60,869 nucleotides of DNA from Candidatus Zambryskibacteria bacterium RIFCSPLOWO2_01_FULL_39_39 (GCA_001823925.1 MHWB01000002.1:1-60869); one strand, 5' to 3'; numbered from the stretch's first letter, positions 1 through 60,869 are shown. Program-made: numbers and translations. The notes: generated by a model from the letters alone, not told the origin.

Positions 1-382
1 CTTTTCGTGCTTTAGAGTGAAGCTGATCAAGTGGAAAGTGCCTGTATACCCATGCCACCTTTCCATCTTTACCGTATTCATTCATGACTTCTTGCATTGT
101 GCTATGGAATCGCTTACAGAACGGGCACTCCGTATCTGAATACTCTACGATTTTGACTGGGGCATCAGGATTGCCACGAACATGATCACTGTCCGAAATT
201 GCGGCCATTTGATCAAGATCGCCCGTCTGCTGTGCCACTTGCTGTTGTTGAGGTTGATTTGCAGTGCCAGCAGTGTTTGTCCTGTTACTGCTATATATCA
301 CCGCTCCACCAATAATTATTCCCGCTAGAATAATAGCTGTCGGAATAGATATTTTATTTGATTGTTTTGATTCAGTTTCCAT
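1..382 (-). CDS. DsbA/thioredoxin-like disulfide oxidoreductase, membrane anchored (partial, runs off left edge)
   Basis: Own translation: METESKQSNKISIPTAIILAGIIIGG...GNPDAPVKIVEYSDTECPFCKRFHSTMQEVM; TM anchor plus CPFC active site. Confidence 0.8.
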   Translation of the reverse strand, partial: METESKQSNKISIPTAIILAGIIIGGAVIYSSNRTNTAGTANQPQQQQVAQQTGDLDQMAAISDSDHVRGNPDAPVKIVEYSDTECPFCKRFHSTMQEVMNEYGKDGKVAWVYRHFPLDQLHSKARK

Positions 383-455
383 AAGAATTTTATATTAATA
401 AAGATCGAAAAATTTGCATATGTTTAATACGCAGAATTAAACATAGAAGGAAAAG

Positions 456-872
456 TTAGAACGTCTTGGGGTTTAGAATTCCGTTTGAGAAAGCTAGTTT
501 AAGGTGGTCAAAGGCAAAAAGATCAGGTCTTTGCCGTAAATATAATTTGTATAAAAAAGAAATATGAACTACAGATTTACGAAAATATCTACTTATTACA
601 AAAATTAATGCAATTAAAGCAAGAAAAGTTATTAAATAATTGCTCGCTTTCAGAGGTAATGTGAAATTAGTCCTTAAAGATTCTAAATGTTTTGTGAAAT
701 TTGCACCACAACAAGATTCCATGCTTTTAATTACTGAGGACGTGTTATCCGTTATCTCTATATCCATTTTATGATTGAAGGTATTTATACAAAAATACCC
801 CAAAATCATTGATCCTAGAATGACTGTTACTAATGATACTTTAGTAAGTTTTTTTAAGTTTACTGAAATCAT
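456..872 (-). CDS. Hypothetical small membrane protein
   Basis: 138 aa ORF with two hydrophobic segments; no family recognised. Confidence 0.45.
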   Translation of the reverse strand: MISVNLKKLTKVSLVTVILGSMILGYFCINTFNHKMDIEITDNTSSVIKSMESCCGANFTKHLESLRTNFTLPLKASNYLITFLALIALIFVISRYFRKSVVHISFLYKLYLRQRPDLFAFDHLKLAFSNGILNPKTF

Positions 873-995
873 AATTAGAATTTTATTTTAAGCTAATAAT
901 TGAAGTTAGTAAAGTTTTTGAGGATTTAGTTACCAACAGCTAGACCTCCGAGGCGCTCTGGACTCTTCCATGAGTCAGCGTCATTAAATGTTGGT

Positions 996-2324
996 ATGGA
1001 AACAATGCAAATGCCAGGAGGGGCTATGGCAACAAAAGTAGTAGTCCCCATAAAGGTAAAATACTGCCTTTATGCAAGGAAAAGTACCGAATCTGAAGAA
1101 CGGCAAGTATTGTCGATAGATTCGCAGATTAAGGAGATGTTGATTCTGGCAGAAAGAGAGGGGTTAGAAATAGTAGCCATGAAAAGAGAGAGTCACTCGG
1201 CTAAAGAGACTGGGCAAAGGCCAGTGTTTAACGAAATAATTGAGGAAATTAAGATTGGTAAATATAACGGAATACTGACTTGGGCTCCTGATCGTATCAG
1301 CAGGAATGCGGGAGATTTAGGCAGAGTAGTAGATTTGATAGATGCAGGGATTTTAGCTGAAATCCGCACCTTCAGTCAGAAATTCTCAAACAATCCGAAT
1401 GAGAAATTTATGTTGATGATTTTAGGATCGCAAGCAAAACTGGAAAATGATAACCGAGGTGTAAATGTACAAAGAGGACTTCGAACTAGATGTGAGATGG
1501 GATTGAGGCCAGGAACAGCACCGACTGGATACCTAAACCTAAAACAGATGGATAAAAAATGCCAGGTGATAATAGACCCGGATAGAGGTCATGTCATTAC
1601 TCAGATGTTTGAAAAAGTTGGTCACGAGAAATGGTCTGGAAGGAAGGTCTACCACTGGCTCAAATTTGATCTAAACTTTTATACTAGAGGCAATAAACCA
1701 CTGTCCCTAGGAAATGTATACCGTACATTGCAAAATTCCTTCTATTACGGACCATTCGAATTTCCGGTAAAAAGCGGTAAATGGTACCAAGGCAAGCATG
1801 AGCCATTAGTTTCTAAAGAGTTATTCGACAAGGTTCAAGAGCATTTAAAAAGGGATCTCAAACAGCATAACAATCACGAGTTTGCCTTTACCAAGATCAT
1901 AGTTTGCGGCTCCTGCGGATCTTGTATATCAGGCCAGGAAAAATACAAACCATTGAAAGATGGCACTACAGCTAGATACATATATTATGGCTGTGGGAGA
2001 ACTAAGGATCATAACTGTAAGGGCAACAAATATTTGAGAGAGGAGGAACTGGTAAACCAGCTAATACCGTTGATAGACAAAATTGAGTTCAACCAATTCA
2101 GTATGAAGATAAAGTTTGAAGAAGAATTGAGAAGATTTAATAAATTCCAGAGAACCGTACTAGGATCAAATGACCCCAAAGTGAAGCACCAAGATACTGA
2201 TGCCAGAGTTTATGCCAAGTATATTTTGAAGGAGGGTACTAATGAAGAGAGACGAGAAATTATGGGATGTTTTAAATCGAAGCTAAAGATTACGAAAGGG
2301 GTGGTAACATTATCTAATTCATAA
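996..2324 (+). CDS. Large serine recombinase (resolvase N-terminus + recombinase domain + zinc-ribbon-like region)
   Basis: YCLYARKSTESEERQVLSIDSQ, LTWAPDRISRNAGDLG, CGSCGSCISG...YYGC zinc ribbon; true start may be at MATKVVV. Confidence 0.9.
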   Translation: METMQMPGGAMATKVVVPIKVKYCLYARKSTESEERQVLSIDSQIKEMLILAEREGLEIVAMKRESHSAKETGQRPVFNEIIEEIKIGKYNGILTWAPDRISRNAGDLGRVVDLIDAGILAEIRTFSQKFSNNPNEKFMLMILGSQAKLENDNRGVNVQRGLRTRCEMGLRPGTAPTGYLNLKQMDKKCQVIIDPDRGHVITQMFEKVGHEKWSGRKVYHWLKFDLNFYTRGNKPLSLGNVYRTLQNSFYYGPFEFPVKSGKWYQGKHEPLVSKELFDKVQEHLKRDLKQHNNHEFAFTKIIVCGSCGSCISGQEKYKPLKDGTTARYIYYGCGRTKDHNCKGNKYLREEELVNQLIPLIDKIEFNQFSMKIKFEEELRRFNKFQRTVLGSNDPKVKHQDTDARVYAKYILKEGTNEERREIMGCFKSKLKITKGVVTLSNS

Positions 2325-2333
2325 AATAATTAT

Positions 2334-3035
2334 CTACGGTACAAGTATTCGCTCTAATAAAATAAACTCTTTTAATTTTATTAGACCTTTCAAAGTATGT
2401 GGATGACAACGTCGTATATGATCATGTTTCGGACAAGGGCATGGCGTATGACCTTTAATATTAGATCTCTGTAGTAAAAGAGGCTTCACCTTTTTCCACA
2501 AAAGAAACTCTTGAGATATTATTTGTAAACACTCTTTCGCTTTCTCAAGGGTTGGATTTTTAGAGAATGCTTCTAGTGAGCCCACACCACCATGGGCATA
2601 TTCAAACCATGGCCAGTGTCGTTTTTCTGTAAAGAAAAGTTGGCCATAAAGAAACGGTATGACTAGCTCTCGAAAATACCGCTGAAACTGAAACTCTGGT
2701 TGTAGAAACTCATCCTCTTCAAGAGGATTACAGGTGCATCCGCTAGAGTCGGTTTGATTGAAATGTCGATCTGGTACGTTTTCTATTTCATCAACAAATA
2801 GAGCAGGTAGCTTTGAGTGAGAAATGTCGTTTCTTACTTCAATTCGGATTTTGAATCTGCCGTAGAGGCGCACGCCACCAACAGCATCAATTGTATTTTC
2901 TTCAATTTGTAGAAAACGCTCAGTATGTTCGTTGTAGGTGGCAGTGAACTCTATCTCTCCAGATATTTTCTCTGCTTTGACTTCGAACTGTGGGTACTTC
3001 TTTGATAGCCACGCTTTATCTTTTTCTGTCAACAT
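2334..3035 (-). CDS. E2-like (ubiquitin-conjugating fold) CBASS-associated protein with C-terminal Cys/His-rich tail
   Basis: RHFNQTDSSGCTCNP resembles the H-x-N...G-x-C motif of bacterial E2-like proteins; CPCPKHDHIRRCH resembles a SEC-C type zinc motif; overlaps the CD-NTase gene. Confidence 0.6.
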   Translation of the reverse strand: MLTEKDKAWLSKKYPQFEVKAEKISGEIEFTATYNEHTERFLQIEENTIDAVGGVRLYGRFKIRIEVRNDISHSKLPALFVDEIENVPDRHFNQTDSSGCTCNPLEEDEFLQPEFQFQRYFRELVIPFLYGQLFFTEKRHWPWFEYAHGGVGSLEAFSKNPTLEKAKECLQIISQEFLLWKKVKPLLLQRSNIKGHTPCPCPKHDHIRRCHPHTLKGLIKLKEFILLERILVP

Positions 3036-3943
3036 ATAACAGCACAGTGTGGAGAGTGCGGAGTGAACCCAGTATTGGGGTGGCGAGTAGATGGGGATGG
3101 AATCGGAGATATTAATGGAGCATAATATCCTTTATCATCTTCCTCGCGAAATACGACTTGCCAGTCGGCAAGTTCATTAGATTCCCCAATTACATCAAGA
3201 GTTTCTTTTGCTGCCTGGGCTACCATAATTTTTTCAGATGGTTGTACAAGTTGTGACAAAATATTATTTGAGTTCGCTGGATCGACTAGTTGCAATGTGT
3301 CGAATTCATCTCTGAGTGCTTCGAGTACCTGACGGAAAGATTTCATGAGATTTAACTTGTCGCGTGATCCAGTAAGAGCGCGAACAACGAATAACTCTAG
3401 AATGAATGTTTTAATGACAATATTGTTCCGGTACGCCCAGAGTTTTGCAAGCCTTATCACAGACACACACCCGCTGTTGACGATGTGATTTATATGAACT
3501 TTTAGGTTCGTTTGCATACGTTCTTTATCTCCATAAGCCACATGGAGAAATACGTCATCCGTATTTTCAATAAAGCGTCCTGGTACCACGTCGATGTGGT
3601 AACTATTTGGCACGGTAGATCCACGCAAATTTGTTATCCGCTCCGCAGAAGCCTTAGACTGAATAATGTAACTCTTCTTTAAATGAGCTGAGACATCCTC
3701 GCGGATTTCCTTGAGTGAGCGAGTATCAGTATTAGGAAAGTAACAAACAACATCGAGGTCATACTGATCCGCAATCATAGTCCCTTTCTCGCGTGAGCCT
3801 GCGTATTTAATTTTTGGATCGCTTCCAAATTCTAAACGAAGAAAGTCAGTGACTTCTTTCTTATGTGCTTGTAATGTGTTTTCCTGCTCAGCAGACAATT
3901 CCTGTGTCTCGAGCAATTCCTGTAAAAATTCTTCTGATGTCAT
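3029..3943 (-). CDS. CD-NTase (cGAS/DncV-like nucleotidyltransferase) of CBASS
   Basis: GSREKGTMIADQYDLDVV (GS...DxD) plus downstream HIDVVP acidic residue; operon context. Confidence 0.85.
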   Translation of the reverse strand: MTSEEFLQELLETQELSAEQENTLQAHKKEVTDFLRLEFGSDPKIKYAGSREKGTMIADQYDLDVVCYFPNTDTRSLKEIREDVSAHLKKSYIIQSKASAERITNLRGSTVPNSYHIDVVPGRFIENTDDVFLHVAYGDKERMQTNLKVHINHIVNSGCVSVIRLAKLWAYRNNIVIKTFILELFVVRALTGSRDKLNLMKSFRQVLEALRDEFDTLQLVDPANSNNILSQLVQPSEKIMVAQAAKETLDVIGESNELADWQVVFREEDDKGYYAPLISPIPSPSTRHPNTGFTPHSPHCAVIC

Positions 3944-3953
3944 AATATTTTTA

Positions 3954-5102
3954 TTAATTAATTTTTAATGTCTTCCTCCAACCTCCTTGACTTCGACTGA
4001 AGTCATATATATGTATAGCGGGGTCGGCTTTGGGTAAAATCTCCTGCCCACACGCAACCGCAACCGATACAGGTACCGCCGGGAAAAGATGTATGTTTAT
4101 ATTTCCTCCATGCTTCGCTCTAATTTTGGATAATATATTCCGATAGGCCGTCCTGAACCCGCTAAGTTTTTCCCGAGTATCCATAAAAAGTGGTGAAGGA
4201 TTAGCCACTGAGATTTCATAAACGGGAATACTTCTACCAATAATGTTACTTACTTCTGTATGTGCTGGTTTGCCACTAATTGAGAGAATAAGTGCGACAT
4301 CGGTGCTTGCTTCCATATCTGACAAAGCTATGTTGTAAAGAAACGTGTCACTTGAATCCTTCCACTTCCAGCCTGATCCCTCTCTGTGAAGCTGAAATAT
4401 GTCCGTAGGTCTAGTATTTGCTAATGTTTTGCCGAAGTGCATAAGGAGAGGAATAGGCGCGAACGCAAAAACAGAAAGATGTTCTGTATATTCCTGTTCA
4501 TTACCCTTAGGGAGTCTTTGAATTAGGCTAGTTGAGATCTCGTTGGCAATCTTTTCCCATTCGGCCTCTGTTGTAGGCTCGCCCAATATGGTCATGTCTA
4601 TACGCACTCCAGTGAGATCAGTTGGGTATCTAGAATCAAGTGCTGCCAACCACATAGCCTCGTTGAATATCTCAGGTCGTCTTTCTCCAATTGTCGCAAG
4701 AAGCACTACAGGTCTCGTCTTCATATTCGAAGCGATCGATGTCTGTAGCTGAATCTTTTCCTCGTGAATTCTTTTAAACTCCAAAATCTTTTTGACCGTG
4801 TATTCATCATGATGCTCGGGACTGTCTACGAGATAATGGTGATCCCGACAGAGCAAAACAAGGTTGTTAATATCTTTCACAAACTCTCCCGAATCTTCCT
4901 CGTGTCTAGCGCCGCCAGGATTAACTGCCTTGATATGTGCCATCTCGGAAAAGTTACCGCCGCTAAGTGTGAGCTTTTCATGCCACAATTCTTTATTGCA
5001 TCCTGGAAATGCACAACGTGCACCGGAAATTGCCCACAGTCTGAGCTTGATGTCAGGGGGTATGGAACGATTTGTCTTTTTTTTAGTAATTTTCTTTTTC
5101 AT
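3954..5102 (-). CDS. HNH endonuclease-SAVED effector (Cap5-like)
   Basis: CAFPGC...MAHIKAVNPGGARH...NNLVLLCRDHHYLVD HNH core; C-terminal SAVED-like IHLFPAVPVSVAVACGQEILPKADPAIHIYDF. Confidence 0.85.
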   Translation of the reverse strand: MKKKITKKKTNRSIPPDIKLRLWAISGARCAFPGCNKELWHEKLTLSGGNFSEMAHIKAVNPGGARHEEDSGEFVKDINNLVLLCRDHHYLVDSPEHHDEYTVKKILEFKRIHEEKIQLQTSIASNMKTRPVVLLATIGERRPEIFNEAMWLAALDSRYPTDLTGVRIDMTILGEPTTEAEWEKIANEISTSLIQRLPKGNEQEYTEHLSVFAFAPIPLLMHFGKTLANTRPTDIFQLHREGSGWKWKDSSDTFLYNIALSDMEASTDVALILSISGKPAHTEVSNIIGRSIPVYEISVANPSPLFMDTREKLSGFRTAYRNILSKIRAKHGGNINIHLFPAVPVSVAVACGQEILPKADPAIHIYDFSRSQGGWRKTLKIN

Positions 5103-5105
5103 ATA

Positions 5106-5762
5106 TTAAAAGTTTTTGAACGGAATATTTAAATGGGTTAATCGAATTTCAAGAGCTTGTCTGGAAAGACCAAAACGGTCTTCAAACTTCTGGAAGCAGT
5201 CGTTCAGGTTGAAAGGTAAGAGAGTTTGATCTTGGATAAAACTGAGTTCTCTAAGTATGATTTCCACATCTATTTTTGGTGCTAGGAGTGCTCCTGCATA
5301 AACATTAGCCTGCCACTCTCTACGCACATGCGCCATATCTAACTTCTTTATATTTTTTGATGGATCGGAATGCTTCCATCCGTTAATGAATCCATTTTTG
5401 GTAGAGAATAAAGGCCCGTGCAACGAGAGATGTCTGGCTTCATGGGCAACGGTGAATGAAATCCGCCTCTGGTTTGTACAGCTGTCATCGATCACCACCT
5501 GACGTGTCTCTGGCCGAAGAAAACCTAGAGTATCTTCTGCCTCTGAATCCTGCGGAATCGCTTCAAAACTGACGCTGAATCCCCAAAGTTCTTGAATGTA
5601 ATTATCAACATCAAGAAGTGAAGGTGGATTTTTGCCATATTTTTCAGAATATATTTTTCGATACTTTGCCGTGTCGCCCAAAACCTGAGATTCGATCTCT
5701 TCTTTGGTGAGCTGGTATGTGTCAGCCATGGGATTCCAGTTTTTAGCGACTCTTACTTTCAT
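5106..5762 (-). CDS. ImmA/IrrE-family zinc metallopeptidase (CapP-like)
   Basis: FTVAHEARHLSLHG (HExxH); adjacent to HTH gene and upstream of CBASS genes. Confidence 0.85.
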   Translation of the reverse strand: MKVRVAKNWNPMADTYQLTKEEIESQVLGDTAKYRKIYSEKYGKNPPSLLDVDNYIQELWGFSVSFEAIPQDSEAEDTLGFLRPETRQVVIDDSCTNQRRISFTVAHEARHLSLHGPLFSTKNGFINGWKHSDPSKNIKKLDMAHVRREWQANVYAGALLAPKIDVEIILRELSFIQDQTLLPFNLNDCFQKFEDRFGLSRQALEIRLTHLNIPFKNF

Positions 5763-6094
5763 AGTTTTTTCTTCTTAGTCTTTCGGAATAGAAGGGGTTG
5801 CGGTTCAAATGCAATGCCGCTTTTTTGAGCACCAGCAATGATTTCATTCTCGAACCGCTCCTTGAAATATAGTTGGACAAGTTCTTCGTATTCATTTGTG
5901 GAAAGAGAATATCCATTTTTCACTTTTTTTAGGAAGTCTATTGATGGCAGAGCCCCCGCTTCAATTTTGCTAATATAAGCGTAAAAATGCTTTCCAAAAT
6001 GTGGCTCCAACTCTTTGTCTAAGCTTCTGGTACTTCGACCTGGAAAGTGAATTTCTCTTAATGACCTTATTTTATTTTTGAAATTTTCGTTCAT
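5759..6094 (-). CDS. XRE-like HTH transcriptional regulator (CapH-like)
   Basis: 111 aa, HTH-like SLDKELEPHFGKHFYAYISKIEAGALPSIDFLKK; 4-bp overlap with peptidase gene. Confidence 0.75.
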   Translation of the reverse strand: MNENFKNKIRSLREIHFPGRSTRSLDKELEPHFGKHFYAYISKIEAGALPSIDFLKKVKNGYSLSTNEYEELVQLYFKERFENEIIAGAQKSGIAFEPQPLLFRKTKKKKL

Positions 6095-6100
6095 ACTTAC

Positions 6101-6129
6101 AATGTAGCATGTGTAGTCTACAAATGCAA
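6101..6129 (-). promoter_or_regulatory. Predicted sigma70-type promoter of the CBASS operon with palindromic operator TGTAGTCTACA (6112-6122) in the spacer
   Basis: Minus strand TTGCAT-17 bp-TACATT, ATG 6 nt downstream of the -10. Confidence 0.5.
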
Positions 6130-6228
6130 CAATAAAGGTCTCGACAAATAATATATTTTATTTTCTATTACTAAATAGTTCGAATCTCGCCACCATCGAC
6201 TTTTTAGAGATTTTTGGACATCAAAAAG

Positions 6229-6281
6229 ATGGCTCAAAATATAGGCCTCGGCATAGTCCGATACTAAAAACTAAAGGCGGA
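6229..6281. repeat. 53-bp direct repeat, copy A
   Basis: atggctcaaaatataggcctcggcatagtccgatactaaaaactaaaggcgga; one mismatch to 9699-9751. Confidence 0.95.
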
Positions 6282-6400
6282 AGCTTGAGTATTTGAACCC
6301 TCAGCATAGCCTCGGCGCTATACGGCCTAAAATATAGTTATTTTTGAAACTCATTTTACTGTAAACAATTTTATTTGCTTTAAGTCTTACAATCTAATAT

Positions 6401-6427
6401 AATCTCCTATACTCATAGTATGAGATT
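6401..6427 (+). promoter_or_regulatory. Imperfect palindromic operator-like site upstream of fic
   Basis: aatctcctatactcatagtatgagatt; contains ctcatagtatgag; upstream TATAAT-like box. Confidence 0.4.
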
Positions 6428-6438
6428 AACCATATTTT

Positions 6439-7494
6439 ATGGACTATAAATTCAACAAAAGATTGGAAGATTTGCCTCAATCAATCTGGCAATTAATAAA
6501 CCAGATTGATGAGATTAAGGGTAGATGGATAGGTGGAGCGGAACTAAATCCACAGGCTTTGGGGCGTCTTAAAAAATCAACACTAGTCACTTCTACCGGC
6601 GCTTCTACTCGTATTGAAGGCGCCAAACTTTCTGACGAAGATGTGGAGAAATTAATGCGTGGTCTTACCATGCAAAAATTTAGAGATAGAGATAAACAAG
6701 AAGTTAAAGGGTACTACGAGCTTCTCAATAATGTTTTTGAGGCATGGAAAAACATTCCATTTTCTGAAAGTACCGTAAAACATTTTCACAGAGAACTTCT
6801 TAAGTACGTAGAAAAAGACGCGTCCCATAGAGGAGAGTATAAAGGAGTAGAGAATAAAGTTCACATGATTGATGAAGCTGGTAATTCTATCGGTATACTT
6901 TTTGATACCACTTCGGCATTTTTGACTCCCAAAGAAATGCTTGAGTTGACAGAATGGGCACAGCAAACTTTGGCCGAAAAAGAAGTTCATCCTTTATTAG
7001 CCATTGGAAACTTTCTAGTTGAGTTTCTTAATATCCACCCATTTCAAGACGGCAATGGGCGGCTTTCCCGTATCCTCACAAATCTTCTTATGCTCAAAAA
7101 TGGCTACCCATACATGCCATATATTTCTCACGAAAAATTAATTGAAGATAATAAAGCTGATTATTATGTAGCTCTGAGAAGAAGTCAAAAAACTATAAAA
7201 ACGGAAAAAGAGGATATTACTCCCTGGTTAGAATTTTTCTTGACTATCTTGCTTGAGCAAGCCAAACAAGCTATTGATCTATTATCTAAAGAAAATATTG
7301 AGCTCATTATTTCTCCAAAACAGCTTGTGGTATGGAAATATCTTGAATCTGTAATAGAGGCTACCCCAGGAGAAATATCAAAAAATACCAAAGTATCCAG
7401 ACCAACAGTCTCCCAAGCACTAGATGTTTTGATGCGTCTCAAAAAGGTGAAAAGAGTTGGACAAGGAAGAACGACGAGATATAGCAAAATATAA
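6439..7494 (+). CDS. Fic/DOC family protein with C-terminal winged HTH
   Basis: HPFQDGNGRLSR Fic motif; C-terminal TPGEISKNTKVSRPTVSQALDVLMRLKKVKRVGQGRTTRYS. Confidence 0.93.
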   Translation: MDYKFNKRLEDLPQSIWQLINQIDEIKGRWIGGAELNPQALGRLKKSTLVTSTGASTRIEGAKLSDEDVEKLMRGLTMQKFRDRDKQEVKGYYELLNNVFEAWKNIPFSESTVKHFHRELLKYVEKDASHRGEYKGVENKVHMIDEAGNSIGILFDTTSAFLTPKEMLELTEWAQQTLAEKEVHPLLAIGNFLVEFLNIHPFQDGNGRLSRILTNLLMLKNGYPYMPYISHEKLIEDNKADYYVALRRSQKTIKTEKEDITPWLEFFLTILLEQAKQAIDLLSKENIELIISPKQLVVWKYLESVIEATPGEISKNTKVSRPTVSQALDVLMRLKKVKRVGQGRTTRYSKI

Positions 7495-7496
7495 AT

Positions 7497-9638
7497 ATGA
7501 TCCAGATCAGTGATGATCAGATAAATTTGTACCTATCCATCTTCAAAGGAAGGAGCGACATCTACGCTAGACACTGGGAGAAAAATGGCAGATCTGGGTA
7601 TAGCCCAGCGTACTCATTTAACTGGGATGAATTTTTAATTCACAAACAGAAGGGTGGAACGATAAATAGCTTTGGGAATAAAAAATTAATCCCACTCACA
7701 AAAGATATTATCAAGAAGCACTTGCTCGGGGTTACTCTTTTGGGTATATACCCAATTCTTGAAGATAACACGTCGTATTTTATTGCCGCCGATTTTGATG
7801 GAGAAAATTGGTTGGAAGATTCAAGAAAGTATATTGATGTTTGTAAAAAGGTGGGGCTAACAACGTATCTAGAAAGATCAAAATCTGGTAACGGAGGTCA
7901 TGTTTGGATTTTTTTTCAAGAAGCATACCCGTGTTACAAAAGTCGAGCTATCGCTACTGAATTAATCAGGCAAGCTTTAGACTTATCAGTCTTTGAAAAA
8001 GAAGTTAGTTTTGATCGGCTCTTCCCAAACCAAGATTCTATACCTCAAGGGGGATTTGGAAATCTCATAGCTTTTCCGCTTCAAGGAAAATATTTAGGAC
8101 AAGGCAATTCTGCTTTTATTGATCCTTATACTGTAAAATTGCACCCCGATCAGTGGGAGTTTTTATCTAAAATTCACAAACATACAACAGAGGAACTCGA
8201 TAAAATATTTTATGAAGTAACTGACAATGAAAAAGTTGTCGTACAAAAAAGAAAATCTGCAGACAGGCTGGTAATAACTGTCGGCAAAAATATACAAATA
8301 CCAAGATCAGAACTTGCTCCTGCGACGGTTACATTTCTCAAAGAAAAACTAAACTTTTTAAGCACTGAATATTTGACCAGGAAAAGATTAGGTAAGTCGG
8401 TATATAAAGTCCAAAAATATTTCAAACTAATCGAAGAATCTGGAGATAATATTTTTCTACCGAGAGGATTCCTGAATCAGCTTACGTCTTTTTTAGAATC
8501 AAACGGCATAAAATATGAGGTCAATTGTGGGTACCCAGAAATGGAAAATGTTAAATTTAAGAGTCTGATTAAGTTAACTCCACACCAAGAAGAAGCTCTG
8601 GAGAAATCCCTTAAACAAACTCAAGGGGTAATAGTAGCCCCGCCAGGAAGTGGTAAAACCATGATTGGTATGGAGCTTATCGCAAAGAGAGAATTACCGG
8701 CTCTGGTACTGGCTCATAGGAAGCAATTACTAGATCAATGGGTAGACAGGATTCAGACATACCTAAACATTCCAAAAATCAAAATCGGTACTTTCTCTGG
8801 TTCCAGAAAGAAAATTGGAAAAGAAATAACTGTCGCCCTGATGCAGAGTTTGGCAAGGTACAAAAATATTGCAGAATTGGAAAATAAATTCGGGACTATC
8901 ATCGTTGATGAATGCCATCATATACCAGCAAAAACTTTTAGAGAAGTTATTGCGAACTTAAATTCCCAATACTTATATGGACTTACCGCTACCCCCAAAA
9001 GAAAGCATAACGATGAGCAACTTATTTATGTCTATATTGGAGATATTATTACAGAAATGGCGGGTGGTAATTTCAGTGAAGAAAACACAGAAAATACCTC
9101 TTCCAATAAACTCAAAGTCGTAATCAAGGAAACCGATTTAGAAATTCCGTTCCAATGGAAAACCGATAGATTTCAGCTTTTGGCTAAAATAATAAGTTTT
9201 GATACTGCTAGAAACAAATTGGTAACTGAAGATATTTTGGAACAAGTTAAAGTGGACAATAAAATCCTTGTTTTAAGCGAAAGGAAAGAGCATTTAGAAA
9301 TTCTCGAACTCTGTCTTAAAGGTAAATGCGAAACGATTGTAATTTCAGGTGACGACTCTGCCTCAAAAAGAACCTCAAAACTCAAGCAAATTAATGACGG
9401 TCATTACAATGTTATATTATCCACCGGTCAGTTTTTTGGAGAGGGGTTAGATATTAAAAATATTTCAACTCTAGTTTTAGCCTTTCCATTCTCATTCGAA
9501 GGGAAGCTGATTCAGTATATTGGAAGGCTACTGCATAGTGCTAACCCTAAATTTGTTTTTGATTACAGAGACAAGAAGATAGCTTTTCTAGAAAGACAGT
9601 TTAAACAGAGAAATAGATACTACAAAAAGTTGATCTAA
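7497..9638 (+). CDS. AEP-like primase domain (resembling TOTE conflict system primases) fused to SF2 helicase
   Basis: N-term YFIAADFDGENW, LERSKSGNGGHVWIFF; helicase APPGSGKT, VDECHH, GLTATPKR, QYIGRLLH. Confidence 0.85.
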   Translation: MIQISDDQINLYLSIFKGRSDIYARHWEKNGRSGYSPAYSFNWDEFLIHKQKGGTINSFGNKKLIPLTKDIIKKHLLGVTLLGIYPILEDNTSYFIAADFDGENWLEDSRKYIDVCKKVGLTTYLERSKSGNGGHVWIFFQEAYPCYKSRAIATELIRQALDLSVFEKEVSFDRLFPNQDSIPQGGFGNLIAFPLQGKYLGQGNSAFIDPYTVKLHPDQWEFLSKIHKHTTEELDKIFYEVTDNEKVVVQKRKSADRLVITVGKNIQIPRSELAPATVTFLKEKLNFLSTEYLTRKRLGKSVYKVQKYFKLIEESGDNIFLPRGFLNQLTSFLESNGIKYEVNCGYPEMENVKFKSLIKLTPHQEEALEKSLKQTQGVIVAPPGSGKTMIGMELIAKRELPALVLAHRKQLLDQWVDRIQTYLNIPKIKIGTFSGSRKKIGKEITVALMQSLARYKNIAELENKFGTIIVDECHHIPAKTFREVIANLNSQYLYGLTATPKRKHNDEQLIYVYIGDIITEMAGGNFSEENTENTSSNKLKVVIKETDLEIPFQWKTDRFQLLAKIISFDTARNKLVTEDILEQVKVDNKILVLSERKEHLEILELCLKGKCETIVISGDDSASKRTSKLKQINDGHYNVILSTGQFFGEGLDIKNISTLVLAFPFSFEGKLIQYIGRLLHSANPKFVFDYRDKKIAFLERQFKQRNRYYKKLI

Positions 9639-9698
9639 AATATTGAGTTTCGAATCCTCTCGCTATTGGTATATGAGATATTTTTACGCACCAAAAAT

Positions 9699-9751
9699 AT
9701 GGCTCAAAATATAGGCCTCGGCATAGTCCGATACTAAAAACTAAGGGCGGA
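9699..9751. repeat. 53-bp direct repeat, copy B, abutting tRNA-Ser 3' end
   Basis: atggctcaaaatataggcctcggcatagtccgatactaaaaactaagggcgga. Confidence 0.95.
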
Positions 9752-9832
9752 GGGTAAGAGATTCGAACTCTTGGTGGGTTGCCCCACACCCGCTTTCCAA
9801 GCGAGCGCACTAGACCGCTATGCGAACCCTCC
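9748..9832 (-). tRNA. tRNA-Ser(GGA)
   Basis: GGAGGGT acceptor pairs ACCCTCC, CTTGGAAAG anticodon loop GGA, long variable arm, GTTCGAATC T-loop, G discriminator. Confidence 0.93.
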
Positions 9833-9953
9833 ATAACACTCAAAATCGTAATTTACTTTACGACATATTAATAATCTAACACTTAATTAAGCTTTTGAAA
9901 AATAGCCTTAAAATGAAAGGTTTAAGTGGTGTTTAGGGATACCTGTTTTTTAG

Positions 9954-9982
9954 TTGACAAGAAAGTTAAAAGGGTGTATAAT
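9954..9982 (+). promoter_or_regulatory. Perfect consensus sigma70 promoter
   Basis: TTGACA - 17 bp - TATAAT. Confidence 0.85.
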
Positions 9983-10021
9983 AGGTGGTAGAGTAAATCG
10001 TTCCTTGAAAGGGGACAAAAA

Positions 10022-11098
10022 ATGACACAAGGGATTATCACCCATCCAAGGCCACATCTTGATGAGATCGTGGCGATCTTTCTCCTCTCCCTTTATGGGG
10101 AGGAAAAGTATCCCGGAATAAGGGATGCTATTACCAACCGGAAGATTTTTGCTTGTCGCGTCGAAGATCTCGAGGCGACAGCAGAAGGGTACGAGCAGAG
10201 TGGCTACATCATGCTCGGGGTCGGCGGCGGACGGTATGATGAACATGGTGTCAATGGCGAGAGTCGCAAGAAAGGTGACTGTTGTGCCACCCTGGTTGCC
10301 AAAGATCTGGGTGTGGACAAACTCAGGGAACTTTCAAAGATCCTGAAGTTTGTCACCGGGGGTGACCTCAATGGCAACAGCCAGCCGTTCGATCTGTCGG
10401 CCTTGGTCGGCTTGATCAACGGTCAGTATCCGGACGATCCATTTCCGGCCATTGACTTCGCGTTTGCGGCACTCAATGCCAAGTACGCGGAGCAATACGA
10501 CTTTCATGTCATAGCAGGTGAGGAAGCCAAGAAGGCCACCGTGGAGGAAGTATTGACGGCATCTGGCAAGAAATTGCGGATAGTAACCGTCAAGACCGAC
10601 TGCGAGGCGGTTGGCAAGTATATCCGTTCGGAGTACGGCGGTGGAGCTGACATCATCATTCAGAAAAATTCTCGACGCCAAGTCCAGATTTTCACGGATA
10701 AGCGCTCGGGTCTGAACATGACCGACACGGCGCAGATCTTGCGTCTTGTGGAGCAGGAGTCCAAAGATCAGGAGGTGGTAACCAGCGACTGGAACCTTCT
10801 CGCCGGCGAAGGCAAGGTCATTGGAGCCGAAGAGTGGTACTTTTTCCCAACAGGGAACATGCTACTCAATGGTAGCTTAACCGCTCCCAACACCCCACCC
10901 ACAAACATCGCGCTCCAAGATATCCAGAGCCTCGTCAAAATCGGGGTGAATGGCATGTTTGAACCGAGTCGGGAACAAAAATGTAAGCAAGGAAACTGTT
11001 CGTCCCGGCGAGATGATGAGTGCAAGTGGTACGCTTTTGGACTCCAACGTTGTCGAGAAGTTCGGCGACTGGAATATCAAAGGCGACAAACTGCATGA
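10022..11098 (+). CDS. Conserved hypothetical, possible MYG1/DHH-like metal-dependent hydrolase
   Basis: THPRPHLDEIVAIFLL and VGGGRYDEHG motifs; strong SD; locally higher GC. Confidence 0.55.
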   Translation: MTQGIITHPRPHLDEIVAIFLLSLYGEEKYPGIRDAITNRKIFACRVEDLEATAEGYEQSGYIMLGVGGGRYDEHGVNGESRKKGDCCATLVAKDLGVDKLRELSKILKFVTGGDLNGNSQPFDLSALVGLINGQYPDDPFPAIDFAFAALNAKYAEQYDFHVIAGEEAKKATVEEVLTASGKKLRIVTVKTDCEAVGKYIRSEYGGGADIIIQKNSRRQVQIFTDKRSGLNMTDTAQILRLVEQESKDQEVVTSDWNLLAGEGKVIGAEEWYFFPTGNMLLNGSLTAPNTPPTNIALQDIQSLVKIGVNGMFEPSREQKCKQGNCSSRRDDECKWYAFGLQRCREVRRLEYQRRQTA

Positions 11099-11151
11099 TC
11101 ATTTCTTAAAATCTCCACAGATTATAAAGTGAGAGCTCAAAGAGCCCCTTT

Positions 11152-11180
11152 CGAAGCTCACCTGAAATATGGTGAGCTTT
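11152..11180 (+). terminator. Rho-independent terminator
   Basis: aagctcacctgaaatatggtgagcttttta. Confidence 0.8.
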
Positions 11181-12389
11181 TTATTTTAATGCCAAAAAGG
11201 CGTTTACAAAATGTATAGCGATGCCGCCAAAATTTGAATATGGTTTGAAAGCACTGTTGATATCTTTGACTTGTTTTTCAAAATATTTTTTGGGAGTGTT
11301 GTGAAAAGTGATGTATGGAGGAGGGACTTGTCCGGTCTCTTGGGCGATAATGATCTTGGTACGGTATCCGCCACTTTTTGCTGTTTCTATCTCGTTTTTT
11401 GATATCTCTATTGAGCCGTCATCGCCACCAGCAAAATTTCTGTAGGACATTATAATGATGGAGCTATCTCTCCTTCTCTCTAAAATATTTAGTAAATGTT
11501 TGAATACATAATCTTTTTTTCCATTGTATGAAAATTTGGGAGTCATCTCGTCTTTTTTGTCATAAAAATCTGGTATGACCACAGAAAACCTGAGGGTATC
11601 ATCGCCCAAAAAGTATTCTGTCTGGTCTACCAGTTTAACAAAATTTTTCAAAATATTGGCTTTACTCTCATCACTCTCGTTGTATGAATCTAAAAGGTAT
11701 GGCTCGACATCATATTGAAAACCTCTAAATTTATTTTTGCGTTCAGCATTAAAATTTTTGATGTAGTTTACAACAGCAAAAGCTTTATAGACATTGTCAT
11801 CCTCGGCCCAGTTGCGCCAACCAGCTTCGGCGTCTACTGTCATACCCTTTTTGTTGGCGCGGATAATAAAGTCTTCCAATATATTTCCGAAAACTTTTTT
11901 CTGCCTTTCTCTTTCTTCGCCTTTTGGCATTACAAATATATCTAAGTAGCTATCAATAGAGACATACATAGTGTTTACTCCATCCTTTTTTGCTTGAGAG
12001 AGTATAGACTCTATATACTGTGGAGTCATATTCATGATAGGTGTCCAAATCCAACTGCCGTATTCTTTGGTGTCTTCTGTTTTTTCTGATGTCGTAAATG
12101 TTTTGATGGCTCTAACTACTGTAGCTATTTGGTTAGAGAAAAATGAAGAATTTGTCTTTGTATTATTTATATCAAAAGCAATGTTTTTAAATTCTGGGTT
12201 GGTAGCAATCGCGTTTGCGTTTATATGATTATCAGAGTATTGGGATATTTTGGTATCTATTTGGTTTTGGTGGGGGACAAAATTTCCGCCTTCCACAAAA
12301 ACAAATAACAAAATTATTGCGCTTGAAAAAAACACCAAACCCATAGCAAAAAATTTTTTGCTATTTTTATTTTTTACTTTATTTCTCAC
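11181..12389 (-). CDS. Hypothetical membrane-anchored extracellular protein (possible glycosidase-like barrel)
   Basis: Single N-terminal TM then long soluble region; ORF-track start lies inside tRNA-Val so GTG at 12389 or ATG at 12344 is preferred. Confidence 0.55.
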   Translation of the reverse strand: MRNKVKNKNSKKFFAMGLVFFSSAIILLFVFVEGGNFVPHQNQIDTKISQYSDNHINANAIATNPEFKNIAFDINNTKTNSSFFSNQIATVVRAIKTFTTSEKTEDTKEYGSWIWTPIMNMTPQYIESILSQAKKDGVNTMYVSIDSYLDIFVMPKGEERERQKKVFGNILEDFIIRANKKGMTVDAEAGWRNWAEDDNVYKAFAVVNYIKNFNAERKNKFRGFQYDVEPYLLDSYNESDESKANILKNFVKLVDQTEYFLGDDTLRFSVVIPDFYDKKDEMTPKFSYNGKKDYVFKHLLNILERRRDSSIIIMSYRNFAGGDDGSIEISKNEIETAKSGGYRTKIIIAQETGQVPPPYITFHNTPKKYFEKQVKDINSAFKPYSNFGGIAIHFVNAFLALK

Positions 12390-12424
12390 TCTATTATTAT
12401 AACGGAAAAATAAAACAGTGTCTG

Positions 12425-12497
12425 TGGGCGGTAGAGGATTCGAACCTCTGACATCGTCAACGTCAATGACGCGCTCTACCAACTGAGCTAACCGCCC
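12425..12497 (-). tRNA. tRNA-Val(GAC)
   Basis: GGGCGGT/ACCGCCC acceptor, CGTCA-TTGACGT-TGACG anticodon arm, GTTCGAATC T-loop. Confidence 0.95.
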
Positions 12498-12548
12498 TTA
12501 GATTATTTCTAAATTTAGCAGATTTTTAATTGAACATCAATTTTATAT

Positions 12549-12582
12549 AAAAAATGTCCCCACGGAATGTAGTCGTGGGGAT
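12549..12582 (-). terminator. Rho-independent terminator
   Basis: Minus strand gatccccacgactacattccgtggggacattttttat. Confidence 0.8.
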
Positions 12583-12594
12583 CTGGTGAGTCGC

Positions 12595-13257
12595 TCATTT
12601 TTTGAATGTGATCTTGCAACCACTCCATCTGAGGTATTTGACGACGAAGATTGCAAAAATCCCAGCTACGACGAGTTTAACTGTCCTCGATTCGGGTACT
12701 TCTTCGGGTGGAGGAGGAGTGTCTCTCTTCTCGTATCCCAAGATGAGTTTTGCCGAGAAAGCTAATCCCCCTTGGCAAATCCAGACGTCTGCTGGGCAAC
12801 CTGTCGGAAGCGCATCCATCCTAATCTGGTTGCTACCTACGAGGATGTAAGAGAGTAAATCCCAGTATTCTCGCTCTCCCGAATCCACGCGTGACAGGTA
12901 ATTTCCATTTACGTATGGGTGGACGTTCGTTGTGTGCGCCGCTTGTACTTCAAGCGAAGCAGACACAAGAAAGTAATTGAGAAGTAAACTCGGTGGACTA
13001 CTGAAGTCAAAGAATCCACTCCATGGCCCATCTCTATCTATCTCGATGTAGCTGGTCTCGTCGATGGGCGATGGTCTCCGAGGAGTTTCTAGCACATTAA
13101 TGATCCTCGCCGTTAGGTTGTCTTCACCGATTGCTGAAAGATCGACCTGATTTTCGTCTGTCACCATAACAATGCTCACAACTGTTGCTCCTGCTATTTT
13201 TGCGCCGATGACAAAAACAATCAGCATTGCCAAAAGCCACCACAGAGTTTTTTTCAT
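12595..13257 (-). CDS. Secreted protein with C-terminal PEP-CTERM-like anchor
   Basis: Signal peptide; C-term EVPESRTVKLVVAGIFAIFVVKYLRWSGCKITFKK. Confidence 0.6.
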   Translation of the reverse strand: MKKTLWWLLAMLIVFVIGAKIAGATVVSIVMVTDENQVDLSAIGEDNLTARIINVLETPRRPSPIDETSYIEIDRDGPWSGFFDFSSPPSLLLNYFLVSASLEVQAAHTTNVHPYVNGNYLSRVDSGEREYWDLLSYILVGSNQIRMDALPTGCPADVWICQGGLAFSAKLILGYEKRDTPPPPEEVPESRTVKLVVAGIFAIFVVKYLRWSGCKITFKK

Positions 13258-13312
13258 CCGTTTCCTCCAATTCCTCTGTCAATCTATCATAAAAAAAGTA
13301 AAAAGTAAATAT

Positions 13313-13346
13313 AAAAAAAGAGGCACCCGTGGGTGCCCCTGTACTA
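13313..13346 (-). terminator. Rho-independent terminator
   Basis: Minus strand ggggcacccacgggtgcctcttttttt. Confidence 0.85.
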
Positions 13347-13362
13347 CTTGCCGACCTTGCGT

Positions 13363-14037
13363 CTACCGCTTGTTCTTGATGTTGTGCCTGAACAGGCCGA
13401 GAACGAGGAAGCCAACGCCCATCAGAGCGTAGGTACCGGGTTCGGGGACAGAGCTGATTTGACCTGCCCAGATTCCTCCCATGGGGCCTCCGTCAATCTG
13501 GTAGACATCCATTTTGAGGGTGTTAACCCCTTGGGTCAGATAGGGGCTAAGGTTGATCACCCGGAATTCGCCAGGTTCGCATGCAATCTGCCCATCGGCG
13601 CAGGCGCCGTCTTGCACTGGGTTTGGCACCATCAACAACAAGTTGGTGTATAGACTGTTCGTAATATACACCCCCATTGTGTCGTCAGCACCAAAGATTG
13701 CATTGCCGGAATTGTTCCCGTACGGGAGCATGAAGCTCTCGTAGAAAACCACGCTTGGACCGCCGACGATCGTCGTATTCGGAAACACGATACCATTGTA
13801 CCCGGTTTGGTCGTGGCCAACCCACTTACCATCTGGTAGGGTTGCTGGCCAAACACCGTTTGGTAATGTATCCCACGCCGGGTGAGGCGTGATGAGAACG
13901 TTGGTGCCGGTCAGGTTGTTGCTCTCACCGACTCCGTCTCCGGACTCGAACGAGATAATCGCTGCGCTCGCCGTGGTGGCGAGGCAGAAAAGGGTGAGTA
14001 GAGCCAAGAGGCTCATTTTCAAAAAGCTGAAACGCAT
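13363..14037 (-). CDS. PEP-CTERM sorting-domain secreted protein
   Basis: Signal peptide ...LATTASAA; C-term VPEPGTYALMGVGFLVLGLFRHNIKNKR. Confidence 0.88.
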   Translation of the reverse strand: MRFSFLKMSLLALLTLFCLATTASAAIISFESGDGVGESNNLTGTNVLITPHPAWDTLPNGVWPATLPDGKWVGHDQTGYNGIVFPNTTIVGGPSVVFYESFMLPYGNNSGNAIFGADDTMGVYITNSLYTNLLLMVPNPVQDGACADGQIACEPGEFRVINLSPYLTQGVNTLKMDVYQIDGGPMGGIWAGQISSVPEPGTYALMGVGFLVLGLFRHNIKNKR

Positions 14038-14122
14038 TTGTTCGTTTCCTCCACAAAAAGATCTCTCCTCTCCCTCCGAAATTCGGCGAAAGAAGAATCC
14101 TGAGGTTCCTCAAGACTCCTGT

Positions 14123-14150
14123 ATCATAGCACGCCTAGATTTTCTGTCAA
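14123..14150 (-). promoter_or_regulatory. Sigma70 promoter of PEP-CTERM gene
   Basis: Minus strand TTGACA - 16 bp - TATGAT. Confidence 0.75.
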
Positions 14151-14563
14151 CTTGTCCGCAACTCTAGCAATTTGGGGTGAATGAAAATCCATTTTTTGGT
14201 AAATATTAAACCTGTGGATAACCTGTATAAAAGCGCCCATTTATAAGGACTAAATTTTTGTCTTTTTGACTCTTTTTTTGGGAGATCTTGTCAATAGCAA
14301 ATTTTATGCTTGGTTTTTATAACTATTACGGCGCTAAAAGGTCAAAGACATTTTAAAAAAGACAATCTCGTTTTGTCTTTTGTTTCTCGTTGACGGAGCT
14401 TCTATTTAAAAATTACAATTGATATAGTCCATAGATTTTAGAGATTAGTCGGTGGTCGACTTTGCCGAATTTTTAAAAAGTTATGTTCTTTGTAGTTATT
14501 AACAATTATTAAATTATCCCGTAAAAGAATTTTGATAAATTCTCACGGGACAAGAAAAATTAT

Positions 14564-15730
14564 ATGAAAAAAATATTATATAGCGCAGGATTGATTGTTT
14601 TCGTAGCTGCTTTAGCTCTAGGTGCGACAGGTGCCTTCTTTAGCGACAGCGAAACTTCAACAGGCAACATTCTTACTGCTGGGGCGATTGATTTACAGAT
14701 AGACAATGAAAGTTACGTTACAAGCACAACCACAGGATTATTGGTGGCAAGTCCTAATACAACTTGGACAATGCGTAACTTAACGGTTGAGAAGTTTTTT
14801 GACTTTGAAGATATAAAGCCGGGAGATATTGGCGAGGATACTATATCTCTACACGTAGATAACAATGATGCTTATCTTTGTGCAGATGTAACACTTACAT
14901 CAAACAATGAGAACACTCTTGTTGATCCAGAGTCAGACGATGGAGATGATACAACTGGCACAAATGGAGGTGAGCTTGCACAGCAAGTAAACTTTGCTTG
15001 GTGGGCAGATGATGGGGATAATGTTTTAGAAGAAGGTGAAAATTTATTACCAGGCGGTCCTCTTGGAAACCTTGCAATAGGAGCGACAACAACTGTTACT
15101 CTTGCTGACTCTGTTTCTAACATTTGGACAGGACAAGGTGGTCCAATCCCAGGAGCTTCTACAAGATATATTGGTAAAGCCTGGTGCTTCGGTACGATTA
15201 CACCAGCTCCAGTAGCTCAAGATGGTTCTGGAAATAATGGTGAAAATGGTCCTTTGGATAGAGGTACAGGATTTATTTGTGACGGCTCTCTTGCAAACAA
15301 CACAGCTCAAACAGATAGTTTGACTGCAGACGTTGCATTTAGAGCAGTTCAGTCTAGGAATAATAGTAGATTCTTGTGTACTCCAAGCACAGCTCCTGAA
15401 ACAGCAACAGTAACACTCGACAAAGTTGTTACATTTACAAATCTCGCAGTTGCTGGAGTTGACGTAAGTGACTTCACACTTCACTTGGTCGGCCCTGGTG
15501 GTGACCATGTATTGATTGATCAGGTTCCATTTCCAGGTCTTACTCCAGGAGCATATGTTGTATCTGAGGTTTACTCAGGTGATCCAGCTAATGCAACCTC
15601 TACAGTAATATTTAGTGGTAGTTGTACAGAAATTGGAACTACAGACACAGCAACATTTAATGTAGTTTCTGGTGTAAATCCAACCTGTACAATCACAAAC
15701 TCAGTTTCTACCACAACACCACAGCAGTAA
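14564..15730 (+). CDS. TasA/camelysin-like SipW-dependent secreted protein
   Basis: MKKILYSAGLIVFVAALALGATGAFFSDSETSTGNILTAGAIDLQIDNESY. Confidence 0.88.
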   Translation: MKKILYSAGLIVFVAALALGATGAFFSDSETSTGNILTAGAIDLQIDNESYVTSTTTGLLVASPNTTWTMRNLTVEKFFDFEDIKPGDIGEDTISLHVDNNDAYLCADVTLTSNNENTLVDPESDDGDDTTGTNGGELAQQVNFAWWADDGDNVLEEGENLLPGGPLGNLAIGATTTVTLADSVSNIWTGQGGPIPGASTRYIGKAWCFGTITPAPVAQDGSGNNGENGPLDRGTGFICDGSLANNTAQTDSLTADVAFRAVQSRNNSRFLCTPSTAPETATVTLDKVVTFTNLAVAGVDVSDFTLHLVGPGGDHVLIDQVPFPGLTPGAYVVSEVYSGDPANATSTVIFSGSCTEIGTTDTATFNVVSGVNPTCTITNSVSTTTPQQ

Positions 15731-15746
15731 TTAATTACCTAATTAG

Positions 15747-16979
15747 ATGAAAAAGATATTACTTAGTCTTGGGTCCATACTTTTCGCAGGGGCGATCCTT
15801 GCGGGCGCAACGAGTGCGTTTGTTATGGATACAGAAAAAAGTACTGGTAATACTTTTGCATCCGGAGTTATAGATCTCAAAGTAGATAACGAAAGTTATG
15901 TGACGGACGAGAATGGAAAGTTGGTTTTCAGTCCTTCTACTTCTTGGGACCTCTCGGGACTGTCAGGGAAATTGTTCTTCAATTTCCTTGACATAAAGCC
16001 GGGGGATATCGGAGAAGATACAATAAGTCTCCATGTAAACAACAACAATGCTTGGGCTTGTATGAATATAAATCTTACAAGCACTCCAGAAAATGGAGTA
16101 AACGAGCCAGAGGGGTTGGTAGACAATACAGTCGGCCCAAATCAAGGAGAGTTGCAAGAACATCTTTACTTTGTTTTTTGGGCAGATGATGGAGACAATG
16201 TGTATGAAAAAGGAGAAAAGATATTCAAAAAAGGTTTGTCCAAAGATATATTCAACGGTGAGCCTTGGACACTGACAGATTCAGAGACAAGTATTTGGGC
16301 AGGAAGTTCTGGTTACGCCTATCAAAATGGTAGCTGGAAATACAATAATACTTGCAGAAACGGTGATCCTATACCGGGAGGTTCTACTAAGTTTATAGGC
16401 AAAGCATGGTGCTTTGGAGATATAAACGAGAATCCTCTAAATCAGGATGGTAAAGGCAAAACCCCTTCGAATTCCTCAGGACAAGTGGACAATGGTCCAC
16501 TTGTGAGAGGTACAGGATTTGTCTGCGAAGGCAGTGATGTGGGGAACATCGTACAGAGTGATGGTATTGGATTGGACGTAACATTTACTGCAGTCCAATC
16601 TAGGGGCAATGAGAATTTTGTGTGTGGCGATGAAGACGAAGGAGAAGGCGGTAACGAATATTGCTCTCACGGATACTGGAAGCAAAAGCAACACTTTGAT
16701 AGTTGGGTAGGCTTCGGCCCTAATCAACAGTTCTCTTCTGTTTTTGAAAATGCTTTTCCAGGAAAGACCTTGTTGCAAGTATTGCAACTTGGAGGGGGAG
16801 GGCTAAATAGGCTCGGAAGAGAGACAGTGGGTGCACTCCTTAATGCGGGTTCCGTAGACTTCCCTCTTACCCAAGCTGAAGTTGTGAGTATGTTTAATAC
16901 AACATACCCAGGCTCTCTAGACTCTTATGACACACTAACAGAAATGTTTGCTCTACCTGAAAGTTGTCCATTAAATTAA
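15747..16979 (+). CDS. TasA/camelysin-like SipW-dependent secreted protein with C-terminal CSHGYWK domain
   Basis: LAGATSAFVMDTEKSTGNTFASGVIDLKVDNESY; YCSHGYWKQKQHFDSW. Confidence 0.85.
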   Translation: MKKILLSLGSILFAGAILAGATSAFVMDTEKSTGNTFASGVIDLKVDNESYVTDENGKLVFSPSTSWDLSGLSGKLFFNFLDIKPGDIGEDTISLHVNNNNAWACMNINLTSTPENGVNEPEGLVDNTVGPNQGELQEHLYFVFWADDGDNVYEKGEKIFKKGLSKDIFNGEPWTLTDSETSIWAGSSGYAYQNGSWKYNNTCRNGDPIPGGSTKFIGKAWCFGDINENPLNQDGKGKTPSNSSGQVDNGPLVRGTGFVCEGSDVGNIVQSDGIGLDVTFTAVQSRGNENFVCGDEDEGEGGNEYCSHGYWKQKQHFDSWVGFGPNQQFSSVFENAFPGKTLLQVLQLGGGGLNRLGRETVGALLNAGSVDFPLTQAEVVSMFNTTYPGSLDSYDTLTEMFALPESCPLN

Positions 16980-17002
16980 AAAATTAATTCCCCGGAAATT
17001 AA

Positions 17003-18373
17003 ATGAAAAAAATATTATTAAGCTCATTTCTAATACTCTTTGCTGTATCCAGCCTTGTGCTCGGAGGTACTGGCGCATTCTTCTCTGACACCGAAACCTC
17101 AAGTGGAAACACCTTTACTGCGGGAGCAATAGATTTGAAAATAGATAACACGAGTTATTACAACGGAGTGTTGAACCAAGGTACTACGTGGTCTCTCACC
17201 GATCTTACGGACCATCTCTTTTTTGACTTTGACGATCTAAAGCCGGGTGACATTGGAGAAGATACGATCTCAATACATGTAGACAATAATGATGCATATG
17301 TATGTGCAGAAGTTACTCTCACAAGTAATGAGGAGAATGGTATCAACAACCCAGAAGCAGAGGATCAAGATATAACAGAAGGCCCAGGAGAAGGTGAGCT
17401 CGCTCAAAATGTAAACTTTATTTGGTGGGCGGACGATGGCGACAATGTTCTTGAGGGTGATGAGAATATAATCTCACAAGGTCCTATAGGTAATTTGCCT
17501 CTAAACCAGCCATACACAGTTGCTCTTGCTGATTCAGGGAGCAATATATGGACTGGTATCGGTGGTCCTGTAGCAGGGAGTGATACAAAGTATATTGGCA
17601 AAGGTTGGTGCTTTGGAAATCTTTCCGTCACGCCAGTTGTGCAAGATGGAGCCATAGTTGACACAAATCCTGCAGATGGCATACCGGATAATGGCCCAGA
17701 TGCGCGAGGCGCGGGGTTTAGCTGTGATGGATCTCTTTTGGACAACACTACCCAAACAGACCTACTCACTGCTGATATAAAATTTAGCGCAGTACAATCA
17801 AGACATAACCAGGATTTCCTTTGTGTACCAGATAAACCTCCAGTTGCTTGCGAGTTGACAGAGACTTATGCCGATGAAGTCGCCTCTAGCGATCAAGGTT
17901 TGCGCAAGAACAATACTGCAGTAACCGCAGATAGGAGTGATACTTCTTATGCTCTAGGAGCTCCGCAGAGCTCGGGTACTCCTTATGATGCTCCAGTTGT
18001 AGCAAATTCCTTCTTCTCGCTCGGATTTCCTCTTCTTGGAAACATGGCGGAGATAATACTTTCATTCAATGACAACTTTGTTGTAGATGGTCCGGGGAAC
18101 GATCTAAAACTTTGGGAGGTGACTGGGGGTACAAGCTATCCGGATGAAAAAGTAGATGTATATGTTGGGGATTCAACTGTTGGTCCGTGGACACAGGTAG
18201 GCGATGATGTAACCCGAGACGCAGAGATAGATCTATTTTTGGCTGGGGTGAGTCAAGCTCGCTATGTGCGCATAGTAGATGCAAGCAACCTTGCTTTATT
18301 TGAGGCTACTGCCGATGGTTACGACCTAGATGCCGTGCAAGCTCTAAATTGTATTCAGAGAGCAGAAGAATAA
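17003..18373 (+). CDS. TasA/camelysin-like SipW-dependent secreted protein with extra C-terminal domain
   Basis: LGGTGAFFSDTETSSGNTFTAGAIDLKIDNTSY. Confidence 0.87.
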   Translation: MKKILLSSFLILFAVSSLVLGGTGAFFSDTETSSGNTFTAGAIDLKIDNTSYYNGVLNQGTTWSLTDLTDHLFFDFDDLKPGDIGEDTISIHVDNNDAYVCAEVTLTSNEENGINNPEAEDQDITEGPGEGELAQNVNFIWWADDGDNVLEGDENIISQGPIGNLPLNQPYTVALADSGSNIWTGIGGPVAGSDTKYIGKGWCFGNLSVTPVVQDGAIVDTNPADGIPDNGPDARGAGFSCDGSLLDNTTQTDLLTADIKFSAVQSRHNQDFLCVPDKPPVACELTETYADEVASSDQGLRKNNTAVTADRSDTSYALGAPQSSGTPYDAPVVANSFFSLGFPLLGNMAEIILSFNDNFVVDGPGNDLKLWEVTGGTSYPDEKVDVYVGDSTVGPWTQVGDDVTRDAEIDLFLAGVSQARYVRIVDASNLALFEATADGYDLDAVQALNCIQRAEE

Positions 18374-18412
18374 TTCTAAGATTCTGCAAATTCCATAGTT
18401 TCGCAAAATTAG

Positions 18413-19537
18413 ATGAAAAAGTTATTCAAAATCCCATACTATTTTCTTGTTGTAGGAGTTGCTTCCATAGGTTTACTTTTGCTTGCAACTCTTTTACCAA
18501 TACCCGGCAACTTGAGAGTAAAGATTGTAAAGTCGGGTTCTATGGAACCAGCCATAAAGACTGGAGGACTTGTCTTCATAAGAGAAGCTTCTAGTTACAA
18601 AATGGGAGATGTAATAACATTCGGGCAAGATACCAAGACCCAGATCCCAACTACCCACAGGATTATAGAAGAAAGTGGGGAGGGTGCTTCAAAAACATTT
18701 ACTACCATGGGAGATGCCAATGATGCTCCAGATCCCAAGGAAGTAGGAGTAGGGGAGATAAGGGGTAAAGTAATATTTTCGCTTCCTTATGCTGGGTACA
18801 TACTAGATTTTGCAAAGAAGCCTATGGGGTTTCTGCTACTTGTGGGTGTGCCAGCTCTTATTATTATCTTTGAGGAGTTAATAAAAATTTGGAAAGAAAT
18901 AAAAAAAATAAGAAGAAGAAAAAATGAGGAAGCCCTAGAGTATGTTTCAAGTGAGGCTTTACCAATAGAATTGGAAAGAAATGTTCAATCAGTGTATAGA
19001 GAAGGTAATGTGCTAGATTTGCGGGCTAAATTTGAACAAAAATCTAGAGAGGGTTTGTCTTTCAGGAGAAGAGACACTTCAGACTTTGGACTCAAAGTTG
19101 TGAGTATTCTTCTCTTGGCCATAGTCCCTCTCCTCGGTTTCGGTAGTGTGGGTAGTACTGTTTCTTACTACAACGAAAGCGAAGTCTCTCTCGGTAATAT
19201 TTTGCAAGCGGGTAGTAATTATAAAAATTTTACAGAGAATAATCTGAGGGTGAATAATGATGAAGAGGTTGTACTTGGAGTTTCTGTTGAGACCTCTCTC
19301 TCTGAAGTTTCGGAAGATCTAGCACCTAGTGAGGTAGAAGAAAATAAAATTGAGGAAGAATCAGAAGAACAGGTTGTAGAAGAGAGTGAAGAAGTCGTAG
19401 AAGAAGAACTAAATGAAGAAAATACTAACACAGAAGTAGAATTAGAAGACACCGAAGATGAAAACGTAACAGAAAGTAATGCAGTAGAGGAAGAACAAGA
19501 AATAGTGGAGCCGACTCCGGTAACAATTTCAGAATAG
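18413..19537 (+). CDS. sipW: SipW-like signal peptidase I with C-terminal substrate-like motif and acidic tail
   Basis: VKSGSMEPAIKTGGLVFI, THRIIE, MGDANDAPDPKEV; C-term VGSTVSYYNESEVSLGNILQAGS and Glu-rich tail. Confidence 0.87.
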   Translation: MKKLFKIPYYFLVVGVASIGLLLLATLLPIPGNLRVKIVKSGSMEPAIKTGGLVFIREASSYKMGDVITFGQDTKTQIPTTHRIIEESGEGASKTFTTMGDANDAPDPKEVGVGEIRGKVIFSLPYAGYILDFAKKPMGFLLLVGVPALIIIFEELIKIWKEIKKIRRRKNEEALEYVSSEALPIELERNVQSVYREGNVLDLRAKFEQKSREGLSFRRRDTSDFGLKVVSILLLAIVPLLGFGSVGSTVSYYNESEVSLGNILQAGSNYKNFTENNLRVNNDEEVVLGVSVETSLSEVSEDLAPSEVEENKIEEESEEQVVEESEEVVEEELNEENTNTEVELEDTEDENVTESNAVEEEQEIVEPTPVTISE

Positions 19538-19621
19538 TAAGATAAAAATTTCTTAAATAAAACTTGACCCCGTTAGAATTTAATATTTCTAGCGGGGTTG
19601 ACATTTGGTGAACAGTGATTA

Positions 19622-19739
19622 GAATTCCATATACATAAAACCCAGAATGGGTGCTAGATCACTCCCGTGATCCTGAGTTTATCGAAGGATTTTACGGGAT
19701 TTCCCCGATCCAGCGCCCATTCTGGGTTTTTTGGAATTC
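19622..19739. repeat. 118-bp complex inverted repeat / structured RNA with terminal T-run
   Basis: gaattcc...cccagaatgggtgctagatc / gatccagcgcccattctgggtttttt...ggaattc. Confidence 0.75.
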
Positions 19740-19930
19740 AGATAAGACTTCTTTAATGACATAATTATAACAAACTAAAGTCAATTTAAGCAATTCACAT
19801 CTGGGTGTTGACATCGCTACCGATTCTTCTAGGATGAAAGTGTTACTAGAGTGGTCTTCTTTTGGGGAAAAGGAGGGCAAAATGAAGACGGTAATGTTTC
19901 CCCATTTTTTCGCACAAAAAAATAATTTGT

Positions 19931-19983
19931 CAAACAAAGTAGCCGCTTCGCGAGAGATTTCGCTTGAAGCGGCTATTTTGTTT
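19931..19983 (+). terminator. Strong terminator-like hairpin
   Basis: caaagtagccgcttc...gaagcggctattttg. Confidence 0.65.
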
Positions 19984-20069
19984 GGTCGATACTTCTCCGC
20001 TTCAGAGCTTATGCATACTGAAGCGGGGAAGGAAAAATAATTTATTAAAAATTAATTGTAATAAAAGAT

Positions 20070-20702
20070 ATGAAAAAATTTATAGCTTTTGCTTCGGCCG
20101 CAGCCTTTTTGGTTTCAGCCGTTCCTGCTTTGGCTTTTGGCGGATTTCATTTCTCATCATCTGATCTAGATATAGATGTTGATGTAGACAATGATGCGTA
20201 CGTCAAAAACGATGTTGACACTACCGCTTCAACGGGAGGCAATACTTCAACGGGTGGCAGTGCTCGCAACAGAGTCAGTGGAGGCAATGTTGACAATACT
20301 GAAGCCAACGGCGGAGATACTGGGGATATAGATACTGGGGACGCTTTTGCCACAACTTATGTTACTAACACTGTCAATAGCAATGACATTGTAGTTCGAA
20401 GTGATTGCGGATGCCGAGGTGAGGCCGATCTTGATGTTGATGTAGACAATGATGCTACTGTAAAGAATTATGTTGACACTAAGGCTAAAACAGGTCACAA
20501 CGACTCTGTGGGTGGTAATGCTTCTAACAAAGTAAAGAGCAACTCCTCACACAGCTATCATCATTGGTTTGGTGGAAGCAACAGCGTTGACAATACTGAA
20601 GCCAACGGCGGAGATGCTGGTGAAATCACAACAGGTGATGCTGATGCCTACTCTGATGTTGTAAACGTTGTAAATACCAACGTTGTTCGAGTACGCAGAT
20701 AA
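20070..20702 (+). CDS. Secreted protein with two internal TGDA/VVNTN repeats
   Basis: Signal peptide; repeated DLDIDVDVDNDAYVKN / DLDVDVDNDATVKN and VDNTEANGGD...TGDA. Confidence 0.8.
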   Translation: MKKFIAFASAAAFLVSAVPALAFGGFHFSSSDLDIDVDVDNDAYVKNDVDTTASTGGNTSTGGSARNRVSGGNVDNTEANGGDTGDIDTGDAFATTYVTNTVNSNDIVVRSDCGCRGEADLDVDVDNDATVKNYVDTKAKTGHNDSVGGNASNKVKSNSSHSYHHWFGGSNSVDNTEANGGDAGEITTGDADAYSDVVNVVNTNVVRVRR

Positions 20703-20725
20703 TCTGCATTTGTTCTTTTTGTTAA

Positions 20726-20820
20726 CTCCGACAAAATCGTCGGAGCCGAAATCTGTCTGTCATCTGACGGACGGACTTCGGGCTAAGCTAAGTTCATCAG
20801 CTGATGAACTTAGCTTATCC
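20726..20820. repeat. Three tandem hairpins, the last a 34-bp perfect palindrome (20784-20817)
   Basis: ctccgacaaaatcgtcggag; ccgaaatctgtctgtcatctgacggacggacttcgg; taagctaagttcatcagctgatgaacttagctta. Confidence 0.9.
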
Positions 20821-20826
20821 GGAGAT

Positions 20827-21201
20827 ATGAAAAAATTTATAATAGTTTTAATTACCCTTTATGCATTACCGACTTTTGTCTTGGCTGATTCTACTAATGT
20901 TGTAAATAATGTTACCACTTCAGTTTCAACGGGTGGTAACACAAGTGATGGGGTGGTGACAGAAGGTCAAAGCAAAGGAAGTGTCAAGATTTACACTGAA
21001 GTCAATGGTGAAGTAGTAGAAGATTTCCAAAAAGAAGTAAGTGGTGAGAAGCAAATTAATTATGAAGTGAGCAATGAATTTGAGGGAGGCAGGGTAGAAA
21101 CAAAGGTAGAAGTAAATGGAAATGTGTCAAAGGCGCCCTTTGACACTTTACAAATGTTTATAAAATATGTAAAATATGTATTTTCATTCTTTAAATTTTA
21201 A
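20827..21201 (+). CDS. Small secreted protein, C-terminal part encoded partly by a REP-like palindrome
   Basis: MKKFIIVLITLYALPTFVLADSTNVVNN signal peptide; ORF-track start is too far upstream (inside hairpins). Confidence 0.65.
   Translation: MKKFIIVLITLYALPTFVLADSTNVVNNVTTSVSTGGNTSDGVVTEGQSKGSVKIYTEVNGEVVEDFQKEVSGEKQINYEVSNEFEGGRVETKVEVNGNVSKAPFDTLQMFIKYVKYVFSFFKF
21124..21146. repeat. REP-like palindrome inside a CDS
   Basis: gtgtcaaaggcgccctttgacac, same core as 35478-35496 and 36137-36167. Confidence 0.85.
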
Positions 21202-23668
21202 TAGATACAAAATAACCAAAGTCGCCTTTTCAGTATTTTTGGTGATAGGTATTTTAAATTGGGCTTTTATGCCGGGTCTTCTTACTTATGCCGAAGAAGA
21301 AGTCCCTGCAATTGAAATTGCGGTAGTAGAAACTCCCTCAGCCCCAGAAGTTGTTGTACCGAGTGAGGTGGTTATTGAAACTGGAGATGCGGTTTCTCAA
21401 TCTGAAATTCAAAATGATGCTAACACTCAAGAAATAACTACTGAAGCGCAAAATTCAGGACAAATAGCTCCCCAAAGTTCAGAAAATAATGAGGTAAGCA
21501 CTTCTGTTTTAAATATTGAAGGTCAAAATGAAGCAGAAGTACAAAATACAGCTACCACCACTGCAGAGACTGGAAGCAATAATGCCGAAGGTGTCGCCAC
21601 CACGACGATAACAACAGGTGATGCAGTCGGAAATGTTGACGTGGTTAATTTGGTAAATACAAACATTGTTGATTCTAGCGGTAGTATTATAGCTGGTGGC
21701 GCTTCTTTGGGTGGTTCGTCTTTAGATTTGCGCGCAAACTTCGCAAGCACTACAGCAAGCACTACTTGCCCATTATGCCTCAGTGATATTTCGATAGAGA
21801 ATCAAAATAATGCAACGGTTACAAATAATATAATCGTATCGGCCGAAACCGGAGACAACAATGCTTCTAGCACAGGTGCTGGAATAATTAGAACCGGCGA
21901 TGCTTTTGCCGGTGCTAATGTGGTAAATATCATAAACAGCAATATCGTCAAATCAAACTATATGCTTTTGGTTTTTAATAACTTTGGCGATTGGTCTGGT
22001 GATTTGGTTTTCCCCAATAGCGATTTTTTTGCAAATTTGTTTTCCAATTTTTCTTCTGGTTGTATTACTTGTAGTGGCGACACTTACCTTTCAAATAGTA
22101 ACAACGCTAATGTTTCAAACACAGTTAATACTTCAGCAGAGAGTGGCGATAATACTGCCTCTGGAGAAGGGACTTCTATAAACTCAGGAGAGGCTCTGGC
22201 ATCTTCAAATGTTTATAACCAAGTCAATACAAATGTTTATAATAGCGCATCTTTTTATCTCCTAATAAAAGTTTTTGGTGATTGGGGTGGCAATATATTT
22301 AATTTACCAGAAGGGATCGTCTGGCGTGAGACACCAAAGGGTATCGTCCTTTATAATGAAGCAGACGGCAATCCGTTGGAAAGTGAAATGCAGCCTTTGG
22401 TTGGAGGAGGGGAAACTTCAATTCAAAATACCAACAGTGCGGATGTTGTAAACAATATTAATGTCAGTGCTACTACAGGAAACAATAATGCTCTTGGCGA
22501 TGATGTTTCTATTCAGACGGGCAATGCTTATGCTGGGTCTAATCAGGTCAATATAGTCAATACCAATGTGGTAAGCAGTAACTGGACGAGGGTTTTAGTA
22601 AATATATTTGGCAACTGGCAAGGCAACATTTCTTTTGGAGAGCCAGATTTATGGATAGGTACGGTCGCAGAATCTTCGGGCACTTTGGTTCCAGGTTCTT
22701 CTGTTAAATTTACAACCACTATAAAAAATAATGGTGACGCTACCGCAAGTGGTATTAAGGTCTTGGCAGAACCAGAATTTCCTTATTTGGATATTGATGG
22801 AAATAATGAATGGATACTTAGTCCACTTTTGGCTGGAGAGTCAACGGAAATCTCTTATAGTGGCTCTATCTCTAGGAGCATGCCTTTGGGGGCTATTCCA
22901 ATACAAAATACAGTTTCGGTATCTTCGTTTGAAACAGATGGCAATATGGAAGACAATACTGATGTTATTGATTTAGTCGCTTATAATTATTCAGGACCAA
23001 GAGTTCGGCCATCTCATGTTTCGCGCACATCTACATACCCTAATTTGGAAGTGACAAAAACCCATACTCTTAAAAGCGCTGTGGGTATAAATGGGGTAGA
23101 AATGGTGCCATTTCTCGGCTCGGCTGATTATAAAATAGTAGTTAAAAATAATGGAGGCTTGGCTTATGAAGGGCTACTTGTGGATCAACTTAAAAATGAA
23201 GCTGGTGAAATTATAAATGAACAGACTTGGGACCTTGGCAAGATTTTTGCAAATGAAGAAATTGTTATTACTTATACTACTGAATTTACTGCGAGCACCA
23301 CTCCGGGTACTTACACCAACTATGCTTGGGTGGAAGCTTTGGGGGGAGATTATTCTTATAACCCCAAACTAGCCTCAAAAACTATTTCAAATATGGCGTC
23401 AAGTACCGTTGTGGTTGCAGAGAAACCAATCGTTTTAATTGTAGAAGAACAAGTGAAGGCTTTGGGTGAAGTTTTGGGATTGCTTATCGAAGATGTATCG
23501 GCAGTGGGGGAAGAACAATATGTGGAATTTCTTGGAGGTTTTTGCAGAGAAGAGAGCGGGGATAAAATGAAAACCCTAAGTGTTTCTCAAAGCATTCTCT
23601 TGGGTCTCTCATTTATCCTTATCGTACGAAAGAAAAAGTATATTCCTACTAATTTGTTTATGATCTAA
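21176..23668 (+). CDS. Large surface protein with about four ~90-aa TGDA/VNTNV repeats, CARDB/DUF11-like domains and C-terminal TM
   Basis: Repeats such as NNATVTNNIIVSAETGDNNASSTGAGIIRTGDAFAGANVVNIINSNIV...FGDWSGD; C-term ILLGLSFILIVRKKK. Confidence 0.8.
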   Translation: MYFHSLNFNRYKITKVAFSVFLVIGILNWAFMPGLLTYAEEEVPAIEIAVVETPSAPEVVVPSEVVIETGDAVSQSEIQNDANTQEITTEAQNSGQIAPQSSENNEVSTSVLNIEGQNEAEVQNTATTTAETGSNNAEGVATTTITTGDAVGNVDVVNLVNTNIVDSSGSIIAGGASLGGSSLDLRANFASTTASTTCPLCLSDISIENQNNATVTNNIIVSAETGDNNASSTGAGIIRTGDAFAGANVVNIINSNIVKSNYMLLVFNNFGDWSGDLVFPNSDFFANLFSNFSSGCITCSGDTYLSNSNNANVSNTVNTSAESGDNTASGEGTSINSGEALASSNVYNQVNTNVYNSASFYLLIKVFGDWGGNIFNLPEGIVWRETPKGIVLYNEADGNPLESEMQPLVGGGETSIQNTNSADVVNNINVSATTGNNNALGDDVSIQTGNAYAGSNQVNIVNTNVVSSNWTRVLVNIFGNWQGNISFGEPDLWIGTVAESSGTLVPGSSVKFTTTIKNNGDATASGIKVLAEPEFPYLDIDGNNEWILSPLLAGESTEISYSGSISRSMPLGAIPIQNTVSVSSFETDGNMEDNTDVIDLVAYNYSGPRVRPSHVSRTSTYPNLEVTKTHTLKSAVGINGVEMVPFLGSADYKIVVKNNGGLAYEGLLVDQLKNEAGEIINEQTWDLGKIFANEEIVITYTTEFTASTTPGTYTNYAWVEALGGDYSYNPKLASKTISNMASSTVVVAEKPIVLIVEEQVKALGEVLGLLIEDVSAVGEEQYVEFLGGFCREESGDKMKTLSVSQSILLGLSFILIVRKKKYIPTNLFMI

Positions 23669-23684
23669 ATTATGTTATAATAAT

Positions 23685-24203
23685 TTGGTGAAAAAGCTTA
23701 GAGAAATTACGAGGTTAAAAATAGCCATTGTTTGTTTACTTATTTTGGCTATTTCTATGGGAACTATTTCTCCCCTTAGGGTAGCAGTCTTTGATTCCCT
23801 CTCGGCCATTTATGCTAGCGTTTTAGTTACTCTGACCAATCAAAATAGAGTAAATAGTAATGTCCCGGAACTCAAAGTAAGTCCAATTTTAGAAAAAGCG
23901 GCCCAAATGAAAGCCGATGATATGGCGACTAGAAGCTATTTTGCACACAACACACCAGAAGGGCGGACACCTTGGTATTGGTTTGAAAAAGCAGGTTATA
24001 AATATGTATATGCAGGAGAAAATTTGGCTGTTAATTTTGAAGAAAGTGCTGATGTAGAAACTGCTTGGATGAAATCCAAAGGCCATTTTTTAAATATAAT
24101 GAATCCCAAATTTAAAGAAATTGGTATCGCCACCTCTACTGGTATCTATAAAGGTAAGCAAGCCATCTTTGTTGTTCAGATGTTTGGCGCTCCATCTAAG
24201 TAA
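23685..24203 (+). CDS. CAP/SCP (PR-1/YkwD-like) domain secreted protein
   Basis: LTNQNRVN...AAQMKADDMATRSYFAHNTPEGRTPWYWFEKAGYKYVYAGENLA; GTG start. Confidence 0.87.
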   Translation: MVKKLREITRLKIAIVCLLILAISMGTISPLRVAVFDSLSAIYASVLVTLTNQNRVNSNVPELKVSPILEKAAQMKADDMATRSYFAHNTPEGRTPWYWFEKAGYKYVYAGENLAVNFEESADVETAWMKSKGHFLNIMNPKFKEIGIATSTGIYKGKQAIFVVQMFGAPSK

Positions 24204-24319
24204 AACTAGATAATATAATTAAAAAAAAAGATATACTAAACGCTCGGCGTCTAGTAGTTTTTGTTTTTAGTTTTTTGTTGTATGCTAGTTAGGGTGTTTT
24301 TTGAAAGGAAGGTGAAGCG

Positions 24320-25009
24320 ATGAGACATATGGAAAGACATTCTGGTCTAGAAGACCATATGAATAATATATGGTTTCCAAGGATAAAAGAGGTAGGAGCT
24401 TTTTGGACGCATTCAGGAATTGCCAGTCATCCCCACATATGGACTACCCTAAAAAATCATTCCAATGAATATTTCAATGGTTATGTATTTGGACAAAATT
24501 CCCCCCTTCTAGATGAAGCATGTAAATCTCTGGCATCTTTTTTGGTCTTGAGATTTCCGGAGATTTTAGATGTGGACAGAATTATAGGTCCGGCTATGGG
24601 GGCGATTTGTATTGCGGATGGAGTTGCAAGGCATTTAAGCAATATTAGACAAAAACCATGTCTTTCTGGTTTTGTTGAAAAAGAAGAGAATAACGGTAAG
24701 AGGAGAATGGTTTTTAAGAGAATGAATATTTACCATGGAGAAACTGTGTTGATCGTAGACAATACCATCAATATGGGTAGTAGTGTTCATTTAACGGCTG
24801 AAGCTGTAAAAGAGGCTGGTGGAAGAGTTCTTCCTGTCTTTGGTGCGATTATGAACCGTTCTGCGGTGAGTATTAAGACAAGAATAGTTTCTCTAGCCCA
24901 TATACCAGCGACACAGTGGAAACCAAACAAATGTCCTCTCTGTGCAAAAAATTCTGAAGTAATCGAGCCTCAACTTCCAAGAAATTGGAAAAGGCTTCAG
25001 GGCCTCTGA
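24320..25009 (+). CDS. Phosphoribosyltransferase-family protein with C-terminal CxxC
   Basis: VLIVDNTINMGSSVHLTAEAVKEAGG PRPP-binding motif; KCPLCAKN. Confidence 0.75.
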   Translation: MRHMERHSGLEDHMNNIWFPRIKEVGAFWTHSGIASHPHIWTTLKNHSNEYFNGYVFGQNSPLLDEACKSLASFLVLRFPEILDVDRIIGPAMGAICIADGVARHLSNIRQKPCLSGFVEKEENNGKRRMVFKRMNIYHGETVLIVDNTINMGSSVHLTAEAVKEAGGRVLPVFGAIMNRSAVSIKTRIVSLAHIPATQWKPNKCPLCAKNSEVIEPQLPRNWKRLQGL

Positions 25010-25021
25010 AACGAGGGATGA

Positions 25022-25062
25022 AGAATTTCAAGACCACTCTGAGCAAAGTCGAAGGGTGGTTT
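25022..25062 (+). terminator. Rho-independent terminator
   Basis: aagaccactctgagcaaagtcgaagggtggtttttt. Confidence 0.65.
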
Positions 25063-25071
25063 TTTATTTTA

Positions 25072-26034
25072 TTAACTCTGCCTGTGAAGTTCTAAATAAA
25101 TATCTTCCAACGCTTTGACGGCGTCGCCGGCGGCGATGTTGTTTTGATGATAGAGGGTATCAGTACAATCTCCGGCCGCCCAAATATCTTCTCTACTTGT
25201 TCTCTGGGTCTTGTGGTCTATTTTTATATGTTTAAATTCATCCATTTCTAGCAAATCCTCTACAAAACTCGTTGCTGGGGTATGACCAATCTCTATAAAA
25301 ATTCCACTAACGGGGATTTCAAGATTATCAACAAAAGGCGCGGTCCTTTGATAGACAATAGATTTTACAAAGTCGCCACCTTTGATTTCAACTGGTATGG
25401 CGTTGGTTAGCGCCTTCATTTTTGGATTGGCTAACACTTTTTCTACAGTGACCGGATCGGCACGAAATTCGCCACGGCTCAATAGAGTGACGCTTTTACA
25501 ATAAGCTAAGAGCTGAGCGGCTGATTCAAAACCGGCATTACCTCCACCTATCACTGCTACATCCTTACCTTCAAAAAATGGTCCATCGCATGAGGCGCAA
25601 TAAGTGATACCTTTGCCCTCAAATTCCAAAGCTCCCGGGATATTTAATTTTTTTCTAGAACTGCCGGTGGTTACCAAAATAGTTTTAGTATCGTAAGTAT
25701 TTTTGTTTGTAGTTATAGTGAATTTATTTTTTTGGCCGACGTTTTCAGTCGGCCCCCCGACCAAAAGCGTCGGGGCTACTCTTTCTACTCTCTCCCCCTC
25801 TTTTATATCTACAAAATCACTTGCATAAGATTTGACATGTTCCTTTAAGTTTTTGGCCAAATCAATACCAGAAATAGCAGGCGTACCTATCCAATTTTGA
25901 ATTTCGTTTGATTCTATAGATTGGCCACCAAAAGATTCGGCTATTAACAATGTCTTTATCTGCTTCCTCGCCGCATATACGCCAGCTGCTGCTCCAGCAG
26001 GACCACCACCTATGATTATGAGATCGTATTGCAT
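25072..26034 (-). CDS. trxB: Thioredoxin reductase
   Basis: IIGGGPAGAAAGVYAARK, YCASCDGPFF, GGGNAGFESA, WAAGDCTD. Confidence 0.93.
   Translation of the reverse strand: MQYDLIIIGGGPAGAAAGVYAARKQIKTLLIAESFGGQSIESNEIQNWIGTPAISGIDLAKNLKEHVKSYASDFVDIKEGERVERVAPTLLVGGPTENVGQKNKFTITTNKNTYDTKTILVTTGSSRKKLNIPGALEFEGKGITYCASCDGPFFEGKDVAVIGGGNAGFESAAQLLAYCKSVTLLSRGEFRADPVTVEKVLANPKMKALTNAIPVEIKGGDFVKSIVYQRTAPFVDNLEIPVSGIFIEIGHTPATSFVEDLLEMDEFKHIKIDHKTQRTSREDIWAAGDCTDTLYHQNNIAAGDAVKALEDIYLELHRQS
25734..25775. repeat. Two adjacent hairpins inside trxB
   Basis: ggccgac-gttttca-gtcggcc and ccccgac-caaaagc-gtcgggg. Confidence 0.9.
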
Positions 26035-26059
26035 ATTTTTATTGTATCATAAAAAGACC

Positions 26060-26120
26060 TCACCCCAAATACCTTACGGTATTTTGCCCCTCTCCTTGTG
26101 AAGGAGAGGGGAGAGGGAAA
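26060..26120. repeat. Intergenic CCCTCTCC-type palindromic repeat
   Basis: cccctctccttgtgaaggagaggggagaggg with flanking aaataccttacggtatttt. Confidence 0.75.
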
Positions 26121-26131
26121 AAGAAAAAAAC

Positions 26132-26482
26132 ATGGAATTGATACATAACAATGAAATACTTAAGGAAAGAAGGAGAGAATTAAGACAAAACTCTACTAAA
26201 ACAGAAGAAATACTTTGGTGGTATCTACGTGATAAAAAGTTGGGAGTAAAATTTAAAAGACAACATAGTATTGGAGGCTATATATTAGATTTTTACTGTC
26301 CAGAGAAGAAACTGATCATCGAACTTGATGGGGAAATACATAATACAAAAGAAGCTAAGGAATATGATGCCGTTCGTGATAAATATTTTAAAGAACTTGG
26401 ATATAAAGTTTTGAGATTTAAAAATAGGGAATTAGAAAATGATACTGAGAAAGTTTTGGATAGAATAAAAAGTTATTTTTAA
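26132..26482 (+). CDS. DUF559 (Vsr/endonuclease-like fold) protein
   Basis: LRQNSTKTEEILWWYLRDKKLGVKFKRQHSIGGYILDFYCPEKKLIIELDG. Confidence 0.88.
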   Translation: MELIHNNEILKERRRELRQNSTKTEEILWWYLRDKKLGVKFKRQHSIGGYILDFYCPEKKLIIELDGEIHNTKEAKEYDAVRDKYFKELGYKVLRFKNRELENDTEKVLDRIKSYF

Positions 26483-26487
26483 AAACG

Positions 26488-26540
26488 AAAACCCGCCGCT
26501 TGCAAACGGAGAGTTTCCGGTAATGCAAGCGAGCGGGTTA
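26488..26540 (-). terminator. Terminator hairpin of downstream minus-strand gene
   Basis: Minus strand aacccgctcgcttgca...tgcaagcggcgggttttcgttttt. Confidence 0.75.
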
Positions 26541-27014
26541 GATTTGCCAGTTGACCACTTCATTGGACACCGCCTGTTTGAGATCGGCTTGAAGTAGTAG
26601 TTCTGGGCGAGCATCAAGAATCGCAGCGAGACGGAAAACGTTGTCGAGATTCCATCCACCAAATCCGATGGCGTCCTTCATTCCGAGAAGTCTGCCTACA
26701 AACGAAGGATTCAATCCCAACTTCCGAGCAAGCTCGTTGATCGAGAATATCCTCTGGCGTGCCATCAAGATGTAGATGTTGGACTGGATTTGCTCGACAT
26801 TCATCTGTACCCAGATCCAAATTAGGCTGTTAGCTTTATAAAAATCGGGATGCATCTTGTAGTTGATTGCACCGAGCTTGCTGATCTCGACGACAACATC
26901 GTACATTTCAGTCCCTACGAAGTCTGCTCCCTGGTCAGCCATCCGTTGCTCTCCCTCACGGTCGAGCGAATACTGCCGGCGAATATTTTTGTCCGTGCCA
27001 TAGTATAACTGCAA
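26538..27014 (-). CDS. HTH-domain protein
   Basis: IFSINELARKLGLNPSFVGRLLGMKD HTH-like segment; higher-GC solitary gene. Confidence 0.55.
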   Translation of the reverse strand: MQLYYGTDKNIRRQYSLDREGEQRMADQGADFVGTEMYDVVVEISKLGAINYKMHPDFYKANSLIWIWVQMNVEQIQSNIYILMARQRIFSINELARKLGLNPSFVGRLLGMKDAIGFGGWNLDNVFRLAAILDARPELLLQADLKQAVSNEVVNWQI

Positions 27015-27067
27015 GGTTCACCTCCTACTTACTATTATATCACATCTATAATAAATTGCAAATTTTT

Positions 27068-27128
27068 AGTTTCCCCCCTCACCTTCGCAAGGGGAGGGGC
27101 AGGCTGCCGTAAGGCAGACGGGGTGAGG
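27068..27128. repeat. Intergenic palindromic repeat
   Basis: cccccctcaccttcgcaaggggaggggcaggctgccgtaaggcagacggggtgag. Confidence 0.75.
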
Positions 27129-27132
27129 TCTT

Positions 27133-28311
27133 TTACTTTAATTTTGAACGGCGGAGGAACGCTGGGACAGCGCCCCATTCGTCGTCATCATCTATAATAT
27201 TTTGTTTTTTTTCTTCTGATTCTTCTGCTACCACCTTGATTTCAGATGTATCTTTTTTTTCTGCCTTTTCGCTACGGAATACAGAATTAAATATTCTACC
27301 CTTACTTGCTTCCTCTCCTACACCTTTGTCTTCAAAGGTATTCTTTTTCATATAATTTTCGGGAAAACCGGAAGCGATGACGGTGATTTTTACCTCACCT
27401 TTCTTGAGTTTTTCGTCTCTGACTGTTCCAAATATAATTTTGGCATTTGGATCCACTGATTCGGTGATAAATTTGGCGGCATCATGTATTTCAAACATTG
27501 TAAGGTCGTCCCCTCCGGCAATGGAGAAGAGAACCCCTTTGGCACCGTTTATTGAAACTTCTAGAAGGGGAGAGTTGATTGCCATTTTAGCGGCTTCTTC
27601 GGCTCGTTTTTCTCCACTAGCTCTTCCGATACCCATCAAAGCTCCACCAGCACTCTCCATGATAGCTCTGACATCGGCAAAATCTATATTTATAATGCCC
27701 GGCATTGTGATGAGGTCTGATATACCTTCAACCGCTTGTTTTAAAATATCATCACACATCGCAAAAGCGCTTTTGGCTGACGTTTCTTTGTCAATGGTAG
27801 CGAGAAGTCTGTCATTTGGGATAACTATCAGGGCGTCTACTGATTGATGAAGTTCTTCTAAGCCGGCTTCGGCGAGACGCATCTTTTGTTGACCTTCAAA
27901 AGAAAAAGGTTTGGTGACTACGCCAACAGTTAAAGCTCCCAGTTCTCTGGCGGTGCGAGCAACCACAGGGCCTGCGCCAGTGCCTGTACCTCCTCCGGAT
28001 CCATAGGCGATAAACACCATATCGGCTCCTTTGATAGCTTCTTGTATTTCTTCTTTGGTTTCCTCCACTGCTCGTTTACCAAGCTCCGGATTCATACCTG
28101 TACCCAAACCTCTAGTTAGATTTTTACCTATGTGTATTTTCTTTTTTGCTTCCGAATGATGTAGATCTTGAGCGTCTGTGTTTACTGAGATAAATTCTAC
28201 CCCTTTTACTTTGGAGTTAATCATATGATTAATAGCGTTTTTGCCAGAACCACCAACACCGATAACCTTTATTCTGGCAAAGATTTCCACTTCTGATTTT
28301 ATTTGAGGCAT
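27133..28311 (-). CDS. ftsZ: Cell division protein FtsZ
   Basis: IKVIGVGGSGKNAINHMI, GGGTGTGAGPVVA. Confidence 0.97.
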   Translation of the reverse strand: MPQIKSEVEIFARIKVIGVGGSGKNAINHMINSKVKGVEFISVNTDAQDLHHSEAKKKIHIGKNLTRGLGTGMNPELGKRAVEETKEEIQEAIKGADMVFIAYGSGGGTGTGAGPVVARTARELGALTVGVVTKPFSFEGQQKMRLAEAGLEELHQSVDALIVIPNDRLLATIDKETSAKSAFAMCDDILKQAVEGISDLITMPGIINIDFADVRAIMESAGGALMGIGRASGEKRAEEAAKMAINSPLLEVSINGAKGVLFSIAGGDDLTMFEIHDAAKFITESVDPNAKIIFGTVRDEKLKKGEVKITVIASGFPENYMKKNTFEDKGVGEEASKGRIFNSVFRSEKAEKKDTSEIKVVAEESEEKKQNIIDDDDEWGAVPAFLRRSKLK

Positions 28312-28355
28312 ATGTAACAGGGTATCAAAAGAGGGGTAAAAACACAAACATTGAA

Positions 28356-29528
28356 TTATGGTAGGAATTGTTTCAGAGTTTTTAACACTTTTTTAAACAC
28401 GTTTTCACTGTGTTTTTTGAGGCCAAGCCTCTCTTCTTCATCTGGCAAGTTGCTTATAATACAAAGTCCATAAGCGACAGACCAAGAAGAATCTTTGATT
28501 TGAAATTTTCCATTGCTAATATTTAAAGAAGCAATGCGACTAGGTAGACGCAAGTAGCTTCTGGCTAAATCAGGAATGGTGCCAATAGAGGAAGATCCGC
28601 CAGTTATGATTATGCCTGCCGGTAAAACGCCGGATTTACCAATTTTTTTAAGATGTAATTCAATTAATTCAAAAATATCTCCCAATCTGGCAGAGACAAT
28701 GTCTTCAAGTTTTTTTCTTGAATAGCTGGTAGAAGTCACTCCGCCTAGTTTTATAGACTCTGCTTCCTCCAAGGATATTTTCAAACCCAAAGCAATGTCG
28801 TTAGTGATGTCGCTACCCCCGATCGGAAAGACCTCGAGAGATATTGGTATATTGTTTTCAAATACAACAATTGAAACTGTCTCGGCTCCCATATTGGCAA
28901 GTACACAGCCGGCAATTTTTTGGCTTTTTGATAAGGTGACAAAACTGGCGGCAATAGGAGAGGCGACCACATCAATGACTTCTACTCCAGTTGCTTCCAC
29001 AGCTTCTACCAAATCATCTAAATGTGATTCTATACAGCTGACAAAAAGAGCTTTAGTTTCAAGTTTTATTCCTTTTAAACCAATGACTCTGCCCAAAACA
29101 TTTTTACCATCTACTTTCCATGATGTTGGGATGGAGTATATAATCTTCCTGTTTTGCATAAGGGCGCTTTGTATAGACTCCTCGGCCGCCAAAACAGCCT
29201 GCTCTGTATCTGCGTCTGTGATCTCTTGGTCAGCTCTAGAGACAATACTAGACCCACCAGAATTAAGACCAGAGAGACCGACTCCGCCGATAGAAATAAA
29301 AGCTTTTTTGATTCTAATACCAGAAGACTTCTCTGCTTGTCTCAAGGCAGAGTCTACACTTTTGGTGACATCTCCGGTGTTGATTATATACCCGTGTCGC
29401 AAACCTTTTGATTCGCTACGGCCGGTGCCCAAGATTGTAGGCAAAGAATTTTCTTCACTTCTCTCGGCGACCACTACGCGTACTTCGTAAGTACCTACGT
29501 CTATACCGGCTGTAATACGTGAGCTCAT
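28356..29528 (-). CDS. ftsA: Cell division protein FtsA
   Basis: ITAGIDVGTYEVRVVVAE, IIITGGSSSIGTIPDLA; directly upstream of ftsZ. Confidence 0.93.
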   Translation of the reverse strand: MSSRITAGIDVGTYEVRVVVAERSEENSLPTILGTGRSESKGLRHGYIINTGDVTKSVDSALRQAEKSSGIRIKKAFISIGGVGLSGLNSGGSSIVSRADQEITDADTEQAVLAAEESIQSALMQNRKIIYSIPTSWKVDGKNVLGRVIGLKGIKLETKALFVSCIESHLDDLVEAVEATGVEVIDVVASPIAASFVTLSKSQKIAGCVLANMGAETVSIVVFENNIPISLEVFPIGGSDITNDIALGLKISLEEAESIKLGGVTSTSYSRKKLEDIVSARLGDIFELIELHLKKIGKSGVLPAGIIITGGSSSIGTIPDLARSYLRLPSRIASLNISNGKFQIKDSSWSVAYGLCIISNLPDEEERLGLKKHSENVFKKVLKTLKQFLP

Positions 29529-29856
29529 ATCTTTCCATTTTATCACCATGTGACAGGCCTTTCAAATGAAGGCTTCCGTGGATAACTAAAAATAACAAAT
29601 AATTTTTATAAGTCATGTTAAATTTTGGCGCTTTTATTTTGGCAACTTCTGGACAAATAAAAATTTCTCCCACCTGCCCCGAGTTTTTTATTGAAGGGTT
29701 GGACAAATCGAAAGATAAAATATCTGTTGCTTCTTTTTTATTTCTATACCTGGTATTTAATAATTTAATTTCTTTTTTATCTATAAAACAAACAGAAAGC
29801 TCATATCGCTTTCCTAAAATATCATTCTTTATTTTTTCAATCTCCGATTTTTTCAA
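29455..29856 (-). CDS. ybeY: Endoribonuclease YbeY-like
   Basis: HGSLHLKGLSHG metal-binding motif; NTRYRNKKEATDILSFDL. Confidence 0.82.
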   Translation of the reverse strand: MKKSEIEKIKNDILGKRYELSVCFIDKKEIKLLNTRYRNKKEATDILSFDLSNPSIKNSGQVGEIFICPEVAKIKAPKFNMTYKNYLLFLVIHGSLHLKGLSHGDKMERYELTYYSRYRRRYLRSTRSGRREK

Positions 29857-29881
29857 TCTTTTTTACCAGGCCATCTCTCAA

Positions 29882-30118
29882 TTAGTCCAACGTCCCTGGC
29901 ATTTTGCCCATTTTGATGAGATCCCTTATTCGAGCCCGTTCACCCAATTTTTTCAAAGTCTTTTTCTTTTTGACGTATTCAGAAAGCTTTCTCACACTGT
30001 ATCTTCTGCCCCGAAGGCGCGCCAAAATACCAGAACCCTGCACTCTTTTAGTAAATTTCCTTATTAAACCAAGATTGTTATCGTTATCGTTTTTGGTTAT
30101 TTCTACATTAATAGCCAT
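29882..30118 (-). CDS. rpsU: Ribosomal protein bS21-like
   Basis: NLGLIRKFTKRVQGSGILARLRGRRYSVRKLSEYVKKK. Confidence 0.75.
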   Translation of the reverse strand: MAINVEITKNDNDNNLGLIRKFTKRVQGSGILARLRGRRYSVRKLSEYVKKKKTLKKLGERARIRDLIKMGKMPGTLD

Positions 30119-30157
30119 GCTAAATATCCTATCACACCCTCTTATTTTACGCAAAAT

Positions 30158-30242
30158 GACCCCACCCCATCCGTCTTACGACGTCTTTCCCCTCACCTTG
30201 CCAAGGTAAGGGGGGCATACCGAAAGGTATGCGGGGTGGGGT
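30158..30242. repeat. Intergenic palindromic repeat
   Basis: cccctcaccttgccaaggtaaggggggcataccgaaaggtatgcggggtgggg. Confidence 0.75.
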
Positions 30243-30243
30243 G

Positions 30244-31368
30244 TTAAACCAGTTCTTTTACTTTTGTGGCGAGATTTGTGATGAGGCAGGTCTCTTGGGC
30301 GCGAGTGATAGTATTGCGAATAACGACGGAGTTTTCCAAGGCTTCTTTTTGGCCGATTAAAATAATATATGGCGCATCTGAAATCTCGGCTGTGCTCATC
30401 TGGCCACCTAATTTATCTTTGGCGATAGAGTGAATAACATTTGCTCCGGCCTTATAAAGCTCTTCCAGTATAAGAAAGCTTTTTAATTTAGCTTCTGGAC
30501 CAAACTGGATCAAATAAAATTGTGGCTTAACCACTTTAACCTTTATTTTTTTCAAATTCTTCTTGAGTTTTGCATAAATATTTAGGGTAGTTGCGGGCAG
30601 ATCTTTTTTACAGCCTATTTTTTTGGCCAATCTGTTAAAGCGGAAGCCATGAGCCAATTCTTCCCCATTACTTTTTATAGAAAATATGGTTTCGGATCCT
30701 ATATTTAAATCTCCAATTAAATTGTTATTTATTTGATAAGCAATATTCATTACTTCTAAAAATTCAATCACTTCTTTGAAATGCAACCGACTTGATTCGG
30801 ATAAAAAATCTATCGGTTTGGGACATTCTGCTTGAAAACTTTTACACTCCTCCCTTTTTTCATCAAAGATGGCAGATATATCTTTTTTGATAGCCTGTCT
30901 TAAATCAGCCGAAAATAAATTGAAATTTTTCCTCACAAAAATTGTAAGTTTCTTCTGAAATTCCCCCATTGATTCTTTGTCTCCGATAGAATTTATCTCT
31001 ACCTCCAGATTTTTATAGCCCAACCCATTTAGTATGGAAATACCCGTTTGAATAGAAAGACATTCACAAACGCTTTTGGAAGAACCTAGAGAAATAATAT
31101 TTGAGTCAAGTCTGGAAGATTTATGAGACCTCTCGCAATAAAACATGCTCGGCTGTGGTTTTGACATCATTTTTTCTTCAAAATACATACGCACTAAAGC
31201 CGCCTTTTCTGCCGGTTGTAGTGTTTGGTCAAGATCTTTGGTGTGTTCAAAATCTTGTTTTTCTACGGTTGGGGAAATAATAGGCTGAAAACCATAAAAC
31301 TTTGCAATTTTACCAGCACTGTTTATTTCTTTAAGATTCCGATTTGGAATTGGTTTGTGGTCAGTCAT
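30244..31368 (-). CDS. Divergent histidyl-tRNA synthetase-like protein (class II core + anticodon-binding domain)
   Basis: FYCERSHKSS...NIISLGS degenerate motif 2 region; C-term AGANVIHSIAKDKLGGQMSTAEISDAPYIILIG anticodon-binding. Confidence 0.75.
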   Translation of the reverse strand: MTDHKPIPNRNLKEINSAGKIAKFYGFQPIISPTVEKQDFEHTKDLDQTLQPAEKAALVRMYFEEKMMSKPQPSMFYCERSHKSSRLDSNIISLGSSKSVCECLSIQTGISILNGLGYKNLEVEINSIGDKESMGEFQKKLTIFVRKNFNLFSADLRQAIKKDISAIFDEKREECKSFQAECPKPIDFLSESSRLHFKEVIEFLEVMNIAYQINNNLIGDLNIGSETIFSIKSNGEELAHGFRFNRLAKKIGCKKDLPATTLNIYAKLKKNLKKIKVKVVKPQFYLIQFGPEAKLKSFLILEELYKAGANVIHSIAKDKLGGQMSTAEISDAPYIILIGQKEALENSVVIRNTITRAQETCLITNLATKVKELV

Positions 31369-31406
31369 GATTAAATTTTAAGATTTAAAGAAAAAAGATT
31401 GAAAGA

Positions 31407-31973
31407 TTAATACAAACCGGGCCAGACACTTATTTTACCCAGAGGAAGCAGTCGGACAATCGGCCTACCTATAATATATTTTTTAGGTAAAGTTCCCCAA
31501 ATTCTACTGTCAGAGCTACCGGCCCTGTTGTCTCCCATCACAAAATATTCGTCTTCTCCGAGTTTGGCAGAAAAATCTTCTTGTTTTGAATAAGTTACAT
31601 ATGGCTCATCTAACAGAAATGTCTCGTTTGAGGCGGATTCTTTTGATACATTTTCAATATAAACACGACCCTTTTTTATTTCAACAGTTTCTCCGGGGAA
31701 ACCAATAAGTCTTTTGATAAAGAATTTTGAAGGGTCTTTTGGATACCTTATAATTATAACCGAGCCCCTCTCTGGTTCTTCAAATCTTTTGCTTATTTGA
31801 TCTACAATTAAATAATCAGCATCTTTGAATGTCGGGTCCATGGAAGAACCAGAAACTACATAAGGTTGCGCAATAAAAATACGGAAAGGCACTACAATAA
31901 GTAGTGCGATAATCGCGTAACGGATGAATTCCCACAAGGACGACCCATTCTTTGGATTGTTGTTTTCTTCCAT
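31407..31973 (-). CDS. lepB: Signal peptidase I
   Basis: VSGSSMDPTFKDADYLIVDQIS, KRLIGFPGETV, YFVMGDNRAGSSDSR. Confidence 0.95.
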   Translation of the reverse strand: MEENNNPKNGSSLWEFIRYAIIALLIVVPFRIFIAQPYVVSGSSMDPTFKDADYLIVDQISKRFEEPERGSVIIIRYPKDPSKFFIKRLIGFPGETVEIKKGRVYIENVSKESASNETFLLDEPYVTYSKQEDFSAKLGEDEYFVMGDNRAGSSDSRIWGTLPKKYIIGRPIVRLLPLGKISVWPGLY

Positions 31974-32018
31974 GATTTAAGGCATTATATTACATATTAA
32001 GATTAATTCAAAATTTTC

Positions 32019-32645
32019 ATGTTTTTTATCGTAGGATTGGGTAATCCGGGAGAGGAATATATAAACACTCGACACAACACCGGTCGAGAGGCTGTATTGA
32101 AATTATGTAAAAATTTGGATTTTGCAGACTTTGAAAACAACAATAAATTCAAATCTTTAATATCAAAAGGGAAAATTAAAAAAGAATTAGTAACACTTAT
32201 TTTGCCGGAAACATTTATGAACAAATCCGGCCAAGCTATTTCTTATTTTGTTAAGCCAAAACTAAAGACTGCGAAGAAAGGTTTAGAAAATTTAATTGTA
32301 GTGCATGATGATTTAGATTTACCCTTGGGCACCTTAAAGATTTCTTACAACAAAGGCACTGGTGGACATAGGGGATTGGACTCAGTGGCCAAAGCTGTCA
32401 AAACTTTAGAATTTGTTAGAGTCAGGATTGGTATTTCTCCATCAACAGCCAAAGGTAGAGCCAAAAAACCAAACGAAGGCCTGCCTGCGCAGGCAGGCGA
32501 ACAAAAAGTCTTGGATTTTATTTTGGGTAAATTTAAACCAGCAGAAATGGAAATCCTAAAAAAAACTTTCAAAAAATCAAGCGAAGCTATCCAAACGCTC
32601 ATCCTAGACGGTCGCGACAGAGCAATGAATAGATTTAATCAGTAG
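32019..32645 (+). CDS. pth: Peptidyl-tRNA hydrolase
   Basis: FIVGLGNPGEEYINTRHNTG, PETFMNKSG, VVHDDLDLPLG, GGHRGLDSV. Confidence 0.95.
   Translation: MFFIVGLGNPGEEYINTRHNTGREAVLKLCKNLDFADFENNNKFKSLISKGKIKKELVTLILPETFMNKSGQAISYFVKPKLKTAKKGLENLIVVHDDLDLPLGTLKISYNKGTGGHRGLDSVAKAVKTLEFVRVRIGISPSTAKGRAKKPNEGLPAQAGEQKVLDFILGKFKPAEMEILKKTFKKSSEAIQTLILDGRDRAMNRFNQ
32479..32498. repeat. 20-bp perfect palindrome inside pth
   Basis: gcctgcctgcgcaggcaggc. Confidence 0.97.
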
Positions 32646-32668
32646 AAGTTTGACTAAGTGAATATAAA

Positions 32669-32696
32669 TTGACACATATATCGATGTGTGTACAAT
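32669..32696 (+). promoter_or_regulatory. Near-consensus sigma70 promoter
   Basis: TTGACA - 16 bp - TACAAT. Confidence 0.7.
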
Positions 32697-32713
32697 TTTA
32701 GTTGGAGGTATCT

Positions 32714-33205
32714 ATGCTCAAACAATTACAAGTCTTGGATGAATTTTGCATAGTAATTTTTGAAAAATGTTGTCAGTGGATCCAGATCATGGTTGGTATT
32801 AATAATTTTGTAATTGCAAAATTATTGGTATTAATTTCAGTTATTGCGGGTCTCTATCATTTTGGAGACAACGTGTATATGAAATTTGGAATTGCTGGGG
32901 TTGAAATAGTTGCGAGGATATATCTCGTAGTATTAGCTGAAAGCAAGACAAAAGTTGAGAGCGGGGTTGGTTTTCCTAACCCGCTACGCTTTATTAGTAT
33001 TTTTTGTTATTTCAGAATGTATCTTTTGGCACTACTGATAATTGAAATTGGAACCATGGGGAAAGATATTTTCCATTCAGCATCAATGTGGCTATTTTAT
33101 GTGATAGTTGCGTGCAACCCTCTCCCGCCAGGAGCATCAAAGTTTGGAGAATGGTTGAGAAGTTTTGTGCCACACCGAACCATCGGCGCATCAGCAAACT
33201 CTTGA
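32714..33205 (+). CDS. Hypothetical membrane protein
   Basis: ORF with strong upstream ggaggt SD and several hydrophobic segments. Confidence 0.5.
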   Translation: MLKQLQVLDEFCIVIFEKCCQWIQIMVGINNFVIAKLLVLISVIAGLYHFGDNVYMKFGIAGVEIVARIYLVVLAESKTKVESGVGFPNPLRFISIFCYFRMYLLALLIIEIGTMGKDIFHSASMWLFYVIVACNPLPPGASKFGEWLRSFVPHRTIGASANS

Positions 33206-33346
33206 CACAACAGGAGGGTATAGTTTTAGGTTATTGGTACCGATGGTTAGGTCAATCATGTATTAACAGCGCAACTTTTTATAGAGTTACGCTGTATTTT
33301 ATTTGATTTTATTACAAAGATATTATACTATTTTTGAGGAGGTCTT

Positions 33347-33598
33347 ATGGACCAAGAATTGCAAAAGTTGATGAAAGAGTTGGGTAATGCCATCAATGAC
33401 TCACTCGACCCAATTTCCGAATCCGAGAGGATTGCATTTGCAATCGGAGAAATCCGCAAAGCCGGGTATGATGTCTTTTTGGTTATAGAAGCTACCATTG
33501 GCCTAAATAGACGAGAAGATACTAAAGAAGAAACTCCTCGAATGGGACCGAGCACTGAAACTTCAGCAGATGGTGGAAAAATTGTTTGGACATCGTAG
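33347..33598 (+). CDS. Hypothetical small protein (83 aa)
   Basis: Upstream gaggaggtct SD and ATG. Confidence 0.5.
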   Translation: MDQELQKLMKELGNAINDSLDPISESERIAFAIGEIRKAGYDVFLVIEATIGLNRREDTKEETPRMGPSTETSADGGKIVWTS

Positions 33599-33709
33599 GA
33601 TAAAAAGTTTTTGAGAGCTCTCAATATCACCTCCAAAACTGAAGAGGAGTAAACAGTCCCGGATAAATAGTAAGAGCTGTCGAGGTTACTCTCGATGGCT
33701 ATTTTTTTA

Positions 33710-34840
33710 TTATTTTGTTTCTACGAAACTTAGAGCCATCTTTTGTTCTTTAGGGTCAAAGACGTTGATTTTGAAATTGTAAGTTTTGCCGAGCTCTAAT
33801 TTTTCGTGAAGCTTTTCTTCGGTGCCAAATTCAGAGACGTGCACCAGTCCAGCGACACCCTCTTCCACAGAAGCTAGGGCACCATGTTTGTTAAACTTGA
33901 TAACTACACCACTCACTATATCGTCTTTTTTGTATTTCTTGGAAGCTTCAATCCAAGGGTTGTCTCTCAAGGCTTTAATGGAGAGAGAAATTTTGCCATC
34001 TTTTACCTCTATGACCTTTACTTTTATTTTATCTCCAACCTTGGCAAACTTTCTAGGATCATCCACCAACCCCCAATCGATTTCAGATATATGAACTAAG
34101 CCCTCCAAACCTTCCTCTATTTTAACAAAAATTCCAAAATCAACGATGCCAGTCACTTCACCCTCCAATTCATCTCCTAAGTTGTATTTGTCTATTATTT
34201 TCTCCTTCTCCCCACTATCAGGATCTTTTTCGGAGAAAATAAGTTTACCTTCTTTGGCATTAACGGCGATGATGGCTACCGATATTTTTTGACCAACTAG
34301 TTTACGCAATTCTTCCAATATTTTATCTTTGTCTCCATCGGAAATTCTAGGATAATGCTCAGTTTTTAATTGAGAAGCCGGCAAAAACCCAGTGATGCCT
34401 TGCCAGACCAACATCAAACCTCCTTTGTTAGCTTCTTTAATAGGGATTTCAAAAACTTTTTTGTCTCTAATGGCTTCCTCGGCATCACTCCAAATCAGAG
34501 CTTGCTTGGCCTCTTTTAGTGAGATCTCTATATAACCCTCTTTGTTGTCTCTGCCTACTATTTTACCGGTAATCTTATCTCCAATATTTATCTTTTTTAT
34601 CAAATCACGAGCGTTTATGTGTTCTCTCCCAAAAATAATACCAGTACCCCAAGGTGGTAAATCTACGAAAATAGAATTTTTGGCAATCGATATGACTACA
34701 CCATCTACAATAGAGTCTTTTTCTGGCGGCAATACAGAGTTGTCCAAAAATTTGGACATTCTGTTTTCCACGCCCGCATCGCCTTGCGAAGCATTGCGGG
34801 TAGGTTTAACTTCTTCCTTATTAATTGTTTGTTTTGACAT
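33710..34840 (-). CDS. rpsA: Ribosomal protein S1-like, multiple S1 domains
   Basis: GDELEGEVTGIVDFGIFVKIEEGLEGLVHISEI, DDIVSGVVIKFNKHGALASVEEGVAGLVHVSE. Confidence 0.92.
   Translation of the reverse strand: MSKQTINKEEVKPTRNASQGDAGVENRMSKFLDNSVLPPEKDSIVDGVVISIAKNSIFVDLPPWGTGIIFGREHINARDLIKKINIGDKITGKIVGRDNKEGYIEISLKEAKQALIWSDAEEAIRDKKVFEIPIKEANKGGLMLVWQGITGFLPASQLKTEHYPRISDGDKDKILEELRKLVGQKISVAIIAVNAKEGKLIFSEKDPDSGEKEKIIDKYNLGDELEGEVTGIVDFGIFVKIEEGLEGLVHISEIDWGLVDDPRKFAKVGDKIKVKVIEVKDGKISLSIKALRDNPWIEASKKYKKDDIVSGVVIKFNKHGALASVEEGVAGLVHVSEFGTEEKLHEKLELGKTYNFKINVFDPKEQKMALSFVETK
34773..34800. repeat. Palindromic element inside S1 gene N-terminus
   Basis: cccgcatcgccttgcgaagcattgcggg. Confidence 0.8.
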
Positions 34841-35128
34841 ACTTATTAAATTGACCCTTCATAAACTCAGGGTAAACAAAAACCGCAAGCTTTTCCACTA
34901 TCTGTCATTTTGGTAGGTGGAAGGTTAGGCTTCGGAATATCATTAATAACTTGATTATAATAACACTGTAGCAAAAAGATGCAACCGCTTGACTTTTGGT
35001 ATGCATGGGTATATACTAAGGGAGTAAGTGTTAAGTTCTCTTTGTTTGTTTTGCGGGCTTAAAATCGCGGACAACACAAGCGGAACTCGCTTGGTCGTTT
35101 AATCGCAAAATTAAGTATAAAGCACGCA

Positions 35129-35407
35129 ATGAAAAAGCTTTTCGTAGGCAATTTGCCATACAAAGCCACTGATGCCGATTTGAGAGACATGTTCTCTAAG
35201 AACGGTGAGGTCACTGAAGCTGTCGTTATTATGGACAGAGAAAGAGGTGTCTCCAAAGGTTTTGGTTTTGTAACTATGACAAATGATGCCGAAGCAGTTG
35301 CCGCTATCGATGCCTGGAACGGTAAAGATATTGAAGGCAGAGCTCTCACTGTAAACGAGGCTCGTCCTCAAGAGGCTCGTCCTCGCAGGGATAACTTCCG
35401 AAGATAA
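35129..35407 (+). CDS. RRM-type RNA-binding protein
   Basis: KLFVGNLPYKATDADLRDMF...SKGFGFVTM RNP2/RNP1. Confidence 0.96.
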   Translation: MKKLFVGNLPYKATDADLRDMFSKNGEVTEAVVIMDRERGVSKGFGFVTMTNDAEAVAAIDAWNGKDIEGRALTVNEARPQEARPRRDNFRR

Positions 35408-35427
35408 TATCTTCCAGAAGTAATCAC

Positions 35428-35460
35428 AAAAACCACCCAATTTTATTGGGTGGTTTTTGT
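35428..35460 (+). terminator. Rho-independent terminator
   Basis: aaaaaccacccaattttattgggtggttttt. Confidence 0.9.
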
Positions 35461-36116
35461 TATCCAAAATCAAATATGTCAAAGGCGCCCTTTGACACTA
35501 TCCTTTTGTATAATTTTGTGTTTTCGTTTATAAAGTTTTTTGTGCCTCCAAAGATTTCAGTCAGGAATTGTTTATGGAGAATTGGATTTTTTTTATCAAT
35601 AATAAAATCATTATAACTACTCCACTTGTATTCTTCTGGTTTGTTTACCAAGGAATCTTTCACCGGATTCATATGTATATAAGATGATATAAGCATTAAT
35701 TGAGGATTTGTTTCTATGCGGACTGATTTGAATCTGTCCTGAAAAACATACCCCACCCTTTTATGTTTTAGATTTATGTATTTGGAAAAACTAGTAGATA
35801 CCCTTAATATAAGTTTTGAAACAGACTCATCGCCACATTGCTCAATTAAGAGATGAAAATGATTTGGCATTAAACAAAAGGCGTGCAATTTAAAACTATT
35901 TGGCTCCAAACTACCAATCCTTATTCTTGATTTGGGGGATTTAGTTATTTCACATTCGTTTAGATCCCCTTTCTCAATTCCAAGACCCAACCCCAATCTA
36001 AAAAGAAAAGCTCTATAATCTTGTTCGTCTCGAAATATGACCTCTTTATTATTACCTCGGTTATAAAGGTGATAGATAGAACCTTTTGCAAAATTTTTAT
36101 AATCCCTATTTCCCAT
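35460..36116 (-). CDS. REP-associated tyrosine transposase (RAYT, Y1_Tnp/IS200-like)
   Basis: YHLYNRGNNKEVIF, HAFCLMPNHFHLLIEQ, YIHMNPVK; flanked by inverted REP-like palindromes. Confidence 0.92.
   Translation of the reverse strand: MGNRDYKNFAKGSIYHLYNRGNNKEVIFRDEQDYRAFLFRLGLGLGIEKGDLNECEITKSPKSRIRIGSLEPNSFKLHAFCLMPNHFHLLIEQCGDESVSKLILRVSTSFSKYINLKHKRVGYVFQDRFKSVRIETNPQLMLISSYIHMNPVKDSLVNKPEEYKWSSYNDFIIDKKNPILHKQFLTEIFGGTKNFINENTKLYKRIVSKGAFDIFDFG
35478..35496. repeat. REP-like palindrome, left of RAYT (within its 3' end)
   Basis: gtcaaaggcgccctttgac. Confidence 0.9.
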
Positions 36117-36136
36117 ATTAAAATTATATCACACAT

Positions 36137-36167
36137 AAATATGTCAAAGGGCGCCTTTGACATATTT
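36137..36167. repeat. REP-like palindrome, right of RAYT, opposite orientation
   Basis: aaatatgtcaaagggcgcctttgacatattt, 14-bp stem with 3-nt loop. Confidence 0.93.
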
Positions 36168-36210
36168 AATGTTATTTTTATATTTTTTGATAAAATAAAA
36201 TGATAAAGTT

Positions 36211-36648
36211 ATGAAAAAGGAGATTGTGCTGGTTTTTGTTTTAATCGGGATTCTGCTCTGTCTTAGTCTTTTTATTAAAAAACAAGAATATAAAACAATA
36301 AAAACCATAAAAATAGGGGCTGTGATGCTTAATATTGAAGTAGCCGATACAGATGATGAGAGGATGCGAGGACTTTCTGGGAGAAGCGGTTTGGGAGAAA
36401 ACGAGGGGATGCTTTTTGTATTTGATACAGAGGGATATTATGGTATTTGGATGAAAGAAATGAATTTTCCGATTGATATCGCTTGGCTTGATAAAAATAA
36501 AAAAATTTTAAAGATAGAAAATACGGTAGACCCGGATACCTATCCCAAAGTTTTTAATTCCTCTATCCCAAGTTTGTATGTTTTAGAAACCAAGGCCGGC
36601 TTTTTTGAAAAATTTAAAATCAAAATAGGGGATACCCTGGATTTTTAA
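36211..36648 (+). CDS. DUF192 protein, membrane anchored
   Basis: ADTDDERMRGLSGRSGLGENEGMLFVFDTEGYYGIWMKEMNFPIDIAWLD. Confidence 0.93.
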   Translation: MKKEIVLVFVLIGILLCLSLFIKKQEYKTIKTIKIGAVMLNIEVADTDDERMRGLSGRSGLGENEGMLFVFDTEGYYGIWMKEMNFPIDIAWLDKNKKILKIENTVDPDTYPKVFNSSIPSLYVLETKAGFFEKFKIKIGDTLDF

Positions 36649-36852
36649 TTTCCTAATCCTAGGAGCTCCCATAAAGCAAGGGTATTGAGACACTTAGGTT
36701 TACATAAATAAATTTGTATTTTGTCGTGCTATTTTTTTATCTTATCCACAGTTTTTTTGGGTGTAAAAATTGTAAAATAGAGGAACTGAGTTTTTAAGTT
36801 TTTACTAAAATTTAATAAAAAATTGCAAAATTTTTAATTTTCTTACAAAAAT

Positions 36853-39174
36853 ATGCCTCAAAAAATCAAAAAAGTGTCAAAAAAGTCTGCAATGGAAGAT
36901 TTTGTCAAAAAGATTCAAAAAAGAGATGGTTCGATAGCCACTTTTGATTTTGAGAGGATTGTGGTCGCTACTAATAAGGCTATGAGGGCTGCCGAGGAAG
37001 GCTCTTTACCAGAAGCCAGAATGGTAGCTAATAAGGTTTTGGCTGATTTGGTCAGGATTTCCAAAAAATACAAAAATTTCGTGCCTACTGTTGAGGGTAT
37101 TCAGGATTCAGTGGAAAAGGAGCTAATGATGTCTGAATATGTGGCTACCGCCAAGGCCTTTATTTTGTATCGAGACGAGCGCACTAAAGTTCGTGAACAA
37201 AATATAGCCATCCCCCAAGAAGTTAAAAATAAAATTGCTGAGAGCAGTAAATATTTCAAATCATCATATCAAGAATTTATCTTCTATCAATTCTATTCTA
37301 GGTGGCGCAGTGAACTTGGTCGCCGAGAAACTTGGATAGAGGCGGTTGATCGTTTTATTGATTATATGAAAGAAAATATGGGTTCAAAATTGACCCCGCT
37401 AGAATATTCAGAAGTGAGAGAAGCAATTTTAAAACAAGACGTCTGTCCTTCAATGAGACTCTTGTGGTCATCCGGCAATGCTTGTCGACAATCAAACGTG
37501 ACTGCCTATAACTGCGCATACATCGCCCCAGTTTCTTGGCGAGATCTTTCCGAGATTATGTATGTATCAATGCGTGGCGCTGGTTGTGGTTTCTCCGTTG
37601 AACCGGAAAATGTCGGCAAATTTCCTCAAATTCAAAAACAAACTGGTAAATTTGCTCCCAAAATTGTAGTAGAGGATAGTTCCGAAGGCTGGTGCAAAGC
37701 TTTTGTCTCTGCTTGTGAGGCATGGGAGGAAGGTTGCGATGTAGAATTTGATTACTCACTGATTAGACCTGCTGGCGCTAAACTTACCTCAATGGGCGGT
37801 AGAGCTTCTGGTCCAGCACCACTTCAAGAACTTATGCAATTTACCAAAAGAAAGATACTTGCTCGTCAAGGTCGTCGCCTCACCACTCTCGATTTGCACG
37901 ACATTATCTGCCAAATCGGCCTGATTGTCGTCGCTGGTGGTGTGAGGCGTAGCGCCCTCATCTCTCTTTCCGCTCTAGACGATAGGGAGATGCGTGATGC
38001 CAAAAATGGCGCATTTTGGCAGACTAATGGTCAACGCTCTATGGCCAACAACTCTGCTGTTTATGAAAGCAAGCCATCCGCCGAAGAATTTCTAGAAGAA
38101 TGGACCGCCCTAGTCACTTCCCATGCCGGAGAGCGAGGTATATTTAATCGTGCTGGTCTGCAAGCTCAAGTCCCAGCTCGCCGTTGGGAAAATTTGAAAG
38201 ATGCTAGGCAACCGGGGATGAACCCTTGTGGAGAAATTTACCTCCAGTCCAAGCAGTTTTGTAATCTTACTTCCATCGTTGTCAGACCGAAAGATGATAT
38301 GGAAAACTTGAAAAACAAAATGCGCATCGCCACTCTTTTGGGTACCTATCAGGCCACTCTCACCAATTTTCCATACCTTTCCAAAGAATGGAAAATAAAT
38401 TGTGAAAAGGAACAGTTGCTCGGAGTCTCTATCACTGGTTATTACGACAACAAAATTATACGCAATGACGAAAATTTGAGAATTTTGCGTGATGAGGCCA
38501 TCAAAGTCAATAAAAAATACGCCAAACGCTTGGGGGTCAATGAATCTACTGCCATCACCTGTGTCAAACCACACGGCAACTCCGGTCAACTCTTGGGAGT
38601 CGGCTCTGGAATGCACACTTGGTACTCCCACTACTATATTCGCCGTGTTCGCATTTCAGCCAACGATCCACTCCTCCAGCTGGCTAGAGATCAAGGGGTG
38701 CCGGTCAAACCAGAAGTTGGTTATTCCACCTCCAATGCTTCAACTATGGTTTTGGAATTCCCTTGCAAGGCACCTGAAGGAGCGATGGTCAACAAAGATG
38801 TCACCGCTCTAGAGCTTTTGGAAGAATGGAAGAGACTCAAAGTTAACTTTACCGAACACAACCCGTCAGCGACCATCTATGTCGGAGACGGAGATTGGAT
38901 TGCGGTCGCTGATTTCGTTTACAAAAACTGGGATATTGTCGGCGGTCTTTCCTTCTTACCAAGAAACAATCACGTCTACCAACTCGCGCCGTACGAAGAG
39001 ATTACCAAAGATGAATACGAACGACGTCTAAAAATGCTCGGTCATATCGATTTTTCCAAACTTCTACTCTATGAGAAAAGTGATCAAACCATTGGTGCCA
39101 AAGAAGCGGCTTGTGTCGGCGGAGTCTGCGAAATTGACTATGTCCCCTCCATGACCGAGACAAAAACATCTTAG
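36853..39174 (+). CDS. nrdJ: Adenosylcobalamin-dependent (class II) ribonucleotide reductase with N-terminal ATP-cone
   Basis: VKKIQKRDGSIATFDFERIVVA ATP-cone; YNCAYIAP, NPCGEIYLQSKQFCNLTS. Confidence 0.88.
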   Translation: MPQKIKKVSKKSAMEDFVKKIQKRDGSIATFDFERIVVATNKAMRAAEEGSLPEARMVANKVLADLVRISKKYKNFVPTVEGIQDSVEKELMMSEYVATAKAFILYRDERTKVREQNIAIPQEVKNKIAESSKYFKSSYQEFIFYQFYSRWRSELGRRETWIEAVDRFIDYMKENMGSKLTPLEYSEVREAILKQDVCPSMRLLWSSGNACRQSNVTAYNCAYIAPVSWRDLSEIMYVSMRGAGCGFSVEPENVGKFPQIQKQTGKFAPKIVVEDSSEGWCKAFVSACEAWEEGCDVEFDYSLIRPAGAKLTSMGGRASGPAPLQELMQFTKRKILARQGRRLTTLDLHDIICQIGLIVVAGGVRRSALISLSALDDREMRDAKNGAFWQTNGQRSMANNSAVYESKPSAEEFLEEWTALVTSHAGERGIFNRAGLQAQVPARRWENLKDARQPGMNPCGEIYLQSKQFCNLTSIVVRPKDDMENLKNKMRIATLLGTYQATLTNFPYLSKEWKINCEKEQLLGVSITGYYDNKIIRNDENLRILRDEAIKVNKKYAKRLGVNESTAITCVKPHGNSGQLLGVGSGMHTWYSHYYIRRVRISANDPLLQLARDQGVPVKPEVGYSTSNASTMVLEFPCKAPEGAMVNKDVTALELLEEWKRLKVNFTEHNPSATIYVGDGDWIAVADFVYKNWDIVGGLSFLPRNNHVYQLAPYEEITKDEYERRLKMLGHIDFSKLLLYEKSDQTIGAKEAACVGGVCEIDYVPSMTETKTS

Positions 39175-39221
39175 ATTTGATATAATTAATTTAAATATTT
39201 TTAATTTAAATTTTTAAATTT

Positions 39222-40253
39222 ATGTCTATTAAAGTTGCAATAAACGGGGCGGGGAGAATTGGCAGAGCTTTTTTGAAACTCTCACAAAATTTTGGTGATC
39301 AGATAGATATTGTTGCAATAAATGATTTGGGAGACATAGAAAATATTGCCTATCTTTTGAAGTACGACACTGCATACGGCTCCGCGCAATTTCCCGTAGA
39401 AGTTGCTCCTGATAAGCAAAGTATTTTGGTAAATGGTAAACCTATAAAATTTTTGAGTAGTAAAGAACCCAAAGATTTACCTTGGGGAAATCTGGGAATA
39501 GACGTGGTTATAGAATCTACTGGATTTTTTACAACCTTTGAAAAAGCAAAAGCTCATATAGGTGCGGGGGCAAAGAGGGTTGTGATTACAGCTCCTGTCA
39601 AAGACACTCCAGTAGACGAAACACAGGCCACAATACTCATGGGTATCAATGATGAAAAGTTAGAGAAATGCATCATAAGTTCAAACGCTTCTTGTACTAC
39701 CAACGCCGCTTCTCCCGTGATTCAAATTTTACATGAAAAAATTGGCATTGAAAAAGCATTGCTAAACACTACACACGCCCTGACTGCAAGCCAATCTTCT
39801 GTAGATAGTCCAAACAAGAGTAATCTTCGAGAAGGTAGGGCATCGGGATACAATATTATCCCAACCTCAACTGGATCAGCGATAGCGGTTACTAAAGCCA
39901 TCCCAGAACTTGAAGGAAAGTTTGATGGAATATCAATGAGAGTGCCGATAATTACAGGATCAATTGCTGATATTACTTTTATATCTAAAAGGGACACTAC
40001 CGTTGAAGAAGTTAATAAAATTTTGAAAGATGCTGCAGCCGATCCTCGTTGGGAAGGAGTTTTTACAGTAACTGAAGACCCAATTGTTTCCTCCGATATT
40101 ATAGGCTCGCTCTTTGGTTCAATTGCTGATCTTGGACTTACTCGGGTTGTTGACGGCAATTTAGTAAATGTTCTCGCTTGGTATGACAATGAGATGGGGT
40201 ACACCGCGACACTTTTGAAGCACGTTTTGAAGATAGGACAGTATTTAAAATAA
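39222..40253 (+). CDS. gap: Glyceraldehyde-3-phosphate dehydrogenase
   Basis: KVAINGAGRIGRAFLK, SNASCTTNAASPV, WYDNEMGY. Confidence 0.97.
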   Translation: MSIKVAINGAGRIGRAFLKLSQNFGDQIDIVAINDLGDIENIAYLLKYDTAYGSAQFPVEVAPDKQSILVNGKPIKFLSSKEPKDLPWGNLGIDVVIESTGFFTTFEKAKAHIGAGAKRVVITAPVKDTPVDETQATILMGINDEKLEKCIISSNASCTTNAASPVIQILHEKIGIEKALLNTTHALTASQSSVDSPNKSNLREGRASGYNIIPTSTGSAIAVTKAIPELEGKFDGISMRVPIITGSIADITFISKRDTTVEEVNKILKDAAADPRWEGVFTVTEDPIVSSDIIGSLFGSIADLGLTRVVDGNLVNVLAWYDNEMGYTATLLKHVLKIGQYLK

Positions 40254-40254
40254 A

Positions 40255-40695
40255 ATGAAAATATATTTCGCTAGTGATCATGCCGGATTTCTAATGAAGG
40301 ATGAGCTAATCCCTTTTGTAAAATCTTTGGGATTTGAAGTAGAAGATTGCGGAGCTTTTGTATTTAACAAAGAAGATGATTATCCAGATTTTATAAAAAA
40401 AGCCGCAGAGGCTGTTTCAAAAAGTCCAGAAGACGGCAAAGCCATAATACTTGGGGGCTCTGGAGAAGGTGAGGATATGGTTGCAGATAAATTCCCAAAC
40501 GTAAGATCTGCAGAATACTATGGGGGCAATCTGGAAATCATAAAGCTCTCCAGAGAACACAATGATGCAAACATTCTTTCTCTCGGAGCGAGATTTTTAT
40601 CTTTAGAAGAAGCAAAAGAGGCAGTAAAGCTCTGGCTAGAAACACCATTTTCAAAGGAAAAAAGACATAAAAGAAGAATAGATAAAATTAATTAA
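40255..40695 (+). CDS. rpiB: RpiB/LacA/LacB sugar-phosphate isomerase
   Basis: IYFASDHAGFLMKDEL, REHNDANILSLGARF. Confidence 0.93.
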   Translation: MKIYFASDHAGFLMKDELIPFVKSLGFEVEDCGAFVFNKEDDYPDFIKKAAEAVSKSPEDGKAIILGGSGEGEDMVADKFPNVRSAEYYGGNLEIIKLSREHNDANILSLGARFLSLEEAKEAVKLWLETPFSKEKRHKRRIDKIN

Positions 40696-40705
40696 AGTAG
40701 AAAAA

Positions 40706-41377
40706 ATGATTGAAATAATACCAGCCATAATTCCACCAAGTTTAAACATTGTAAGAGAAAAATTCTCTAAGGTTTTGGGGTTGGTAAAAAAAGTACAGAT
40801 GGATATTGTAGATGGTGAGTATGCTCCAGTTAAGACGTGGCCTTTTGTAGACAAAAACTCTGATGATCTGATGAAAATGGCGCGTGGCGAAGAAAAGTTT
40901 CCCTATATTGATGATTTTATATTAGAAATAGATATGCTGATTTTTCATCCGATTGAATATATAAATGATTTTATTTCACTGGGCGCCAAAAGTTTTGTAA
41001 TTCATATTGACTCAACCGATCATATTGAAGAATGCCTAGATACTATCAAAAATCTGGGGTGCGCGGTTGGCTTGGGGATAAAGCCTTCGGTAGATGTAGA
41101 CCTGCTTCAGCCATTTTTACTAAAAGCAGATTTCGTCCAATTTATGGGTAATGATAAAGTTGGCCATAATGGCATAGAGTTAGATAATTCTGTCATAAAC
41201 AAAATAAAATATTTCCACAAAAAACATCCTTCAACAGCCATTCAGATTGATATTGGGGTAAATGAAGAGACCATCCCAAAACTTAAAGAAGCTGGTGTCT
41301 CTCGTTTTATTTCTGGTTCATATATATTTAATGCTCCTAATATAAAAGAAGCTCTCACCAAACTCCAAAATTTTTAA
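40706..41377 (+). CDS. Ribulose-phosphate 3-epimerase-like TIM barrel
   Basis: VQMDIVDGEYAP, QIDIGVNEETIPKLKEAGVSRFISGSYIF. Confidence 0.8.
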   Translation: MIEIIPAIIPPSLNIVREKFSKVLGLVKKVQMDIVDGEYAPVKTWPFVDKNSDDLMKMARGEEKFPYIDDFILEIDMLIFHPIEYINDFISLGAKSFVIHIDSTDHIEECLDTIKNLGCAVGLGIKPSVDVDLLQPFLLKADFVQFMGNDKVGHNGIELDNSVINKIKYFHKKHPSTAIQIDIGVNEETIPKLKEAGVSRFISGSYIFNAPNIKEALTKLQNF

Positions 41378-41434
41378 TTTATTACTGCTATAATTAACAA
41401 TATACTTCTCTAAATATTAAATTCACAAAATAAA

Positions 41435-42331
41435 ATGCAAAGTTTGAATGATGAAAAAATAAAATGGCTCACGGAGAAGGCTAATGAAATACGGCAGTCT
41501 ATTATAGAAATGCTAATTGAAGCGGGAAGCGGGCACTCTGCGGGGCCACTTGGTATGGCAGATATTTTTACCGCACTTTTCTTTCATATAATGAAGCACG
41601 ATCCGACTAATCCCCTTTGGGCAGAAAGAGACAGACTAATACTTTCAAACGGCCACATTTGCCCTGTACTTTATGCGACGATGGCGCACTCCGGGTATTT
41701 TCCACTAGAAGAACTTAAAACATTAAGGAAGTTTGGTTCACGACTCCAAGGTCATCCACACAGAGAATACTTGCCGTTTATTGAAACATCATCGGGACCT
41801 TTGGGTTTAGGCCTTTCTCAAACAGTCGGGATGTGTTTGGCAGACAGGATTGATCATGGTAAGTATTCAAATAAACAATTTTATTGTTTATTGAGCGATG
41901 GAGAATTGGAAGAAGGTAATACTTGGGAAGGGGTAATGTTGGGTGGTAAAGAGAGGTTGCAAAACATAACGGCAATAATAGATAGAAACAATATTCAAAT
42001 AGAGGGATATACTGAAGACATAATGCCCTTAGAGCCCCTAGCGGATAAATGGAAGGCTTTCAACTGGCATGTGCAGATGATAGACGGACACAACTTTGAT
42101 CAAATAGTCGGGGCAGTCGGTGAGGCGCAAGCTGTTTTTGATAAGCCATCAATCATAATTGCTAACACTATTCCCGGTAAAGGAGTCTCCTTTATGGAAA
42201 GGAGGTGGCAGTGGCATGGCAATCCTCCAGGTAAAGGGCCAGAGGATGTGGTGCCTAAAGAAAGACAGGGTAAAGAGGCCATCAAAGAACTCCGCACCCT
42301 AGGTGGTAAAATAAAATCCGAACATGAATAA
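41435..42331 (+). CDS. Transketolase, N-terminal (TPP) subunit
   Basis: GSGHSAGPLGMADIFTALFF, GLSQTVGMCLADRI, LLSDGELEEGNTWEG. Confidence 0.93.
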   Translation: MQSLNDEKIKWLTEKANEIRQSIIEMLIEAGSGHSAGPLGMADIFTALFFHIMKHDPTNPLWAERDRLILSNGHICPVLYATMAHSGYFPLEELKTLRKFGSRLQGHPHREYLPFIETSSGPLGLGLSQTVGMCLADRIDHGKYSNKQFYCLLSDGELEEGNTWEGVMLGGKERLQNITAIIDRNNIQIEGYTEDIMPLEPLADKWKAFNWHVQMIDGHNFDQIVGAVGEAQAVFDKPSIIIANTIPGKGVSFMERRWQWHGNPPGKGPEDVVPKERQGKEAIKELRTLGGKIKSEHE

Positions 42332-42333
42332 AC

Positions 42334-42380
42334 CTCACCCCCAACCCCTCTCCTAAATTCAGGAGAGGGGAGGAAGAAAA
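42334..42380. repeat. Intergenic palindromic repeat between transketolase subunits
   Basis: cccctctcctaaattcaggagagggg. Confidence 0.85.
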
Positions 42381-42389
42381 AAAACAATT

Positions 42390-43382
42390 ATGTTAAATAC
42401 AAATTTAAAACTTAATACAAAAATGTTTGATGCGGATATGGAACAGGTGCCAATCAGAAAAGGATTTGGAGAAGGTTTGGTAATTGCGGCAGATAGAGAT
42501 AAAAATGTTATTGGACTTTGCGCAGATCTTACAGAGAGTACCCAAATGCATTTCTTTGCAAAGAAATATCCAGAAAGGTTCGTGCAGGTTGGTGTTGCAG
42601 AACAAAACTTGGTAACGGTAGCAAGTGGTATGGCGGCGATGGGTAAGATCCCTTTCACTTCTTCCTATGCAATGTTTAGTCCAGGAAGAAATTGGGAACA
42701 GATACGCACAACGATTTGTTATAACGACAGGAAGGTTGTGATCGTGGGAAGCCACGCTGGTATCTCTGTCGGTCCTGACGGTGGTACCCACCAAGCGATT
42801 GAAGATATTGCCTTGATGCGAGTTTTACCAAATATGACAGTTATATCTCCTTGCGACGCAATAGAAGCAAAGAAGGCAACAATTGCAATTGCAAAAACAA
42901 AAGAGCCGACATACATAAGACTAGCAAGAGAAAAAACTCCAATCATAACAAGCGAGGATACTCCTTTTGAAATAGGTAAGGCGCAAGTTTTCTTTGCACC
43001 CCCAATGACTCCACAAGTGGGCATCGTAGCGACTGGAGCTTTGGTCCATAAGGCTATAGTAGCGGCTCAAAATTTTGCAGAAAAAGGCATCTCAGTAAAA
43101 GTCTTAAATATTTCAAGTATTAGACCTCTTGATTTTGAAGCTATTATCAATTTAGCCAAAGAAGCCGGCGCGATAGTGAGTGTAGAGGAACATCAGATAG
43201 TTGGCGGTTTTGGATCTGCGGTTGCTGAAGTATTGGTCCAAAATTATCCAGTACCGATGGAGCTTATTGGTGTGCATGATAAATTTGGTCAGTCTGGTAC
43301 TCCAGATGAACTTCTAGAGCATTACCATATGGGCATCTCTCATATTGAAAAAGCAGTAGAAAAGGTTTTAGGGAGAAAATAA
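42390..43382 (+). CDS. Transketolase, C-terminal subunit
   Basis: ERFVQVGVAEQNLVTVASGMAAMGKIPFTSSYAMF, VEEHQIVGGFGSAVAE. Confidence 0.93.
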   Translation: MLNTNLKLNTKMFDADMEQVPIRKGFGEGLVIAADRDKNVIGLCADLTESTQMHFFAKKYPERFVQVGVAEQNLVTVASGMAAMGKIPFTSSYAMFSPGRNWEQIRTTICYNDRKVVIVGSHAGISVGPDGGTHQAIEDIALMRVLPNMTVISPCDAIEAKKATIAIAKTKEPTYIRLAREKTPIITSEDTPFEIGKAQVFFAPPMTPQVGIVATGALVHKAIVAAQNFAEKGISVKVLNISSIRPLDFEAIINLAKEAGAIVSVEEHQIVGGFGSAVAEVLVQNYPVPMELIGVHDKFGQSGTPDELLEHYHMGISHIEKAVEKVLGRK

Positions 43383-43541
43383 TGTTATGAAATGTGACCA
43401 AAAGTAATCCACAGGTGGATTTGCTCCACAGGACAAAAGTGTTATTTTGATTAAGGAATCTTCAGAGGGGGAGAGAGCAAGGAGGTGGTCCAAAAGAGGT
43501 ATCTCTAAAATTTCTCTCCCCCTCACGGAAAAGTGAGAACA

Positions 43542-43566
43542 CAGGCATCGTGAAAACGGTGCTTTT
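43542..43566 (+). terminator. Terminator hairpin with GAAA loop
   Basis: gcatcgtgaaaacggtgcttttt. Confidence 0.7.
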
Positions 43567-44579
43567 TACATTATTTTTTGTGGGCGGAAGTCTTGGGGAG
43601 CTTTGGATAAAAATTTGAGTATTTCTTCTTGAGTGAGAAGCCCTTTTTGAGCGCCAACATATTGAACCACCGACATTGAATTTATTGGCGCCCAGAGAAA
43701 GGCATCAAACAAAGATTTACCCAAAGCGATAGCAGAGGTAAAGGTTGCCGAAAATGCATCCCCGGCGCCAGTACGATCATAAGGAGGTTTCTCATCTGGA
43801 AACGTTGGCATAAAAAAACTTTCATAACCATCATAGGCATAAGCACCCTTGGGTCCATCAGTGATGACGACAACATTTGGCCCTAAGTCGTGCATTTCTT
43901 TTAGTAAATTTTTGACATCTTGTTCGCCTCCTTTATTTAAAATATTTTTTGCTTCTTCAACATTGCAAAAGAATATATCAGAGCGACTATATAAATCTTT
44001 CAAATTTTCAATTCCCATTTTCATCTGAAAAGTGCCCGGCTGAAAAGCAAACTTTATATCTTGATTCTGACGTAAGTACTCGGCAATCTGCCTATGATAA
44101 TCTAGAGAATTTTCTCCAACAGAAGACAAGTAAACCCATTTGGGACTACCAATGTCTCCCAGTTTATAATCGTATTCGTGATGTTTTACTAAAATAGTAC
44201 GGTCCGATTCAAACCATAAAACATAGTGGTAATTTGTTTCTTTGTCTTTATGTACAGAAACAAAATGGGTGGCCACTTTGTTATTTTTTAAGGTGGCGAT
44301 GCATTCGTGGCCATTATGATCATCACCCAGATTAGTTACCAAAGCAGAACTTAATCCTAATCTAGAGGCGCAGACAGCTGCGTTGGCGCTATTGCCAACG
44401 GCTTTTACTTCTTCTACAAATTCATAAGGCACTTTGTCTCCAAATCTTAAAGCGAGCTCGCACTTTTTGCCACTCTCATCGCAAATCGTTTTGGCATCTT
44501 TCAATCTAATAAAAGCGTCGGTAGTGATATCACCAATAGAGATAAAATCAAAATCTTTGTGTATATTTAAAAAATCCAT
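43566..44579 (-). CDS. PfkB-family carbohydrate kinase
   Basis: VKAVGNSANAAVCASRLGLSSALVTNLGDDHNG; DRTGAGDAFSATF. Confidence 0.92.
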   Translation of the reverse strand: MDFLNIHKDFDFISIGDITTDAFIRLKDAKTICDESGKKCELALRFGDKVPYEFVEEVKAVGNSANAAVCASRLGLSSALVTNLGDDHNGHECIATLKNNKVATHFVSVHKDKETNYHYVLWFESDRTILVKHHEYDYKLGDIGSPKWVYLSSVGENSLDYHRQIAEYLRQNQDIKFAFQPGTFQMKMGIENLKDLYSRSDIFFCNVEEAKNILNKGGEQDVKNLLKEMHDLGPNVVVITDGPKGAYAYDGYESFFMPTFPDEKPPYDRTGAGDAFSATFTSAIALGKSLFDAFLWAPINSMSVVQYVGAQKGLLTQEEILKFLSKAPQDFRPQKIM

Positions 44580-44648
44580 TTGATATTTAAAGTTCGATCT
44601 TTATTATACACCGCTAATAATTTTTAAAAAATAAAAATATGATAATAT

Positions 44649-45533
44649 GTGGATACCATTATGATAAAAAGTTTACGCGAATACATAAAAGAGGCGGAAG
44701 AAAAAAAGGTGGCCATCGGACATTTTAATATTTCTGATTCCCTCGGTTTTTGGGCAGTGGTCAATGCTTCAAAAAAATTAAACTTGCCGGTTATTATTGG
44801 AGTCTCTGAAGGGGAAAGAGATTTTATTGGAGTAAAGCAAATAAAAGCTTTAGTAGATACCTTAAAGGCAGATGGCTTACCTGTATTTCTAAACGCAGAT
44901 CACACTTATTCGGTAGAAAAAATAAAAGAGGTGGTAGATGCGGGGTTTGACGCCGCTATTATAGACGGCGCAGAGCTTTCTTTTGAAGAAAATTTGAAGA
45001 TGACCAAAGAGTCTGTTGCCTATAAAAATTCTACAAATCCAGAAATGATTATAGAGGCAGAGCTCGGCTTCATAGGCAAGTCCTCCAAAATTTGGGACGA
45101 AGTGCCGACGGGCGCCGCTTCATCTGACGCTGTACTTACCAAAAAAGAAGAAGCAAGTGAGTTTGTAAAAGAAACTGGCGTAGATTTATTTGCGCCGGCA
45201 GTTGGCAATATCCACGGCATGGCAAAAAATTTAAAAGTAAATTTTGAGAAGTTAAATATAGAAAGAATTAGGGTTTTGCGCGAGGCAACTGGTGTCCCTT
45301 TAGTGCTCCATGGTGGCTCGGGTATAACTGATGAAGAGTTTAAATTAGCTATCGGGGCAGGTATTTCTATTATTCATATAAATACCGAGATAAGACTCGC
45401 TTATAAACAAGGTCTTCAAAGATCTTTCTCTGACTCTCCAGATGAAATTGCTCCTTACAAATTCCTCAAACCCGCCAGAGATGGAATGCAGGCTGTAGTA
45501 GAAAAGCGTCTTGCCTTGTTCAATAATTTGTAA
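44649..45533 (+). CDS. fba: Class II fructose-bisphosphate aldolase
   Basis: AIGHFNISDSLGFWAVVNA, NADHTYSVEKIKEVVDAGFDAAIIDGAE, LVLHGGSGI. Confidence 0.92.
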   Translation: MDTIMIKSLREYIKEAEEKKVAIGHFNISDSLGFWAVVNASKKLNLPVIIGVSEGERDFIGVKQIKALVDTLKADGLPVFLNADHTYSVEKIKEVVDAGFDAAIIDGAELSFEENLKMTKESVAYKNSTNPEMIIEAELGFIGKSSKIWDEVPTGAASSDAVLTKKEEASEFVKETGVDLFAPAVGNIHGMAKNLKVNFEKLNIERIRVLREATGVPLVLHGGSGITDEEFKLAIGAGISIIHINTEIRLAYKQGLQRSFSDSPDEIAPYKFLKPARDGMQAVVEKRLALFNNL

Positions 45534-45574
45534 AATTTCACTAAAAGATATACTATCTGCTACAGGAGAAAACT

Positions 45575-45845
45575 ATGACTACGGTCAAAATGAGTGTATC
45601 CGTTGATGAGGAAGTACACGATAGATTAAAGCATCACAGCATAGAGGTTAAGGAAACCCGTTCAGTCTCTCGTTGGAAAGGCACTGAAACAGATGTTGTT
45701 CCCCGACGACGGTTCAGATCCAGAGATTGAGCACTGCTTACGTAAATTAAGAGAAGCTCTTCTTGAACTGAAAAAGGAGAATCAAAAAGATTTGAACTTC
45801 ATGATTGATCTTCTCACGGCGGTAGCGAAAACAAAAGCTCGTTGA
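45575..45845 (+). pseudogene. Frame-disrupted ribbon-helix-helix-like small protein
   Basis: Frame 1 MTTVKMSVSVDEEVHDRLKHHSIEVKETRSVS... then +1 frame VGKALKQMLFPDDGSDPEIEHCLRKLREALLELKKENQ. Confidence 0.5.
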
Positions 45846-45979
45846 GGATCATTCTGGCCGACTGTCTCTTCTTGAATTTCAAAAACCCGCCAGATGCCTA
45901 AAAAGTATCTGGTATTCTTTTAAAAATAAAAAACTCACCTACCATGTCTTGAATAAAGTGGGTGAGTTGTCTCAGCGTT

Positions 45980-46495
45980 TCAAACTACTTGAAATTTTGG
46001 CTGATTCTCAAGTTCCGGGTAAAGCCCCGGTTTTGAAATATCAATCGCCTCAATATCTTCACGAGCTACAAAAATCTCTTTACCTTCATATCCACGTCCG
46101 TACATCTCTTTTGCCAACCAGAAAGTGTAGCTCATCGATGCTGAACCATCGAACTGTCCACTGGTGTCAAAGCTGTTTCCTCTATAATGTCCATAATGGA
46201 GACTAAATCCAAGTTCCGCCCCCATTGCGTGCAAAATTTGGGTGAGATGTGTGTCGCAGTTGCAACTGTTAAACGTATCAACAGAACGTCCAATCTGCCT
46301 AACTTCCTCTTCCGTATAACCATTCTGATCCTGGTTTAAGGTGATATGCACCTCTCTGGTCAGTTTTTCAGAGTGGTCAATAAGGAGTGCTACCAACTGT
46401 TTAGCCGTAACACTTGCTATTTTGGATCTGAAGATCAAGTATTTCAAAGACGCAATTTGCTTGTCTGTAAACATGGCTTGTAAACCTCTGGCCAC
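45980..46495 (-). CDS. Hypothetical protein
   Basis: 171 aa ORF, no family recognised. Confidence 0.5.
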   Translation of the reverse strand: MARGLQAMFTDKQIASLKYLIFRSKIASVTAKQLVALLIDHSEKLTREVHITLNQDQNGYTEEEVRQIGRSVDTFNSCNCDTHLTQILHAMGAELGFSLHYGHYRGNSFDTSGQFDGSASMSYTFWLAKEMYGRGYEGKEIFVAREDIEAIDISKPGLYPELENQPKFQVV

Positions 46496-46593
46496 AAGAT
46501 AGCATACTAAGGTGATGAGTCAATAGTTTCGGCATGCATCAAAAAATAATGAAATTTGTAATTTTAAATCTGAAATGCTAAGATGGTCCAGTC

Positions 46594-47250
46594 ATGACCA
46601 TAAATATAAAAGCTGAAAAAAGAGAAAAAATAGGGAAACTGGCAAGCCTAAGGAAAGAAGGTTTGATGCCGGCAGTTTTTTATGGACACAAAAAGGAATC
46701 TACTCCAATTCAAATTAAAAAAAGTGAGTTTTTGAAAGCATGGAAAAATGCCGGTGAATCCACGGTAATAAAACTGGATACTCCAGATGGAGAAGTGGAA
46801 GCCCTTATCCATGAAGTTGATTTTGATCCGATAACATCTGAGCCAAGACATGCTGACTTTTATGTTTTTGAAAGGGGGCATAAAGTAGAAATTGCTGTAC
46901 CACTTGAATTTACAGGTATCTCTCCGGCTGTCAAGGATTTGGGAGGAGTCCTTATGAAAATATTATATGAAATAAAAGTAAAAGCAGAGCCTTCAAATTT
47001 GCCACACCAAGTTCTCGTTGATATTTCTTCTATTCTAGAACTTGAAGGCCAAATATTAGCCAAAGAGGTTAGCTTACCAAAAGGAGTAGAACTTATGGAA
47101 AATCCAGATGAGGTGATAGTCGCCGTTGCCACTCCAAAGGCAGAAAAGGTAGAAGAAGTAGCTCCAGTTGACCTATCTCAAATAGAAGTTGAAAAGAAAG
47201 GCAAGAAGGAGGAGGAAGAAGGGGGAGAGAATCCAGAATCTGGAAGCTAG
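46594..47250 (+). CDS. rplY: Ribosomal protein bL25 (CTC form)
   Basis: KLASLRKEGLMPAVFYGHKKESTPIQI, DFDPITSEPRHADFYVF. Confidence 0.93.
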   Translation: MTINIKAEKREKIGKLASLRKEGLMPAVFYGHKKESTPIQIKKSEFLKAWKNAGESTVIKLDTPDGEVEALIHEVDFDPITSEPRHADFYVFERGHKVEIAVPLEFTGISPAVKDLGGVLMKILYEIKVKAEPSNLPHQVLVDISSILELEGQILAKEVSLPKGVELMENPDEVIVAVATPKAEKVEEVAPVDLSQIEVEKKGKKEEEEGGENPESGS

Positions 47251-47281
47251 AATCTAGAAAGTTTGATACAATAAAAAGTGT

Positions 47282-48670
47282 ATGAATTTAAAAAGATGCA
47301 TCTTTTTTGTTTTGCTGGCTTCTGGCTTCTGGCTTCTGGCTTCTAATTCTGCTTCTGCAGAATTAACTGAGGCTCAAATACAAGAACAGGAAGCTAAGTG
47401 GCGGAGCGAACTTGCGGCTACCGAGAAAGAGATAGCCGAGTGGGAGTCTGTATTATCAAAAACCAAACAAGGTACCGCCTCACTTCAAAGGGACGCATCT
47501 ATTTTGCAAGCAAAAATCAGTGAAGCCAAAGCTTTTATAAAAAAGAGGCAAATACAAATAGAACAATTGACTCGCGACATAGGTCTTAAAACTAAAACCA
47601 TCAATGAGTTGGAAGCAAAAGTAAACAGAGGCAAAGAGTCTCTGGCTGGAATCCTGCGTTCAACCAATGAGATAGATTCATATTCACTCGCAGAAGTAAT
47701 GCTTTCCAATAAAAATTTGTCACAGTTTTTTGAAGATATTGACTCTTATAATTCAATTAAGGCATCTCTAGAGACTCAATTTAAAGAAATAAGAGAATTG
47801 CAAGGCAAAACAGATAGTGAAAGAAAGATTCTTGATGAAAAAAGAATCGCCGAGGCAGATACTAAAGCTAAAATAGAGGCTGATAAAAAAAGAGTAGAAT
47901 TGGACGAAAAAGAAAAACAAAGACTCATAACCATAAACAAAACTCAAGAGAAAACTTATGGCCAGGTTATAGCCGAGAAACAAAAAAAGGCCGCCCAGAT
48001 CAGAGCCGCCTTGTTTGCTTTGCGTGATACCGAAGGTATAGCATTTGGCGATGCTTTAAAATATGCCACACTAGCGTCTGGTAAGACAGGAGTAAGACCA
48101 GCGCTTATACTTGCCATCCTGACCCAAGAGTCAGATTTGGGTAAAAATCAAGGATCTTGTCTCATAAATAATCTAGAAACAGGGGATGGTGCTGGTAAAA
48201 ATACAGGCACTTTGTTTGAAAAAGTAATGAAATCGCCAAGAGACACTGCGCCATTTAAAGAAATTACCGATAGATTAGGTAAGGATTGGAAGATGACACC
48301 AGTCTCTTGCCCACCAGGTACCAAATGGACCGCAAGTAGAGGCTATGGTGGTGCTATGGGTCCATCACAATTTATACCTTCCACTTGGGAACTTTTTAAA
48401 AATAAACTTGGTAGTAGTTTAGGACTTGATGGGGATAGTGTAAATCCTTGGAATCCAGAACACGCCATATTGGCTACCGCAGTATATATGGCAGATCTAG
48501 GAGCAAGCAGTGGTGGCTACACCGCAGAGAGAAATGCCGCTTGTAAATATTATTCTGGTAGGTCATGTAGAGTGGGTGGAGGACCTGCAAATACTTTTTA
48601 CGGTAATCAAGTCTTAGCCAAAGCCGAAAACATACAACTTACAATGATTGATCCATTGGAGGGATTTTAA
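47282..48670 (+). CDS. Secreted coiled-coil protein with lytic transglycosylase-like domain
   Basis: Signal peptide; long coiled coil; LAILTQESDLG...YGGAMGPSQFIPSTWE. Confidence 0.85.
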   Translation: MNLKRCIFFVLLASGFWLLASNSASAELTEAQIQEQEAKWRSELAATEKEIAEWESVLSKTKQGTASLQRDASILQAKISEAKAFIKKRQIQIEQLTRDIGLKTKTINELEAKVNRGKESLAGILRSTNEIDSYSLAEVMLSNKNLSQFFEDIDSYNSIKASLETQFKEIRELQGKTDSERKILDEKRIAEADTKAKIEADKKRVELDEKEKQRLITINKTQEKTYGQVIAEKQKKAAQIRAALFALRDTEGIAFGDALKYATLASGKTGVRPALILAILTQESDLGKNQGSCLINNLETGDGAGKNTGTLFEKVMKSPRDTAPFKEITDRLGKDWKMTPVSCPPGTKWTASRGYGGAMGPSQFIPSTWELFKNKLGSSLGLDGDSVNPWNPEHAILATAVYMADLGASSGGYTAERNAACKYYSGRSCRVGGGPANTFYGNQVLAKAENIQLTMIDPLEGF

Positions 48671-48712
48671 CCCCACCCCTAGCCCCTCCCCAAAGGGGAG
48701 GGGAATAAGAAA
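48668..48712. repeat. Intergenic palindromic repeat
   Basis: ccccacccctagcccctccccaaaggggaggggaa. Confidence 0.75.
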
Positions 48713-48808
48713 AAAGTAAGTCATTTTTGACCTCTTTCCAAAATACAGCTTTAAATAAGGCTATTCTGGCATTCATCAAAACAAAATATAAATTATCCAC
48801 AATTTTAC

Positions 48809-48836
48809 TTGACAATTTCTGTAAGTTTGGTATCAT
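48809..48836 (+). promoter_or_regulatory. Near-consensus sigma70 promoter of an unannotated transcript
   Basis: TTGACA - 16 bp - TATCAT. Confidence 0.65.
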
Positions 48837-48842
48837 TAATAG

Positions 48843-49140
48843 TGGAATGACTAGTAGTGAGAAAGGCGGTGTCGTAAAGTTGACCTCTGTGAGAATCGCT
48901 GATACCCCACATGTCAATTAAGTATGAAGAATTAAGTAGAAGCCAGTTTGGCAGAAACTGAATAACAATGTCTAAGTCGGATATCTTGGGAGTTGTTTGC
49001 AAAAAAACCCAGGACCGCAAAAAACTGCCATTTAGAGCTCTTTCAAGGAAAAACCAAAAAGGCCATGATCACACAGGTTCCCTCGTCCTCTTCAGAGGAT
49101 CGCAGGAATTCCAACCACCTGATCACGGCCTTTTCTATTT
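48843..49140 (+). ncRNA. Candidate small RNA / sORF transcript ending in a structured hairpin
   Basis: Promoter at 48809; ends aaaaggccatgatcacacaggtt...aaccacctgatcacggcctttt. Confidence 0.35.
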
Positions 49141-49184
49141 ATACAATTTGCATAAAATTTAAAGTTTGGTATATTAATACAGCA

Positions 49185-49418
49185 ATGAAAACAGAAATTC
49201 ACCCACAATATTATATAGATGCCAAAGTAAGCTGTTCTTGCGGTAATAAATTTACCGTTGGTTCAACTCAAAAAGAAATCAAAGTAGAAATTTGTAGCGC
49301 TTGCCACCCATTCTTTACAGGCAATGAAAAGGTGATTGATGCCGCTGGTAGAGTAGAAAGATTTAAAGTCAGAAAGGCTGCGGCCACTAAAACTCCTAAA
49401 ACTAAATCAAAGAAATAA
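49185..49418 (+). CDS. rpmE: Ribosomal protein bL31
   Basis: [27 protein letters not shown]...[11 protein letters not shown]. Confidence 0.96.
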
Positions 49419-49426
49419 ATTAATAA

Positions 49427-49476
49427 CCTCTCCCAAACCCCTCCCTTTTGGGGAGGGGTGAAGGGGTGGGGTGTAT
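49427..49476. repeat. Intergenic palindromic repeat
   Basis: cccctcccttttggggaggggtgaaggggtgggg. Confidence 0.75.
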
Positions 49477-49480
49477 CTTT

Positions 49481-50443
49481 ATGGATATATCTCGTTATAA
49501 ACAAAACCCCAAGACTCAGTATTTGGCAGAAAATTTGGAGAGGCTTTTAAAAGAAGAGGCTGATGTTTTGGTGTTGGTAGAAGAAGGACTAACTTCTTCA
49601 GCAGACGAGATGAAAGAGTTGGCAGAGGGGGATTTGAAAAATATAGCAGCCCAAAAAGAAATTTTACTCGGACAGATGGATAAAATATTGGAAGAAGAAA
49701 TCCGTAAAGAAAAAGAGGAGGAGGAATTTCCCAATGAAATAGTCTTGGAAGTCAGGGCCGGTGTCGGTGGCGAAGAGGCCGCTCTATTTGCCGAGGAACT
49801 AGCCAATATGTATCGCAGATATGCTGATTCAAGAGGTTGGTCTGTTTCAATATTAGATGAATCAGAGTCGCCACTCGGAGGGTACAAGGAAGCTTCTTTT
49901 GAAATACGAGGCACTGATGTTTATAAAGAACTTAGACATGAGACAGGTATCCATCGTGTACAAAGAGTACCCAAGACTGAAAAAATGGGTCGGGTCCACA
50001 CATCTACTGCTTCCGTGGCTATATTGCCAATTCGCAAAAAAACAAAATTTGAAATTAACCCAGCTGATTTAGAAGTTGAATTTTCTCGTGCCGGTGGCAA
50101 AGGTGGCCAAAACGTAAACAAGGTGGAAACAGCTGTAAGACTTACTCACAAACCAACGGGCTTAGTGGTACGTTCCACTGCCGAGAGAAGTCAAAATGCT
50201 AACAAAGAAAATGCTTTGATGATCCTTTCAGCCAAACTAGAAGAAAAGCAACGAGAAGAAGAGGATAGTAAATATGCGGCGGATCGTAAAGATCAGGTGG
50301 GAGTAGTGGATAGGTCAGAGAAAATTAGAACTTATAATATCCTTCAGGATAGGGTTACAGATCATAGATTAAATAAAAACTGGCATGGTATAGAAAATAT
50401 AATGAAAGGTCAGATAAGCGGTATTATTGACGCTTGGAAGTAA
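49481..50443 (+). CDS. prfA: Peptide chain release factor 1
   Basis: [25 protein letters not shown] (GGQ); [22 protein letters not shown]. Confidence 0.96.
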
Positions 50444-50465
50444 ATTTGATAAGATTTCAAACTGT

Positions 50466-51152
50466 ATGACAGAAACAACAAAAACAGAACAAAATCTAGA
50501 CGAGCTCTTTAAAGCTGGAGCTCATTTTGGGTTTAGCAAATCAAGAAGGCACCCTAGCGCAACCCCACTTATTTTCGGTTCCAAAAATAAAGTAGATATC
50601 TTTGATTTAGAAAAGACTCATGTGAGTTTGGAAAATGCTCTTGCTTTTATTTCTAAATTGGCTGAAACCAAGGCTACTATTTTGTTTGTGGGAGGCAAAA
50701 ATGAAGCTCAGGGGATAATAAAGGAAGAAGCAGAAAAGATAGGTATGCCTTATTTGGCTGGCCGTTGGATCGGCGGGACACTCACAAATTTCCCAGAAAT
50801 AAGAAAGAGGATAGATATCATGATCCTTCTCTTGTCTCAAAAAGAAAAAGGGGAACTCGTCAAATACACCAAAAAAGAGAGGATTTTGATAGATAGAAAG
50901 ATAGAAAAACTTCAAAAGATGTTTGGCGGTATTAAAGATATGATTGCCTTACCCAAAGCGCTATTTATCATTGATCCCAGATTTGAGGAAACCGCCTTAA
51001 GAGAAGCTAAAAGTTTAAAAATACCGGTAGTCGCTTTGTGCGGTTCTGATAATAATATCACCGACATTGATTATCCCATTTCAGCTAATGATTCTAATAT
51101 AGCCAGCATCAGATTTTTTGTAGAAAAAGTGGCTGAAGCGTATAAAAAATGA
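50466..51152 (+). CDS. rpsB: Ribosomal protein uS2
   Basis: AGAHFGFSKSRRHPSATPLIFG, AGRWIGGTLTNFPEI, ALCGSDNNITDIDYPISAND. Confidence 0.96.
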   Translation: MTETTKTEQNLDELFKAGAHFGFSKSRRHPSATPLIFGSKNKVDIFDLEKTHVSLENALAFISKLAETKATILFVGGKNEAQGIIKEEAEKIGMPYLAGRWIGGTLTNFPEIRKRIDIMILLLSQKEKGELVKYTKKERILIDRKIEKLQKMFGGIKDMIALPKALFIIDPRFEETALREAKSLKIPVVALCGSDNNITDIDYPISANDSNIASIRFFVEKVAEAYKK

Positions 51153-51733
51153 ATATAACTACCAAACAAATCAAAGAATTGCGTGACGAGACTGGCGTGT
51201 CGGTCATGCAGTGCAAAAAGTCTTTGGAAGATGCGGGCGGAGACTTGGAGAAGGCTAAAATAATACTGCGCAAGATAAGTAAACAATCTGCAGATAAAAA
51301 ACTAGGCAGAACTCTTGGCGCCGGAGCAGTGGTCTCTTATATTCATAGCAATGGCTTAGTTGGGACCATGCTTGAACTTTTGTGTGAGACGGACTTTGTA
51401 GCCAGGAATGAAGACTTTAAAGCTTTGGGCAAGGATTTGGCGATGCATATAACCGCCTTGTCACCAGAATATTTAAAGATGGAGGATATAAAAGAGGAAG
51501 ATAAAGTAAAAGCAAAGGAGCTTTTTGAAAAAGATTTGGCAGAGAAACCAAAAGAAATGCGTGATAAAATAATGGAGGGTAAACTTTCTTCGTATTTCGG
51601 AGAAAAAGTTTTGCTTGAACAGGCTTTTATTAAAAATTCGGAAATAAATATTCGCACCTTGATAGAACAAGCTGCCCAAAAATTTGGAGAAAGGATGGAA
51701 GTGGGTAGATTTGTGAGATTTTCTATTAACTAA
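51149..51733 (+). CDS. tsf: Elongation factor Ts
   Basis: KELRDETGVSVMQCKKSLEDAGGDLEKA, ETDFVARNEDFK. Confidence 0.96.
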   Translation: MNITTKQIKELRDETGVSVMQCKKSLEDAGGDLEKAKIILRKISKQSADKKLGRTLGAGAVVSYIHSNGLVGTMLELLCETDFVARNEDFKALGKDLAMHITALSPEYLKMEDIKEEDKVKAKELFEKDLAEKPKEMRDKIMEGKLSSYFGEKVLLEQAFIKNSEINIRTLIEQAAQKFGERMEVGRFVRFSIN

Positions 51734-51742
51734 CCTAAAAAT

Positions 51743-52129
51743 ATGGCAACAGTTGTAGTATTTGCTTCATCTCTTTTTGTTACGTTGTCTTTAGTATCTT
51801 TAAAAGCACTAGAATTAAACTCTGGCAAGAAAAATTTTGTATTAAAATTGATTAGCAAACTTGATAATGGCACCGAAAAGTTAGTTTCAATTCTTAAATT
51901 TAAGATCTTGCAATTAATACAGAGTGTCCGTTATATTGTGCTAGTCGAGGCAAAGAAGGTTATTTCTGATTTGTTTTACGACACCCAAGAAAGGATACTG
52001 AATGAATATAGAATAAAGCAAGATATCATGATGGGTCGTAAAGAAGTTTTAAATAAAGGTTCTGTCTCGTTCTATCTTAAAAAGATTGCAGAGAACAAGG
52101 GAAATGGGGAGAAAGGAAAGATAGAGTGA
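51743..52129 (+). CDS. Hypothetical protein with N-terminal hydrophobic segment
   Basis: 128 aa ORF directly downstream of tsf. Confidence 0.5.
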   Translation: MATVVVFASSLFVTLSLVSLKALELNSGKKNFVLKLISKLDNGTEKLVSILKFKILQLIQSVRYIVLVEAKKVISDLFYDTQERILNEYRIKQDIMMGRKEVLNKGSVSFYLKKIAENKGNGEKGKIE

Positions 52130-52220
52130 GAAAATTAACCTAATTTCTAATTGTTCTAAAATTAGGATTTGGAATTTGTTTAGAAATTAGAATAATTAGG
52201 GTAATTAGAAATTTTAATAA

Positions 52221-52293
52221 GCCGGCATAGCTCAGTTGGTAGAGCGCCACTTTTGTAAAGTGGATGTCCGGGGTTCGAACCCTCGTGCCGGCT
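52221..52293 (+). tRNA. tRNA-Thr(TGT)
   Basis: gccggca/tgccggc acceptor, CCACT-TTTGTAA-AGTGG anticodon arm, GTTCGAACC T-loop. Confidence 0.96.
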
Positions 52294-52335
52294 CAATTAG
52301 TTGATTTTAGTTTGCCCCGTGTGAGCAAAGCGAAT

Positions 52336-53055
52336 TTACGGGGTCGAAGTCGCTTGTTTGGACTTTAAAGCTTTTTCAATTTCGTCTTTAGCTTTTTGTT
52401 TGTCTATTTCTTTCAGTGCGGGAATAATCTCTTTAATATCTTCTATAGATTTAAAACCATAATAGACCTTGTCATTTACCAATATGGTAGGTTGTTCATT
52501 TTTGATATTGTAGATGCTTATGAGCGTCTGCAAAGCCGAAAGGTCAAGATTGTAATCAAAAGAATAAACTCTAAGCTCTGGGTAATCTTGTCTTAATTTG
52601 GTAAGGACGAAGCCCTCTCTTTCACAATCCGAACAATTATTATCCAAATTTGAGTAGAAATACATTAAAGAGGGTCCGCCATTGGTAGAGTTTATACCGC
52701 ATCTCTCTTTTATTTTCTGCATTAAAATAAAATCTTTAATTTGAAGAAGAGAATAATATTTTTTTAGATTTATTACTTCTGCGTCATCTGTGCCTCTATT
52801 TTCTTCTGTATATGAAAGCTTATCCCCCAAAGTAGCGAGCTCTTTAGAGAGAAAAGTATTGCCTATCTCTCTGCAAGAAAGTTCTGAGAGCAGTGAAAAC
52901 TGGGTTTCTGAAGAAAGTATGTCTACGGCAATACGGCTTTCAATGTCTTTGATTTCATTCATTTTCTTTTGACTAAAATAGTTGCTAGCCAAAATCGCCG
53001 TCACAAATATAGCGGCGGTGATAAGAAACGTATATGCGTATTTTTTCCATTCCAT
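52336..53055 (-). CDS. Membrane-anchored thioredoxin-like protein
   Basis: MYFYSNLDNNCSDCEREGFVLTKLRQDYPELRVYSFDYNLDLSALQTLISIYNIKNEQPTILV. Confidence 0.65.
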   Translation of the reverse strand: MEWKKYAYTFLITAAIFVTAILASNYFSQKKMNEIKDIESRIAVDILSSETQFSLLSELSCREIGNTFLSKELATLGDKLSYTEENRGTDDAEVINLKKYYSLLQIKDFILMQKIKERCGINSTNGGPSLMYFYSNLDNNCSDCEREGFVLTKLRQDYPELRVYSFDYNLDLSALQTLISIYNIKNEQPTILVNDKVYYGFKSIEDIKEIIPALKEIDKQKAKDEIEKALKSKQATSTP

Positions 53056-53164
53056 AGGGATAGTTTACAGATTATAGATAACGGACTAAAGTAAAACATA
53101 AAAATAAAAAAGTTGCAACTATAAACAATTTATGATTAAATGATTATCAGAAAAGGAGAACGCC

Positions 53165-53764
53165 ATGAGACAATGGTACTGGGGAGGTCAGACATACACC
53201 CACTCTACAGATTTCAAACTCTGGGCTCATGTACATCTTGCTCTGTGCAAGAACGTGCTTAATGCTAAAACCGCCTACATCTACGAGTCCGATCGAGAGG
53301 GTCAAACGATCTTCTCAGTTCTTGGAGTCGAAGTCGATCGTTACCAAACGGCGAATGAGACGATTTACAATTTGGGATACGACAATCTGCTTGCAAGACT
53401 ACTCACGCTGACCCCAGAACAGATCAGGGAGGAACATCCTTGGATGTATAACTCGATGATTTATCACTTCGGATCGGTCAAAGCAACCCTGAAGAAGCGT
53501 GACTGGGGTGAGTCGATTGTCTACCATCATCACGAAGACCTGAGCCCATACTGGGCAAAGGAAGTAGTACCATTTCTTGAGGAGATGACCGACCAACAGA
53601 TTGCTGATGTTTGTGGGTGTACCCCCGAACAAATTGCAAACATTCGTCTCATTGCGTACATGAACAAGGTAGTCCCCGTAGTAAAGAAAGAATATCCACC
53701 GGAAGAATCAGAAACTCCGAGAGGAATATTTCACAAGCTTGGAAAAGTGTTGAAAATCGCTTGA
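53165..53764 (+). CDS. Hypothetical protein, higher-GC solitary gene
   Basis: 199 aa ORF with aaaaggagaacgcc SD; HTH-like LTPEQIREEHPW / MTDQQIADVCGCTPEQIANI segments. Confidence 0.55.
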   Translation: MRQWYWGGQTYTHSTDFKLWAHVHLALCKNVLNAKTAYIYESDREGQTIFSVLGVEVDRYQTANETIYNLGYDNLLARLLTLTPEQIREEHPWMYNSMIYHFGSVKATLKKRDWGESIVYHHHEDLSPYWAKEVVPFLEEMTDQQIADVCGCTPEQIANIRLIAYMNKVVPVVKKEYPPEESETPRGIFHKLGKVLKIA

Positions 53765-53835
53765 AGAAGTTCCTTATCAAATGAGTTTTTGTACAACTTG
53801 CCTGATTCAGTAATATCGGATTGGGCTTTTTCTTT

Positions 53836-54105
53836 TTAATCTTCTTGAGAAGTTGGAATAAAAATCGGGAGATTATTATGTTTTTCTAAACGTCCAATAC
53901 GTTCAATCGGATTTTCCTCCAAAATTTTATCAAGGGCTTTAATTGAAGGTTTGATTTCTTCGATATCATTCCTAATTTCTTTTATATCAAATTTTATTGT
54001 TTTTATTTCTTCACTTATCCCATTTACGGTATGAGCCAGATCACCAAATTCTTTTTTGGTTGGAAAATGTTCTTTTAATAATTTTACCAATTTTTCTTCG
54101 TTCAT
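53836..54105 (-). CDS. Small coiled-coil protein
   Basis: FGDLAHTVNGISEEIKTIKFDIKEIRNDIEEIKPSIKALDKILEENPIERIGRLEKH. Confidence 0.6.
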   Translation of the reverse strand: MNEEKLVKLLKEHFPTKKEFGDLAHTVNGISEEIKTIKFDIKEIRNDIEEIKPSIKALDKILEENPIERIGRLEKHNNLPIFIPTSQED

Positions 54106-54168
54106 TTTTTTATTATATCAAAGTTTTATCACTATAAGCAAGTAGATTTATTTATAATAAAAACATAA

Positions 54169-55419
54169 TTATCTCCACTTTGTTTCTTTTACAAAAATGA
54201 CATTATAAATAGCTTTGGTCATCCAAATCGGAGCCAGAGCAGTGTAAAACATTAAAAACAAAATACTATCTAAACCAAACTTATACTTTTCTTCTGCTAA
54301 ACCTCTGGAAGTTACGATAATAAAGAGCGTCCCCAAGACCGCAATTATAGAGATGAAGACCACTATATCAGTATTGACGTAGAAAAAATCAAAATTAAAT
54401 CCCGACCAAGATAGGCCAATAGTGGATACTTCTTTTATTTTGAGGATTGAGATATTTATCCAATTTATTACAACTGTCCCAAAAAAATACATAGTGGAAA
54501 AAACAGAAAAGCCTGCAGCAGGCAAGACCACCATCCCCAAATTGCCATACTGAGGTCTAAAAAACATACCCCTATAATCAATAGCATTTTTAAGGAAACC
54601 GTGGACCCAGCGTAAACGTTGTTTATAAAGAGCTTTGAAAGTAGTGGGAGCAATAGTATAAACAAAAGCATTGGAGACATTGCTTATTTTCATAAAGTTT
54701 TTTTGCATACGCATAGCAATTTCCATATCTTCAGTATTGTGAGCATGTCTGTAGCCTCCTATTTTTTGGAAAACAGATCTGCGGAAAATAGAAAATGGCC
54801 CCGGAGTTATATAGACGGCATTTAAATTGGAGAATACTTTTCGCAAAAAAATACCAAAAATGTATTCCGCTTTTTGGATAAGGCCCAATATCCCTTTTGG
54901 TTCAAATATTTTTATAGAAGGAGTAACTGCCATAATTTCGCTATCATCAAATTCTGTCGCGATCCTCCTTAAAGCTTCTGGGTGGACAAAAGAGTCAGCG
55001 TCCAAGCAGCCAACCAAATCAGAGTCTACAAATTCTAGCGCATAATTTAAAGCTGTATATTTGCCACCATTTTCTTTTCTTAAAAGTTTAATTTGTTTGT
55101 TATGGGCAAACACTTGCAAAACACGCCAAGTATTGTCCGTACTTCCGTCATCTACAATAAAAATAGAGAGTTTGTCTTTGGGATAGTTAAGCTTCAAAAT
55201 CGAGAAAATCGTCTTAAGGATAGTGGTTTCTTCGTTCCAAACGGGCACTATCATAGATACACTTGGGAATTCATCCTCACTTTTTTTCTTTCCTTGACCC
55301 GCAAAAATCTTAGTTAGAGAGATTGCTTTAAATTCAAAGTAAGTAATCAGGAAAAATACCTCAACATAAAGAGCTAAGAAAAGTAGAATGTAAGTTATGG
55401 TATCTGATGCAAGATGCAT
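54169..55419 (-). CDS. Membrane family 2 glycosyltransferase
   Basis: VSMIVPVWNEETTILKTIFSIL, VDDGSTDNTW, DADSFVHPEAL, HNTEDMEIAMRMQ, KQRLRWVHG. Confidence 0.93.
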   Translation of the reverse strand: MHLASDTITYILLFLALYVEVFFLITYFEFKAISLTKIFAGQGKKKSEDEFPSVSMIVPVWNEETTILKTIFSILKLNYPKDKLSIFIVDDGSTDNTWRVLQVFAHNKQIKLLRKENGGKYTALNYALEFVDSDLVGCLDADSFVHPEALRRIATEFDDSEIMAVTPSIKIFEPKGILGLIQKAEYIFGIFLRKVFSNLNAVYITPGPFSIFRRSVFQKIGGYRHAHNTEDMEIAMRMQKNFMKISNVSNAFVYTIAPTTFKALYKQRLRWVHGFLKNAIDYRGMFFRPQYGNLGMVVLPAAGFSVFSTMYFFGTVVINWINISILKIKEVSTIGLSWSGFNFDFFYVNTDIVVFISIIAVLGTLFIIVTSRGLAEEKYKFGLDSILFLMFYTALAPIWMTKAIYNVIFVKETKWR

Positions 55420-55437
55420 ATCTGTAAATATAACACA

Positions 55438-56580
55438 TCAACGGATAGTTGCCAAAAAAATCCGTAGAGTCTCATCTTCAAGTTTTTTATGCATAGTGTC
55501 AACTTCAGAACTTAACAAGGTCCGATTGAGAGATCTATAAATAATCCGAAAAGCGAAACTTACTTTATTTTTACCAAATTTTTGTTCGTCTTCGTATCTA
55601 TCTAAGAGTTTAACTTCTTCAACCAGATCTTCCCCTATGACTTCTCGGATTAAATCAAAATAATTGTTTGGCACAAAGTTTTTATCTACTATAAAAGAAA
55701 TGTCACGGACTATGGGCGGGTATTTACTAACTTCTTTATATTTTTGGCCAAGATTAAGCTGTTTTTTAATCCTCTCATCTTCTGACCAAAGTAGGCGGAT
55801 ATCAGGTAAAGACATGCTTACAATCGCCAATCTCTCCAAACCAAATCCAAACGCCCAGCCAGTATATTTTTTTGAGTCAACTCCGAGCTTTTCTAAAACA
55901 CTACCCTTGACCACACCACAACCAACCACCTCAACCCATTTGTCATCAATTAGAACTTCCATTTCCAAAGATGGATCCGTATATGGAAAAGTATCTTTGT
56001 TTAAGCGGTACTTAATTTGAGGTCCGAATACAGCAGCAGCAATATTTCCAAGAGCTTCTTCCAAATCTTTTTGACCGATTGTCTTCAAAGTTTTTGGCGC
56101 CAGAAACCAACCATCTATTTGATGAAAAACATTCATATGATTGCGGTCTATTTCATCTTTGCGGTAAACTTTGCCAAAACTAAAACAGCCAACTGGTTCA
56201 TTTTGAGCTATACGTTTTTTTATTTCTTCGTGCATCAAATAGTAATACCAACAAACAGTGGTGTGAGTCCGCAAAATATTTTTATCATCTACATAATATG
56301 TGTCTGACTTGCTCCTAGCGGGATGATCTGCTGGGAAATCAAACAAATCAAAACTTATATTGGCTGGGACGATTTCAGGAGTTTTGATAATATCTAAATC
56401 TTTAAAATAGGGATAACATATTATACGATTTACAATTTCTGCAATAGGACTGCCCTGAGTGCGGGAAAGGTCTGGCATAGCCAAGTATCGCTTCATACGC
56501 AAAGCATCAGCATCCTTTCGATTGTTCAAATCTTTGAGCTTTTTCTCTTCTTCGTCTGTTGGAATAATGTATTCTTTCAT
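55438..56580 (-). CDS. pheS: Phenylalanyl-tRNA synthetase alpha-type core fused to C-terminal FDX-ACB domain
   Basis: HTTVCWYYYLM, FSFGKVYRKDEIDRNHMNVFHQIDGWF, GWAFGFGLERLAI; C-term PPIVRDISFIVDKNFVPNNYFDLI...FRIIYRSLNRTLLSSEVD. Confidence 0.88.
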   Translation of the reverse strand: MKEYIIPTDEEEKKLKDLNNRKDADALRMKRYLAMPDLSRTQGSPIAEIVNRIICYPYFKDLDIIKTPEIVPANISFDLFDFPADHPARSKSDTYYVDDKNILRTHTTVCWYYYLMHEEIKKRIAQNEPVGCFSFGKVYRKDEIDRNHMNVFHQIDGWFLAPKTLKTIGQKDLEEALGNIAAAVFGPQIKYRLNKDTFPYTDPSLEMEVLIDDKWVEVVGCGVVKGSVLEKLGVDSKKYTGWAFGFGLERLAIVSMSLPDIRLLWSEDERIKKQLNLGQKYKEVSKYPPIVRDISFIVDKNFVPNNYFDLIREVIGEDLVEEVKLLDRYEDEQKFGKNKVSFAFRIIYRSLNRTLLSSEVDTMHKKLEDETLRIFLATIR

Positions 56581-56628
56581 GTGATTTAGTGTAGCAAAAT
56601 AGATTAGAATTTGCTATAATATGATGTA

Positions 56629-58746
56629 ATGATTAAGGAGGAGAAAAATAAAAAAAGCAAAGATTCAAGTAAATATAGCGCCGATTCTATCACTGTTTTG
56701 GAAGGGCTAGAGCCAGTGCGTCGCAGGCCGGGTATGTATATCGGCACTACTGGGCCGGACGGCTTACATCATCTAATTTGGGAGATTTTTGATAACTCAA
56801 GGGACGAGGCCATGGGAGGCTTTGCTAATGATATAGAAGTTGCTTTTCTTCCCAATAATCAAGTACGGGTCGTCGACAATGGTCGAGGCATCCCAGTTGA
56901 TGTCCACAAACAAACAAAAGTATCAGCTTTGGAGACTATTTTGACCACCCTACACGCGGGTGGAAAATTTGGGGGAGAAGGTTATAAAATCTCTGGCGGT
57001 CTGCATGGAGTAGGGGCTTCCGTAGTTAACGCACTTTCGATATTTATGCGAGCAGAAGTACACCGAGACGGGGGAGTCTACATGCAAGAATATTCTAAAG
57101 GTAAAAAGAAAACGGCAGTTAAAAAAATAGGTTCTTCCAAGCTCTCTGGCACTGTAATCACTTTTGAGCCGGATCCAGAAATATTTGCAACTAATGACAA
57201 CGAAATAAGTTTTGACTTTGACCGAGTGGTCCATCATATGCGTCAACAGGCTTATTTGGTAAAAGGTCTCAAAATATCTGTCTTAGATTTGCGAGAAATA
57301 AATATATCATCTGGCGGAAAAATAAAAGACTCTGAAACTTTTTATTTACGAGACTTGGATATAGAAGCACCTTCTATGTCATTTTATTTTGACGGTGGAC
57401 TCATGTCTCTCATCAGATTTTATAACCACACCCAAAAACCAATTCATAAAAATGTTTTTTATGTTGAAAAATTAAATGAAAATTTTGAGGGAGCAGAAGT
57501 AGCTCTGCAATATGTAGACGATATTTCGGCCCGCATTATGCCTTTTGCCAATAATATATATAACTCTGAAGGAGGAACCCATATCACTGGATTTAAGACA
57601 GCTTTGACTAGAACTTTAAATAATTATGCCAAGAAAAACAATCTTACCAAAAATGGAGATGATGCTTTTACGGGAGAAGATGTGTTAGAGGGACTCACTG
57701 CCGTTATTTCAGTTAAATTGAGAGAAGTGCAATTTGAAGGTCAAACTAAGGCTAAGTTGGGTAGTGTAGAAGCCCGTGGGATGGTTGAGGGTATTTTTGC
57801 TGAAGCCTTTGATGCCTTTTTGGAAGAAAACCCAGATGATGCTAGGGCAATAATTAATAAAGTCACCTTGGCCCTACGCGCTCGCAAAGCGGCTAAAGCG
57901 GCTAAAGATTCAATTTTAAGAAAGGGGGCACTGGAAGGTATGACTTTGCCGGGGAAACTTGCCGATTGCCAGAGTAAATCTGCAGAGGAGTCAGAGCTCT
58001 TTATCGTAGAGGGAGATTCGGCCGGAGGCACCGCCAAGACGGGTAGAGATAGGCGTACTCAAGCGATATTACCATTGAAAGGAAAAATATTAAACATAGA
58101 AAGAGCCCGACTTGACCGTATGCTTGGTTCAGAGCAAATTAAAAATTTGGTAGTCGCTTTGGGTACTGCCATAGGGGACACATTTGATATTTCCAAACTT
58201 CGTTATCATAAAGTGATTATAGCAACCGATGCCGATGTTGACGGCGCCCACATCCGCACTCTTATACTTACTCTACTCTATAGATACTTCCGTCCACTTA
58301 TAGATGGGGGATTTATATACATTGCCCAACCGCCTCTTTATAAAATTAAAAAGGGTAAAGAAATATTTTATGCATACTCTGACGACGAGAAAGCTAAAAT
58401 TTTAGGAAAAGAAGCAGAGGTTGAAATAGTAGAAACTGAAAGTGGAGAGATCGAAAATTCTGATTCAGAAAATGAGGAAGAAAATGAAAATAATAAAGCC
58501 TCCTCCGCTAAAGCTACGGCGGGCCGAAGTAAAATTTCAGTACAACGCTACAAAGGTTTGGGAGAAATGAATGCCGAAGAATTATGGGAAACCACCATGG
58601 ACCCCAAAAAACGTATCTTGAAACAAATAAATGTTGACGAAGCCGGCGAAGCTGACCAAATATTTGATGTTCTTATGGGCACTGACGTCCCATCTCGCAA
58701 ATCTTTCATCCAATCCAACGCCAAACTGGCAACTATTGACATTTAA
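56629..58746 (+). CDS. gyrB: DNA gyrase subunit B
   Basis: RRRPGMYIGTTGPDGLHHLIWEIFDNSRDEAMGG, VEGDSAGGTAKTGRDRRTQAILPLKGKILN, ATDADVDGAHIRTL, RYKGLGEMN. Confidence 0.97.
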   Translation: MIKEEKNKKSKDSSKYSADSITVLEGLEPVRRRPGMYIGTTGPDGLHHLIWEIFDNSRDEAMGGFANDIEVAFLPNNQVRVVDNGRGIPVDVHKQTKVSALETILTTLHAGGKFGGEGYKISGGLHGVGASVVNALSIFMRAEVHRDGGVYMQEYSKGKKKTAVKKIGSSKLSGTVITFEPDPEIFATNDNEISFDFDRVVHHMRQQAYLVKGLKISVLDLREINISSGGKIKDSETFYLRDLDIEAPSMSFYFDGGLMSLIRFYNHTQKPIHKNVFYVEKLNENFEGAEVALQYVDDISARIMPFANNIYNSEGGTHITGFKTALTRTLNNYAKKNNLTKNGDDAFTGEDVLEGLTAVISVKLREVQFEGQTKAKLGSVEARGMVEGIFAEAFDAFLEENPDDARAIINKVTLALRARKAAKAAKDSILRKGALEGMTLPGKLADCQSKSAEESELFIVEGDSAGGTAKTGRDRRTQAILPLKGKILNIERARLDRMLGSEQIKNLVVALGTAIGDTFDISKLRYHKVIIATDADVDGAHIRTLILTLLYRYFRPLIDGGFIYIAQPPLYKIKKGKEIFYAYSDDEKAKILGKEAEVEIVETESGEIENSDSENEEENENNKASSAKATAGRSKISVQRYKGLGEMNAEELWETTMDPKKRILKQINVDEAGEADQIFDVLMGTDVPSRKSFIQSNAKLATIDI
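58498..58528. repeat. Palindromic element inside gyrB
   Basis: gcctcctccgctaaagctacggcgggccgaa. Confidence 0.65.
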
Positions 58747-60524
58747 TTCTTTTCTTTAATTTCTTTTTGGAGAAGTTCTAGGAATTTTGAGGCGGACATT
58801 GAACCAAGTTTTTCGCCTCCGTCAACTGACGGATTGCCACGAGCTTCCACGGTCACTTCTTTTGATTCTACTTCTTTATCACCCAAGACAATCCAATAAG
58901 GGATCTTTTCATTCTTTGCCTGACGCACCTTTTTACCCAAGTTTTCATCTGCCAAATCCACTTCGGCCCTCACACCATTTTCTTTTAACAAATCATAAAT
59001 TTCCTGCGCATAAGCATTGTGCGATTCGCGTACTGGTATGACTTTAACCTGCACTGGTGAGAGCCAGAGAGGAAAATTGCCAGCATAGTGTTCAATAAGA
59101 ATTCCCATAAATCTTTCAAAAGAACCCAGTATGGCTACATGTAAGACTACAACACGATGTTTTTTACCGTCTTCACCAGTGTAATTCATATCAAAATTTT
59201 CTGGTTGATTAAAGTCTAATTGGATCGTTGTCAGTTGCCATTCGCGACCGATTGAATCCTTAACTTTTATATCTATTTTAGGTCCATAAAATGCAGCCTC
59301 ACCCTCTTCAACACTGAATGGGACACCCCAGTTTGTGACCTCTTCAAGCAATATCGCTTCAGCTTTTTGCCAAACACTATCATCTCCAAAATATTTTCCT
59401 TTATTTTTTGGATCACGCACGGAAATTTCAACTTTGTAATCATTAAATCCAAACAAACCATAGACTTTTTGCATTAGTCCAAGAATCATCTTTATTTCTG
59501 ATTGGATCTGATCTTGTTTTATAAAATGATGAGTATCGTCCTGACACAAACTCTTGACTCGCAAAAGACCGGACAATTCACCACTTTTTTCATTTCTGTA
59601 GACGACAGTATTTTCGGCTAAACGCAAAGGTAAGTCGCGATAACTATGTGGCTCAGCATTGTAAATTTCAAAATGATGAGGACAATTCATTGCTTTCATT
59701 ACAAATTCTTCGCCATTTTCGTCTTTCATTGTCGGCATCATAGCGCCATATTTACCCAAGTGACCACTTTTTATATAAAGTTCCTTTTTGGCAATATGAG
59801 GAATCGTAACAAATGAATACCCGAGTTTTTCTTTTTCAGAACGAATAAAGTTTTCCAACTCGGTGCGAATTATATTTCCTTTTGGCAAGTACATGGGCAA
59901 CCCCTTACCAACTAAATCTGAAATAGTAAAAAGTCCTAGTTCTTTGCCTAATTTTTTATGATCTCTTTTTTCAGCTTCTTCTCTTTGTATCAAATATTCG
60001 TCTAACTTTTCTTTTGATTCAAAAGCTAAACCATAAATACGAGTCAACATTTTGTTTTTTTCGTCTCCCCTCCAATAAGCGCCCGCAATACGATCAAGTT
60101 TAAATGATTCCGGACTGATTTCTTTGGAAGGATCTGCTACGTGCCCACCTCGACAAAGATCAGTAAAATCACCGCTTTTATAAAAAGTTATTTTGCCTTC
60201 AAATTCATTTATTAGTTCAATCTTATATTCGTTGTTCTTCCAATACTCCCTCGCTTCATCTGCCGACACCTCCCCACCCTCAAAACTTTTCCAAGAAGGC
60301 AAAATCTCTTTCATTTTTTCTTCAATTTTTTCTAAATCTTTGTCTGAAATAGGAGAAGAAAATTCAAAGTCATAATAAAAACCATTATCTATAGCCGGTC
60401 CGATAGTCGCTTTAGCATCTGGATAAAACTCCTTGACCGCCGCCGCAAGCAGATGTGCTAGTGAATGTCTAACTGATTCAATATTACTTGTCTCGAGCTT
60501 GTCGAGAGATTTTTCTTTATTCAT
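58743..60524 (-). CDS. thrS: Threonyl-tRNA synthetase lacking an N-terminal TGS domain
   Basis: VRHSLAHLLAAAVKEFYPDAKATIGPAIDNGFYYDFEF, MNCPHHFEIY, RNEKSGELSGLLRVKSLCQDDTH. Confidence 0.95.
   Translation of the reverse strand: MNKEKSLDKLETSNIESVRHSLAHLLAAAVKEFYPDAKATIGPAIDNGFYYDFEFSSPISDKDLEKIEEKMKEILPSWKSFEGGEVSADEAREYWKNNEYKIELINEFEGKITFYKSGDFTDLCRGGHVADPSKEISPESFKLDRIAGAYWRGDEKNKMLTRIYGLAFESKEKLDEYLIQREEAEKRDHKKLGKELGLFTISDLVGKGLPMYLPKGNIIRTELENFIRSEKEKLGYSFVTIPHIAKKELYIKSGHLGKYGAMMPTMKDENGEEFVMKAMNCPHHFEIYNAEPHSYRDLPLRLAENTVVYRNEKSGELSGLLRVKSLCQDDTHHFIKQDQIQSEIKMILGLMQKVYGLFGFNDYKVEISVRDPKNKGKYFGDDSVWQKAEAILLEEVTNWGVPFSVEEGEAAFYGPKIDIKVKDSIGREWQLTTIQLDFNQPENFDMNYTGEDGKKHRVVVLHVAILGSFERFMGILIEHYAGNFPLWLSPVQVKVIPVRESHNAYAQEIYDLLKENGVRAEVDLADENLGKKVRQAKNEKIPYWIVLGDKEVESKEVTVEARGNPSVDGGEKLGSMSASKFLELLQKEIKEKN
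58818..58833. repeat. Palindromic element inside thrS 3' end
   Basis: tccgtcaactgacgga, 7-bp stem, 2-nt loop. Confidence 0.75.
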
Positions 60525-60533
60525 AAATAAATG

Positions 60534-60869
60534 TTACAACTTTTTGGCTTTTTCGGCAATTAGAGTCTTTTCGCCATTACGGAGTGAGACACGAGCTTTG
60601 ACAGCAATACATTGGTCGGGGAGAAAGATAGAAGAAAATTCTTGTAAAACACGAGGGAAAACTACCAACTCGATCTGATCGGTTAAATCTGCAAATTTTA
60701 TAAAAAACATTTTGTCACCATTCTTGGTTAAAATATCTCTCATATTTTCTATTAAACCGCCAACCACCACCACCTCGTTTTCTTTGGAACTTTCTTTTAT
60801 TTTCTTTATGGTCATTTTTTGATTTTCTAGTTTTTCTTTGAATTGCTCCATGGGGTGTCCGGAAACATA
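60534..60869 (-). CDS. dnaE: DNA polymerase III alpha subunit C-terminal fragment (runs off right edge)
   Basis: YVSGHPMEQFKEKL; OB-fold VVVVGGLIENMRDILTKNGDKMFFIKFADLTDQIELVVFPRVL. Confidence 0.85.
   Translation of the reverse strand, partial: YVSGHPMEQFKEKLENQKMTIKKIKESSKENEVVVVGGLIENMRDILTKNGDKMFFIKFADLTDQIELVVFPRVLQEFSSIFLPDQCIAVKARVSLRNGEKTLIAEKAKKL

What the first reader, a model, noticed from the sequence alone, without database searches (positions are those of the whole stretch)
6401..9638. Two-gene Fic + AEP-primase/SF2-helicase cassette
Fic-wHTH (HPFQDGNGR) and a 713-aa AEP-like primase/SF2 helicase fusion are separated by 2 nt and so probably co-expressed. The N-terminal domain resembles the primase domain of TOTE conflict systems. 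Pairing it with a Fic AMPylase-type protein, with no obvious nuclease domain, and placing the pair next to CBASS suggests a compact, possibly undescribed defence or conflict module.
Basis: partly seen in the sequence, partly recalled or inferred. Interest (0 to 1): 0.75.

Follow-up and report, generated by a model that had tools for sequence, protein, structure and literature searches.

The report
Mobile toxin–helicase cassette beside a tRNA
In a tiny-genome bacterium, a Fic (AMP-attaching) protein and a DNA primase–helicase form a two-gene unit that appears to have inserted as a mobile cassette behind a tRNA gene; close relatives of the helicase sit behind many different toxin and defence genes, so it looks like a portable DNA-processing part that teams up with interchangeable killer genes.

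Summary
In detail: a Fic-wHTH gene (6439-7494) is followed after 2 nt by a 713-aa AEP-TOTE primase/XPB-like helicase (7497-9638), with no nuclease domain. The pair recurs: 20 of 40 distinct helicase loci, nearly all Patescibacteria, have a Fic gene directly upstream, from several Fic subfamilies, with at least 8 changes on the helicase tree. In other loci closely related helicases follow AbiE, PIN or restriction genes, and in other phyla HigBA, TniBQ or Tn3 genes. DNA homology then begins within about 15 nt of the helicase ATG. The two genes lie between direct repeats that run into the 3' end of tRNA-Ser (6206-6281 and 9676-9751). Such repeats bracket the same kind of unit at tRNA-Ser, -Met, -Trp, -Arg and -His in other genomes, with no integrase inside. 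A sister species carries a different unit at the same tRNA. CBASS belongs to the neighbouring block beside a serine recombinase; in two related islands that place holds a restriction system or an OLD nuclease. Best reading: a non-autonomous tRNA-anchored cassette, with a self-regulated Fic as toxin or defence cargo and the AEP-helicase as DNA processor. Defence function, AMPylation target and recombinase remain unshown.

The parts
6206..6281 (.). left direct repeat (76 nt, 91% identical to 9676-9751): downstream sequence of tRNA-Ser plus about 7 nt of its 3' end; distal att-like copy with degenerate tRNA remnant to 6301
   Evidence: only two copies in the 800-kb genome
6375..6403 (+). sigma70-like promoter TTGCTT-17-TATAAT for the Fic operon
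   Evidence: read in the sequence
6391..6427 (+). putative operator AATC-N6-AATC...GATT overlapping the -10; the AATC-N6-AATC repeat is in 11/11 helicase-linked wHTH-Fic promoters (0.4 expected)
6439..7494 (+). Fic-wHTH protein, 351 aa: HPFQDGNGR catalytic motif, STRIEG motif like the class II inhibitory helix, C-terminal winged helix
7497..9638 (+). AEP-TOTE primase (aa 8-237) fused to XPB-like SF2 helicase (aa about 358-690), 713 aa
9676..9751 (.). right direct repeat, ends 7 nt inside the tRNA-Ser 3' end
9745..9833 (-). tRNA-Ser(GGA), 3' end facing the cassette; the likely integration target
   Evidence: the same tRNA carries another direct-repeat-bounded unit in sister species G004
996..2324 (+). 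large serine recombinase (nearest NCBIfam model CcrB, below its cut-off) at the far end of the island; 58-66% identical ones lie in two other Fic-helicase islands; candidate recombinase, not shown
2334..5102 (-). type II-short CBASS (E2, cyclase, HNH-SAVED effector): neighbouring cargo block, outside the direct repeats
5106..6094 (-). CapP-like M78 peptidase and small HTH protein, regulators on the CBASS side, outside the direct repeats
   Evidence: the HTH protein has no family hit and is read as CapH-like from its position only

Best explanation
The Fic and AEP-helicase genes form one 3.47-kb mobile cassette inserted behind the 3' end of tRNA-Ser(GGA). It carries att-like direct repeats and no integrase, so it is moved by a recombinase acting from outside, perhaps the serine recombinase of the same island (inferred). 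The Fic protein is cargo: a self-inhibited AMP-transferase whose winged helix binds an operator over its own promoter and represses the operon (operator shown as conserved DNA, binding inferred). When de-repressed or activated it modifies a host target and stops growth, which either addicts the cell to the cassette or aborts infection (inferred). The AEP-helicase is a DNA processor that unwinds and primes DNA, either the cassette's own during moving or repair, or incoming foreign DNA. It is a portable gene that recombines behind many different toxin or defence genes.
For: Direct repeats bracket exactly Fic + helicase in the window (spacing 3470), L008 (3724, tRNA-Met), L082 (3476, tRNA-Trp), L114 (3526, tRNA-His), L086 (3827, tRNA-Ser) and L078 (tRNA-Arg). 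A tRNA lies within 600 nt downstream in 12 of 45 loci, all 12 with the 3' end facing the cassette (about 4% per locus expected). Sister species G004 has an XRE + 436-aa unit between copies of the same repeat at the same tRNA-Ser. Three islands share the order recombinase, defence cargo, repeat, Fic, helicase, tRNA. The helicase has swapped partners, with a sharp DNA border near its ATG. Both genes are under purifying selection, dN/dS 0.04-0.09 in unsaturated pairs. Operator repeat in 11/11 promoters. Helicase broken but Fic intact in G130, G274 and G145, so the helicase is not an obligate antitoxin. Absent from 7 congeners.
Against: No excised form, no clean empty site in a close strain, and no integrase in the unit; the recombinase is a guess. 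Repeats of the size seen are more typical of tyrosine integrases than of serine recombinases. About half of the helicase loci show no clear repeats (some from age or contig ends). Loci are draft metagenome assemblies. Fic toxicity and AEP-helicase activity are inferred from families only.
Confidence: 0.6

Rival explanations
1. Two-component anti-invader system: the AEP-helicase senses or processes foreign DNA and switches on Fic, which AMPylates a host target and aborts infection. Fic, AbiEii, PIN, HigB and Doc would be exchangeable effectors for one sensor.
For: The constant helicase pairs with different toxin families and with R-M; Fic pairing kept although Fic and helicase have been reshuffled (window/G274 Fic 82% but helicase about 41%; L008/L012 helicase 87%, Fic 63%); the islands are rich in defence genes; a Thermus element PrimPol limits uptake of foreign DNA and is not needed for element replication (PMC7693054).
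Against: Most related Fic genes occur without the helicase; in other phyla the helicase also sits with TniBQ or Tn3 genes that are not effectors; no interference assay exists.
Confidence: 0.3
2. The AEP-helicase is the replication or establishment module of the mobile unit, like the SCCmec primase-helicase, and Fic is only an addiction gene.
For: Sits in Tn3, Tni and satellite-like elements and in tRNA-bounded cassettes; copies covering at least 80% of the query in 90 plasmids but in none of 50,697 phages; SCCmec precedent (PMC7581432).
Against: Neighbouring repeat-bounded units lack the helicase (PIN unit of L009, PemK unit of L020, XRE unit of G004), so it is not needed in cis; PrimPol was dispensable for ICETh2 replication. 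No origin-like element was sought.
Confidence: 0.35
3. The helicase is the antitoxin or obligatory regulator of Fic.
For: Translational-coupling distance, down to a 4-nt overlap in L011.
Against: Intact Fic next to broken helicases (G130, G274, G145) and many solo Fic genes.
Confidence: 0.04
4. Chance adjacency in a gene-dense genome.
For: None beyond the short intergenic distances of small genomes.
Against: 20 of 40 loci with Fic upstream against 3 Fic genes in the genome, and at least 8 changes of the label on the tree.
Confidence: 0.01

Closest known systems
TOTE conflict system AEP proteins (PF22548; RefSeq name in E. coli)
   Same: Same AEP domain and same AEP + SF2 helicase order across the full length, about 30-33% identical in Proteobacteria.
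   Different: Compact 713 aa; coupled to Fic; tRNA-anchored. The published definition of TOTE was not found in the library.
CRISPR-associated Prim-Pol, CAPP-Helicase type (PMC8211822)
   Same: Prim-Pol followed by helicase; nearest solved AEP fold is Marinitoga CAPP.
   Different: No Cas1-Cas2 next to it here; Fic instead.
SoFic / PDC-S04 Fic single-gene defence (PADLOC)
   Same: Fic with C-terminal wHTH, E=4e-43.
   Different: Far below the SoFic equivalog cut-off (52 against 550 bits); paired with a helicase.
Thermus ICETh2 PrimPol-Hel element (PMC7693054)
   Same: PrimPol + helicase in an element bounded by a repeat of a tRNA 3' end, TA genes in some strains.
   Different: Carries its own tyrosine integrase, 11 kb, separate PrimPol and Hel genes of another helicase type.
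Integrase-less att-flanked elements (CIMEs) and SCC cassettes
   Same: att-flanked units without a recombinase, tandem accretion at one site; SCC has serine recombinases and a primase-helicase (PMC7581432; CIME from memory).
   Different: tRNA target instead of rlmH; unrelated primase; recombinase link unproven.

Membership tests
TOTE/AEP-SF2 helicase family | PF22548 AEP domain over its curated cut-off | tested here: met
   266 bits against 27
TOTE/AEP-SF2 helicase family | catalytic motifs of AEP and SF2 helicase | tested here: met
   DFD, SGNGGH, GSGKT, DECH, TATP conserved; second Arg of motif VI degenerate in this branch
TOTE conflict system as a whole | the partner genes that define the published system | not testable with these tools
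   defining paper not in the library
SoFic (NF046030 equivalog) | score above the equivalog cut-off | tested here: not met
   52 against 550 bits
Fic AMP-transferases | HxFx(D/E)GNGRxxR motif | tested here: met
   HPFQDGNGRLSR
Fic AMP-transferases | AMPylation activity and target | not testable with these tools
   needs biochemistry
tRNA-anchored integrative element (CIME-like) | direct repeats including a tRNA 3' end at both borders | tested here: met
   window and at least 5 other loci at 5 tRNA types
tRNA-anchored integrative element (CIME-like) | different cargo at the same att site in a relative | tested here: met
   G004, 2960-nt XRE + 436-aa unit
tRNA-anchored integrative element (CIME-like) | excision or transfer | not testable with these tools
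   no reads, no strain
SCC cassette | CcrA/B/C recombinase over cut-off; insertion in rlmH | tested here: not met
   CcrB 111 against 900 bits; site is a tRNA
CAPP (CRISPR adaptation primase) | neighbouring Cas1-Cas2 | tested here: not met
   no cas gene among the island proteins scanned; rest of the genome not tested
Type II toxin-antitoxin (Phd-Doc) | small antitoxin next to Fic/Doc | tested here: not met
   no small antitoxin gene; Fic carries its own inhibitory-type motif and wHTH

The most novel reading that the evidence does not exclude
Patescibacteria carry an undescribed class of integrase-less, tRNA-3'-end-bounded cassettes, sometimes in tandem arrays, in which one portable AEP-helicase acts as a common DNA sensor or processor for interchangeable toxins and defence genes (Fic, AbiE, PIN, R-M). 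It would be a modular immune and addiction system assembled cassette by cassette, in the spirit of an integron.
Probability: 0.3. Interest if true: 0.8.

Novelty: new variant of a known kind. Interest (0 to 1): 0.62.

Why it matters
The AEP-TOTE helicase family is widespread (about 10% of complete E. coli genomes) yet no experiment on its function turned up in the papers searched. Its exchange of partners, and the sharply bounded two-gene units at tRNA ends, give concrete hypotheses: shared sensor with swappable toxins, or element replication module. They also give a minimal 3.5-kb construct to test. The finding would also show how very small genomes of Patescibacteria collect defence genes.

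Tried and rejected
Chance adjacency: rejected. Helicase as antitoxin: rejected because Fic stays intact beside broken helicases. Phage or prophage origin: no match covering 80% of the query in 50,697 phage records, none in the IMG/VR scan. CBASS accessory: rejected, because CBASS lies outside the repeats and is replaced by R-M or OLD in related islands. Weak repeats (L017, L122, L128, about 36 bits) were not counted because 5-10% of within-genome controls reach about 35 bits; one control reached 106 bits, and I suspect, but did not check, that it comes from the tandem paralogous genes at 14-18 kb. My first operator pattern used the wrong spacing and found nothing; corrected. Searches for the definition of TOTE and for papers on such cassettes found nothing. 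An exact empty site was sought in sister species: four have the tRNA-Ser without a second repeat copy, but flanking genes are too rearranged for a base-exact junction.

Full report
CHECK. The window is the start of contig C2 of an 800-kb, 13-contig Patescibacteria-type genome (assignment from the relatives found). Two same-strand genes, 6439-7494 (351 aa) and 7497-9638 (713 aa), are separated by 2 nt. The first is a Fic protein (PF02661 E=1.4e-14; PADLOC SoFic E=4e-43) with an intact HPFQDGNGR motif, an STRIEG stretch that fits the class II inhibitory motif (S/T)xxxE(G/N), and a C-terminal winged helix. The second has AEP-TOTE (PF22548, E=3.3e-79) and SF2 helicase domains. By sequence and fold the AEP domain is closest to CRISPR-associated Prim-Pol of Marinitoga (7nqd; TM 0.83 by target length) and the helicase to XPB (model pLDDT 83). 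Catalytic motifs of both domains are conserved. There is no nuclease domain.

RECURRENCE. A scan of one genome for each of 84,980 species found 30 relatives, and whole-genome searches of Patescibacteria relatives found more: 21 of 397 genomes in the order, 8 of 384 in the class draw, 15 of 380 in the phylum draw. Of 40 distinct helicase loci with a readable 5' side, 20 have a Fic gene directly upstream on the same strand, almost always within 35 nt and as close as a 4-nt overlap. The genome has 3 Fic genes, so chance is excluded; the binomial figures ignore relatedness, but at least 8 changes of the label on the helicase tree support repeated associations (quick tree). Several Fic kinds occur: wHTH-C, XRE-N and other subfamilies. 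The converse is weaker: only 10 of 33 related Fic loci in the order have the helicase. In G130, G274 and G145 the helicase is broken while Fic is intact, so the helicase is not an obligate antitoxin. Both genes evolve under strong purifying selection, dN/dS 0.04-0.09 where dS could be estimated (several dS values exceed 1 and are rough).

PARTNER SWAPPING. In other loci the helicase follows AbiEii (L004), a TdeIII R-M pair (L005), PIN toxins (L020, L030) or Vsr/Dcm (L119). In other phyla it follows AbiEi-AbiEii (Aliarcobacter plasmid), HigBA (Acinetobacter), a Doc gene (an alphaproteobacterium), TniBQ (Sphingobium, Agrobacterium) or a Tn3 resolvase (E. albertii, Pantoea). L004, L005, L006, L074 and L114 have 75-86% identical helicase DNA, yet where the partners differ homology starts within about 15 nt of the helicase ATG. 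Fic and helicase identities are discordant: window against G274, Fic 82% and helicase about 41%; L008 against L012, helicase 87% and Fic 63%. The helicase is thus a portable gene, and its pairing with Fic is re-made or kept through reshuffling.

THE FRAME. Direct repeats 6206-6281 and 9676-9751 (91% over 76 nt; the only two copies in the genome) bracket exactly the two genes. The right copy runs into the 3' end of tRNA-Ser(GGA), 9745-9833 minus. The same layout is found at tRNA-Met (L008), tRNA-Trp (L082), tRNA-His (L114), tRNA-Ser(GCT) (L086, four copies) and tRNA-Arg (L078), with spacings of about 3.5-3.8 kb. Controls: the best of 150 mismatched flank pairs was 33.7 bits; within the window 5% of control positions reach 36.5 bits or more, with one of 106 bits that probably reflects tandem paralogous genes. 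The repeats counted score 43.7-159 bits and end in tRNA sequence. Over all loci, 12 of 45 have a tRNA within 600 nt downstream, all 12 convergent, against about 3.5% expected per locus. Sister species G004 carries the same repeat twice at the same tRNA-Ser, around an XRE + 436-aa unit (2960 nt). Seven congeners lack the helicase. In candidate Saccharibacteria-like loci the repeats form arrays with PIN, PemK or Fic units (L009, L020, L030). No unit holds an integrase.

THE ISLAND. The window (CBASS), G016 (type II R-M) and G274 (OLD nuclease and an ABC-transporter unit) share one order: serine recombinase, defence cargo, repeat, Fic, helicase, repeat/tRNA; the recombinases are 58-66% identical. 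So CBASS is the cargo of the neighbouring block and not a partner of the pair. The serine recombinase is a candidate for moving the units, but this is inference.

REGULATION. A promoter TTGCTT-17-TATAAT precedes Fic. AATC-N6-AATC, usually followed by GATT, overlaps the -10 in the window and is present in 11 of 11 helicase-linked wHTH-Fic promoters (0.4 expected) and in 12 of 21 solo Fic promoters (0.74 expected). XRE-Fic loci instead have two AACTTTATAAAGTT palindromes. The operator therefore follows the Fic type, which suggests autoregulation by the HTH of Fic.

MECHANISM. Shown: gene structure, motif conservation, recurrence, swapping, repeats, operator conservation. Inferred: Fic is a self-inhibited, self-repressed AMP-transferase that harms the cell when released; the AEP-helicase unwinds and primes DNA of the element or of invaders. 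Precedents pull both ways. In Thermus ICETh2 a PrimPol in a tRNA-bounded element limits uptake of foreign DNA and is dispensable for element replication (PMC7693054), whereas SCCmec carries a primase-helicase replication module (PMC7581432). I put 0.6 on the cassette explanation as a whole, and similar weights on the two rival jobs of the helicase; the rivals overlap with the main reading and do not exclude it.

NOVELTY. The AEP-helicase family is known by name (TOTE; CAPP-Helicase) and common in E. coli (521 of 5,426 genomes). The coupling to Fic and the tRNA-anchored two-gene units were not found in the papers searched. I file it as a new variant of a known kind.

Noticed in passing
L009 4188-8721, L020 3577-8209, L030 2730-6537: Arrays of direct repeats carrying tRNA-Met 3'-end sequence separate small TA units (antitoxin + PIN; PemK/MazF; Fic + BrnT/BrnA-like, the last read by eye) and helicase units: integron-like cassette arrays without an integrase in the unit.
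   Followed up: partly
L191 8978-12019 (G004, same genus): A 2960-nt unit with a 72-aa XRE regulator and a 436-aa protein with no Pfam or PADLOC hit sits between repeats at the same tRNA-Ser(GGA); possible unknown toxin or defence gene.
   Followed up: partly
window 2334-6094: Type II-short CBASS (E2 only, cyclase, HNH-SAVED) with a CapP-like peptidase and a small HTH protein, in a tiny Patescibacteria genome.
   Followed up: no
L058, L148 (Tn3-like); L136, L147 (TniBQ): The AEP-helicase lies between resolvase and transposase genes of Tn3-type elements and right behind TniB-TniQ, as if it were part of transposition modules.
   Followed up: no
L139, L140, L141 (E. coli): In E. coli (O157:H7 and others) the family member follows AlpA/HTH, YfjI/DUF3987 and inovirus-type Gp2 genes, a satellite-like block; 521 of 5,426 genomes have it.
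   Followed up: no
G000:C8:33997-37916 (L202, L066): One of the genome's two tyrosine recombinases lies about 3 kb from another Fic gene; could mark a second Fic island.
   Followed up: no
window 7497-9638, helicase motif VI: The second arginine of QxxGRxxR is lost or shifted in most of the Patescibacteria branch (GRLLH, GRLMH, GRLRD/G) but kept in proteobacterial relatives.
   Followed up: no
window 14564-19537: Tandem camelysin/TasA-like secreted proteins followed by a signal-peptidase-like protein (read by eye).
   Followed up: no
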